Positions 1 to 46,408 of a stretch of DNA of 46,408 nucleotides are shown here, piece by piece (position 1 is the first letter of the stretch; every line of letters starts with the position of its first letter). The translations under genes were made by a program, and so were the position numbers. The notes under the pieces are model-generated. The model was given only the letters and a program-made list of their open reading frames with translations. It ran no database searches and was not told the origin of the DNA. Source of the DNA: a bacterium (GTDB taxonomy: Bacteria; JAGOBX01); NCBI GenBank assembly GCA_029551925.1, contig JAKPEO010000098.1, forward strand, positions 1 to 46,408, written 5' to 3'.

Positions 1-257
1 ACGCAATTTCCGAATCTTGTAGCCATTCCGCCATTTACTATTACTGCCGCGACTTCGTCTTTTTTTATGGCATCAACGCCTAAATTATACAGCGCTTGAT
101 ATTCAGCGCTGTCTGACTGCGGCAGTTCGTCTAAATATCCGTCAGGCAAATCTATTTTTTCTTTGATAATATTTTGTTCGCTCGTTAATTCGCCATTCAG
201 ATATTTAGCGCGCAATTTTTCAAAAAATAATTTATCAAAATACCTTTCGCAGTTCAT
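1..257 (-). CDS. UTP--glucose-1-phosphate uridylyltransferase-like protein (N-terminal part, runs off window)
   Basis: Only the first 85 codons are in the window; the gene continues beyond base 1. The start ATG is at 255-257, one base after the stop codon of the MBL-fold gene that precedes it on the same strand, so the two are very likely cotranscribed. Near residues 73-84 the protein reads AAVIVNGGMATRFG, the glycine-rich GG-x-x-TR-x-G nucleotide-binding signature of the UDPGP family, which makes UDP-sugars from UTP and sugar 1-phosphates in the cytoplasm. The helical N-terminal 70 residues before this motif also fit eukaryotic-like UDPGP/UAP1 enzymes better than the short GalU type. The exact sugar (glucose or N-acetylglucosamine) cannot be told from this fragment. 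Confidence 0.7.
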   Translation of the reverse strand, partial: MNCERYFDKLFFEKLRAKYLNGELTSEQNIIKEKIDLPDGYLDELPQSDSAEYQALYNLGVDAIKKDEVAAVIVNGGMATRFGNC

Positions 258-258
258 T

Positions 259-1242
259 TTATATTGTTAGTTCTAATCCTTCATAAGACATATATATTTC
301 TAATGATTTTCCTTCATTCGCTAATTGTTGTCTGAATTTTTCTAATAATTCATCTAATTGCGCATCGCTGCGCATTGGCTCGTGATGAAAACAATATAAT
401 TTTTTGACATTAGCGGCGAGCGCGCGGCTAATATTAGTTTCAAACGAAGTATGCCCCCAGCCGCGTTTTGTTTGATATTCCGCTTCTGTGTATTGCGAAT
501 CAGAAATCAATATATCGCAGTCTTTGATAAAATCCAAAAATTTTTGGTTCATCTCCTGCGTTGCTTTTTCAGCTTCTTTATCGTCGATATTGTCTTCTTC
601 GTCATCGTCGAATAATACGCTCTTTTTCTTCTGCTGCGCTTCTTCATTTTTCTGCGGTTGATTATTAGAAGCAAAAACATTGTAATACGGCTCATTATCG
701 CCTGTATATATTATTGTTTTATCTTTATAGGTTATTTTATAGCCCAAACATACTACCGGATGATTCATATATTGCGCTGTGATGGTCACTCCTTCTTTTT
801 CTAATTCCGGCAAATCTATTTTCCCTTCGACTATATCATTATACTCAATTTTAGAGTTCATTGTATTTATGGCTTCTAAACTAATAGGAAAAACCTGATA
901 ACTCATCTGTCTTTTCATTACATTTTCTAAACTGTCAACATCTTGAATTGCTTTTGGCGCATACATTTTCAATGAAGTAGTTGGAATAAATATCGGCACA
1001 AAAAAAGGAAAGCCCTGTATATGATCCCAATGAGTATGCGAAAATAATACATACGCTGATATTGGTTTTTTACGCTTTAATAAATCAAAACCGAGCTCGC
1101 GGATTCCTGTGCCGGCATCAAATATAATTGTCACGCCGCTGTCGGTTTCTACTTCAATGCACGAAGTATTGCCGCCATATTTAACAGTTGTCTTGCCTGG
1201 CGTAGGTATTGACCCGCGCACGCCCCAAAATTTTATACGCAT
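259..1242 (-). CDS. MBL-fold metallohydrolase (PhnP/cyclic phosphodiesterase-like)
   Basis: A 327-residue cytoplasmic metallo-beta-lactamase-fold enzyme. It opens with FWGVRGSIPTPG and has the metal-binding motif HTHWDH at residues 69-74 (H69, H71, D73, H74). Later ligands are probably the His in NHPVV (about 161), the Asp in YTGDNEPYY (about 180) and the His in CFHHEP (about 287). This family includes PhnP-like cyclic phosphodiesterases and uncharacterised hydrolases; the substrate is unknown. A highly charged insert at about residues 192-235 (DDDEEDNIDDKEAEKA) sits just before the second metal-site region. The gene at 23036-23986 is a paralogue with a shorter, different insert. It follows the ABC permease on the same strand with a 28-base gap and is followed one base later by the sugar nucleotidyltransferase. 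Confidence 0.88.
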   Translation of the reverse strand: MRIKFWGVRGSIPTPGKTTVKYGGNTSCIEVETDSGVTIIFDAGTGIRELGFDLLKRKKPISAYVLFSHTHWDHIQGFPFFVPIFIPTTSLKMYAPKAIQDVDSLENVMKRQMSYQVFPISLEAINTMNSKIEYNDIVEGKIDLPELEKEGVTITAQYMNHPVVCLGYKITYKDKTIIYTGDNEPYYNVFASNNQPQKNEEAQQKKKSVLFDDDEEDNIDDKEAEKATQEMNQKFLDFIKDCDILISDSQYTEAEYQTKRGWGHTSFETNISRALAANVKKLYCFHHEPMRSDAQLDELLEKFRQQLANEGKSLEIYMSYEGLELTI

Positions 1243-1270
1243 TTTTCGTCATCTCCAATATTTTAATTTT

Positions 1271-2140
1271 TTAAGTTTTTACAGCGCCTTTTGTCAAGCC
1301 GGAAACAATATAATTTTGAAAACATAAAAATAATATCAATATCGGCAACACGGCAATTGTCGAGGCGGCCATTGAATGAACATAATCTACGCCGTATTGA
1401 GATTTATATAATGCTAATCCTAAACCTAATACTCGCTTTTCAACCGACTGAGTTAATATTAAAGGCATTAAAAAAATATTCCAAGTTGACAGCGCCGTAT
1501 TAATTATTAGCACTGCAATTGCCGGCTTGGCAATGGGAAATAATATATATCTCAAAATCTGAAAATCAGACGCGCCGTCTATTATTGCCGCTTCGTCTAA
1601 TGATTTTGGTATTCCGTCAAAATATTGCTTCATCAAAAATATACCAAAACCCTGAACAACATTCGGCAAAATCAAAGCGGTCAATGTATCATATAAATTT
1701 AGTTGTTTTATTAAAATAAAAACAGGTATTATTAAAACCTGCACAGGTATCATCATTCGCGCTAATATAAATAAAAAAATTAATTTTTTGCCGTAAAACT
1801 CCTTGCGCGACAAGGCGTATGCTACCATTGTATCGAATATCAAATTTCCAAGTATTACAAGCAATGTTACAATAATTGTATTATAGAAATATTTGCCAAA
1901 CATTCCGTCATTCCACGCTTCAATATAATTTTTAAATGTTTCGCGCGATATTTTAAAATTTTTGAAAGTTTCAATACTCGGCAGTATATCTCGAAGTCCG
2001 GCAATATTATCAGTAGTCTTAAATGATGTAATTACCATTATTAAAAACGGCGTGATTGTAATAATCAATAAAGTCGTTAAAAAAATATATAGTAATATTC
2101 GCTGTAAATAAAAATTTTTATTTTTTATTGGCTCTATCAT
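1271..2140 (-). CDS. Carbohydrate ABC transporter permease, MalG family
   Basis: A 289-residue inner-membrane protein with about six hydrophobic segments (first at residues 12-36). The cytoplasmic EAA loop is clear at about residues 182-207: DEAAIIDGASDFQILRYI followed by LFPIAKPA, the docking site for the ATPase subunit. This is the MalG-type (CUT1) permease that with a MalF-type partner forms the channel for sugar uptake. No MalF partner, binding protein or ATPase gene is visible on either side within the window, so the transporter is split or this subunit works with components encoded elsewhere. The start ATG at 2138-2140 has no evident Shine-Dalgarno sequence. The 137 bases upstream hold nothing I recognise. 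Confidence 0.9.
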   Translation of the reverse strand: MIEPIKNKNFYLQRILLYIFLTTLLIITITPFLIMVITSFKTTDNIAGLRDILPSIETFKNFKISRETFKNYIEAWNDGMFGKYFYNTIIVTLLVILGNLIFDTMVAYALSRKEFYGKKLIFLFILARMMIPVQVLIIPVFILIKQLNLYDTLTALILPNVVQGFGIFLMKQYFDGIPKSLDEAAIIDGASDFQILRYILFPIAKPAIAVLIINTALSTWNIFLMPLILTQSVEKRVLGLGLALYKSQYGVDYVHSMAASTIAVLPILILFLCFQNYIVSGLTKGAVKT

Positions 2141-2277
2141 TTTTTGTTATGTCTTTTAATGAATTAATCATATTTTCAAAATTATATTAGCCAACATAAA
2201 AAAAACAAGAATAAAAAAGTAATATAAAACAATTAAATTTGAGTATATTTTATTTTGTAGCAGAAGAATAATTTCTT

Positions 2278-3240
2278 TCAATACACATTATTTTGCGGCT
2301 TTTTAGTTTGTATAATATCAACAGCATTTTTTGCAGCCATAATCGCCATATTATCGCGCGTTTCTTTTGTGCCGCTCGCTATATGCGGCGCTAACACTAC
2401 ATTTCCTAAATTTAATAATTCTTTTTCTATTAGCGGCTCGTTTTCAAAAACATCTAAACCCGCATACGCTATTTTTTTTGATTTTAATGCTTCTGCTAAA
2501 TCTTTTTCATTTATGACCGTACCGCGCGAGGTATTAATTAAAATAGCATTTGGCTTCATCAAATTAAATTTATCTTTATTTATTAAATATTTTGTTTCAG
2601 GAGTTAATGGCGTATGCAAACTTATAAAATCAGATTTTTTTAATAGCGTATCTAAATCTACTTTTTTAGCGTTTAGTTTTTCTTCTAATATTGAATTAGT
2701 ATTTTCATCTACATATAAAACATTCATTTCAAAACCAGCGGACATTAAAGCGAACGCAGTGCCTATACGACCTGCGCCTATTATTCCTAATGTTTTTCCA
2801 GATACATCATAACCTAAAAGCAAAGTGGCCTCCCAGCCGCGGAATTTACCGTCTAATATAAATTTATGCGCTTCTACGATTCTGCGAGCAGCAGAAAAAA
2901 GCAAAGCCCACGCCATTTCCGCAGTAGTTTTAGTAAGCACGCCGGGAGTATTAGTAACCCAAATATTCCGTTTTTTTGCATAATTAACATCAATATTATT
3001 ATAGCCAACAGCATAATTGCAAAAGCCCTTGACGCCATTATCAACAGCAAAATCAATGATTTCTTGGTCAATTATATCTGTCAGCAAACAAATCACAACA
3101 TCAGCATTTTTAATATTGTTTTTTAAATCATTTTTTGATAATGGAAAAACTTCATTGCGCATAATCGCGTCAATTCCATGCGATTGCAAATATTCAATTG
3201 CAGCATTCGGAATTTTCTGAGTAATAAATACTTTAGCCAT
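2278..3240 (-). CDS. D-2-hydroxyacid dehydrogenase (glyoxylate/hydroxypyruvate reductase-like)
   Basis: A 320-residue NAD(P)-dependent oxidoreductase that interconverts a 2-keto acid and a D-2-hydroxy acid. The Rossmann motif is LGIIGAGRIG, at roughly residues 149-158. The catalytic triad is visible as Arg in INTSRGTV, Glu in FENEP, and His in APHIASGT. The ending HIASGTKETRDNMA is close to glyoxylate reductases, but lactate, glycerate and phosphoglycerate enzymes share the fold, so the substrate is not fixed. I chose MAKVFITQKIP at 3240 because the family starts there. An in-frame ATG at 3282 would add 14 lysine-rich residues and overlaps the stop of a short upstream ORF. A good promoter on this strand lies at 3420-3448. 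Confidence 0.9.
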   Translation of the reverse strand: MAKVFITQKIPNAAIEYLQSHGIDAIMRNEVFPLSKNDLKNNIKNADVVICLLTDIIDQEIIDFAVDNGVKGFCNYAVGYNNIDVNYAKKRNIWVTNTPGVLTKTTAEMAWALLFSAARRIVEAHKFILDGKFRGWEATLLLGYDVSGKTLGIIGAGRIGTAFALMSAGFEMNVLYVDENTNSILEEKLNAKKVDLDTLLKKSDFISLHTPLTPETKYLINKDKFNLMKPNAILINTSRGTVINEKDLAEALKSKKIAYAGLDVFENEPLIEKELLNLGNVVLAPHIASGTKETRDNMAIMAAKNAVDIIQTKKPQNNVY

Positions 3241-3271
3241 AGTTTTTCTCTTTTTTTCCGCAAAAAAATAT

Positions 3272-3373
3272 TTAATCGGCATTTTTAAAAATTTTATATT
3301 TATCTTTCAAATTATCGCAAGACAAATGAAAGATCTTTTTTTTAAAAAAAGTAATTATATACGTCGAAAGCAT
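3272..3373 (-). CDS. Possible 33-residue leader peptide ahead of the dehydrogenase
   Basis: The ATG at 3371-3373 is preceded by a very strong Shine-Dalgarno sequence (AAGGAGGA, 6-7 bases away), the best in this region, while the dehydrogenase start itself has only a weak one. The ORF reads MLSTYIITFFKKKIFH and ends at 3272, overlapping an alternative in-frame ATG of the dehydrogenase at 3282. Together with the promoter at 3420-3448 this gives a short leader transcript with a well-initiated small ORF just ahead of the enzyme. It could be a leader peptide, a means of translational coupling, or a small hydrophobic/basic protein. There is no family recognised, and it could be chance in AT-rich DNA. 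Confidence 0.35.
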   Translation of the reverse strand: MLSTYIITFFKKKIFHLSCDNLKDKYKIFKNAD

Positions 3374-3419
3374 TTTAATCCTCCTTTTCTTCTTTTTCCG
3401 TTTTTTCCTTCTTGTTTTT

Positions 3420-3448
3420 AATTTAATGCTTTTTTTGAGATTTGTCAA
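3420..3448 (-). promoter_or_regulatory. Sigma-70-type promoter for the leader ORF and dehydrogenase
   Basis: On the minus strand there is a -35 TTGACA (3443-3448), a 17-base spacer and a -10 TAAATT (3420-3425). Transcription would begin near 3413, about 40 bases before the short ORF at 3373. Confidence 0.6.
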
Positions 3449-3540
3449 GTAATTAATATGTTTTTTGGGCTTCTTGTTGATTATCAAATAATTATTTTTG
3501 TAATATTTCAGCCATTGAAAGTAAAAAATAAAAAAAATCC

Positions 3541-3570
3541 TTGCGCACGAAAAAAAAAATAATGTATACT
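3541..3570 (+). promoter_or_regulatory. Candidate promoter for the truncated ORF at the island edge
   Basis: TTGCGC (3541-3546), 18 bases that include an A run, then TATACT (3565-3570). It stands 35 bases before the ATG at 3605, which also has an AAAGGCG ribosome-binding candidate. Confidence 0.4.
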
Positions 3571-3604
3571 GTATCTCAATTTCAGAAAAAGGCGATACAG
3601 AAAA

Positions 3605-3727
3605 ATGCTTAAAGTCTTACAGAAAACTAACGAAATAAAACTTCGTGGGCGTGTATTTATTCCTTCAGATATAGAAACCATAAATGGGGTCAGACGTCTT
3701 GAAAGTCTCTTTTTTTATTATTATTGA
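3605..3727 (+). pseudogene. 5' fragment of an unknown gene cut by the MITE-like repeat
   Basis: An ORF starts at the ATG at 3605 with a promoter and an AAAGGCG sequence upstream. It encodes MLKVLQKTNEIKLRGRVF and continues to about residue 26 before it enters the palindromic repeat at 3682, where it runs out after another 14 residues of repeat-derived sequence. A start with expression signals but no body fits a gene whose 3' part was displaced when the repeat or island arrived. I do not recognise the family, and 26 residues are too few to be sure it was ever a gene. Confidence 0.3.
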
Positions 3728-3768
3728 TAAAATAAAAAAAATAAAAAAGTTGCGATTAATTTTCTTGA
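3681..3768 (+). repeat. 88-bp direct repeat, copy 1 (left edge of restriction island)
   Basis: Bases 3681-3768 are identical, base for base, to 9888-9975. The repeat covers the left arm and AT-rich middle of the palindromic element. The match stops at the first two bases of the right arm. Confidence 0.9.
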
Positions 3769-3792
3769 CTTTCAAGACGTCTGACCCCATTT
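3682..3792. mobile_element. MITE/REP-like palindromic element with perfect 26-bp inverted repeats
   Basis: The left arm (3682-3707, starting AAATGGGGTCAGACGTC) and right arm (3767-3792) are exact reverse complements over 26 bases and enclose 59 bases of AT-rich sequence. The arms resemble the GGGGTCAGACGTC-type palindromes linked to REP-associated IS200-like transposases. The right arm ends on the base before the hsdR stop codon (3793-3795), so a transcript of hsdR would run straight into this hairpin, which may serve as its terminator. No transposase is encoded inside, so any movement would be in trans. Confidence 0.75.
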
Positions 3793-6700
3793 TTATACTC
3801 CAAAAAATCGTTCAAAAAAGCGTGTTAATTTATTTAAAACAGTCTCACGTTTTTTGGAGCGTTCTCCGTCCGGCGAAAAACGCGACACAGGTGGCAAAAC
3901 TTTGGCAAGAGCGGTGCCTGTGGTTGCAATACTGCCATTACGAAATGCGTTATTTACAAATTTATAAGTTTCATCGTGATCAAGATTTTCCTGCTGAATA
4001 ATCGCCTCAAGTTCTTCAATCTTTTTCTGTTCCACATACTTCTGCCACTCTTCATCGACCACAGAATGAGCATCAAGCGAATCTATAAATTGATTTATAA
4101 GGTCTTTTTTGTTGCGCAGTTCAACGCTTGAATCTATTGCTTTATTAATGTCTACGAGCAGTTCGCGGTTCTTGATGTGGTTTTCGTGATATTTCTTAAT
4201 AAGTCCTAAAATATAATCAATATTAATTTCCACCTGTTTAATAAGTTCCATTTCAAACACGAGATCGTCGTTTATATTTTCCTTTTCGCACTCACCAGAT
4301 TTGCGAAACTCGTTATAAAGATCAATGTAAGCGCTATGATAGTCCTGGACATCTCGCTCAGACAAAATTTCATTGCCTTTAAATTCATCAAAAGTAACCA
4401 GGATATTTTTTAACCGTAAAATAGCCCCATAAAGCCGAATAAATTCTTTTTTATTTTTCTCGCCTATAATCTGCTCGCCAACCGGATATTTTTCTAAAAG
4501 TTCTTTAATTAAGTCAGCATATCCGCGAACTTCTTTATCGCCATCTTTATAGCCGTTGTAATAGTCATTATAAGATTTCAAAAGAACAATGCCGCTAGCT
4601 TCCTTATCGCCAAAAAGTGCAATCGCTTCATTGGTCGCTTTTTCGAGATTGCGGAAGCATACTATGTTTCCAAATGTCTTCACAGTATTTAAAATACGGT
4701 TAGTGCGCGAATATGCTTGCAAAAGCCCGTGCAATCGCAGATTTTTATCCACCCACAAGGTATTAAGCGTTGTAGCGTCAAAACCAGTCAAAAACATATT
4801 AACCACAAGCAAAATATCCACTTCGCGATTTTTCACACGCTCGCTGACATCTTTGTAATAATTTTGAAATTTATCAGATGAAGTATCATACGAAGTTCCA
4901 AACATAGCGTTATAGTCTTTGATGGCATTTTCAAGAAAATCCCTTGAGCTTTTATCCAGATCGCTGGTGTCTTCAGAATTTTCGTCTATCATTCCGTCGA
5001 TTTCTTCTTCGTTTACGCCAAAACTATAAATAAGTGCAATTTTCAGTTTCTTATCGCTTGGCGCATCTGCCAGTTGTCTCTTGAATTCTGCGTAATATTT
5101 CTTTGCAACTTCAATGGACGATACTGCAAAAATAGAGTTAAACCCGGCAAGCCGGCGGTCTTTGAGTTTGTAAAAGATATTCCGTTTAGTTTTTTGGTCA
5201 AAATGTTCAAGGATATATTTAACAATATTTTCTATACGCTGTGGCGCATTGAGCGCAGATTCGCGGTCAATATCTTGCACTTTTTTGTCTTCTATATCTT
5301 CAGCTTCACGCACTGTTGAAACATAATCTACTTTAAAAGGCAAGACATTTTTATCAGCAATAGCGTTCACAATGGTATAGGTGTGCAATTTATCTCCAAA
5401 TACCTGCTCTGTTGTCTTTAAATCAGGGCGACCGCTTGATGATGCGTTGACTGCAAAAATAGGCGTGCCCGTGAAACCAAAAAGATGATAGTTCTTAAAT
5501 GCTTTGGTAATAGCAGCGTGCATCTCGCCAAATTGTGAGCGATGACATTCGTCAAAAATCAACACCAAATGACCGTCAAAAATAGTATGCCCTTTGTTTT
5601 GTTTGATGAAACGTTCGAGTTTTTGAATAGTAGTGATGATGATTCGCGCGTTTTTATCTTCAAGCTGGCGTTTTAATATTGCCGTGCTGGTATTGCTGTT
5701 AGCCGCGCCTTTTTCAAACTTATCGTATTCACGCATAGTCTGGTAATCAAGGTCTTTGCGGTCAACGACAAACAGCACTTTGTCAATGTAAGGCAGTTTG
5801 CTTGCAAGCTGCGCAGTCTTGAAACTGGTTAAGGTTTTACCAGAACCGGTCGTGTGCCAGATGTAACCGCCAGCCGAAACAGTGCCAAGTTTTTTATAAT
5901 TAGTGCTTATCTCGATTTTATTTAATATTCTTTCTGTTGCTACTATCTGGTAAGGCCGCATTACTAAAAGTTGTTTTTCTGTTGTAAACACACAATAACG
6001 CGTAAGTATATTTAAAAGCGTATGTTTTGCAAAAAAGGTTTTTGTGAAATCTACAAGGTCATTAATTGGCTTATTATTCGCATCAGCCCACCAGCTTGTA
6101 AATTCAAAACTGTTGCTTGAGCGTTTGCCTTTTTTAACAACGCCTTCGCGTGATTCCCTGATATGTTCCGAACGCGTTGTATTGCTGTAATATTTTGTAT
6201 GTGTGCCGTTAGAAATAACAAAAATTTGCACATACTCAAAAAGTCCAGAACCTGCCCAAAAACTCTCGCGCTGATAACGGTTAATCTGATTAAATGCTTC
6301 TTGAATTGCCACACCGCGCCGTTTAAGCTCAATATGCACAAGCGGCAAGCCGTTGACCAGCACCGTCACATCATAGCGGTTTTTTCGCGCGCCATCTTCA
6401 TTTGTGTATTGGTTTATTACCTGCAAATTGTTTTCGTGAATATTATCTTTGCGGACCAGATAGACATTTTTGACAGTGCTATCGTCGCGTTTAAGGTTTT
6501 TTATATAATCTTCCTGAATCGTGGCTGTCTTTTCGGCAATACTTTGGTTAGGATTGGTTATTTCTGTTTTTAAAAAATGCGCCCATTCTTTATCAGTGAA
6601 TGTAAAATCGTTTAATTTTTCCAATTGCTTACGCAAATTATTTATCAAATCAGCTTCAGAACTGATTGATAAATGCTCATAACCTTGCAATTTCAACTGC

Positions 6701-6831
6701 TCTATAAAAGCGCGTTCAAGCTCCGCTTCGCTCTGGTAAGATTTTTCAGCGCGATATTGCGCCTTATATTCGGCAACTACCGTGCTTTTAGGATTTTGCG
6801 CCACTAAGTTGTATTTATGATTAGTTGGCAT
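3793..6831 (-). CDS. hsdR: Type I restriction enzyme endonuclease/translocase subunit HsdR
   Basis: A 1012-residue motor and nuclease subunit of a type I restriction-modification enzyme, which cleaves unmodified DNA after ATP-driven translocation. The N-terminal PD-(D/E)xK nuclease site is D154 (RYDVTVL) with E168 and K170 (HIELKRRG). The helicase motifs follow: Walker A HTTGSGKT with K332, DEAD-box-like DECH at 427-430, and later GFTGTP and LLVVNMFLTGFDA. I chose the ATG at 6829-6831 (MPTNHKYNLV) because a GGAGA ribosome-binding site lies just before it; the longer frame to 6900 lies inside hsdS. The gene overlaps the end of hsdS by 11 bases, as in a translationally coupled operon. Its stop codon touches the palindromic element. 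The gene looks intact and full length. Confidence 0.96.
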   Translation of the reverse strand: MPTNHKYNLVAQNPKSTVVAEYKAQYRAEKSYQSEAELERAFIEQLKLQGYEHLSISSEADLINNLRKQLEKLNDFTFTDKEWAHFLKTEITNPNQSIAEKTATIQEDYIKNLKRDDSTVKNVYLVRKDNIHENNLQVINQYTNEDGARKNRYDVTVLVNGLPLVHIELKRRGVAIQEAFNQINRYQRESFWAGSGLFEYVQIFVISNGTHTKYYSNTTRSEHIRESREGVVKKGKRSSNSFEFTSWWADANNKPINDLVDFTKTFFAKHTLLNILTRYCVFTTEKQLLVMRPYQIVATERILNKIEISTNYKKLGTVSAGGYIWHTTGSGKTLTSFKTAQLASKLPYIDKVLFVVDRKDLDYQTMREYDKFEKGAANSNTSTAILKRQLEDKNARIIITTIQKLERFIKQNKGHTIFDGHLVLIFDECHRSQFGEMHAAITKAFKNYHLFGFTGTPIFAVNASSSGRPDLKTTEQVFGDKLHTYTIVNAIADKNVLPFKVDYVSTVREAEDIEDKKVQDIDRESALNAPQRIENIVKYILEHFDQKTKRNIFYKLKDRRLAGFNSIFAVSSIEVAKKYYAEFKRQLADAPSDKKLKIALIYSFGVNEEEIDGMIDENSEDTSDLDKSSRDFLENAIKDYNAMFGTSYDTSSDKFQNYYKDVSERVKNREVDILLVVNMFLTGFDATTLNTLWVDKNLRLHGLLQAYSRTNRILNTVKTFGNIVCFRNLEKATNEAIALFGDKEASGIVLLKSYNDYYNGYKDGDKEVRGYADLIKELLEKYPVGEQIIGEKNKKEFIRLYGAILRLKNILVTFDEFKGNEILSERDVQDYHSAYIDLYNEFRKSGECEKENINDDLVFEMELIKQVEINIDYILGLIKKYHENHIKNRELLVDINKAIDSSVELRNKKDLINQFIDSLDAHSVVDEEWQKYVEQKKIEELEAIIQQENLDHDETYKFVNNAFRNGSIATTGTALAKVLPPVSRFSPDGERSKKRETVLNKLTRFFERFFGV

Positions 6832-7990
6832 TTTGCATCTCCAACGGCTTAAAAGTGAGCAGTTTGTTGCGGTAATATTCGTATTGTTTGCGTCGGGCAT
6901 TGAGTTCCGCAGGCAATCCTGCTGTTAGGTCATTGACCAAAGCGTCAAATTTGTCTAAAATAGCAACGATGCGTTCTTGCTCCACAAGCGACGGGATGGG
7001 AATTTTTGTTTTCTTCAAAAAACTAAAGTGCCTTGTGTATTTTCCTTTTTTTTCATAAAAATTATTCAACACATAATAAAAATATCGTGCATTTATTATA
7101 TCACTCTTCGTCGTTAAAACCTTTATGCCATCGGCACCTTGAGCGAATGTAAAATCTACATATTTTATTAACTCCGTATGATCCCCAAAAATTACATACA
7201 AGCCATTTGCGACCACAGCATTTCTATCATCCGTATAACCAACTATAAATTTTTGCCCTTGATCTATAATTGGAAATGTTCCAATTGGACTGTAATGTTT
7301 TTTATTCAGTTTTTTTGGAGGATTAACAGTAGCTACAACTTCATTTTCTATTAATGTACAAATATCCTTAAACTCCACTTCATCCCCAAATGTCAACAAC
7401 TTATTTCTATAATACTCATACTGTTTTTTTCGCGCCTCCAGCTCCGCCTCCAGCTCCGCCTCCAGCTTGGTAAAGGTGTCCAGAATCTTCACGATCTCTT
7501 GCTGAACGGTAAGCGGCGGGATGGGAATACGAAAATTCCTCAAATTTTGTTGAGTAATTTTTGGAATATTGCCTTTAACAACCTTCGTAACATCGATTGT
7601 AGAAAGCGCAAAATATACATATCGTAAAATTGCTATTTCTGCTTTTTCAGCTAATACATGAGCGTGGTTATTCACCCATATTTTTCCTGTCGCCCAATTT
7701 AATACGGGTGAGCCATCTTTATTTATCACACTACCATCTTCACCAAGCAAAATGAAAGTCCCATCAAAGATATAATCATCAACATAATCCTGTATACCGT
7801 TTGCGCCATAATATGGGTATATCCCGCCAGTTCGTTTTAATTTTGAAACTGGCCTGCGTTGACTATCTAAAATATTTACAACCTCCCCCAGCTCCTTAAA
7901 CTCCACCCCATCAGGGCAAAGTTCGGCAATCAACTTTTCAATTTTATTCATCTTTTTTTCATTCTTCATTAACCGTTCACCATTATTCAT
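6821..7990 (-). CDS. hsdS: Type I restriction enzyme specificity subunit HsdS
   Basis: A 389-residue DNA-recognition subunit with the usual two target-recognition domains. TRD1 covers about residues 30-155 and TRD2 about 205-350. Each is followed by a conserved helix ending ARKKQYEYYRNKLLTF (centre) or ARRKQYEYYRNKLLTF (C-terminus), the parts that bind HsdM. The central helix carries the repeated LEAE units described separately. The second TRD looks more AT-rich than the helices that flank it, consistent with TRD exchange between strains. The ATG at 7990 is two bases after the hsdM stop, with GGAAGG 12 bases upstream; MNKIEKLIAELCPDG at 7948 is the more usual family start, so the first 14 residues are uncertain. 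Target sequence cannot be predicted from here. Confidence 0.94.
   Translation of the reverse strand: MNNGERLMKNEKKMNKIEKLIAELCPDGVEFKELGEVVNILDSQRRPVSKLKRTGGIYPYYGANGIQDYVDDYIFDGTFILLGEDGSVINKDGSPVLNWATGKIWVNNHAHVLAEKAEIAILRYVYFALSTIDVTKVVKGNIPKITQQNLRNFRIPIPPLTVQQEIVKILDTFTKLEAELEAELEARKKQYEYYRNKLLTFGDEVEFKDICTLIENEVVATVNPPKKLNKKHYSPIGTFPIIDQGQKFIVGYTDDRNAVVANGLYVIFGDHTELIKYVDFTFAQGADGIKVLTTKSDIINARYFYYVLNNFYEKKGKYTRHFSFLKKTKIPIPSLVEQERIVAILDKFDALVNDLTAGLPAELNARRKQYEYYRNKLLTFKPLEMQNAN
7433..7464 (-). repeat. 12-bp tandem repeat encoding LEAE units in the HsdS central spacer
   Basis: The 12-base unit CTGGAGGCGGAG (coding strand) occurs twice and then in a partial third copy, giving LEAELEAELEAR between the two halves of HsdS. 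In the type IC enzymes EcoR124I and EcoDXXI, gain or loss of the comparable TAEL repeat changes the spacer length in the DNA target. Confidence 0.8.
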
Positions 7991-7992
7991 TA

Positions 7993-9573
7993 TTATTCAT
8001 TGCCTTCCAAGTCCGCTACAATCTCATCAATCGCTTTGCGCAGTTTGTTCTGCCGCTCAACAATTTCTTTTATCTCGGCGTTGAGTTTTTTAATATCAAT
8101 TACCTCGCGGGTATCTTTTTGTGCTACATAGGTGGATACCGCGATATTATAGTCGTTCTCCGCTATGGTTTTATTGTTCACCAGTTTGGCAAAATGTTTG
8201 ATGTCTTTTCGCTCTTTGAAAGCGTTTAATATTTTTTCGCGGTTTTCCTCAGTCAACTTATTCTTATTACCGCCACGCACAAATTCAGCTGACGCGTCAA
8301 TAAACAGCGTTTTATTGTCATTCTTGCTTTTCTTTAGCACGATTATGCAGGTTGCGATAGTTGTGCCAAAAAAAAGGTCAGGTGGAAGTTGGATAACCGC
8401 GTCAATATAGTTGTTATCTATAAGATACTTGCGAATCTTCTGCTCTGCTCCGCCACGATATAACACTCCGGGAAATTCAACAATTGCCGCAGTGCCGCTG
8501 GTGGAAAGCCAAGAGAGCATATGCATTGTAAAAGCAAGGTCTGCCTTGCTTTTAGGCGCCAACACTCCTGCCGGCGCAAAACGCGAGTCATTAATAAGCA
8601 GCGGATTGCTGTCGCCTTCCCATTTTATAGAATACGGCGGATTAGATACTATTGCGTCAAACGGCTCGTCATCCCAGTGCTTAGGGTCGGTCAGCGTATC
8701 GCCGTGCGCAATATCAAAATGATTGTAATTGATATCGTGTAAAAACATATTGATACGGCAAAGGTTATAGGTTGTTAAGTTTATCTCCTGACCAAAGAAT
8801 CCAATTCGAACATTTTCTTTGCCGAGAATCTTGGCAAACTTCAAAAGAAGCGAGCCGGAACCGCAGCACGGGTCATATACTTTATTTACTTCCTTTTTGC
8901 CTACAGTTGTCAGTAGCGCTAACAGTTCGCTTACTTCCTGCGGGGTAAAAAATTCGCCACCGGATTTGCCAGCATTAGAAGCATACATAGTCATCAAAAA
9001 CTCATAAGCGTCACCAAATGCGTCAATACTGTTATCATTATAGTTGCCATTGCCCAGTTGCATATCTCCTATTGCATCCAACAGTTTAACAAGTTTTTGA
9101 TTTCTTTTTTCTACGGTATTGCCTAATTTATTGGAATTAACATCAATGTCATCAAACAAACCTTTAAAATCATCTTCGCTGTCAGTCCCCTTAGCTGAAT
9201 TTTCAATATTACGAAATACGCGGGCAAGAGTTTCGTTAAGATTTTGGTCATTTTTTGCATTTGCGCGGACATTGCAAAAAAGTTCGCTCGGTAAGATATA
9301 AAATCCTTTTTCTTTGATAGTATCCGCTCGACCGAACTCGGCTTCTTTATCCGATAATTTAGCATAATCAAAGTCTTTATTCCCGCTGCGCCGCTCGTCT
9401 TCATTAATGTAATTTGTCAGGTTTTCACTGATAAAACGATAAAAAAGCATCCCTAAAACATATTGCTTAAAATCCCAGCCGTCCACACTGCCGCGTAAGT
9501 CATTAGCAATCTGCCAGATAGCGCGGTGCAGTTCCGCGCGTTCCTGCTCTTTGGTTTGGTTGTTATTTGCCAT
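7993..9573 (-). CDS. hsdM: Type I restriction-modification DNA methyltransferase subunit HsdM
   Basis: A 526-residue N6-adenine methyltransferase that, with HsdS, protects the host DNA using S-adenosylmethionine. The N-terminal helical domain runs to about residue 160. The catalytic domain then shows [10 protein letters not shown], the AdoMet-binding motif [10 protein letters not shown], and the catalytic NPPY at residues 311-314 ([10 protein letters not shown]), typical of N6-adenine enzymes. I chose the ATG at 9571-9573 (MANNNQ) because TGAGGAA lies seven bases before it; an upstream ATG at 9585 would place that site inside the gene. It is first in the operon hsdM-hsdS-hsdR, two bases before hsdS. 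Nothing is missing or broken. Confidence 0.96.
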
Positions 9574-9697
9574 ATTTTTCCTCACTTTTTCTTTTTGACC
9601 GTTCTAAACAACTGATGTTTTTTCTTTTTAAATTGGCGTTTCTATTTTTTTTCTAATTCTAAATAGAAAAGTAACTTTTTTTTAGCCATTAGGAAAT

Positions 9698-9725
9698 ATA
9701 TTATAAAAATTAGTGTCTAAGTCAA
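9698..9725 (-). promoter_or_regulatory. Candidate promoter of the hsdMSR operon
   Basis: On the minus strand: TTGACT (9720-9725), 16 bases, TAATAT (9698-9703), about 125 bases before the hsdM start. No other match as good lies between here and the gene. Confidence 0.5.
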
Positions 9726-9787
9726 GCGGAAAAAATTGCAAGAAAGAAAAAAGAAATTTAAATGGCTTTTTTTATTATTTTTCTGAG

Positions 9788-9809
9788 AAAATAGGGACAG
9801 TTCTATTTT
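9788..9809. repeat. REP-like palindrome (AAAATAG-N8-CTATTTT)
   Basis: Seven-base perfect arms enclose GGACAGTT. The sequence ATAGGGACAGTTCTAT is of the kind found at ends of REP-associated IS200-like transposase elements. It lies with other repeat debris between hsdM and the transposase relic. Confidence 0.5.
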
Positions 9810-9873
9810 TTTTACGAAATTAAAGTTTCTTGCTACTCATTTTCACTGCATTTTTGCGGTTACATTCCGTAGT

Positions 9874-9899
9874 CTAAATGGGGTCACTAAATGGGGTCA
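9874..9899 (+). repeat. Tandem 13-bp duplication at the edge of repeat copy 2
   Basis: CTAAATGGGGTCA occurs twice back to back (9874-9886 and 9887-9899). The second copy runs into the 88-bp repeat, so the repeat arm is nested in a partial second arm, which suggests repeated insertion or end slippage at this site. Confidence 0.7.
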
Positions 9900-9975
9900 G
9901 ACGTCTTGAAAGTCTCTTTTTTTATTATTATTGATAAAATAAAAAAAATAAAAAAGTTGCGATTAATTTTCTTGA
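9888..9975 (+). repeat. 88-bp direct repeat, copy 2 (right edge of restriction island)
   Basis: Identical to 3681-3768. Here the right arm of the palindromic element is missing: after CTTGA the sequence changes to unrelated DNA (GTTTATCTAC...), so this copy is truncated. The rest of the gene-free stretch 9574-10085 is AT-rich DNA with the palindromes listed and no ORF that I can support. Confidence 0.9.
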
Positions 9976-10085
9976 GTTTATCTACAAATCTTATTAATTA
10001 TATGAAAAACTGCATTTAGATTAGATATGATATTCTTGGTCATCTCATAAACAATCTCGTTTTTAAAAAATTTACAAATAATCAA

Positions 10086-10397
10086 ATGTGCATTTGTGCA
10101 AGCCTGGCACTTATTTCTTTAAATAATAATAATAATAATTCTGAACTTACTATTAGAAACGCTGTCCTGCTTCGTAAAATTTCGTTTGGCTCACAATCTA
10201 TAAAAAGCGTTTCTATGGCAGCAATTTTTTTAACTGTGTTTGCCACTTTAAAATTGAATGGAATTAATCCGGTTGATTTTTTGTTAAATGCCATCAAATT
10301 GTATATTAAAACTAATTCATTGCATTTGATTCCATTCAAATTTACTTTCCAAAGGCTAAAACATTACTTATTTTTTTGCAAAATTCAAAATAAATAA
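10086..10397 (+). pseudogene. Transposase C-terminal relic (IS66-like)
   Basis: The open frame contains NNNSELTIRNAVLLRKISFG, then GSQS, FLTVFATLKLNGINPVDFLL. This matches the layout of the IS66-family transposase C-terminus: an Asn-rich stretch with the catalytic-Glu region (NNxxER-like, here NNSEL), R-x-x-V-x-x-RK-x-x-FG-x-x-S, a hydrophobic helix, then G-x-NP-x-x-L. The upstream part is gone; reading back in frame meets a stop at about 10019. Six AAT codons in a row (10122-10139) make part of the Asn run. It has no start signals of its own and no terminal inverted repeats were found, so this is a dead fragment. Family assignment is by motif pattern only. The following 280 bases (10398-10677) hold no gene, only the promoter region of the kinase. 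Confidence 0.55.
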
Positions 10398-10645
10398 AAT
10401 TTCAGGGATTTTGTCTAATCATAATATCCTATATACGAATATGCGCACATTCGCACATAACCCCATACTCAATCTTCAACTTTCGCAAAATATAAGGAAA
10501 AATTAAAAAAAATTTTATATTTTTTGTCTATTTTTTTCGGGACATTATAAACTTTATCTTCTTAAATTAATTAGGGAGACACTATATTTGTATATTTCCC
10601 GTCTTTTTGACTTGGTTAGAAAATTTTTATCTATAAAATTTATAG

Positions 10646-10674
10646 TTGACATTTGAAATTTATAAGAGTAAAAT
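10646..10674 (+). promoter_or_regulatory. Promoter immediately upstream of the first hybrid kinase
   Basis: TTGACA (10646-10651), 17 bases, TAAAAT (10669-10674). The expected transcript start (about 10681) falls on the second ATG of the gene, so this promoter would give an almost leaderless message. Confidence 0.55.
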
Positions 10675-10677
10675 ACA

Positions 10678-13600
10678 ATGATGACTAAATTTGGATTAAA
10701 ACAAAAAACACTTCTTTTATTTTTTATTATCTGCATACTTTCTTTTTTAATTATCTGGCTGCCTTTTAGAAAGCATTTATGGAATTATAAATTTAATGAC
10801 ATTCAAAAAAATTATTTAGAGCAACTCGGGCATTTAGATTTTGCAATAACTAATCATTTCAAAAATGTAGAAAACATTTTGAAGTTGCTTGTTAACAATG
10901 ATATAGTGCGCAGCCGTAATGACAGTAAATTCACTAATTTTCTTAATGCCGACGAAAAAACATTCAAATATAATTACACTGAAAACGAACTGAAAATAAT
11001 AAATTTATTTAAAGCATTTAAAGATAATTTTCCATATATAAATTCTATTTATATGGGCAGAGAAAACGGCGCTTTTGTGCGCTCACATCCGCGTAATAAA
11101 CCGACAAAATATGACCCGCGCGAACGACCGTGGTATAAAATATCCAAACTTAATCCAACAGCAATTTTACGCACGCCGCCATATACTTCTTTAACCACAA
11201 AAGATATTAATATCGGCACTGTTTGCGCTTTAACTGACACGCAAGGATTTTATGGAGTAATAGGTATTGATGTTACAATAGAAAATTTAACAAATTATAT
11301 ACAAAATATCCGCATAGGAAATGCTGGGTTTATATTACTAATAGACGATAATGATTATATATTATCAATATCTGATTCTTATTCGCAATTGCTAATGCAA
11401 AAAATTGAAGACAATATACTGCCTGACTTTAACAAAATTTTCAAGTCAGAAAGCGGAAATTTTACAACATTATTAAATAAAAATGAATATTATATTTTTT
11501 ATACCACTAGCAAATTAAATTGGAGATTATGCGCCGCATTACCGACCGCTGAAATTAATGCTAAAATAAACGATTTTCTTTTAAAAGTTATGATCATCTT
11601 TTTTAGCGCGCTTATTATTACTGCAATTTTAGGGATGCTGTTATTTGAAAAAATAATTATAAAACCAATATTACAACTAAAAAATTTAGCAATAGAAATA
11701 AAAGATAAAAAAGAATTTTCAATAATAAAAAATACGCGAGAAAATTTGAATTTCAAAGATGAATTAAAACATCTTGCAGACGCTTTTATTGAAATGTTAG
11801 AATCTATAAAAGCATCAAATATAAAGCTAATTGAATCAGAACGCAAATATCGCGGCATCTTTGAAAATGCTGTTGAAGGACTTTTTGTAGCAAATAAAGA
11901 TGGCGAAATTATAGATTGTAATAATGCTTTTTTAGAAATATTAGGCATTGCCCATAGCGATTTTAAACTATCAGAAAAAAATCACGATAAAGAATATCCA
12001 ACAGCCAAACTAAATATTACCGAATATTTTTCTAATAAAAATTTATGGTACGATATAATAACGCGAGATTTTAACGAAAATTTAGCAAAGCCTATTGAAA
12101 CAGAGATAATTCAAAAATCCGGCGAAAAACGATTTGCGCGTATTAAATTATCACAATCAAATTCTTCTGCTCAATCATCATTTCTTGAAGGTATAATTAT
12201 TGATATAACTGACAAAAAACTTATAGAAAAAGAATTATCAGACCAAAAACAAAATATTGAAAATCGTTATAGACAATTGACTGAAATTATGTCAGAAGCA
12301 TTTGCAATTACAGAACTTGATTTTACAATCGTATATGCTAATACAAAATTTTATAAACTATTTGAATACTCTGACTATAATTCTAAATTTTCATTAAAGA
12401 AACATATCTGTAATACTGAAAATTTTGAAAAATTCGAGAAGATATTAAAAACAAGTATTGAAGGTATAAATAATAATAATTCGTTTAATTATGAATTAGA
12501 ATGGCAAACTAAAAATAACAAAAAAATACAGACAATATTATCTATTAGTAAATTTTTTGATTCTATCCAGGCCAGATATTTTTATGCTGTTGTATTAACA
12601 GATATTTCACTATTAAAACAAATCGAAAATGAACTGCGGCTTGCTAAAATTTCAGCAGATGATGCAAACCGCGCTAAATCAGAGTTCTTAGCCAATATGA
12701 GTCACGAAATCAGAACGCCGATGAACTCTATACTCGGCTTAACGCATTTATCTTTAAAAAACAGCGATATACCTGAACAAGTCCGCGATTATTTAATGAA
12801 AATACATAAAGCAGCTCTTACACTCTTACGGATTATTAATGATATTTTAGATTTATCAAAAATTGAGGCAGGCAAACTTACATTAGAAAACATTGATTTT
12901 AACATTGAAACTATACTTGAAAATATATCTAATATAACTGAAATAAAAACGCGCGAAAAAAATATAGAACTTTTAATTAGAATAGCACCAGACATACCGT
13001 TAAAATTAATAGGCGACCCGCTACGACTCGAACAAGTGCTTTTAAATTTAACTAACAACGCCGTAAAATTTACAGATAACGGCGAGATTATAATTTCAAT
13101 AACAGAAGACAAAAGAATATCATCAGATAAAATTCGCTTGTTGTTTTCTGTCGCTGATACCGGTATCGGAATGACTGCCGAACAACTCGGAAGAATCTTC
13201 CAGCCATTTAGTCAAGCGGAAACTTCAACTACTCGCACATTCGGCGGCACTGGTCTCGGACTTACAATATGCAAAAAAATTGTTGAATTAATGAACGGCA
13301 AAATTTGGGTAGAAAGCAAAATCAATAAAGGCAGTATTTTTTATTTTACCGCAGAATTCAATATTGCAGATGAAAAATCTGCAATATTTGACGATACATT
13401 AATTTCAAAACTTCGCGGATTAAAAGCGTTGATAATAGACGATAATGAACAATCGCGACTAATTATAAAAGAATTGCTCGAACAATTTTATTTTTCAACA
13501 GTATTAGCTGCGTCAGGCGCAGAAGGGCTTGCAGAATTTGAAAAACCAAATAATAAATTCGATATTGTGTTTATTGATTGGAAAATGCCAGAATTAGACG

Positions 13601-14238
13601 GATTGACTACCGCAAAAATAATAAAAGAAAAACAAACTAATGAAAACAAACCAGCGATTGTTATAATGACTGCATACGGTAAAGAAGAAATTATCGAAGA
13701 AACACAAAAACTAAATCTTGACGGCATTTTAATAAAACCAATCAATCGTTCAGCTATGTTTGATACTATCTTAAATATTCGTAGAGACAAATTAACAAAC
13801 GAAAAAATTCCGATAAAATCAAAAGAACCAAAAACTGATAAAAAATCAACTCAAATTTTAGAAGTGAAAAAAACTAAAAATATTTTGTTGGTGGAAGATA
13901 ATGAGATTAACACATTTATTGTATTAGAACTTCTTAAAAATACGGCGTTTTCTGTGGATACAGCAGAAAACGGAATAATTGGATTATCAAAAGTTTATAG
14001 TCAAAAATATGATTGCATTCTGTTAGATATAAATATGCCGCTGCTCGACGGTTATGAAACGGCAAAAAAAATACGAATAGAAGGAAAAAACATAAATACT
14101 CCTATTATTGCGCTGACTGCCAACGCGCTTGAATCTGAAAAACAAAAATGTTTAGAATGCGGAATGAACGATTTTTTATCGAAGCCGTTTAATCCTGAGC
14201 ATCTTATCGAGATACTTAATAAATATTGCGGCGCATAA
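10678..14238 (+). CDS. Hybrid sensor histidine kinase with dCache, two PAS and two receiver domains
   Basis: A 1186-residue inner-membrane sensor. A membrane segment at residues 10-27 is followed by a periplasmic dCache-type sensor (about 30-300) with the signature YDPRERPWYK, a second membrane segment at about 303-322 and a HAMP region. Two PAS domains follow (about 386-510 and 529-650). The kinase core has the H-box MSHEIRTP with phospho-acceptor H676, and N, G1 (ADTGIGM) and G2 (GGTGLGL) boxes. Two receiver domains end the protein, with D967 (FIDWKMP) and D1117 (LLDINMP). It likely senses a small extracellular ligand and passes phosphate to its own receivers and to partner proteins downstream. 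No HPt domain is present here; the second kinase in the cluster has one. It is the first gene of a four-gene cluster. Confidence 0.93.
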   Translation: MMTKFGLKQKTLLLFFIICILSFLIIWLPFRKHLWNYKFNDIQKNYLEQLGHLDFAITNHFKNVENILKLLVNNDIVRSRNDSKFTNFLNADEKTFKYNYTENELKIINLFKAFKDNFPYINSIYMGRENGAFVRSHPRNKPTKYDPRERPWYKISKLNPTAILRTPPYTSLTTKDINIGTVCALTDTQGFYGVIGIDVTIENLTNYIQNIRIGNAGFILLIDDNDYILSISDSYSQLLMQKIEDNILPDFNKIFKSESGNFTTLLNKNEYYIFYTTSKLNWRLCAALPTAEINAKINDFLLKVMIIFFSALIITAILGMLLFEKIIIKPILQLKNLAIEIKDKKEFSIIKNTRENLNFKDELKHLADAFIEMLESIKASNIKLIESERKYRGIFENAVEGLFVANKDGEIIDCNNAFLEILGIAHSDFKLSEKNHDKEYPTAKLNITEYFSNKNLWYDIITRDFNENLAKPIETEIIQKSGEKRFARIKLSQSNSSAQSSFLEGIIIDITDKKLIEKELSDQKQNIENRYRQLTEIMSEAFAITELDFTIVYANTKFYKLFEYSDYNSKFSLKKHICNTENFEKFEKILKTSIEGINNNNSFNYELEWQTKNNKKIQTILSISKFFDSIQARYFYAVVLTDISLLKQIENELRLAKISADDANRAKSEFLANMSHEIRTPMNSILGLTHLSLKNSDIPEQVRDYLMKIHKAALTLLRIINDILDLSKIEAGKLTLENIDFNIETILENISNITEIKTREKNIELLIRIAPDIPLKLIGDPLRLEQVLLNLTNNAVKFTDNGEIIISITEDKRISSDKIRLLFSVADTGIGMTAEQLGRIFQPFSQAETSTTRTFGGTGLGLTICKKIVELMNGKIWVESKINKGSIFYFTAEFNIADEKSAIFDDTLISKLRGLKALIIDDNEQSRLIIKELLEQFYFSTVLAASGAEGLAEFEKPNNKFDIVFIDWKMPELDGLTTAKIIKEKQTNENKPAIVIMTAYGKEEIIEETQKLNLDGILIKPINRSAMFDTILNIRRDKLTNEKIPIKSKEPKTDKKSTQILEVKKTKNILLVEDNEINTFIVLELLKNTAFSVDTAENGIIGLSKVYSQKYDCILLDINMPLLDGYETAKKIRIEGKNINTPIIALTANALESEKQKCLECGMNDFLSKPFNPEHLIEILNKYCGA

Positions 14239-14262
14239 TTTTTTTTAAAGAGGTAATAACCA

Positions 14263-15297
14263 ATGTTTGAAAACACATCAAAAAAAATAATATTAGCTAT
14301 TGACGATATGGCTGAAAATATAGAATTATTAAATAATATTCTAAAAGATGACTATATTGTAAAAATGGCATTAGACGCTGAAACAGGCATAAAAATTGCC
14401 ATAGAAAAAATTCCGGATTTAATTTTATTAGATATAGTTATGCCAGAAATTGACGGTTTTAAAGTATGTAAAATATTAAAAGAAAATCCAAAGACAAAAA
14501 ATATCCCGATAATTTTTGTGACTGTTAAAGACGATGTTATCGACGAAGAATGCGGATTTAGATTAGGCGCTGTTGATTATATTACCAAACCATTTATTCC
14601 TGCTATTGTCAAAGTGCGCGTAAAAACGCATATAGCGCTAAAAGATTACACTAATAAATTAGAACAATTAGTAGAACTACGCACAAAAGAAATGTTGACC
14701 GCATATAATGAATTAATAAATAAACTTGCGCGGGCAATAGAATACAAAGATAATTTAACAGGTCAGCATATAAATCGAATGGCTGTAATAACTTTAGAGA
14801 TGGGAAAAAAAATAGGGCTGCCAAATAAAGATTGCGAGTTGTTGTATAATTCTACATTACTACACGACATTGGAAAAATAGGTATTCCTGATGACGTGTT
14901 ATTAAAGCCAGGCAAACTAAGCGAACAAGAATGGGAATTAATGAAGAAACACACTTTATTTGGCGCTGATATAATCGGCGAAACGAATCAAGAATTATTA
15001 AAAGTAGCTAAAGTTATTACTCTTACGCACCATGAAAAATGGGACGGCACTGGTTACCCAAATGGTTTAAAAGGCGAGGAAATACCATTATTCGGAAGAA
15101 TTGTGGCATTAGCCGATGTATTTGACGCATTGATACATACTCGCCCGTATAAAACAGCGTGGAAACTTGAAGACGCATTAAATTTAATAAAAGAACAATC
15201 AGGCAAACATTTCGACCCGAATTTAGTGCCGATATTTTTAGAAATAATAAACGAATTATTAAAAAAAGATCCTTTGTTTTTTGAAGATAAAAAATAA
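14263..15297 (+). CDS. Response regulator with HD-GYP domain (probable c-di-GMP phosphodiesterase)
   Basis: A 344-residue cytoplasmic regulator of the RpfG type. The receiver domain covers residues 1-125 with phospho-acceptor D57 (LLDIVMPEIDG). A helical linker leads to the HD-GYP domain, with HD at residues 201-202 (LLHDIGKIG), the downstream HHEKWDGTGYPNGLKG with the GYP signature, and DVFDAL. All hallmark residues are present, so it is likely active in hydrolysing cyclic di-GMP, with the receiver controlling activity. It starts 24 bases after the hybrid kinase, with AAAGAGG before the ATG, and is followed 13 bases later by the next kinase, so it is probably an output of this phosphorelay. 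The last gene of the cluster has an N-terminal receiver very similar to this one. Confidence 0.94.
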   Translation: MFENTSKKIILAIDDMAENIELLNNILKDDYIVKMALDAETGIKIAIEKIPDLILLDIVMPEIDGFKVCKILKENPKTKNIPIIFVTVKDDVIDEECGFRLGAVDYITKPFIPAIVKVRVKTHIALKDYTNKLEQLVELRTKEMLTAYNELINKLARAIEYKDNLTGQHINRMAVITLEMGKKIGLPNKDCELLYNSTLLHDIGKIGIPDDVLLKPGKLSEQEWELMKKHTLFGADIIGETNQELLKVAKVITLTHHEKWDGTGYPNGLKGEEIPLFGRIVALADVFDALIHTRPYKTAWKLEDALNLIKEQSGKHFDPNLVPIFLEIINELLKKDPLFFEDKK

Positions 15298-15310
15298 ATA
15301 AAAATATTAT

Positions 15311-18300
15311 ATGGAAAAAAAACAAAAAAAATTTCAATCAATATCCAAGCAATTCGCCAATTTTTTATTGCTTACTATTTTTATCTCAGTTACAGTGCCG
15401 TTGGTTTTTTCAGCGTTTTTTTTTGCTACTAAATTAAAAAAAGAATCTATTGAAAAAGACACTGTGCTTGTAAAAAATCTTGCTTATACTATCGGTTCAT
15501 TTTTTGAACACGCTATAAATATAAATAAAATACTTGCAAATAATGCAGAAGTCAAAACCGCTATTTTATCAGCAGACGATAATTTTGAAAATAGGAAAAA
15601 AAATATAAATTAAAATATTCGCCGACTGACAAATTTGACGGAATTTCTGGACTGCCTATATTCTGCGAATACCAAAAAAAATACTCGTTTATAGAATTAT
15701 TTTTTTTGCAGGATTTGAAAGGACAGCAAATTGCGCGAAGTTTTGGGAATTTAGGGTTGCGCGGCGACCGCTGGTGGTTTAAACATTTTATCAATAATAA
15801 TAATCAGCCGTTTTTTTCAAAATCTTATTATTCATTAACCGGAAATAAACCTGTTATTTCCATATTTCATCCGGTAGTTCATAATGATACTACTATTGGA
15901 ATATTAGGATTAGATATTAATTTCGACGAGATACAAAAATACATAGAAAAAAATCTAAGCGATACTAATATGTATGCTATTGTTGTAGATAATGAAGGTA
16001 TAATCATCGCTCATCCGCAGAGACAATATTTACAAGAAATACATAATATACGGACACTTGTAAAAGAGCGATTAATTTTTACGCCGGACGGAAAGCCGGT
16101 ATTTGATTTAAATAGAAATCATAAAACTCAAAAATTAAGTTTTAATTGGGATAAACAAATCAGTATTTGCGCTGATAACGCGGCGGCTGGCAATTCAGGT
16201 TATCTTGCAAACGCTAAAATTGAAAATACTAATAATTTTATTTTTTATACACCGATAAATTTTTCGATTAATACAGACAACGGCAAAAAATATGTTGTTT
16301 TGCTTATCCGCAGCGCTGATTCAATATATTACAAACAGAATTTTTATATAGTGCTGACTCTATCTATTTCTATTTTATTGTCTATTATCGCATATTTGCT
16401 GTGCAAACGCATTATCGAAAAAAAAATAATCAATCCAATATTGAAATTAACAGAATATATGAACGCATATCAAGCGAACGGTTATTCTCAAAATAATATA
16501 GAAATAGAAGAAAATAACGAATTGAAATATATGCTTGCAGCTTTTAAAAATATGATTTCTGCGATAGAAGAAAAAACATTAAAATTAGAAAATTACAAAA
16601 AACATCTTGAAGATATGGTGGCTGAGCGGACTGCGGAACTGCAAAAAATGAATAAAAATTTAGAAACCGAAATTGAAGAAAAAAACAAAGCATACTTTGA
16701 AATTTTAAAATTAAAAACTGCAATAGAACAATCTGCGAATGCTGTTGTTATTACTGATATTGAAGGAAATATTATTTATGTTAACTCTGCTTTTGAACAC
16801 ATTACGGGTTATACCTCATACGAAGCGTTCGGCAAAAATCCGCGTATTTTAAAATCTAATAAACATTCAAAAGAATTCTATGAAAAACTTTGGAATACCA
16901 TCATTTCTGGAAATATCTGGCGCGGCGAAATATGCAATAAAAAGAAAGACGGCGCGCTGTATTGGGAGATGATGACAATCACTCCTATAAAAAACGAAAA
17001 AAACGAAATTTTAAATTATTTAGCGATAAAAGAAGATATTACCGAAGAAAAAGAAAACATAGACAAACTCAAAATTGCAATGCAAAATGTTGAACGCGCA
17101 AATGCGGTAAAAAACGCATTTTTAGCTAATATCAGCCACGAAATACGCACACCAATGAATGCTATAATTGGTTTTACAAATCTATGTAGTATTATGAGCG
17201 AATTAACAGAAAAACAAAAATCTTACATAGAAAAAATTCAAAGCGCAGCGTTTTCTCTTATGCAGACTATGGATAATATTTTATATATTTCAAGAATAGA
17301 AGCCGGCGATTTAAAACTGGAATACACTGATTTCAATATTGATGACGAATTAACGCAAGTGATACAAAAAATAAAACAGGAGGCGCTAAACAAAAAAATA
17401 GATATTACATTCAAACGCGATCCGCTGATACCGAAAATGCTTATCGGTGATGCGGTTAGATTGCAACGAGTCTTGTTAAATTTAGGAAATAACGCAGTAA
17501 AATATACACATAGAGGTTCTGTGACAATAGAAGCCGATTTGCTTCAGCAGACAGAAGAAAAAGTTTTACTGCGATTTGCTGTGATTGATACGGGCGAAGG
17601 CATCCCAATATCAAAATTACATAATATATTCGACTATTTTTATCAGGTGGATAATTCCACTACTAAAAGACATTCTGGTGTTGGAATTGGGTTAACTATT
17701 GCAAATAAAATTGTTGCAATGATGGACGGAAAATTAAAAGTAAAAAGCGCTGTAGGCAAAGGCAGCGAATTCTATTTCGACATTTGGTTAGAAAAATCTA
17801 AAAAAACTCAAAATCAAGAATCGGCAAATAACAAAGAACCCGAAAAAAAATTAGATTTTTCAAAAAACATACTAGTTGTTGATGACAATGAAATAAATAG
17901 AGAAGTAGCTTATGAATTGCTTACCGCATTCAAATTCAAAGTTGACACTGCGGCAAACGGCATTGAAGCGCTGCAAAAAATCGAAGAGAAAAAATATGCA
18001 TTAATATTGATGGACATTTATATGCCAGAATTAGACGGTATTGAAACTACGATAAAATTAAGAGAAAAATTTAATAATGAAGAACTGCCGATAATAGCAT
18101 TAACAGCAAGCATAATGCCTGAAGAGATACCAAAACTCAAAAAAATCGGAATGAACGATGTTATAATCAAACCTATTGTATCTAAACATTTATATAAAAT
18201 TTTAAGCAAATATCTCAAAGCTAATATTAAAAAAAAGGAAGACGATTTATCTATTAATCAGAAAGATCTAATAAAAAAATTAAAAGATATTGCGCCGTTC

Positions 18301-18876
18301 ATTAATATTGATATCGCATTAAAAACATTATCCGGCAATACCGAATTATTCATTAATATTTTAACAAAATTTTACAATAATCATTGTAATGATGTAGAGA
18401 AATTAGAAACTGCTATAAACAATTCTGACAATAAAAACGCATACATCGTTATTCATACTTTAAAAGGATTAACAGCAAATATTGGCGCTATTGACATTAA
18501 CAACGAATTAAAAAAAATTATAGTTGACAAAAATAAATCTATTGATTTAAACGCTGCAAAAGAAATATTATCAAAACTAAAAACTTTTTTTACCGATCTA
18601 TCGGTAGCCTTGAAATCTATTAATCTTCTAAAATTCAAAGTTGTTAATATATCTGAAAAAGATAATAAAAATTTTAAAGCATATCTTTTGGAATTAGCAG
18701 AATATTTAGATTCTAATGATTCACGAAGCATCGAAATATTGAAAGTTATCAATGCAACTTCTATTGCAAATAACGAATATTCAGCTGACATCTCACAAAT
18801 CTCAAAATTTATTGAAAAATATCAATTCAAAAAAGCATTAGAACTTGTAAAAAAAATATTAGAAAAATTTAATTAA
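15311..18876 (+). pseudogene. Hybrid sensor histidine kinase with HPt domain, split by a -1 frameshift at an A8 run
   Basis: Two frames together encode one kinase of about 1188 residues. Frame 1 (15311-15613) gives a cytoplasmic tip, a membrane segment and the start of a periplasmic sensor, then stops after EN RKKNIN. One base less at the A run 15596-15603 continues in the other frame as KYKLKYSPTDKFDGISG into the long ORF ending 18876. Domains in order: dCache-like sensor, second membrane segment (about 16340-16400), coiled coil, PAS (about 16710-17050), HisKA with His at 17137-17139 (ISHEIRTP), ATPase (VIDTGEGIP, GVGIGLT), receiver (MDIYMPELDG), and a C-terminal HPt domain with HTLKGLTANIGA. 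The remainder is conserved in layout, so this may be a recent mutation, a programmed or phase-variable slip, or a sequencing error. Confidence 0.8.
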
Positions 18877-18889
18877 AGAGGTGATGGTT

Positions 18890-19948
18890 ATGTTTAAGTA
18901 TTCAAAACCTATAATTTTAATTGTAGATGACGCACCTGAAAATATTGATATTTTAAATAATATATTAAAAGATGACTACATTATAAAAACAGCATTGAAT
19001 GGCGAACAAGCGCTGAAAATTTGCGAACAAAAAGAAAAGCCGAATATTATTTTATTAGACATTGTTATGCCCGGCGAACTTGACGGCTATGGAATATTAA
19101 AAAAACTTAAAACAGAACCAAAAACATCTTTAATACCAGTAATAGTAATCACTATCAAAGACACTATTGAAGACGAGTGCCGCGCGCTCGAATTAGGCGC
19201 GATTGATTTTATTACTCGCCCTTTCTTTCCGATTGTAGTAAAAAAAAGGATTAAAAATATAGCTGATATTGTAAAAATTAATAAATTTAAAGAGGATATT
19301 TCACAAATAATAAGCCACGATTTAAAGAATCCGTTATCAATAATCAATTTGGAATTGCAAAATATTGATTTTAACAAATACCCGCTTGAAATTAAAAATA
19401 TGGCTGAAAGTATCAGAAATAGCGTTTTTCGGATGAATAACCTTTTGCTCGTTTGGTCAGCGCTGTTTAAAATAGAAACTTATAATTATGAATTTAAACC
19501 TAAAAAAATTGATATAATAAAATTACTTGAAGATAATATTAAACATTTTTATTTTTACGCCGAACTTTATAATATAAAACTCAATTTTATCAAAAAATAT
19601 GATAATTTTTTTATTTGGGCAGATGAGATGCTTTTAGCACCGATTATATCGAATTTATTGAAAAACGCTATCGAAGCAGACTCTAAAAACAGCGTAATTA
19701 ATGTAGAAATATCAGTTAATGAAAAAGATAAAAAAATTTCAATATGTTTTCATAACCACAAGCCGATACCAAAAGAAATTCGTGAAAACTTTTTTGAAAA
19801 ATATTCTACATCTGGAAAATTAAACGGTATGGGCATCGGCACTTATTCAGCAAAATTATTCACTGAAATTATGAACGGCAAAATAAAAATGCAATCAGAC
19901 GATAAAGAAGGCACAAAAATAACAATAGAATTTGACAGCGCGCAATAA
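18890..19948 (+). CDS. Receiver-histidine kinase (response regulator fused to kinase core)
   Basis: A 352-residue soluble protein. The N-terminal receiver has phospho-acceptor D57 (LLDIVMPGELDG); a HisKA-type H-box follows at H143 (IISHDLKNPLS), then the ATPase domain with N-box NLLKNAIEA and G-box GMGIGTYSAK. Such proteins act as relay kinases whose activity is set by phosphorylation of their own receiver. The receiver begins like that of the HD-GYP regulator at 14263 (VDDAPENIDILNNILKDDY against IDDMAENIELLNNILKDDY), so the two arose by duplication and may be controlled by the same kinases. I chose the ATG at 18890 because AAAGAGG lies eight bases before it; GTG 18881 and ATG 18884 lie inside that site. 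It begins 13 bases after the second hybrid kinase. Confidence 0.9.
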   Translation: MFKYSKPIILIVDDAPENIDILNNILKDDYIIKTALNGEQALKICEQKEKPNIILLDIVMPGELDGYGILKKLKTEPKTSLIPVIVITIKDTIEDECRALELGAIDFITRPFFPIVVKKRIKNIADIVKINKFKEDISQIISHDLKNPLSIINLELQNIDFNKYPLEIKNMAESIRNSVFRMNNLLLVWSALFKIETYNYEFKPKKIDIIKLLEDNIKHFYFYAELYNIKLNFIKKYDNFFIWADEMLLAPIISNLLKNAIEADSKNSVINVEISVNEKDKKISICFHNHKPIPKEIRENFFEKYSTSGKLNGMGIGTYSAKLFTEIMNGKIKMQSDDKEGTKITIEFDSAQ

Positions 19949-19989
19949 TAAAAAATCATTAGTTGAATAATTGAATTTTTAAAATTTTG

Positions 19990-20018
19990 TTGACTTAGTA
20001 AAATTAATGAAATATTAT
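19990..20018 (+). promoter_or_regulatory. Candidate promoter of the leuD-thioesterase-hisB operon
   Basis: TTGACT (19990-19995), 17 bases, TATTAT (20013-20018), about 40 bases before the leuD start. Confidence 0.5.
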
Positions 20019-20056
20019 AAACACATTATGTTTTTTTGTGGAGGAGTGAAACAAAA

Positions 20057-20554
20057 ATGAAATACACCGGCAAATGTTGGAAATTTCGCGCGGATGTCAA
20101 TACAGACGAAATAATTCCAGCGCGTTATTTGAATGTATCAGATCCTGCTGAACTTGCAAAATATTGTATGCAAGACATAGACAAAGATTTTGTCAAAAAA
20201 ATAGAAAAAGGCGATATAATTGTAGCTGATAAAAATTTCGGCTGCGGCTCATCGCGCGAACATGCGCCGCTGTGCATTAAAGCTGCTGGCATAAGCTGCG
20301 TAATCGCAAAATCATTTGCTCGAATATTTTATAGAAACGCAATTAATATCGGACTGCCGATATTAGAATGCGAAGAAGCGGTTGACAATATAAAAGAAGG
20401 TGATAAAGTCGAAGTAGATTTCACCGCTGGTTTAATAAAAAATTTAACAACCGGCAAACAATTTAAAGCTGAGCCGTTCCCGCCGTTTATGCAGGAATTA
20501 ATCAATGCCGGCGGCTTAATGGAATATGTCAAAACAAAAAAATTACGAGCATAA
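20057..20554 (+). CDS. leuD: 3-isopropylmalate dehydratase small subunit (LeuD/HacB type)
   Basis: A 165-residue swivel-domain subunit of the aconitase family. [13 protein letters not shown] and [10 protein letters not shown] are the two signature motifs; the second forms the substrate-binding loop. With a large LeuC-type subunit it isomerises 2- and 3-isopropylmalate in leucine synthesis. The length is that of the short archaeal-type LeuD, a group that also includes homoaconitase and methylbutanoate-pathway subunits, so the exact substrate is not certain. No large subunit gene lies in the window. The ATG at 20057 has GGAGGAG 9 bases upstream; an earlier in-frame ATG at 20036 would swallow that site. 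Confidence 0.9.
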
Positions 20555-20561
20555 TAATTTT

Positions 20562-20972
20562 ATGAATATTGAGGATTATACGCTAATCACCAGACACACT
20601 GTAATGGCGTCTGACCTAAATATGCATAATAATCTTTACGGCGGAATATTGCTTAATTGGTTAGATGAAGCGGGCTATATTTTCGCAGTTGAAACTTGCA
20701 AATTTTCAAATTTAGTGACAGTCGCATTGAATAATGTCGCATTCAAATCGCCGGTAAAATTAGGCGATATAATTGAAATTTACGCAAAACTTAATAAAAT
20801 CGGCAGAACATCAATTTCAATAAAATTATTCGCTCAAAATATTTCGGTCTGTCATAATTGCCAGCCGCGACCAATTATCGATTGCGATATTGTATTTGTC
20901 AGAGTGGACAAAAAAGGCAAACCGCAATTAATAAAAAAAACAAAGGAAAAAAATTATGAATGTCAATGTTAA
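20562..20972 (+). CDS. Acyl-CoA thioesterase, hotdog fold (YciA/BFIT-like)
   Basis: A 136-residue cytoplasmic hotdog-fold enzyme. The hallmark is the segment VMASDLNMHNNLYGGILLNWLDE near the N-terminus, in which N-x-x-x-x-L-x-GG and the Asp/Glu fit acyl-CoA thioesterases that hydrolyse fatty or short acyl-CoA. VALNNVAFKSPVKLGDIIEI follows, also typical. I placed the start at the ATG at 20562 (MNIEDYTLITRH), seven bases after leuD; an earlier ATG at 20526 lies within leuD, and neither has a clear ribosome-binding site. The end overlaps hisB by 17 bases, which ties the three genes together. Its role between leuD and hisB is not obvious. Confidence 0.85.
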   Translation: MNIEDYTLITRHTVMASDLNMHNNLYGGILLNWLDEAGYIFAVETCKFSNLVTVALNNVAFKSPVKLGDIIEIYAKLNKIGRTSISIKLFAQNISVCHNCQPRPIIDCDIVFVRVDKKGKPQLIKKTKEKNYECQC

Positions 20973-21558
20973 AAACCGCGCAGCAAAAATAACAAGAAAA
21001 ACTAATGAAACTCAAATTGAATTAGAATTGAATATTGACGGAACAGGAAAATACAGCATCGATATGCCAATCGGATTTTTAAAGCATATGCTTGAATTAT
21101 TTGCAAAACACGGATTATTTGATTTACAGATAAAATGTTCAGGCGATATTGAAATAGATTTTCATCATACTGTCGAAGATTTGGGAATAGTATTAGGCGC
21201 TGCATTCAAACAAGCATTATCTGATATGCGCGGAATAAAACGCTACGGTTTTTTTATTTTACCAATGGACGAAGCTATCGCAGAAGTATCTCTCGATATT
21301 TGTAATCGTTCAATATTAGTTTATAATGTAAATTTGCCGGGTGAAAAAATCGCAAATTTTGATGTTGAATTATTCCGCGAATTTTTTGAAAAATTTGCGC
21401 TAAACGCAGGCATTACTCTGCATATCAACTTACGAAACGCGAATAATGCGCATCACGGTATAGAAGCGATTTTTAAATGTTTTGCAAAAGCGTTAGATAT
21501 CGCTACGCAATATGATAGCAGAATACAAGGGCTAAATACGACCAAGGGTTTATTATAA
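20956..21558 (+). CDS. hisB: Imidazoleglycerol-phosphate dehydratase
   Basis: A 200-residue manganese enzyme that converts imidazoleglycerol phosphate to imidazoleacetol phosphate in histidine synthesis. The two metal-binding His-rich motifs are present: FHHTVEDLGI (about residues 74-83) and AHHGIEAIFK (about 168-177). Residues such as MPIGFLKHML also match the family. It is the stand-alone enzyme, without the phosphatase domain found fused in enteric bacteria. AAAGGAA lies before the ATG within the tail of the thioesterase gene. No other his gene is nearby, so histidine genes are scattered in this genome. It is the last gene of the leuD cluster. Confidence 0.96.
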   Translation: MNVNVKNRAAKITRKTNETQIELELNIDGTGKYSIDMPIGFLKHMLELFAKHGLFDLQIKCSGDIEIDFHHTVEDLGIVLGAAFKQALSDMRGIKRYGFFILPMDEAIAEVSLDICNRSILVYNVNLPGEKIANFDVELFREFFEKFALNAGITLHINLRNANNAHHGIEAIFKCFAKALDIATQYDSRIQGLNTTKGLL

Positions 21559-21564
21559 AAAAAA

Positions 21565-21592
21565 TTGACAATTTTTAATATTAAAGTATAAT
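21565..21592 (+). promoter_or_regulatory. Consensus promoter for the TPR protein gene
   Basis: TTGACA (21565-21570), 16 bases, TATAAT (21587-21592). It starts six bases after hisB and gives a leader of about 22 bases before the TTG start at 21622. Confidence 0.7.
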
Positions 21593-21621
21593 AATTAAAA
21601 TTACAAAAAAGGAATACCAAT

Positions 21622-23064
21622 TTGAATTTGATTGATTATAAAAAATACAAACAATTAATCAATTCAATAGATAAAAATAATTATATTATCTTTTACTCGT
21701 CTGAACTGTTTAAAATAATCAAAACCAAACCAAATGATTTAAAATTTCTTTTCTTTGAACAAATAGAAAATCAAAATGCTGAAAATAATCAAGAATTTAC
21801 TATATGTTTTATTAATTTCCTCTATTCGCTAATTAAAGAAGACGACAGCGATTCTAAAACTAAAATCAATTGGATATTAGAACAATTAAAAACAATAAAT
21901 TTCAAAGAAATATATTTTGATTACAAAGATAATATCATTCAAGCATTGATTGAACAAAGTATAACTCTTTTTAAAAACAACATATCGCCAAAACAAAATA
22001 TAATTTTTTACTTTGACAATCTAATAGCCTTAGATAATTTCACTTGCTTTGTGATGCGAAAATTATTGGATACCGCTGAAAACTTAAAATTTGCTGTGAT
22101 TTTCAATTATTCAATGCAATTTAAAGAAATCACTAATTCACAATATACTAACTTTTGTTTTAGATTAAATTATATACTTGAAATATGTATAATGATGAAA
22201 TTATGGGATAAAACAATATATCTAATAAACATACTGCTGCGAATGGTAAAATATATAAAAAGCGCGCAATTAATTGGATTAATATATTTTAAAGCAGGGA
22301 TGATTTATTCGAGGCAAGGTTTGTTTGCCAAAGCAAAACAATATTATTTCAAAGCTGAAAAAATCTTCAAACAAATAGACGATAAAGATAATTGGATAAA
22401 ATCTCTTAATAGTTTAGGTAATATCTATGTGTCTCTCGAAAAATTTTCAATAGCGCGTGATTATTTTTATAAAGCGCTGTGCGTAGCAGAAGAAAACCAG
22501 GATGATTATTCATTAGGCGTAACTTATGGCAGTATGGGAAATATAGAATTAAAACTTAACAATATTTTAGAAGCAATAGACTATTTAAAAAAATCTATTC
22601 TATTCAATTTTAGAAGCGGATTTTTTCATAATATCCATTATGTCTATAATCATTTAGGGCTTGCATATCTAAAACTTAATGATATTGACAAGGCAAAAGA
22701 ATATCTGCTGACTGCTTTGAATTTTACTGATACATTGGGCTCGAAAATCGATTCAGGCAATAACCGTTTATGTTTAGCTGAATTATATATAAAAATTGCA
22801 AATTATCAAATGGCATTAATGTATCTGCAATCAGCGGAAAAGAATTACAGCAGTTTAAAAAACAAATACGGATTGATGATGGTTTATGAAAAATTCGGCA
22901 AATTATACGAATTACAAAATAATAAACAAACAGCGATAACTTATTATCAAAAAGCAATGGATATAGCGCAGGAATTAGCAAACACAAAATTTTTGAAAAT
23001 TATCCAAAAAAAATTAAAAAGTTTAATTGATAACAATGAACAAAAAATTAAAAAAACAAAATAA
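21622..23064 (+). CDS. TPR-repeat protein with a degenerate ATPase-like N-terminus
   Basis: A 480-residue cytoplasmic protein. The C-terminal half (about residues 195-465) consists of tetratricopeptide repeats of the MalT/Rap type, for example YFKAGMIYSRQGLFAKAKQYY, SLGNIYVSLEKFSIARDYFYKA and HLGLAYLKLNDIDKAKEYLL. The first 190 residues contain IIFYFDNLIALDNFTCFVMRK, which looks like the Walker B strand and following helix of a STAND-type ATPase, but no P-loop is visible. It may be a protein scaffold derived from a STAND regulator. It starts at TTG 21622 with AAAAAAGGA nine bases upstream; no ATG is available close by. It overlaps the MBL-fold gene that follows by 29 bases, so the two are probably functionally linked. 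Confidence 0.8.
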   Translation: MNLIDYKKYKQLINSIDKNNYIIFYSSELFKIIKTKPNDLKFLFFEQIENQNAENNQEFTICFINFLYSLIKEDDSDSKTKINWILEQLKTINFKEIYFDYKDNIIQALIEQSITLFKNNISPKQNIIFYFDNLIALDNFTCFVMRKLLDTAENLKFAVIFNYSMQFKEITNSQYTNFCFRLNYILEICIMMKLWDKTIYLINILLRMVKYIKSAQLIGLIYFKAGMIYSRQGLFAKAKQYYFKAEKIFKQIDDKDNWIKSLNSLGNIYVSLEKFSIARDYFYKALCVAEENQDDYSLGVTYGSMGNIELKLNNILEAIDYLKKSILFNFRSGFFHNIHYVYNHLGLAYLKLNDIDKAKEYLLTALNFTDTLGSKIDSGNNRLCLAELYIKIANYQMALMYLQSAEKNYSSLKNKYGLMMVYEKFGKLYELQNNKQTAITYYQKAMDIAQELANTKFLKIIQKKLKSLIDNNEQKIKKTK

Positions 23065-23986
23065 TAATCATATCGCAGAAATAACATTCTGGGGCGTGCG
23101 CGGGTCAATACCTTCACCGGGCGCAAGCACCGCTTATTTCGGCGGCAATACATCATGTATCAGTATAAAATACAAAGACAGATATATTATATTAGACGCC
23201 GGCTCTGGAATTAGAATATTCGGAAATCATTTAATTAAAGAAAACAAAATCAGCGGCAATAAAGTTGATTTATTTATTTCGCATACTCACTGGGATCATA
23301 TTCAAGGACTGCCGTTTTTCGCCACTGCGTTTATTAAAGGAAACACAATAAGAATATTAGGACCAAAATTATTTGGCACGCCATTTGAAAAAGTTATTTC
23401 TAATCAAATGGAACATTCATATTTTCCGATAAGATTAAAAAATCTAAGTGCAGACATTAAATTTTGCGAATTAGCGATAGGTCGCTATGAAAATCTAATT
23501 GATGATATTACAGTTGAAACAATTTTAAATAATCATCCAGTAATAGATATGGGCTATAAATTTATTTTTCCAAATAATAAAATATTATGTTATATTTCTG
23601 ATTTTGAATATTACAGCGATTTTTATTATCAGAGTTTGAAAAAAAGCAATAAACCAGCGCTTGAAAAAATAGGACGTAAAGTATTGTCTGATTTAAGAAT
23701 ACAATTTCTAAATTTTATTGAAAACTGCGATGTTTTAATTATTGATTCTGTTTATGCAAAAGAAGAATATCCAAAAAAAATTGGGTGGGGACACTCTGTT
23801 TTTGAAGATATATTTGAAGTCGCAACAAAAGCCAAAGTCAAACATTTATGTTTTTTTCATCACGAGCCAAATAGCACTGACGAACATTTAAAAAACATCG
23901 AAAAGCAATATAATACTCTAAATAAAAAAATAAAACTTATCCAAAAAATTACAGTAGCGCGCGAGGGCTTAACTATCAATATTTAA
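23036..23986 (+). CDS. MBL-fold metallohydrolase, paralogue of the enzyme at 259-1242
   Basis: A 316-residue metallo-beta-lactamase-fold enzyme. FWGVRGSIPSPG near residue 18 and the metal motif HTHWDH (H83, H85, D87, H88) are as in the paralogue on the minus strand at the window start. Shared later motifs are NHPVIDMGYKF, a metal-binding Asp in YISDFEYY, CDVLIIDSVYAKEEY and FFHHEP. The acidic insert of the paralogue is replaced by a shorter basic one. Substrate unknown. It overlaps the TPR gene; I chose the ATG at 23036, but a TTG at 23027 in frame is possible and no ribosome-binding site distinguishes them. Two such paralogues within 23 kb suggest specialised partners. Confidence 0.87.
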   Translation: MNKKLKKQNNNHIAEITFWGVRGSIPSPGASTAYFGGNTSCISIKYKDRYIILDAGSGIRIFGNHLIKENKISGNKVDLFISHTHWDHIQGLPFFATAFIKGNTIRILGPKLFGTPFEKVISNQMEHSYFPIRLKNLSADIKFCELAIGRYENLIDDITVETILNNHPVIDMGYKFIFPNNKILCYISDFEYYSDFYYQSLKKSNKPALEKIGRKVLSDLRIQFLNFIENCDVLIIDSVYAKEEYPKKIGWGHSVFEDIFEVATKAKVKHLCFFHHEPNSTDEHLKNIEKQYNTLNKKIKLIQKITVAREGLTINI

Positions 23987-24036
23987 TTTAATACTCTTCT
24001 AAAAAATTCAAAAAACTGTCTGAAAAAAATCAAATA

Positions 24037-24152
24037 AACACAAAGACACAAAGGAATATCAACATATCGAGAAAAATAAAAATAATAAAATTTATTAATA
24101 AAAAAATAATCTTCTCTTTTTAGCGTCTTCTTTTCCTTTGTGTCTTCGTGTT
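24037..24152. repeat. Inverted repeat of the ACACAAAGACACAAAGG type between convergent genes
   Basis: The 20-base arms 24037-24056 and 24133-24152 are reverse complements with one mismatch and are 76 bases apart. They lie between the ends of two convergent genes and could act as a bidirectional transcription end. A related pair occurs at 37735-37804, so this is a dispersed motif. Confidence 0.6.
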
Positions 24153-24205
24153 AAATAAAATCTTTGCGCGCTTTGCGCATTTTTTTGTGATATATTACAA
24201 AAAAA

Positions 24206-26401
24206 TTATATTAAAAACAACATTTCTCGATATTTCGGCAGCGACCATAATTGGTCTGGCACAACTCTTTCAAGTTCATCTGAATGTTTACGAATATGTT
24301 CCATCAGCGGCTTAACTTCTTCAAAAATCTTCACGCCTTTTTCTTCCGCTTCTAAATCCTTAATTTCAGTCAGTAATTCCGCCAATCTATTAGTATTCTT
24401 ACGCGTATAATAAATCTTATTTGAAATATCGAGCAAATGCATTCTCAAATCTTTCAGCGGCTCATATTCATCGTGCAAATCTTTCAAGCCCTTTATTTCT
24501 TGCAGTAATTTAACATTATTCAATACTAATTCTTGATAGCGCAGCGCATCAGGTATTACATTTGCATTTATCATTTCAATCAAAGTATTTGCTTCTATCG
24601 TAAGCACAGTGCAATAGTGTTCAACCCATATATGATACCTTGACATAATCTCATTTTTAGTAAACACTTTATATTTTTCAAATAATTTTATATTATCAGA
24701 TTTTACAAATGCCTTTAATGCACGCACAGCCGACGGTTCATTTTGCAAACCGCGTCTTTTAGCTTCATCGCGCCATTCTTGCGAATAATTATTGCCGTCA
24801 AATCTAATATTTTTCGTTTCTTTAACTATATTTCTAATAACTTCTATCAACGCGTCGTCAAATTTCATTTTTTTATTTTTCTTCATTAATTTTGTAATTT
24901 CATCATACATACAATCAATAGATTCAGCCATAATTGTATTCAAAATTGTCAGCGGTGTGCTGATCTTTTGAGAAGAACCGACCGCTCTAAATTCAAATTT
25001 TGAGCCAGTAAACGCAAACGGCGAAGTTCTATTTCTATCAGTATTGTCTTTTCCTAATAACGGCAATTTACTTAATTCAAAATCTATTACGCCTTTGGAT
25101 GTTATTTGAAATTTTTTACCGTGTTCAATATCATCTAATAATTTATCAATCGTCTCACCTAAAAATACTGATATAATAGCTGGCGGCGCTTCATTTGCGC
25201 CTAATCTATGTTCATTGCCAGCAGACACAATACTCGCATATAACAAATCATAATGATAATATACAGCGCGCACAACAGCAGTTAAAAATGCCACAAATTG
25301 AAGATTTTCTTCCGGCGTATTGCCGATAGCAAACAAATTATTTCCTTTATCGTCCGCTAATGCCCAGTTAACATGCTTACCGCTGCCATTTACGCCGGCA
25401 AACGGTTTTTCATGTAATAAACACACTAAACCAAAACGCGGCGCTATTTTCTTCATTATATTCATTAATAATTGATTATGGTCGGTCGCTAAATTTGAAT
25501 CTTCAAATACCGGCGCAAATTCATATTGATTAGGCGCTACCTCATTATGTCGCGTAGTCAATGGAATGCCGTATTTATAAGATTCTTCTTCAACTGCATT
25601 CATAAAATTCATTACTCGTTCTTTTATTGCGCCAAAATATTGGTCTTCTAATTGCTGCCCTTTCGGAGACGACGAGCCAATTAATGTCCGATTCGCTAAT
25701 AATAAATCTTGTCTCATATTAAAATATTCGCGGTCTATCAAAAAATATTCTTGTTCTGCGCCGCATGTAGAATAAACCTTTTTCGCTGATTTGCCAAATA
25801 ACTCTAAAAATCTTATTACACTTTTACTTATCGCTTCTTCTGACCGCAATAGCGGCAACTTCTTATCTAATGCCTCGCCAGTATATGATATAAAAATCGA
25901 AGGAATACATAATATCTTACCTATCGCATTTTCCATTATAAACGCCGGACTTGTCGGATCCCACGCAGTATAGCCGCGCGCTTCAAATGTGCTGCGAATA
26001 CCGCCGCTCGGAAAACTACTTGCATCCGGCTCGCCGCAAATTAATTTATCGCCTGAAAATTCTTCTATTACTTGTCCCGGTATAGTCGGTTTAATAAAAC
26101 TATCGTGTTTTTCGGCTGTCAGTCCTGTCATCGGTTGAAACCAATGAGTATAATGCGTCACGCCCTTTGAAATTGCCCAATCTTTCATTGCCTCCGCTAT
26201 CTCGTCAGCGCAATGTTTATCTATCTTTTCTCCGCCATTTATCCAATCACGAAATTTTATTAATGTTTTGCGCGATAAATATTTTTCCATCTTCCGAAGA
26301 TTAAATACATTTTCGCCGAACATTTCTGATACCGGCTCATCAGTTCTATTTATCGGAATAATATCTACTTTATGAAATTTTCTTAATACTTTTCCTCTCA
26401 T
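24206..26401 (-). CDS. glnN: Glutamine synthetase type III
   Basis: A 731-residue enzyme that makes glutamine from glutamate, ammonia and ATP. The length and motifs fit type III (GlnN), not the 450-residue type I: CGAEQEYFLI, HEKPFAGVNGSGKHVNWAL for the active-site loop, NEHRLGANEAPPAI for ATP and glutamate binding, and NRTSPFAFTGSKFEFRAVG. The start ATG at 26401 follows AGAGGAGAT by nine bases. A promoter lies at 26455-26483. The upstream gap also holds two tight palindromes that could be regulatory sites for nitrogen control. It stands alone, with no glnB or amtB nearby, so its regulation is not explained by context. Confidence 0.96.
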   Translation of the reverse strand: MRGKVLRKFHKVDIIPINRTDEPVSEMFGENVFNLRKMEKYLSRKTLIKFRDWINGGEKIDKHCADEIAEAMKDWAISKGVTHYTHWFQPMTGLTAEKHDSFIKPTIPGQVIEEFSGDKLICGEPDASSFPSGGIRSTFEARGYTAWDPTSPAFIMENAIGKILCIPSIFISYTGEALDKKLPLLRSEEAISKSVIRFLELFGKSAKKVYSTCGAEQEYFLIDREYFNMRQDLLLANRTLIGSSSPKGQQLEDQYFGAIKERVMNFMNAVEEESYKYGIPLTTRHNEVAPNQYEFAPVFEDSNLATDHNQLLMNIMKKIAPRFGLVCLLHEKPFAGVNGSGKHVNWALADDKGNNLFAIGNTPEENLQFVAFLTAVVRAVYYHYDLLYASIVSAGNEHRLGANEAPPAIISVFLGETIDKLLDDIEHGKKFQITSKGVIDFELSKLPLLGKDNTDRNRTSPFAFTGSKFEFRAVGSSQKISTPLTILNTIMAESIDCMYDEITKLMKKNKKMKFDDALIEVIRNIVKETKNIRFDGNNYSQEWRDEAKRRGLQNEPSAVRALKAFVKSDNIKLFEKYKVFTKNEIMSRYHIWVEHYCTVLTIEANTLIEMINANVIPDALRYQELVLNNVKLLQEIKGLKDLHDEYEPLKDLRMHLLDISNKIYYTRKNTNRLAELLTEIKDLEAEEKGVKIFEEVKPLMEHIRKHSDELERVVPDQLWSLPKYREMLFLI

Positions 26402-26454
26402 AATACCAAAATCTCCTCTAAAAAAATAAAAAAATATTACAAATTAAATTAATT

Positions 26455-26483
26455 ATTTTACAAGACAAAGACATCTTAGTCAA
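26455..26483 (-). promoter_or_regulatory. Candidate promoter of glnN
   Basis: On the minus strand: TTGACT (26478-26483), 17 bases, TAAAAT (26455-26460). The start would lie about 47 bases before glnN. Confidence 0.55.
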
Positions 26484-26531
26484 TAACTATATTCCATTAA
26501 AAGAATAAAAAATTGCAGTCATTACAATTTT

Positions 26532-26584
26532 TTATAATAGGCGGCTATGTCTATTATAATTTATTGTTACTACGCTGTAACAAT
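26532..26584. repeat. Two adjacent palindromes upstream of glnN
   Basis: TTATAATAG-N10-CTATTATAA (26532-26559) is followed three bases later by ATTGTTAC-N6-GTAACAAT (26563-26584); both have perfect arms. They lie about 130-180 bases upstream of the glnN start and downstream of the PorV-like gene on the same strand. They could be operators of glnN or the 3' end structure of the PorV transcript. The rest of the gap 26402-26745 holds only the promoter and no supported ORF. Confidence 0.5.
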
Positions 26585-26745
26585 TTCTCTAATATTGTGT
26601 TTTATATTATCAATGCGTATCCGCTTTGATTTCTTTTACATTCTTTGCGCGAGCATTCATATATTCAATAATTTTCATTTTTAAAAATTATAAATATAAT
26701 GTCGCTGCGCGCAAAAAAATTATATAGTATCCTATCTTATTTTAT

Positions 26746-27627
26746 TTAAAACCAAAAACTCAATGAAAATCTATGGTTATCTTTATTCAAATCACCCAAA
26801 CTTTTTTCAAAGGCATAATCAAGTGATAATTTTTCTTGAAATTTCAAGCCAAAACCAGTTGTAAAATCTCCGTCATTTGATCCTAATCTTACAAACAAGG
26901 TATTATTATATCCGTATTCTAATCCCAAATTTAATCTGGTATTTTGAGACTGCTGCGGATTATCATTATCAATATCCATTCCGACAGCAAAAATAAAATC
27001 ATCTAATATTTTGCAAGATATACCTAATTTATACGATGGGTCAACATTTTCATTACTCAAATCTGTCGCTATATTTCTAATCTGCACGCCTAAATCTATA
27101 TTTTTAATATTATCATTTTTTTTATACAGATCAGTAAATAACAACCCAAAATCAAAACCCAAACCTGATGTCCCTATATTATTTTTTGTCTTTACTTTAT
27201 ATCTTTTCATACTCAATCCAGCATAAATATCAGATTTAGCTTTCATACCTATTGAAAGCATCAAAGCATCATCGACCCAGGAATTAATTTTTGAAGTAGC
27301 TCCAAACCCTTCGGCTAAATCAGCTGAATGTCTCAACCAACTTGCGCCAATTCCGACAAAATCTAATGGTTGAGCGTATGATAAATAACTCTGTTTTATA
27401 CCTATGCCAAATACATCTGAATGCATAAACGATACATTACTCTTTTTTGACATCGCTAATGCTGCGGGATTCCAATATACCGCATCTGCTTCGCGCGCTA
27501 CCGACACATAAGCGCTACCCATCGCAGAAGCGCGCGTGTCTAATTGCAAATCACTATAAAGCGCTGCTGATACCTGCATTACCGACAACAAACCTATTAT
27601 CACAACAATCAATAAAATCTTTTTCAT
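26746..27627 (-). CDS. PorV/PorQ-family outer-membrane beta-barrel protein
   Basis: A 293-residue protein with a signal peptide (residues 1-21, ending QVSA) followed by a PorV-like barrel. The diagnostic start of the mature chain is present: LDTRASAMGSAYVSVAREADAVYWNPAALA. The rest is alternating beta strands and ends in LSFWF, a C-terminal aromatic typical of outer-membrane proteins. In Bacteroidetes and related lineages PorV helps export and anchor proteins with a type IX sorting domain; the giant protein gene just upstream has a matching C-terminus. It starts at the ATG at 27627 with TAGGAGGAT upstream, in nearly the same leader sequence as the giant gene. It is likely coexpressed with that gene, 89 bases away. 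Confidence 0.85.
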   Translation of the reverse strand: MKKILLIVVIIGLLSVMQVSAALYSDLQLDTRASAMGSAYVSVAREADAVYWNPAALAMSKKSNVSFMHSDVFGIGIKQSYLSYAQPLDFVGIGASWLRHSADLAEGFGATSKINSWVDDALMLSIGMKAKSDIYAGLSMKRYKVKTKNNIGTSGLGFDFGLLFTDLYKKNDNIKNIDLGVQIRNIATDLSNENVDPSYKLGISCKILDDFIFAVGMDIDNDNPQQSQNTRLNLGLEYGYNNTLFVRLGSNDGDFTTGFGLKFQEKLSLDYAFEKSLGDLNKDNHRFSLSFWF

Positions 27628-27673
27628 AATGTTATATCCTCCTAAATATTATCATTTCATTATTTTGAAAAGC

Positions 27674-27704
27674 AGCGCGGCTATTTTTTTACAATAGCCG
27701 CGCT
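27674..27704 (-). terminator. Hairpin between the giant surface protein gene and porV-like gene
   Basis: Perfect 12-bp stem AGCGCGGCTATT (27674-27685) with AATAGCCGCGCT (27693-27704) and a seven-base loop. It lies right after the giant gene. On the minus strand it is followed by CTTTTC rather than a long T run, so it may act as a partial terminator that lets some transcripts reach the PorV-like gene. Confidence 0.7.
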
Positions 27705-27716
27705 TAATAATTAAAC

Positions 27717-30700
27717 TTAATTCCTCAATAATCCTATCGGTTTAACAGTTGTAATCACTTCGCCGCTCTTCAATACAACAGTCGCTTTATAAATATACAA
27801 TCCTGTTCCTATGAATTTTTTATTTTCGCTCAAACCGTCCCAATAAACTTCATTATAATTCTGACTGATAACCACAACTCTCTGTCCGCGTAATGTAAAT
27901 ATTTCAACTTTAAAAGTGCTAATGTCATTTGCATCATAGTCAATCTTAAATTTCGTGCCTTTTTCGGCATCATACCAGCCGGTTGTATTTACTACCATCG
28001 GGTTCTTCGTTACATATACAGACTTAGTATTAGTAGATGATGCCAATCGCATATCATAACCCAATATATATTGACTAAAATGTGTTACAAAGCCATATAC
28101 TATTTGATTATTTACATCAACGGTATCAAATCTGACATCTTCATAATATCTGCCGTTCCAATATCTAATTCTTAATTTAGAATATTCAAATGTTTGACAA
28201 ATTGAAGCGAGTTGCTCCTTTAATTCCTCTAAATCTGATTCATAGTATTTAATACCAATTCTAATCGGTTTTTCAAAAATTGTGCCAGACGGTCCAAATT
28301 CTCTACCTACTTTTAATGTTACAACACTATCAGAATTTAAAGATACATATTCATTCGTAATAATATTCTGTTCCGGTATTTCTCTAATAGTCAATGGCAC
28401 TGCTTGAGTTAATGCGCCTTGCGGTATATAAATACTTGTGCTATCCGGAGCTACTACAATAGTCGCAGTCTGTGTATCTGTCGCAGTCGGCGATATTATC
28501 GAAGCAGTAGTAGTATCAACTATACTCGGTGCTGAGGTAATCACAGGTTTAATATAATTCAATATTACTTGTTTTGAAGCGATATTTCCCGCTTTATCTG
28601 TTATGCTAACTGTTATAGTATTAGCGCCTTCTTCTAAATTCACTACTACTTTAATATTGCTGTCGCTCGCATTCGAAGATGAAGCATATTGCGCTCTTAT
28701 TACAGCATTACTTGTCACTTCTACTCGCAAATCTTCTGTATTTGAATCAGATATATTCATAGCAATTGACGCCCAATCCCTATAAACAGTAGCAGTATAT
28801 GTATTAGCGCTTGTCAATAACCAAGGCCCTGGTGTTACTGTTATCGGATCCTGAAATACTACCGGCGTATTATCTATTATAATTATCATAGACGCTGACG
28901 CAGTAGTATTGCCGCTTACTGAATTTTTAGCAATTGCCGCAATTGTATAATTGCCATTTGAATAAATTCCAAAATCAATATAGGTATCAGGATTAAACGG
29001 CGAAACTACATAATTACTATCAACGCCCGCGCCTTTTACATTATACCATAATTCATCAGCATTTGATGTGATTGCGCGAACTTGATATACTCCGCTTATA
29101 TAAGTCATTGTATCCGGCTTTAATAATGCTACTGTCGGTCGTGAATTATCTATAAATATTGGTCTTTCCGCATAATTTTCATTGCCAACAGTATCAATAG
29201 CCACTACTCTAAATATTACTTGCCCTTGCACTCTACTGTCATTACTTGTATTCCAATAGAATGTGTCATTAATTGAATTTGAAGAATAACTGCTGTCTGC
29301 AATTATCGCGCCATTCACATAAACTTTAATAGTTTTAATTATATTTGTATCTACTGCTGTAAAATTAACCGCAATATTGCCGCTGTTATATGAATGCGCT
29401 GCCGGATTTACAAAATCAACAATCGGTTTTGTATTGTCTATCCATACTGCTATAGTACCTGTAGTTTCATTATTCGCTTTATCATATACATTGACTGTGA
29501 TTGTGCAATAGCCATCGCCTAAAATTTGCGGCCATATAAATGAAATCTTATTAGTATCTGTCTTGTCAGCAATATCAAAATTCATTGTAACGCCGCTTCT
29601 TGTAGCTGAGCCCCTATAAATCACTCTTCTAATATCATCAGCAGCTGCTGTTATACCTATCAAACTTGAATTACTTATAGTATCGCCATTTTGTAAATCG
29701 CTAAATATAAATGTCGGCGCTGTATTATCAATATTTACTGTTATTAATTCTGAAATAGTAGTATCACTATTAACATTACCTGCATAAATTCTTAATGTAT
29801 TTGCACTTGCTGTTATATGATTGCCCACTGTCAAATTCGCTATATATACGCCGTCATTCATCGGAGTAGTCATAAATACTGTTGTATCATTATTAACTTT
29901 AATATACACTGTATCTATCTGCGCTTCGCTTTGAATTAATGCGCTGATTCGCACAACATCGTCATTCTTCGCAGCTGTCTGTTCTATTCCGTTCTCTGTC
30001 GGATATTCTACTGAAATTGCATATATTCCAGGTCTATTATTATCTACATATACCTTTATCTCTGTATCCACGCTATTATTTGCTCGATCAATTACTGTCA
30101 ATAATATCGTATATGTATCATCTGCTAATGCCAATGTCGGCATTAACGCTGTATCGCTCAATCCATCTATTTCGGCAATCAATACTTTTTCTACTGCCAA
30201 CTGCTGCACTAATCCGCTTCTGTAATAATACCATTTAGCTTTGATTATATCTGCATCGCCTGTAGCTTTTAATTCTACTGCGCCGCTTACTGCGATATTT
30301 GCCTGCGGACTTGTAATGCTCGGCTGATTTATTTCTGTATCTACTTCTACTGATATGCTGTAAAGTATAGTATCGCCATTTTTGTTAGTTATTAAAATAT
30401 TAACAGTATCGCCCGTATAGATATCAGTTCCTACTACCACTTGCGCTGTGAATACCTTATCATTCGCTATTTCATCGCCGCTCGTACCATCGTCTTTCAT
30501 CGCAATCGCTGTCTGATTTGGTCCTACCAATAATTCTACTTTGGTATCATTTTCGCTATTAAATATTATTCCTTTAATTACAACCGTATCGCCTAATTTT
30601 GCGGCTGTTTGCACTATATTGTTAACTACTGGATATTCTACTGTAATACCAGTCATACTCGGCGTATCAGAAAGGGATATAATGTAAGTCCAATTAGTCG

Positions 30701-33700
30701 CTGTAGAATTACCAAACATATCTGTTGCTACTACTCTATAATACCAATCGCCTGTTTCAGGCACACCTGTAAGCGTATAAGTATCTATACGCGCAAAAGT
30801 ATCAAAAGTCACTGCTTCTGTATAGCTGCTGTCGCTCGGAGATAATGTGCTCATTATTTGTTCAGCAGTGCCATTTTTAGAAATCTGAATAATTGATGTC
30901 CCAACAAACGATGAATCAATAATGCTTAAAGTAAATACCTGTCCTTTTAAAATCTGTGTACTTGTTTCCGGCATTGTTAAATATGTTACTATCGGAGCAT
31001 TTCTATCAATTTTTATTGCTTCAATAGTATCAGAATATAATGCGCTCATCGCGGCATCATAAGTCACAGCGTATACTTTATAGCCCGTATCGCTTGTTAA
31101 ATTAGTTAAATTCCAATTCACTGTTAAATTAACATCAGTTGTATCTGAATAATTAGCAGATGTTATTAAATTAGCGACTGAATTATAAACATAATAAACT
31201 TCTATTTTCGCTATACCAATAGTATCAGCTGCTGATACTGTGAATGTCTTGGTATTTCCAGCAAATGAATCATTTGTCGAAATACCGCTTATCGCTATAT
31301 TATATGGCAATTGAGTATCTACATATACTGGCGCTTGAATAGTCAATGTTTCATTATTAGTCACAAATGTACAAGACACATATTCAGTAGCAGCTAATGC
31401 ATCTGTATTAAGCGTCACTACAAAACCTATATAATTATTCGTTAAATTTTTAGCAATATCGCTAACGCTGCCTAAATTCGTTGTTATTGTTGAATCATTT
31501 ATCAAACTTACATCATTAAAATTAATTTTAATAAATACAGTATCGCCAACAAGCCCGCTCCCACTATCTACGCGCGTCTGATTTGTCGGATATGTCACGC
31601 TATACGCAGGCACGGCAAAAGTGCAAGATTTACTAAATATAAATGTTGAATCGCCTGACAACTCTGACAATGTATCTCCAGCATTACCATAAAAATATAT
31701 GTTCACAGTATATAAAGTATCAAAATAAACATTACTTGTCGGCAGTGTCACACCAAAATTGTAACGCACAACGTCACTCACTTCTTGCGATGTCCAAATA
31801 TGATCTATATCTAATGTTGTTTGCGTGCCATTCGGCGCTTGCATGAGTATCAACCACTGCGTATCATATGTATATCCCTGCGCACCAGCAGCGTTTGATA
31901 AATCTACACCGATTATCATTGGCACTGATGTTTCGCTTGATATAGTAATTCTATCTCTGTCATCAACATAATTTGATAAGCCTAAATTATTAACTAACAC
32001 TTCAACATAATCTGTTGCTAATAAATATGTATCTATTGTCGCTGTATCATATATCAATATTTCCCAAATTGTCTTTGACGAACTAGCTGGATTAGATGTT
32101 GAATAATAAACCCTTAAAGTTGCTACGGTATTTGTATTTATAATATCATTACCATAAATATAAATCGTATCTCCATGCGGTGCTCGTGATACTGTTGAAT
32201 CGGCGCCGATTATCTGACCATTTATAATTAATGCTACTTTCTCTACCTGAAAACTATCATCATCATCATATATATAAGGTATGAAATTTATAGCATCTAT
32301 TGCAGAACTATAAGACGAATTAGTAATAGTCAAATCAAAATATTTATTTTGATCTGCTGTTATATTAGATGACAATTGAATAGTATCTCCCATTGCACCT
32401 GTCACAGTCTGGTTCCAATTATGTTTGACTGTCAATGTGATTGTCTCTGAACGCTGAAATACATAGCCATAAGTAGTAGTATCATAACCTACAACTACCA
32501 CTTTTATCTGACTATCTGCATTCAAATCCTTTATTTGGATATAATAAGTTAATGTCGTATCTGTAATATTCGCCGAAGCTGGTTCTATCCACATTATACT
32601 GCTGTCAGCTTTGATAAATGTATCTTTCGCTGTATAAAAAATTGAATCTATAACATTATCATTATAAAGATAAATTACATAAGAGTCCATTATATTCGAA
32701 CTACTGCTAGTATCGAATTTTATTGAAATTGCTATTGTTTCGCCGTCACCTAATGACTGACGACCTGATAAAACAGCATATACAGTATCTAATCTAATAT
32801 CAAAATCTCTTATTACAAATGTATCGGACGATGCAGTATCGCCAGTTAAATTTACATTTCTGTGCCATACTTGACTGTCTGAATTATAAACATCTAAATA
32901 AATTTTTATAGTTGTATCCTCTAATATATTCTTCGCAGCTATATCAAATTTTACATTTAATATTCCATCAGCAGCAACATTAATATTCGTCACTTTTATT
33001 GCCTTTGTATCGTTTTCCCAAATAACTGTTGTATCATTGCCAGTTACAATAATAGTATCAACTACATCATTTATTGTAGTTGGGAATCTTATATATAATT
33101 CATTTATAGGCTTACCGCCTGCTGCATTGGTAATCTCTACATTTACTGATTGCGTTTCTCCGTCATTCAGCATTATACCTTGATTTATATTGCCATTTAA
33201 TGTATATAATGTGCAAGACGCTTCTAAATGCGCTACTAATAAATTTGTACAATCTGTATCAGATATTAAATCACCTTCTATTGATTTATATGCTAATAAT
33301 AGCACTGTTGTTACGCTGTCCGCATTTGCTAACGGCGCAATATAAGTCGGAACTGTAATTGTGCACGGCAACGTTATTGATTTAAACACCATCTCTGTAT
33401 CTGTCGCTGAATGTAATGTGGCATTTTGAGTATCAAATAAAGCAGAAGTAGTGTCAAACACAAAACTAACGGCTAAATTCGGATTTAATCTCAAAACTAT
33501 TGTATCCGGATTATCCGGTAATTGTGTGCCTGTAACTACAAATCTTATTGTAGATGTATTACCGTCATCTATAACATTTGAATTTGTCTCTAATACTGTC
33601 AACCCTAAAGTATGATTAAATTTATGTATTTTAAATGTATCGCTATATGTTTCGTATAAATATTCATTTTGCAATAATATTGGACTTACGCCTGTGGAAT

Positions 33701-35837
33701 CTGGCACTAATTCATATTTTTTACCTGAACGAACCATTGTCCGAACATTTACAACGACATTAGAATCTAAATTGCTCACTGCAAATATCAATGCAATTGT
33801 ATCGCTCGTCGGCGCTGCTTGTAAATAACTATCAGCAGTATTGCCTGTCAATAATATGCTTGTCGCTGAATTTGCATTTGGCGAAACAATCGCTTTCCAA
33901 TTCGCTGATGTATCGCCGTTTTTATCGTGAATTGCTATTGCACCTAATATTTTTAAATTTGTATCAAACGAAACATCAATATAATTAAATGTCTCGCTTC
34001 CCGTATTTGTAAATACTATCATAATCGTACCTGAATCATCGTCTATATGTTTCGGTCTTATCGTAGTCTGAACATCTAAATTAACAATATCAATTATCGC
34101 CTTGCCGCGCGCATAATTGCTATCATTAACATCTACAATTGCTACGGTTTCATCGATACCATTTAATGTTATCTGCCATATTACTGTATCATATACCATT
34201 AAAGTATCAGCAGTAATAGTGGTTGGGAAATGGAACCAATGCCCTATTGAATCACTGACAGTTACTCTGCTACCTTTTACAGGATAGCTTATAATATTAC
34301 CATTTTCATCTCTAAAACTATAGGATATCGCCGCGATATTAACTGTATCATAATAACCTAACGCATAACTCGTATCAACTAATGACAATATCGCAATAGA
34401 ATCGCCGGCATTTCCACCATCAGTTAAATCTACAGTAATAGTGTCTGATAAACTACTCGACGGTTGAGTTAACGAACGAGTAAGTAATTCTATATCTACG
34501 ATTTTTATTAAATTAATTGCGGAATCATTCAAATCAAAATAATATGTATCGCTTATTGGGCAATTTGCATATAAAGAATCCGGCTGCTGATAATATTTAT
34601 GCTCTACATATATCGTGCAATTTTGGAAATTTTGCGAAATATATGCGTTCCAAAAACTATCTAATGCTACATCAATAGCATACAAGCCGCCACCTAATGA
34701 TATCACTGCTGAAATCGGTATTGTATTGCCATAATATACGCCTGTATCATATCTCAATCTCCACAAATTAGTTGTAGTAGATAGGTCAGTTACTGGATAG
34801 TCAAATGCATCTGATTGATTTTTTGATGAATCCGATGTTTCTGAAACATATACTATTAATCTCAATTTAGTATCACCATTATCAATCGGATAATATAAAT
34901 TATCTTCTAATCCTAATCCCCCCTGATTTCTAATCAATGTATCATTCAAATCATCGCTATAAAGTCGATTTCCTTTTAACCCAACAATTTTAAATTTTAA
35001 TTTGCGCATTATCGCAAAAACTGAATTTGCCGAGCCTGATGTGTATGGTCTGCTGTCAGCTTTTGCAGCATATTCGTAATTCGGATGAGTTATTAAAAAA
35101 GAAAAATTATTTTGACCACCAGAGACAAAATCCTTGCCAGCGCCTTCTTCAAAATATATTAAACCATTATTTTTCGGATTAAGCGAATCTGAATCTGAAA
35201 AAGTGCCGTCTGTTTTGGTAGAATTACTTGACGCTATTGTTAATGTAACAGTAGCATCTTTTAAAATTGCGCGAGTATTAGTGTCATATCTCAAATCAAA
35301 ACCTATATCATTCCCGCCTATCGGCTGAAATACAATTCTTGCAGCGGGATCATTATCTAAATCAAACACTGATAAGAAATTATTATTCGACGCCCAAATA
35401 TTCCATTCAAATGGCGCTTTTTGATTAAATGTTGATAATCTTATTGTAGAAGAATCCTTACCTTCGCTATTAGGACCAATCTGATAGTCAGGATTAATTA
35501 TCCCTGCTGTATCACAATATATTCCACTACTATAAGAGCGGAGCGGATGACCGTCTGATGATTTGCTGCTTGCAAAATCCAAATCAAATGTCGAACTTTT
35601 ATAATAAATTATTTTATAAAATGTATCTGTTGAGGTGTGGTTATAATATTTGAAAAATATATTAGTATCAACTAATAATTGATTATAAATATTTCTCGGC
35701 ATTGTATCGCCTAATAACTTATCATTAACATATACCTTAGCTGTAAAAGAATCAGCTGCTTTTAATTCGCCTATCGCTAAAACAAAAAAAGCCAATACCA
35801 AAATAAAAATTGTCATAATTTTTACTCTTAAATTCAT
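27717..35837 (-). CDS. Giant secreted protein with Ig-like repeats and a FlgD-like C-terminal sorting-type domain
   Basis: An 8.1-kb gene with no interruption, encoding 2706 residues. It has a signal peptide (residues 1-27, ending ELKAA) and then a very long series of beta-rich, Thr/Asp/Val-rich modules. From about residue 1600 on, Ig-like repeats are separated by linkers such as VDNNRP, IDNTKP and IDNSRP; a module starting VEYPxxNxIxQTAAK occurs at least twice. The C-terminus (about 2615-2706: KVEIFTLRGQRV, YWDGLSENKKFIGTGLYIYKA) is a FlgD-like Ig domain like those in proteins exported by type IX or related routes. It is expected on the cell surface or released, perhaps as an adhesin or surface layer component. 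The ATG at 35837 is preceded by TAGGAGGAT; promoter at 35869-35896. Confidence 0.85.
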   Translation of the reverse strand: MNLRVKIMTIFILVLAFFVLAIGELKAADSFTAKVYVNDKLLGDTMPRNIYNQLLVDTNIFFKYYNHTSTDTFYKIIYYKSSTFDLDFASSKSSDGHPLRSYSSGIYCDTAGIINPDYQIGPNSEGKDSSTIRLSTFNQKAPFEWNIWASNNNFLSVFDLDNDPAARIVFQPIGGNDIGFDLRYDTNTRAILKDATVTLTIASSNSTKTDGTFSDSDSLNPKNNGLIYFEEGAGKDFVSGGQNNFSFLITHPNYEYAAKADSRPYTSGSANSVFAIMRKLKFKIVGLKGNRLYSDDLNDTLIRNQGGLGLEDNLYYPIDNGDTKLRLIVYVSETSDSSKNQSDAFDYPVTDLSTTTNLWRLRYDTGVYYGNTIPISAVISLGGGLYAIDVALDSFWNAYISQNFQNCTIYVEHKYYQQPDSLYANCPISDTYYFDLNDSAINLIKIVDIELLTRSLTQPSSSLSDTITVDLTDGGNAGDSIAILSLVDTSYALGYYDTVNIAAISYSFRDENGNIISYPVKGSRVTVSDSIGHWFHFPTTITADTLMVYDTVIWQITLNGIDETVAIVDVNDSNYARGKAIIDIVNLDVQTTIRPKHIDDDSGTIMIVFTNTGSETFNYIDVSFDTNLKILGAIAIHDKNGDTSANWKAIVSPNANSATSILLTGNTADSYLQAAPTSDTIALIFAVSNLDSNVVVNVRTMVRSGKKYELVPDSTGVSPILLQNEYLYETYSDTFKIHKFNHTLGLTVLETNSNVIDDGNTSTIRFVVTGTQLPDNPDTIVLRLNPNLAVSFVFDTTSALFDTQNATLHSATDTEMVFKSITLPCTITVPTYIAPLANADSVTTVLLLAYKSIEGDLISDTDCTNLLVAHLEASCTLYTLNGNINQGIMLNDGETQSVNVEITNAAGGKPINELYIRFPTTINDVVDTIIVTGNDTTVIWENDTKAIKVTNINVAADGILNVKFDIAAKNILEDTTIKIYLDVYNSDSQVWHRNVNLTGDTASSDTFVIRDFDIRLDTVYAVLSGRQSLGDGETIAISIKFDTSSSSNIMDSYVIYLYNDNVIDSIFYTAKDTFIKADSSIMWIEPASANITDTTLTYYIQIKDLNADSQIKVVVVGYDTTTYGYVFQRSETITLTVKHNWNQTVTGAMGDTIQLSSNITADQNKYFDLTITNSSYSSAIDAINFIPYIYDDDDSFQVEKVALIINGQIIGADSTVSRAPHGDTIYIYGNDIINTNTVATLRVYYSTSNPASSSKTIWEILIYDTATIDTYLLATDYVEVLVNNLGLSNYVDDRDRITISSETSVPMIIGVDLSNAAGAQGYTYDTQWLILMQAPNGTQTTLDIDHIWTSQEVSDVVRYNFGVTLPTSNVYFDTLYTVNIYFYGNAGDTLSELSGDSTFIFSKSCTFAVPAYSVTYPTNQTRVDSGSGLVGDTVFIKINFNDVSLINDSTITTNLGSVSDIAKNLTNNYIGFVVTLNTDALAATEYVSCTFVTNNETLTIQAPVYVDTQLPYNIAISGISTNDSFAGNTKTFTVSAADTIGIAKIEVYYVYNSVANLITSANYSDTTDVNLTVNWNLTNLTSDTGYKVYAVTYDAAMSALYSDTIEAIKIDRNAPIVTYLTMPETSTQILKGQVFTLSIIDSSFVGTSIIQISKNGTAEQIMSTLSPSDSSYTEAVTFDTFARIDTYTLTGVPETGDWYYRVVATDMFGNSTATNWTYIISLSDTPSMTGITVEYPVVNNIVQTAAKLGDTVVIKGIIFNSENDTKVELLVGPNQTAIAMKDDGTSGDEIANDKVFTAQVVVGTDIYTGDTVNILITNKNGDTILYSISVEVDTEINQPSITSPQANIAVSGAVELKATGDADIIKAKWYYYRSGLVQQLAVEKVLIAEIDGLSDTALMPTLALADDTYTILLTVIDRANNSVDTEIKVYVDNNRPGIYAISVEYPTENGIEQTAAKNDDVVRISALIQSEAQIDTVYIKVNNDTTVFMTTPMNDGVYIANLTVGNHITASANTLRIYAGNVNSDTTISELITVNIDNTAPTFIFSDLQNGDTISNSSLIGITAAADDIRRVIYRGSATRSGVTMNFDIADKTDTNKISFIWPQILGDGYCTITVNVYDKANNETTGTIAVWIDNTKPIVDFVNPAAHSYNSGNIAVNFTAVDTNIIKTIKVYVNGAIIADSSYSSNSINDTFYWNTSNDSRVQGQVIFRVVAIDTVGNENYAERPIFIDNSRPTVALLKPDTMTYISGVYQVRAITSNADELWYNVKGAGVDSNYVVSPFNPDTYIDFGIYSNGNYTIAAIAKNSVSGNTTASASMIIIIDNTPVVFQDPITVTPGPWLLTSANTYTATVYRDWASIAMNISDSNTEDLRVEVTSNAVIRAQYASSSNASDSNIKVVVNLEEGANTITVSITDKAGNIASKQVILNYIKPVITSAPSIVDTTTASIISPTATDTQTATIVVAPDSTSIYIPQGALTQAVPLTIREIPEQNIITNEYVSLNSDSVVTLKVGREFGPSGTIFEKPIRIGIKYYESDLEELKEQLASICQTFEYSKLRIRYWNGRYYEDVRFDTVDVNNQIVYGFVTHFSQYILGYDMRLASSTNTKSVYVTKNPMVVNTTGWYDAEKGTKFKIDYDANDISTFKVEIFTLRGQRVVVISQNYNEVYWDGLSENKKFIGTGLYIYKATVVLKSGEVITTVKPIGLLRN

Positions 35838-35868
35838 AATAACATATCCTCCTAAATTTTTTTCTATA

Positions 35869-35896
35869 ATTTTATAAAACTCAAAAAAAAAATCAA
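35869..35896 (-). promoter_or_regulatory. Candidate promoter of the giant surface protein gene
   Basis: On the minus strand: TTGATT (35891-35896), 16 bases, TAAAAT (35869-35874), with about 25 bases to the ATG region at 35837. The surrounding 35838-36087 is A/T runs with no other feature. Confidence 0.5.
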
Positions 35897-36087
35897 GTTT
35901 TTTTATATTTTTTTAATAAAAAAAAATAATATGCATTTTTTATTCGTTTATCTAAAACATACATAGAATCTATTTTATTTTCAACACTTAAGTTTTTAAA
36001 TCGATTTTTTTATATAATCTGTTTTTTTGATTTTGTATTTTTTTTTATACATTAAAATCATTGTGAGTATTTTATATTTTGCCTCCT

Positions 36088-37416
36088 TTATTTTGAAATT
36101 TTTAATCTGTTCTCTATTATTATCTTCATTCTTAATTCCTGTTCATTCAAATTTTGCAATCTATTCAATAAATTCAATGCCTTATTATAATTTTCAATCT
36201 TAAAATATAAAACAACTAAACTAAAATTATAATCTCTATCTTGAAAAATCTCATTTATTTTTTCATAATTTTCAAGAGTTTTTAAAATATAATTTCGGTA
36301 TTCTCTATCATTACTATATCTCTGACTATCAAAACTCTGATTAATCTCCAATAACCTATCTTTTAAAATATTAGAAGCATAGCCGGCAAAATTTTTTTTT
36401 AATTTATCATTTTCAGCAATCAATTCGCCGGAAGCGGAAAGCACTTTCGCATAATCTTGCTTTACTTTTGCCAATTCTTGCTGCAATTTCAATGTCATTT
36501 CCTGCAATTCTTTATTTTTTTGCTCCTGTTCCTTTGTTTTCGTTTCGGCTAATACTAATTTTTTAATATATTCATTTCGCTCTAATTTTAAATTTGTTAG
36601 TTCTGTCTCACGCATTTTTATAGTAGCCACTGCCTCATTATACAAATTATTTACAGGAATAATCGCTGCGCTCTGTTTCTTTAATTCTTCATTTTTCGCT
36701 GTCAATTGTTCTTCTAATTTCTTAATATTCTGCCTTTCTATCGCTAATTCTTTATCTCTATTATTTAATTTTTCTAATAGTTTAACATTTTCGTCTTTTG
36801 CTATAATTAACGAATTTTCTAAATTAATAAGCTGTTTATTTAATTTTGACTGGTCCGCTTCTTTTTCATCTAATTTTTTTTGAAGTATCGCTATTTCTTC
36901 TGTCATTTTAGCAATTTCAGCCATTAAATCTGTTTGCATTACCATCATCGTATCTTTTTTTTCGAAGGATTTAATTTCAGAACTACTCGACTGCAATGTA
37001 TCGCTTGCTCCGTTCGCGCTTGTATCCGCTGCCGTATTTATTACAATCTCGCTTGATGTTTTTACATTATCGGCAATCTCAAAACTTATAATTTCAGAAT
37101 ATTCAATTTTATCTGGATTATCTTCAAATATTTCTGCAATACGCCAATAATACAGTCCAGCGTCAAAATTATTTTGATCTTCTATCGAAATATCAAACAA
37201 TTTACTTTCTTTTTTATAAACAATATTATTGAATTGCTTATCTTTTGCTATCTCTAAAATAAATTTTGTGTTTTGATTATACGAATGCCAAATAAAATTA
37301 AAATTATCGCGCGATAATTTTGCATTTTCAGTAGGAAATATCAATACAGCCGCAGAATATAAATGCGTTATATCAACGCAAAAAAATAAAAAAATAAATA
37401 ACCAGTATTTTTTCAA
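36088..37416 (-). CDS. Secreted Fn3-like and coiled-coil protein
   Basis: A 442-residue protein with a signal peptide (residues 1-22, MKKYWLFIFLFFCVDITHLY then SA). Residues 24-120 look like a beta-sandwich of the Fn3 type (FPTENAKLSRDNFNFIWHS ... AGLYYWRIAEI). A Ser/Thr-rich linker (about 125-150) leads to a long coiled coil of about 200 residues, with repeated LEKL and KLKEELA-like heptads, then a short helical C-terminus that resembles a TPR (DYNFSLVVLYFKIENYNKALNLL). It starts at a TTG (37416) with TAGGAAAAAG upstream, since no ATG is near. A perfect promoter lies at 37463-37491. Probably periplasmic or outer-membrane associated. No named family was recognised. Confidence 0.75.
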   Translation of the reverse strand: MKKYWLFIFLFFCVDITHLYSAAVLIFPTENAKLSRDNFNFIWHSYNQNTKFILEIAKDKQFNNIVYKKESKLFDISIEDQNNFDAGLYYWRIAEIFEDNPDKIEYSEIISFEIADNVKTSSEIVINTAADTSANGASDTLQSSSSEIKSFEKKDTMMVMQTDLMAEIAKMTEEIAILQKKLDEKEADQSKLNKQLINLENSLIIAKDENVKLLEKLNNRDKELAIERQNIKKLEEQLTAKNEELKKQSAAIIPVNNLYNEAVATIKMRETELTNLKLERNEYIKKLVLAETKTKEQEQKNKELQEMTLKLQQELAKVKQDYAKVLSASGELIAENDKLKKNFAGYASNILKDRLLEINQSFDSQRYSNDREYRNYILKTLENYEKINEIFQDRDYNFSLVVLYFKIENYNKALNLLNRLQNLNEQELRMKIIIENRLKISK

Positions 37417-37462
37417 CTTTTTCCTAAAATATCCATTTAAACAAAAAATATAACTCCTGTAA

Positions 37463-37491
37463 ATTATATAAACACAAAATTATTCTGTCAA
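37463..37491 (-). promoter_or_regulatory. Consensus promoter of the coiled-coil protein gene
   Basis: On the minus strand: TTGACA (37486-37491), 17 bases, TATAAT (37463-37468). Both hexamers match the sigma-70 consensus exactly. Confidence 0.75.
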
Positions 37492-37584
37492 TTTTTTTTA
37501 TTTATTTTTTGTTCCAAGAAATTTTATTTACCGCAAATGCTGCTGAGGATCCCCGTAAAATCCGCCAAAAAAAAATAAAACTCA

Positions 37585-37841
37585 AAAAAATATTTTTTAT
37601 TATTCAATCGCTTTGCTGTTGATGGGATATGATTATTTTAGATTATTGTAGTAACAAATATATGTCGGGCAAGATGCCTGACTTACTATTTTTTTTAGTA
37701 AATTTTTATTCTTGTTTCTTCTTTGTGCCTTCGTCTTCCTTTGTGTCTTATGTTAAAAAAAAATTAGACACGAAGACTCGAAAATAAAATAAGACACAAA
37801 GAAGTAAAAAATATTTTTTATTATTCAACCGCTTTGCTGTT
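37585..37841. repeat. Repeat-rich intergenic region: 36-bp direct repeat, hairpin, and ACACAAAG inverted pair
   Basis: In the 574-base gap 37417-37990, a 36-base sequence at 37585-37620 recurs at 37806-37841 with one difference. Between the copies are a hairpin (GTCGGGCA 37664-37671 with TGCCTGAC 37675-37682, then a T run, terminator-like) and an imperfect inverted pair CTTCCTTTGTGTCTTA (37735-37750) and TAAGACACAAAGAAG (37790-37804). The latter is related to the pair at 24037-24152. The rest of the gap is AT-rich, with promoters at both ends. Confidence 0.7.
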
Positions 37842-37920
37842 AAAACAACATACGTCAAAATTCATCTGTTAAAATATTTAGAATTCTTTTTCTGCGCGCT
37901 CTATTTTTTTAAAATATTTC

Positions 37921-37949
37921 TTGATTTAATTGGGAATTATTTATATAAT
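37921..37949 (+). promoter_or_regulatory. Promoter of the secreted TPR protein gene
   Basis: TTGATT (37921-37926), 17 bases, TATAAT (37944-37949), followed by a leader of about 35 bases that contains a strong GGGGGG-type ribosome-binding region before the ATG at 37991. Confidence 0.65.
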
Positions 37950-37990
37950 GTTAAATCTTATGCGTTTATTTTCGCGGGGGGAAAAATAAA

Positions 37991-39952
37991 ATGCGCTATT
38001 TCTATAATGTTATTTGCTTAATTATAATCGGATTATCATTATTTTTGCCGAGAAATGCCGTGGCAGAAGCGCCGCAAATAAGAATGTATCAAGAAGCAAT
38101 GATTTATTATGACAACGAACTATACACCAAAGCATTAGAATTAGTTGATAATGCCCTCAAACTCAACCCTTATTATACAGATTGCTATAATTTAAAAGGG
38201 TTAATTTATTTTAAGACCAATAATCCGGACTCCGCAGAATTCTTTTTAAAAAAATCATTAGAATTAGATAAATTTTATACTAAATCTATTTATGATTTAA
38301 GTTTACTGTATTTCAGCCGCAATTATTATGATTCTGCGCTTGCGCAAATCAACACAGCGCTGTCAATTGACACTTCTAATATCGATTATCGAACATTAGC
38401 AATGGAAATACTGCTGCATTTAAACTCTTTTAATGAATTTATCAAACACTTTGAATTTTTAGAAAAACTCGCGCCTAACTATTCAATCACTAAATTCTTA
38501 TACGGCAAATATCTCGAAAAAATCAAGAATTACGACGAAGCAAAAAAATATTATAATTCAGCATTAAATACAGATTATTCGCCGTTTATCCCGCAACCAT
38601 ATTTAGCGCTCGGCAATTTAATGATAATAGAAAATAATTTTGACGAAGCAATAGAATTCTATGAACAAGCGCTGAAATACAAAGAAACTTCAGCGACCGC
38701 TAAAATAAAATTAGCGCAATTATATCATCATACTAATAATTACGACAAAGTCATTCGGTTGTGGGATATTACGCCTTCTTATTATTTGAATGTATATCAC
38801 ATCGGGATGGCATATTATAAAAAAGCACTTGATGTATTAAACGAAAATAATGCTAATGCCGCAAAAAATCTAATAACACAAGCGTTTAATTATTTAGAAA
38901 CAGCACTTAATATGTATTACGACGACGAACTCACGCGGTTTATGATTGAAAAAATTTTACTGCGTATCGAAGCGGTTAACTCGCCGATACGCCAAAAATA
39001 TTCTGATTTTAATAACTATTTAGGACTGCAATTTTTCTATGATTACAGCAAACATCTCAATGCCTTGTTTTCAATGCAGCGCGCTATTCGTCTTGACCCG
39101 CAAAATATAAATAAAAGATATGAACTTGCAAAAATGTATCAGCGGCTTAATAATGTCCCCGCAGCTATTGACGAATATAATAAAATTTTAGATATTGACA
39201 ACAGAAATATTAATGCAAAAGATTATCGCGATTTATTAAAATACGATTTTGACAATAAATCCGAACTTTTAAAAAAATATATCAATCAAAATGCTACAAA
39301 TAAACGATTAAAAATATTGATAAAATTGCAATCTGATTTTTCTAATATTCTACATTCTAATTTTTTTGAAATTTTAGAAGAGTATCTTATAAATCTATCT
39401 GAATACAATTTTAAATTTGATTTTTATTTTGCGCCGAGACATTTGGAAACTCTCGATTTAATCGAACAATTCGCTAAATCTATCAATGCCGACGGAATTA
39501 TTAATATATCATTAGAACAAACAGATGACAATATCAAAGCAAAAGCGCAAATATTAAATCTAACTGATATAAAAGATAAACCAAATTTCGATATATTCCG
39601 CGGCCGCAGAAGTTTGGATTTAAAATCTGCAGAACGAACTTTGATATTCAGCGGAAAAAATAAATTTTTGAATACTGCTGTTGAATTATATAATTTTTTA
39701 GACGCTTTTTTTCCGATAATAGCGAAAGTTAATGAAATCCAAAAATACAATATAATCATTAACGTCGGGTATTATCAAGGTCTAAAAAAAGATGATAAAA
39801 TAATTTTAATCAATCGCACTGCAAATGAAGACAAAAGATTAGGAGACGCTAAAATTTTAGATACCGTCGGACATTACGCGCTTTGCGAACTATTAGACGC
39901 AAAAACAGCAAATACATTAAAAATCGAAGATTTGGCAATTATCTTTAAATAA
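37991..39952 (+). CDS. Secreted TPR-repeat protein
   Basis: A 653-residue protein with a signal peptide (residues 1-25, ending AVA). From about residue 28 to 265 it is made of TPR units, for example AMIYYDNELYTKALELVDNA, LKGLIYFKTNNPDSAEFFLKK and LGNLMIIENNFDEAIEFYEQA, with another set around residues 345-415. The C-terminal 200 residues show no TPR; a stretch of alternating beta and helix (about 480-560) resembles periplasmic peptidoglycan- or lipoprotein-assembly factors in outline, but I could not name it. Likely a periplasmic scaffold. The ATG has GGGGGGAAAAATAAA before it. It begins a run of plus-strand genes to 42666. Confidence 0.78.
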   Translation: MRYFYNVICLIIIGLSLFLPRNAVAEAPQIRMYQEAMIYYDNELYTKALELVDNALKLNPYYTDCYNLKGLIYFKTNNPDSAEFFLKKSLELDKFYTKSIYDLSLLYFSRNYYDSALAQINTALSIDTSNIDYRTLAMEILLHLNSFNEFIKHFEFLEKLAPNYSITKFLYGKYLEKIKNYDEAKKYYNSALNTDYSPFIPQPYLALGNLMIIENNFDEAIEFYEQALKYKETSATAKIKLAQLYHHTNNYDKVIRLWDITPSYYLNVYHIGMAYYKKALDVLNENNANAAKNLITQAFNYLETALNMYYDDELTRFMIEKILLRIEAVNSPIRQKYSDFNNYLGLQFFYDYSKHLNALFSMQRAIRLDPQNINKRYELAKMYQRLNNVPAAIDEYNKILDIDNRNINAKDYRDLLKYDFDNKSELLKKYINQNATNKRLKILIKLQSDFSNILHSNFFEILEEYLINLSEYNFKFDFYFAPRHLETLDLIEQFAKSINADGIINISLEQTDDNIKAKAQILNLTDIKDKPNFDIFRGRRSLDLKSAERTLIFSGKNKFLNTAVELYNFLDAFFPIIAKVNEIQKYNIIINVGYYQGLKKDDKIILINRTANEDKRLGDAKILDTVGHYALCELLDAKTANTLKIEDLAIIFK

Positions 39953-40020
39953 CTTTATTTAAAACAGGAATTTGTTCTTAATTTTTAGTTTTTTTCTCTT
40001 TATACCTGTTTTATAAAATA

Positions 40021-41577
40021 ATGAAAAAAAAAGAAGACATTATTTCAAGTTTAAAAGAAATAGTTGAATATAACGCAATACCCGATAATTACATTATAAA
40101 ATTTTTTAATGAATTAGATAATGAAGAATTATCTGAAAAAGATTTTTTTTATTTAGAAGATTTACTTCTTAAAAAAAATTATAATGTTCAATTAGCAATA
40201 TTAAATTTCATCAAACGAACAAATAATCCTAATATCATAAGAACATTAGTAAAAATTTTAAATAATCAAGATATAAAATTTTTTATAAAAATAGAGATTT
40301 TACTAACAATAAGCAAATTCGATAAAGACAATAAAGCGCAAAATATTATCAATAGAATGCTTGATAAACTATCGAGTTTTCAAACAGAAAAAAAGACTTT
40401 TGAAACAAACGATGAAAAAATTTTAAAAATCTGCCGCTATGCTCTAACTGACTTTTTAACTAATCAATGTCAACTAAAAAATATAAAAATATCTATAAAA
40501 CAAGTAAAACAACTAATCGCAAAAGAAAAAATCACTATTGCCGCTAATATCGAAAATAATATAGAGGGCTGCTTTATTTTAAATATCAATAACAATATCG
40601 GCTGTTCATTAATTGAACACCTATATAATATCAACTTAATAAAATACGAAAAAATAGAATTAGATTATTACGGAATATTCTATAATCTCTATATTTTTTT
40701 TGAAGAACTACTCGAATATTTAAAAAATCAATTTTCCCAAAATAATATACATATTGAAATAATAAATTCCAATTCCTTTAATTTTCAAGAAGCGCTGCTT
40801 TCTGAATTAGTAGATAATTCTTATTTATTTGAAATTCAGTCTGATAATTTTTCTTTTTTTATTGGATTAATATTGCATATAGACGGCGAAGTAAGAATTA
40901 AAGACTTTAATAATGTAATAAAAAATTTTAAAATAGAATTTCATCAAAACCCGATTGATTTCAGCCGCTGTTTTAATATAGAATGCTTAAAAACTAAATT
41001 ATTAATAGAATATTCCGGCATAAAAAAAGACTTTCAAAAAGTAATTATGAATAGAATTTTATTAGATGAGAATGTTTTCGAACAATTAAAAAAATTCTAT
41101 GATTATATGACCCGCGAAATTTCTCTATGCCCTAATAATATCACATATAAATTTTCTAAGCAAATAGATTTTTTGGTTAAAACTTGCGATATATTGGATA
41201 TAAATACGCGAAATTATATACTTTATAAATTAAATCAGATTAATCCGTTTTTTTCAAAAAATATACTTAATCGTATGACTTTTGAAAATGAAATTTTAAA
41301 ATACGATAATGACACTGCGCGAAATATAATCAATAAAATGACTGATATTGAACTCGCTTATATTATACATTATACTGATGAAAACTTACAAAATTTTATT
41401 TACCACAATATTTCGCAACATCGAATCAACACAATAAATCAAACGCTCGCAAATATTAATTTCAATACCCTTCACAAAGCGAATATTAAAAAAGCATTAG
41501 ATAAATTCATTTCTTTTATTAAAGAGTATCACGATAAAGAAAAAATATATATAAATCGCATAACTGCAAATATTTAA
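40021..41577 (+). CDS. HEAT-like protein with a CheX-like middle and FliG-C-like C-terminus
   Basis: A 518-residue cytoplasmic protein. The first 130 residues are paired helices of HEAT type (NVQLAILNFIKRTNNPNIIRTLVKIL). The middle (about 150-310) alternates strands and helices and includes NIEGCFILNINNNIGCSLIE with a long helix, in outline like CheC/CheX phosphatases; this is inference. Residues about 400-505 (ILYKLNQINPFFSKNILNRM, FENEILKYDNDTARNIINKM, ENLQNFIYHNISQHR) follow the helix pattern of the FliG C-terminal domains, but the conserved acidic torque helix is replaced by NINFNTLHKANIKKAL. There is no flagellar gene in the window. An adjacent CheY-like regulator follows. The start has no clear ribosome-binding site, and a 9-bp inverted repeat (39960-39968, 40005-40013) precedes it. 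Confidence 0.65.
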   Translation: MKKKEDIISSLKEIVEYNAIPDNYIIKFFNELDNEELSEKDFFYLEDLLLKKNYNVQLAILNFIKRTNNPNIIRTLVKILNNQDIKFFIKIEILLTISKFDKDNKAQNIINRMLDKLSSFQTEKKTFETNDEKILKICRYALTDFLTNQCQLKNIKISIKQVKQLIAKEKITIAANIENNIEGCFILNINNNIGCSLIEHLYNINLIKYEKIELDYYGIFYNLYIFFEELLEYLKNQFSQNNIHIEIINSNSFNFQEALLSELVDNSYLFEIQSDNFSFFIGLILHIDGEVRIKDFNNVIKNFKIEFHQNPIDFSRCFNIECLKTKLLIEYSGIKKDFQKVIMNRILLDENVFEQLKKFYDYMTREISLCPNNITYKFSKQIDFLVKTCDILDINTRNYILYKLNQINPFFSKNILNRMTFENEILKYDNDTARNIINKMTDIELAYIIHYTDENLQNFIYHNISQHRINTINQTLANINFNTLHKANIKKALDKFISFIKEYHDKEKIYINRITANI

Positions 41578-41585
41578 AAAAAATC

Positions 41586-41613
41586 TTGATTTTTATTTTT
41601 GAGCAAATATAAT
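41586..41613 (+). promoter_or_regulatory. Candidate promoter of the CheY-like regulator
   Basis: TTGATT (41586-41591), 16 bases, TATAAT (41608-41613), about 28 bases before the ATG at 41641. Confidence 0.55.
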
Positions 41614-41640
41614 TAAAAAAAAATTATATTTTAAAAGTTT

Positions 41641-42048
41641 ATGATTGATAGTTTAGCGAAGATAATTAAAATTGCAGTAATTGATGACGACAAAAATTTA
41701 CGGAAATTAGTCAGTACCATCCTTGAACGCGAAGTGTCCGCAGCGATTATTGCGTTTGATCCGATGTTTGAATTAATTGATATTATCAAAGAAAATAAAT
41801 TCGATTTGATAATATTAGATTATTTGATGCCAAAAATAGACGGTTTGGAAATACTGATAAATTTAGCAAATGAAAATGTCAATACGCCCGTTATTCTTTT
41901 TACCGCTTATCCGGAAATTGAACAAGTGCAGGTCTTAAAAGACCATGGATTAAATATGAATATAAAAATTTTAAAAAAACCGTTTGAAATAGAAAATTTT
42001 ATAAAATTAGTAAAAACTACATTACAAGAACATAGGCAGCAAGAATAA
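41641..42048 (+). CDS. Single-domain response regulator (CheY/Spo0F-like)
   Basis: A 135-residue protein made only of a receiver domain. The acidic pocket is IAVIDDD near residues 11-17, the phospho-acceptor is the Asp in LIILDYLMPKIDG (about residue 60), followed by Thr in LFTAYPE and Lys in KILKKPFE. Single receivers relay phosphate or bind a partner. The partner may be the FliG-C/CheX-like protein encoded just upstream or the kinases of the 10678-19948 cluster. It overlaps the next gene in TAATG, so the two are translationally coupled. No Shine-Dalgarno sequence is visible before its start. Confidence 0.9.
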   Translation: MIDSLAKIIKIAVIDDDKNLRKLVSTILEREVSAAIIAFDPMFELIDIIKENKFDLIILDYLMPKIDGLEILINLANENVNTPVILFTAYPEIEQVQVLKDHGLNMNIKILKKPFEIENFIKLVKTTLQEHRQQE

Positions 42049-42272
42049 TGAAAATTTCGAGTGAAACTATTTACGCTATTGAAACGCAAATTGAAACATA
42101 TAAATCAAGAATAGATACTTATAATGTAACTATTGAACGCTTGCAGAAAATGCCCACTACTCCAGCTGTTATTAAAAGCATCGAGGGCTATAAAACTCAA
42201 GTGCAATTTTTAAATTCAAAAATCGAAATTTTAAAACAGGATTTGGAATATCTTAAAACATTAACAGAATAA
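42048..42272 (+). CDS. Small coiled-coil protein
   Basis: A 74-residue helical protein with heptad-like patterns (ISSETIYAIETQIETYKSRI, and later TQVQFLNSKIEILKQDLEYLK), split by KMPTTPAV. The ATG at 42048 overlaps the stop of the receiver gene in TAATG, the classic arrangement for coupling, so the two products are probably made in fixed ratio and may interact. No known family was recognised. It is short but its coupling to the response regulator supports a real gene. Confidence 0.65.
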   Translation: MKISSETIYAIETQIETYKSRIDTYNVTIERLQKMPTTPAVIKSIEGYKTQVQFLNSKIEILKQDLEYLKTLTE

Positions 42273-42303
42273 TATTTTTTTATAAATTTTAATATTAAAT
42301 TTT

Positions 42304-42337
42304 ACAATGCGGATATTCTAAAAAATATTTGCGTTGT
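42304..42337 (+). promoter_or_regulatory. RNA hairpin in the 5' leader of the RRM gene
   Basis: ACAATGCGGATATT (42304-42317), a six-base loop, and AATATTTGCGTTGT (42324-42337) form a 14-bp stem as RNA, with three G-U pairs. As DNA the arms have three mismatches, so only the plus-strand RNA can pair fully. It lies 32 bases before the ATG and is followed by T8 and AGGGG. Confidence 0.55.
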
Positions 42338-42369
42338 AAGTTAGTAAATTTTTTTTAGGGGTTAGTTTT

Positions 42370-42666
42370 ATGAATAGTAAGTTGTATGTAGGTAATCTCA
42401 ATTGGCAGGTTACCGATGACCAACTACAATCACTGTTTTCTCAATACGGTGAAGTAGTATCAGCCAAAGTTATTACAGATCGCTCAACATCAAAATCGCG
42501 TGGATTCGCATTTGTCGAATTCGCAAACGAAGAAGCAAGTGAAAAAGCGATATCTGAACTGAATGGAAAAGAATGGGAAGGTCGTATGTTGAAAATCAAC
42601 AAAGCGCGTCCGCAGCAAGAACGCAGCAATCGCGGCGACCGCTCAAAATTCCGCAGAAAATACTAA
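42370..42666 (+). CDS. RNA-binding protein with one RRM domain
   Basis: A 98-residue protein with a complete RNA-recognition motif. RNP2 is KLYVGNL (residues 4-10) and RNP1 is KSRGFAFVEF (about 41-50), each with the aromatic residues that stack on RNA bases. A basic, Arg-rich tail (RPQQERSNRGDRSKFRRKY) follows. Proteins of this size (Rbp type in cyanobacteria and other bacteria) bind single-stranded RNA and are often cold-induced. It is preceded by AGGGGTT before the ATG and by a hairpin-forming leader, and followed by a strong terminator, so it is transcribed alone. Confidence 0.95.
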   Translation: MNSKLYVGNLNWQVTDDQLQSLFSQYGEVVSAKVITDRSTSKSRGFAFVEFANEEASEKAISELNGKEWEGRMLKINKARPQQERSNRGDRSKFRRKY

Positions 42667-42673
42667 AAAAATG

Positions 42674-42707
42674 AGGTCGTTAAGATGGCTTTTCTTAACG
42701 ACCTTTT
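42674..42707 (+). terminator. Rho-independent terminator after the RRM gene
   Basis: An 11-bp perfect stem, AGGTCGTTAAG (42674-42684) with CTTAACGACCT (42694-42704), a nine-base loop and a following T-rich tract. It is eight bases after the gene and faces the convergent HD-GYP gene. Confidence 0.85.
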
Positions 42708-42741
42708 CTTTTCAATTTCTATTAATATTATTTATTAAAAT

Positions 42742-44040
42742 CTAATAAATACCTATTATTCCGTTTTGAATTTTGATTATTTCATCGTCTGGTAAATCGA
42801 TTATCATTCTCACAATAGCAGGATCAAATTGCGAGCCAGCGCATTTCTCTAACTCTTTTTTTGCCTCTGTAATTGACAACGGTTTTTTATACGGGCGATA
42901 ATTTATCATTACATCAAAAGAATCTATCACTGCCAAAATTCGAGCATAGAAAGGTATTTCAGCACCTTTTAATCCTTCTGGATATCCCATTCCATCCCAT
43001 CTTTCATGATGATATTTTATAGCATTTATCACATTGGAATAATCGCTAAGCGGTTGGACGATTTCAGCGCCTTTTAGCGAATGTTTTTTTATTTCGTCAT
43101 ATTCTTCTGGCGTAAGTTTTGACGGTTTATTCAAAATATTATCTGGCGTGCAGATTTTTCCTATATCGTGCAGAGCAGCCGCTATTTCTATTTCACGCAA
43201 TTCAGAAAAACTAAAATTAAGTTTTCGGCCAATTATTTTAGAATAAAAAATCAAACGATTGCAGTGCCCTGCTGTGCATTCGTCTCTAAACTCTACAAGA
43301 TTAGAAAAAGTAAGTATAATATCTTTATAGAATTTTTCGATTTTGGCATTTAAATGCGAATTTTCTATTATAATACCTATTTGATGCGCGACAAATTCAA
43401 GTATGACTATTTCATTTTCAGTCATAAAATATTGATTATCCGGCCGAACAGCCGCAGTTATAACACCGTATATTTTTGTTTTACCATAAACCGGCGCAAT
43501 AGCATATTGCGTTGAATAAATTCTTAAATTATCCGACATTCTCGTATTAAAATCTTTTTCATTAAAACGGTCAGTTATAAATATTGATTTTTTTTCTGAA
43601 AAACAACGCGCTACATAATTGCGCATTTTTTCTCCTTGCGTTTCAGCAGGATCAATTTTTAAATTTTCAATATAATCTTTTGGCAGACCTATTGAACGTG
43701 CTCCTTCTATTTTTCCTGTCATATCATTAAAAAGCATTAAGCCCACTCTATCATAACCAAATACTGAATGCAGCCCGTTTATTATTTTATCAAATAATAA
43801 TTCTTCATTGCGTTCAGTTATTAATTCGTCAAGTAAAGAAATAAATTTAGCAGCTGTATCTTGATGCAGAATTATCGGAATTTTTTTATCAGCAGAATTA
43901 TACTCGTCAAGCATTTTACGCAGCCGCTCGTTTTTTTTCTCCATATAATACAATCTATCTAATAAATATTGATATGGATCCGGATATCGCGACGCTTTTT
44001 CTTTTATTTTAGTCAGCCATTCAAAATTATTTCTATTCAT
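42742..44040 (-). CDS. GAF and HD-GYP domain protein (probable c-di-GMP phosphodiesterase)
   Basis: A 432-residue cytoplasmic protein. A coiled coil at the N-terminus (about 15-45) leads to a GAF domain (about 65-215; FGYDRVGLMLFN, ITAAVRPDNQYF) that may bind a ligand. The HD-GYP domain follows from about residue 240, with the HD pair in ALHDIGKICTPDN and the GYP region HHERWDGMGYPEGLKGAEIP. All hallmark residues are present, so it is likely active on cyclic di-GMP. It is the second HD-GYP protein in the window, after the receiver-linked one at 14263, while no GGDEF protein is seen. The ATG at 44040 has no clear ribosome-binding site. Confidence 0.92.
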   Translation of the reverse strand: MNRNNFEWLTKIKEKASRYPDPYQYLLDRLYYMEKKNERLRKMLDEYNSADKKIPIILHQDTAAKFISLLDELITERNEELLFDKIINGLHSVFGYDRVGLMLFNDMTGKIEGARSIGLPKDYIENLKIDPAETQGEKMRNYVARCFSEKKSIFITDRFNEKDFNTRMSDNLRIYSTQYAIAPVYGKTKIYGVITAAVRPDNQYFMTENEIVILEFVAHQIGIIIENSHLNAKIEKFYKDIILTFSNLVEFRDECTAGHCNRLIFYSKIIGRKLNFSFSELREIEIAAALHDIGKICTPDNILNKPSKLTPEEYDEIKKHSLKGAEIVQPLSDYSNVINAIKYHHERWDGMGYPEGLKGAEIPFYARILAVIDSFDVMINYRPYKKPLSITEAKKELEKCAGSQFDPAIVRMIIDLPDDEIIKIQNGIIGIY

Positions 44041-44164
44041 AAGTTATTCTATAAAATTTTTAATTTGACAAGTAACATTTTTTTATAAATTTTAATAAAT
44101 ATTTTTAGCATAATTTTTGTATAAAATGATAATTTAAAATCAAAATAAAATCAAGAAAAAATTC

Positions 44165-44193
44165 TTGACAATTGACAAAATAGAAGTTATAAT
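44165..44193 (+). promoter_or_regulatory. Consensus promoter of the iron-locus regulator
   Basis: TTGACA (44165-44170), exactly 17 bases, TATAAT (44188-44193): a perfect match to the sigma-70 consensus. The expected transcript start, about 44200, falls in the operator. Confidence 0.85.
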
Positions 44194-44202
44194 ACTCTAA
44201 AA

Positions 44203-44222
44203 AAGTTAGATTAGTCTAACTT
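44203..44222 (+). promoter_or_regulatory. Operator 1 (DtxR-type box) at the regulator promoter
   Basis: AAGTTA-N8-TAACTT lies within a 28-base palindrome (44199-44226) with perfect 12-base arms. It covers the transcript start of the perfect promoter at 44165-44193, so bound repressor would block it. The core TTAGA...TCTAA is of DtxR/MntR type. Confidence 0.75.
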
Positions 44223-44247
44223 TTTTTAACAAGCGAGGTGATGACTA

Positions 44248-44661
44248 ATGAAAAAAAACGAAGCAAATAAAAAACTTACTGCGAATATGGAAGATTATTT
44301 AGAAGTCATTGCGGATTTACAAAAAAAAAACGGGATAGCGCGGGTGCGCGATATTGGCGCGCAGATGAAAGTCAAAAATTCAAGCGTTAACGCCGCGTTA
44401 AATTCGCTGACAGAAAGCGGTTATGCCGTTCATGAAAAATACGGCTATGTCGAACTGACAAACAAAGGAAAAAAAATAGCCAGCGCGGTGAAAAAAAAAC
44501 ACGATTTATTATTTAAATTTTTAGTTGACATTTTGAAGATAGACAAAAAGACGGCTGAAGAAGACGCTTGCAAGATGGAGCATACGATAAGTCAAAAGAC
44601 CTATGACAGAATAGTAGAATTCATCAAATATGTCGAAAAGTGCAAATGCGCAAAATTTTAG
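44248..44661 (+). CDS. Metal-dependent transcriptional regulator, DtxR/MntR family
   Basis: A 137-residue DNA-binding regulator. The N-terminal winged helix-turn-helix (ARVRDIGAQMKVKNSSVNAAL with wing KYGYVELTNKGKKIA) is typical of DtxR-family repressors. The second part (VKKKHDLLFKFLVDIL ... ACKMEHTIS) carries the metal-binding and dimer helices: Cys, Glu and His in CKMEH match ligands of the family. It has no C-terminal SH3-like domain, so it is the short MntR-type form. With iron or manganese it would bind the operators at 44203 and 44699, repressing itself and feoAB. The ATG has GAGGTGATGA upstream. Iron is more likely than manganese because of the neighbours. Confidence 0.9.
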   Translation: MKKNEANKKLTANMEDYLEVIADLQKKNGIARVRDIGAQMKVKNSSVNAALNSLTESGYAVHEKYGYVELTNKGKKIASAVKKKHDLLFKFLVDILKIDKKTAEEDACKMEHTISQKTYDRIVEFIKYVEKCKCAKF

Positions 44662-44698
44662 AAAACAATAAAGCCGCGACTAATAATTTTTTATAAAA

Positions 44699-44718
44699 AA
44701 GTTATGTTTATTTAACTT
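44699..44718 (+). promoter_or_regulatory. Operator 2, upstream of feoA
   Basis: AAGTTA-N8-TAACTT, with the same arms and spacing as operator 1 and a different spacer. It lies 38 bases before the feoA start, where it would cover a promoter. Confidence 0.65.
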
Positions 44719-44755
44719 AATTAGATAATATAACTTTTATATGGAGGAGAAAGAC

Positions 44756-44980
44756 ATGACGATTTATGATTTGGAAGAAGAACAAAAATTTAAAATTTTA
44801 AGAGTGAAATTAACAGGCGAGATAGGCAAGAGATTAGCAGATATGGGGTTTATAAGCGGTGCGACCGGTGTAGTAGTGCGCAGCGCCTTATTCGGCTCAC
44901 CGCTACAAATAAATTTGAACGGCTGCAACATTTCGCTCCGCAAAAAAGAAGCGAGAGGAATAGAAGTGGAGCCGCTGTAA
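44756..44980 (+). CDS. feoA: Ferrous iron transport protein A
   Basis: A 74-residue SH3-like cytoplasmic protein that supports FeoB in iron uptake. The pattern KILRVKLTGEIGKRLADMGFISGATG matches FeoA, followed by SPLQINLNGCNISLRKKEARGIEV. I chose the ATG at 44756 (MTIYDLEEEQ), with GGAGGAG eight bases upstream; an earlier ATG at 44741 lies on that site and would prevent its use. It lies 32 bases before feoB and after an operator shared with the DtxR-type regulator. Confidence 0.93.
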   Translation: MTIYDLEEEQKFKILRVKLTGEIGKRLADMGFISGATGVVVRSALFGSPLQINLNGCNISLRKKEARGIEVEPL

Positions 44981-45012
44981 GTTATTTTTATAAACAAAGG
45001 AGAAACACGAAG

Positions 45013-46408
45013 ATGGAGAATAAAAAAATTATTATAGCTCTTGCCGGCAATCCGAACACAGGAAAGACAACGATATTTAATGCGCTGACAGGTCTGCATC
45101 ATAAAGTCGGAAATTATCCAGGCGTGACTGTTGAAAAAAAAGTCGGCGAGCGCAGATATAAAGATTATGAAATAATTATTTATGATTTGCCGGGTATTTA
45201 TAGTTTAACCGCGTATTCGATAGATGAAATGGTAGCGCGCGATTTTATAATTAACGAAAAACCGGATATTATCGTAAATGTATTAGATTCCAATAATATC
45301 GAGCGGAATTTATATTTATGTATGCAGTTTCAAGAATTGAATATACCGATAGTCGGCGCATTAAATTTAACGGACGAAGCAGAACGGAAAGGCATAATTA
45401 TTGATGAGAAAAAATTATCTGATATATTGCGAATTCCGCTTGTAAAAACAGTCGGCGTAAAAAATATAGGATTAGAAAATTTATTAGATAAAGTTATTGA
45501 AGTAGTAGAGCAAGGCAGCACGCATTTTAATGCGAGTTACGGCGCAGAACTCGAAATAGAAATAAAGGACATTATAAAAATTTTAGAAAATGACAAGGAA
45601 TTTATCGAAAAATATCCAATTCGCTGGTTTGCGATAAAACTTTTAGAAAAAGACAAAAAGGCATTCGAAATATTAGAATCGCATAAAAACAAGGATAAAT
45701 TAAAAATTATGTTAAATGATAAAATAAAAAAAATCGAGCGACATTTTGGAAGAGATGCAGAAATAGTGGTAACTGAGCAGCGCTACGCTTATATACACGG
45801 CGCAGTATTAGAATCTGTCAGCAGAAAACCGATTTTTCAAAGCGATATTACAGAAACTATTGACAAAATAGTTTTAAATAAAATTTTAAGTTTACCGATT
45901 TTCATTTTTATAATGTGGGCTATTTTTCAATTAACATTTAAAGTGGGAGAATATCCGATACAATGGCTTGAAAGTTTTTTTAACTGGTTCGGCAGAATTA
46001 TAGGTTCGCTGCTGCCTGAAGGTTTGCTTAATTCTCTTTTAGTTGACGGTATTATTGCAGGCGTAGGCGGAGTATTTTCGTTTGTGCCGCTGATAGTAAT
46101 TTTATTTTTATTTATTTCGATATTAGAAGATACCGGCTATATGTCGCGCATAGCGTTTATAATGGATAAGATTTTGCATATATTCGGATTGCACGGACAA
46201 TCGTTTTTGCCGATGATATTAGGGTTCGGCTGCTCTGTGCCTGCTGTGATGGCGGCGCGCACTTTGAAAAGCGCGAAAGACAGAATAATTACAATTTTAA
46301 TAATTCCGTTTATGAGTTGCGGCGCAAAATTGCCAGTTCATATTCTTTTAGCAGGCGCATTTTTTCCGAACAGTCAAGCGAATGCGGTAATAGCAATATA
46401 TGTTATTG
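45013..46408 (+). CDS. feoB: Ferrous iron transport protein B (N-terminal part, runs off window)
   Basis: The first 465 residues are present. The G domain has G1 GNPNTGKTT (about residues 12-20), G3 DLPGIY, and G4-like NLTDEAERKG, then a helical GDI-like region. From about residue 295 the membrane part starts, with GGVFSFVPLIVILFLFISILEDTGYMSRIAF and the conserved ILGFGCSVPAVMAAR and SCGAKLPVH, where Cys residues belong to the ion path. FeoB imports Fe2+ across the inner membrane. AAAGGAG precedes the ATG by ten bases. The reading frame is intact up to the window end. Confidence 0.96.
   Translation, partial: MENKKIIIALAGNPNTGKTTIFNALTGLHHKVGNYPGVTVEKKVGERRYKDYEIIIYDLPGIYSLTAYSIDEMVARDFIINEKPDIIVNVLDSNNIERNLYLCMQFQELNIPIVGALNLTDEAERKGIIIDEKKLSDILRIPLVKTVGVKNIGLENLLDKVIEVVEQGSTHFNASYGAELEIEIKDIIKILENDKEFIEKYPIRWFAIKLLEKDKKAFEILESHKNKDKLKIMLNDKIKKIERHFGRDAEIVVTEQRYAYIHGAVLESVSRKPIFQSDITETIDKIVLNKILSLPIFIFIMWAIFQLTFKVGEYPIQWLESFFNWFGRIIGSLLPEGLLNSLLVDGIIAGVGGVFSFVPLIVILFLFISILEDTGYMSRIAFIMDKILHIFGLHGQSFLPMILGFGCSVPAVMAARTLKSAKDRIITILIIPFMSCGAKLPVHILLAGAFFPNSQANAVIAIYVI

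Follow-up and report, generated by a model that had tools for sequence, protein, structure and literature searches.

A probably acquired type IC restriction-modification operon lying between two short elements with TIRYT-type ends

The arrangement found in the analysed stretch of bacterial DNA (46,408 nucleotides, hereafter the window) is real and largely ordinary, namely a type IC restriction-modification (RM) operon, likely acquired, beside recent copies of a known kind of small mobile element. We consider it probable that the acquired operon has a short non-autonomous TIRYT-type element on either side of it, a reading that accounts for the conspicuous direct repeat at this defence operon with no need for a new type of cassette.

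Results and Discussion

An apparently intact type IC operon of likely foreign origin

The features of the locus are as follows.

3681..3792, no strand: left copy, a complete TIR dimer of 112 bp, of which 3681-3768 is the left repeat
3793..6831, minus strand: hsdR, type IC (EcoR124-like), with nuclease and helicase motifs; frame open from 6900, likely start ATG 6831
6821..7951, minus strand: hsdS, with two target-recognition regions and a short AELE spacer repeat; frame open from 7990, likely start ATG 7951
7993..9573, minus strand: hsdM methyltransferase, with intact DPCCGSG and NPPYS; GTG frame from 9585, ATG at 9573
9875..9887, plus strand: outer partial copy CTAAATGGGGTCA, 13 bases forming a tandem with the beginning of the right element end
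9888..9979, plus strand: right copy, the first 92 element bases with one mismatch, without the right-hand inverted repeat
9976..10118, minus strand: remnant of a further Y1-transposase family, the one seen on contig C91, identified by a sequence match and a terminal repeat

The genes hsdM, hsdS and hsdR are all present and uninterrupted with their catalytic motifs intact, and EcoR124 chains are the nearest solved structures of both HsdR and HsdM. The operon is thus apparently an intact type IC (EcoR124-type) RM system, whose activity is predicted from sequence. The HsdS spacer (window 7400-7470) has fewer AELE-type repeat units than its homologue in G018, a genome from outside the phylum; in EcoR124-type enzymes, differences in the number of spacer repeats change the spacing of the recognition site.

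The operon has a G+C content of 38.8%, compared with 32.2% in the left flank and 25-31% to its right (26.5% in the ~300 AT-rich bases between the hsdM start and the right repeat, and 29.5% in the right-hand kinase gene), and the third-position G+C of its genes (0.35-0.43) exceeds that of the neighbours (0.22-0.33). An impression recorded in the earlier note, that the hsd genes are richer in G+C than their surroundings, is therefore real (38.8% vs 30-32% in the adjoining DNA). HsdR shares 78% identity with its homologue in G018, whereas its best match in the single same-family genome compared is only 28%, and on this basis the operon was likely acquired horizontally from another bacterium. For HsdM, copies carried by Arthrobacter plasmids are 75% identical. 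The one other genome of the phylum compared lacks the operon and has no dehydrogenase clearly orthologous to the neighbouring one, and no such repeat end adjoins the G018 operon. A plasmid origin of the repeat itself was considered and rejected, the search among plasmids having returned one weak low-complexity match.

Two closely related copies of one element end

The repeats at 3681-3768 and 9888-9975, reported earlier as identical 88-bp direct repeats bounding the operon, are exact at these coordinates (88/88 identical, in direct orientation), and the match reaches 92 bases with one mismatch. Their 22-base core has 0.00 matches expected in shuffles with up to 3 mismatches allowed. Genome-wide element counts were obtained by sequence searches of the assembly (2,962,522 bases, or 2.96-Mb, in 131 contigs, 86% complete), from which further copies may be absent; in it, full-length 88-base matches occur at these two sites only, the next best being 88% over 58 bases. 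The operon was also said to sit exactly between the repeats, and this holds for the left side, where the element abuts the hsdR stop codon (3793-3795), but only loosely for the right one, where ~300 bases precede the hsdM start.

The left element consists of perfect 26-bp terminal inverted repeats (3682-3707 / 3767-3792) separated by a 59-bp AT-rich spacer, and can fold into a long hairpin (RNA folding energy of -52.0 kcal/mol for 3660-3830). Its present effect would be that of a strong hairpin placed directly after hsdR, and incidental. A short open frame (MLKVLQKTNEIKLRGRVFIPSDIETI...) within 3605-3720 enters the element and stops inside it, and is possibly a gene cut by the element insertion.

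The right copy has just one end. Beyond base 92 it diverges from the left copy, so that simple transposition of one does not account for the other. The adjoining 9976-10049 matches a portion of the transposase gene of the C91 family at 82% identity, and the terminal repeat of that family lies at 10088-10112. The same succession of two element ends recurs at C131 and C93:55943, and for this reason the right copy is best read, on the evidence of its sequence, as the start of a chimeric element joining the two families. Outer partial tandem copies (flank plus GGGGTCA or GTGTCA) were observed at window 9875-9900, at ~5440-5460 of L065 (C77), at ~1176-1200 of L053, and in L088 and L154; GTCA-ending partial tandem duplications of this kind are recurrent, being seen at C77, at C91 and at element ends of two or three further genomes, and they may mark the position of transposase cleavage.

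The two window copies, 6.2 kb apart, are each other's closest relatives. We consider it possible, though somewhat unlikely, that they represent two independent insertions of one element family on either side of an operon that was already resident and has no causal link with them. Such elements do occupy intergenic DNA, remnants of both families cluster to the right of the operon as well as at C93:55943, and confinement to tolerant regions may raise the odds of finding neighbours. Yet no other pair of copies in the genome approaches the similarity of this one (100% over 88), the two share 5 bases of outer flank, and uniform independent insertion would place two random copies at most 6.2 kb apart with a probability of ~0.004 (about once in 240). 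Because of this low chance we favour a local event, and the data suggest copying or recombination on the spot, possibly the operon's own insertion.

There is only a very small chance that an assembly artefact, i.e. a misresolved repeat graph with the operon and one copy really residing elsewhere or on a circle, created the pair. In favour of an artefact, the assembly to which the window belongs as a contig is fragmented, the exact 88-bp repeat is longer than small assembly k-mers, and a short-read assembler may have misresolved it; however, the unique flanks of both copies and their difference at base 89 imply at least two real copies.

The ends point to the TIRYT/TIRtron family

The window elements would be mobilised in trans: they possess the inverted repeats seen on contig C93 but neither a transposase nor any coding capacity. 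At C93:73829-74998, a gene for a 324-aa Y1_Tnp protein is bounded by the same 26-bp ends, with GGGGTCAGACGTCTTGAAAGTC at both of them, and a second partial copy follows at the contig end. The protein matches PF01797 above cut-off, carries the HUH motif NHIH at 59 and the class 2 tyrosine motif YIHLNP at 119, and among solved structures shows a weak match to TnpA-REP 4er8. Elsewhere in the genome, ends of this family are single and mostly degenerate (C131:28804, C93:55943, C77:5425). The same ends thus flank a transposase gene and occur at three further sites, which argues against the repeats being a dedicated cassette boundary, as had been proposed.

TIRYTs have been described as Y1 transposases with long flanking inverted repeats, many of them bearing GGGGWSAS (Di Nocera et al. 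2013, PMC3733652), and most were assigned to TnpA-Y1 subclass 2.1 with its Y[IV]HLNP motif (Quentin et al. 2018, PMC6006769). The window ends read GGGGTCAG and fit the GGGGWSAS motif; judged by this and by the transposase motifs, they belong to the described, widespread TIRYT/TIRtron family.

Relatives of the C93 protein were detected in 91 of the 290 genomes sampled. At about half of 29 related transposase loci in other genomes, the gene is enclosed by inverted repeats that match exactly over 20-29 bp, and several share the design of the ends (e.g. GGGGTCAGGTCTTGACATTTGACA). A gapped search of 386 genomes returned 121 GGGGTCAG...CTGACCCC dimers, spread over 29 genomes, compared with 3 for the reversed control pattern. 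Similar dimers of 80-110 bp are present in other bacteria, and many of the 121 have long complementary arms, so that short dimers of the left-copy kind are no rarity among bacterial genomes. Viral contigs contained no close relatives of the C93 transposase, the inverted-repeat pattern gave three scattered matches in GTDB genomes and viral contigs (none with a partner arm), and searching for the end sequence as text in the literature returned no relevant paper. Overall, TIRYT ends form a poorly studied class of transposase ends that can be recognised across many bacterial genomes.

How the arrangement may have arisen

In the reading that we prefer, with an acquired operon between two short non-autonomous TIRYT-type elements, the window elements would have been made in trans by a C93-type transposase, as their shared ends suggest, and the identity of the two copies would go back to a recent local event in which one gave rise to the other. 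On arrival of the operon, this may have been a recombination of the incoming DNA with a resident element or an insertion of the long-target-duplication type at that element; alternatively, the transposase may have copied the element over a short range afterwards. We give roughly equal odds to an event at arrival, of either kind, and to later short-range copying.

Long target duplication as the whole explanation, with the RM operon inserting into a resident element and duplicating ~88 bp of target, appears unlikely to us. The size of the repeat, its direct orientation and the RM cargo all fit, and RM insertions with ~100 bp target duplications have been described (PMC3874152 and PMC1643837, both citing Nobusato et al. 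2000), including for RM genes in Helicobacter pylori. On the other hand, the repeated DNA is itself a mobile-element end, the element end stands in exactly inverted form (3767-3792) at the left of the insert, a feature not expected from ordinary target duplication, and type I systems were reported to be less mobile than type II in a genome comparison (PMC3874152).

That the operon travelled as the cargo of two TIRYT ends mobilised in trans, in the manner of a composite transposon, is in our judgement very improbable. Element ends do stand on both flanks, and 3 of the 4 non-autonomous loci of the end family in this genome adjoin RM genes; but the right-hand inverted repeat is absent from the right copy, hence there is no properly oriented outer pair, and none of 33 similar dimers in other genomes lies within ~8 kb of RM genes. 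A composite transposon in the strict sense, with two complete outward-facing ends, was rejected on the same feature of the right copy. The repeat pair is not a working composite transposon and its present effects would be incidental, although its 88 bp of direct homology could in principle serve as a substrate for a rare deletion of the operon by one crossover. Of the initial proposal of a recent arrival, or of a cassette that can be excised or swapped, there remains that the operon looks acquired and that the repeats are recent mutual copies; the dedicated cassette boundary is not supported.

Element ends and RM genes

The RM genes beside non-autonomous end-family loci are of type I at C35, a type II methyltransferase with a type IIG enzyme at C131, and type III at C77, a proximity (3/4) noticed after the fact in an assembly with about ten methyltransferase loci. 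RM genes were found near 0 of 33 dimer loci in other genomes and in none of the 39 control stretches taken from those genomes, while the positive stretches were recognised in 23 of 28 cases, in a test in which some stretches were short contigs and the queries were the RM proteins of this genome only. A general link between the elements and RM genes is not supported, the dimers scoring the same as the controls. That TIRYT-type elements serve in this lineage as sites where RM operons land or are exchanged strikes us as quite unlikely. Incoming operons would then carry the short ends or recombine with them, leaving the RM systems at C35, C131 and C77 adjoining copies, and if true, this proximity would suggest a route for the exchange of RM systems.

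Two of these loci have features of their own. At C131 (L066:8086-12135), the type IIG enzyme gene holds an in-frame, stop-free Y1 transposase domain at about residues 560-800 of 1350, inserted behind methyltransferase motif I and followed by GTAG-tagged palindromes (GTAGCACAGACATTCCTGTCTGTG), which were read by eye. At C77 (L065), the type III locus has a RhuM/Fic-like gene between mod and res, and adjoins a fragment of a Mutator-family transposase together with an element-end copy.

Comparison with known systems

Direct repeats of ~100 bp around RM genes are a trait of RM long-target-duplication insertions that recurs here (88/88 identical); unlike in those insertions, the window repeat is a mobile-element end. 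With the EcoR124I family (type IC) the operon shares the M-S-R order, the EcoR124-nearest HsdR and HsdM and the short tetrapeptide-type spacer repeat of HsdS, with no structural difference seen. As in TIRYT/TIRtron elements, HUH and YIHLNP motifs are encoded by a Y1_Tnp gene, the TIRs are perfect, 20-30 bp long and bear GGGGWSAS, and gene-less dimers are dispersed in the genome. A difference is that the best-preserved non-autonomous copies are just two and bracket an RM operon, the right-hand one being joined to what is left of a second Y1 family.
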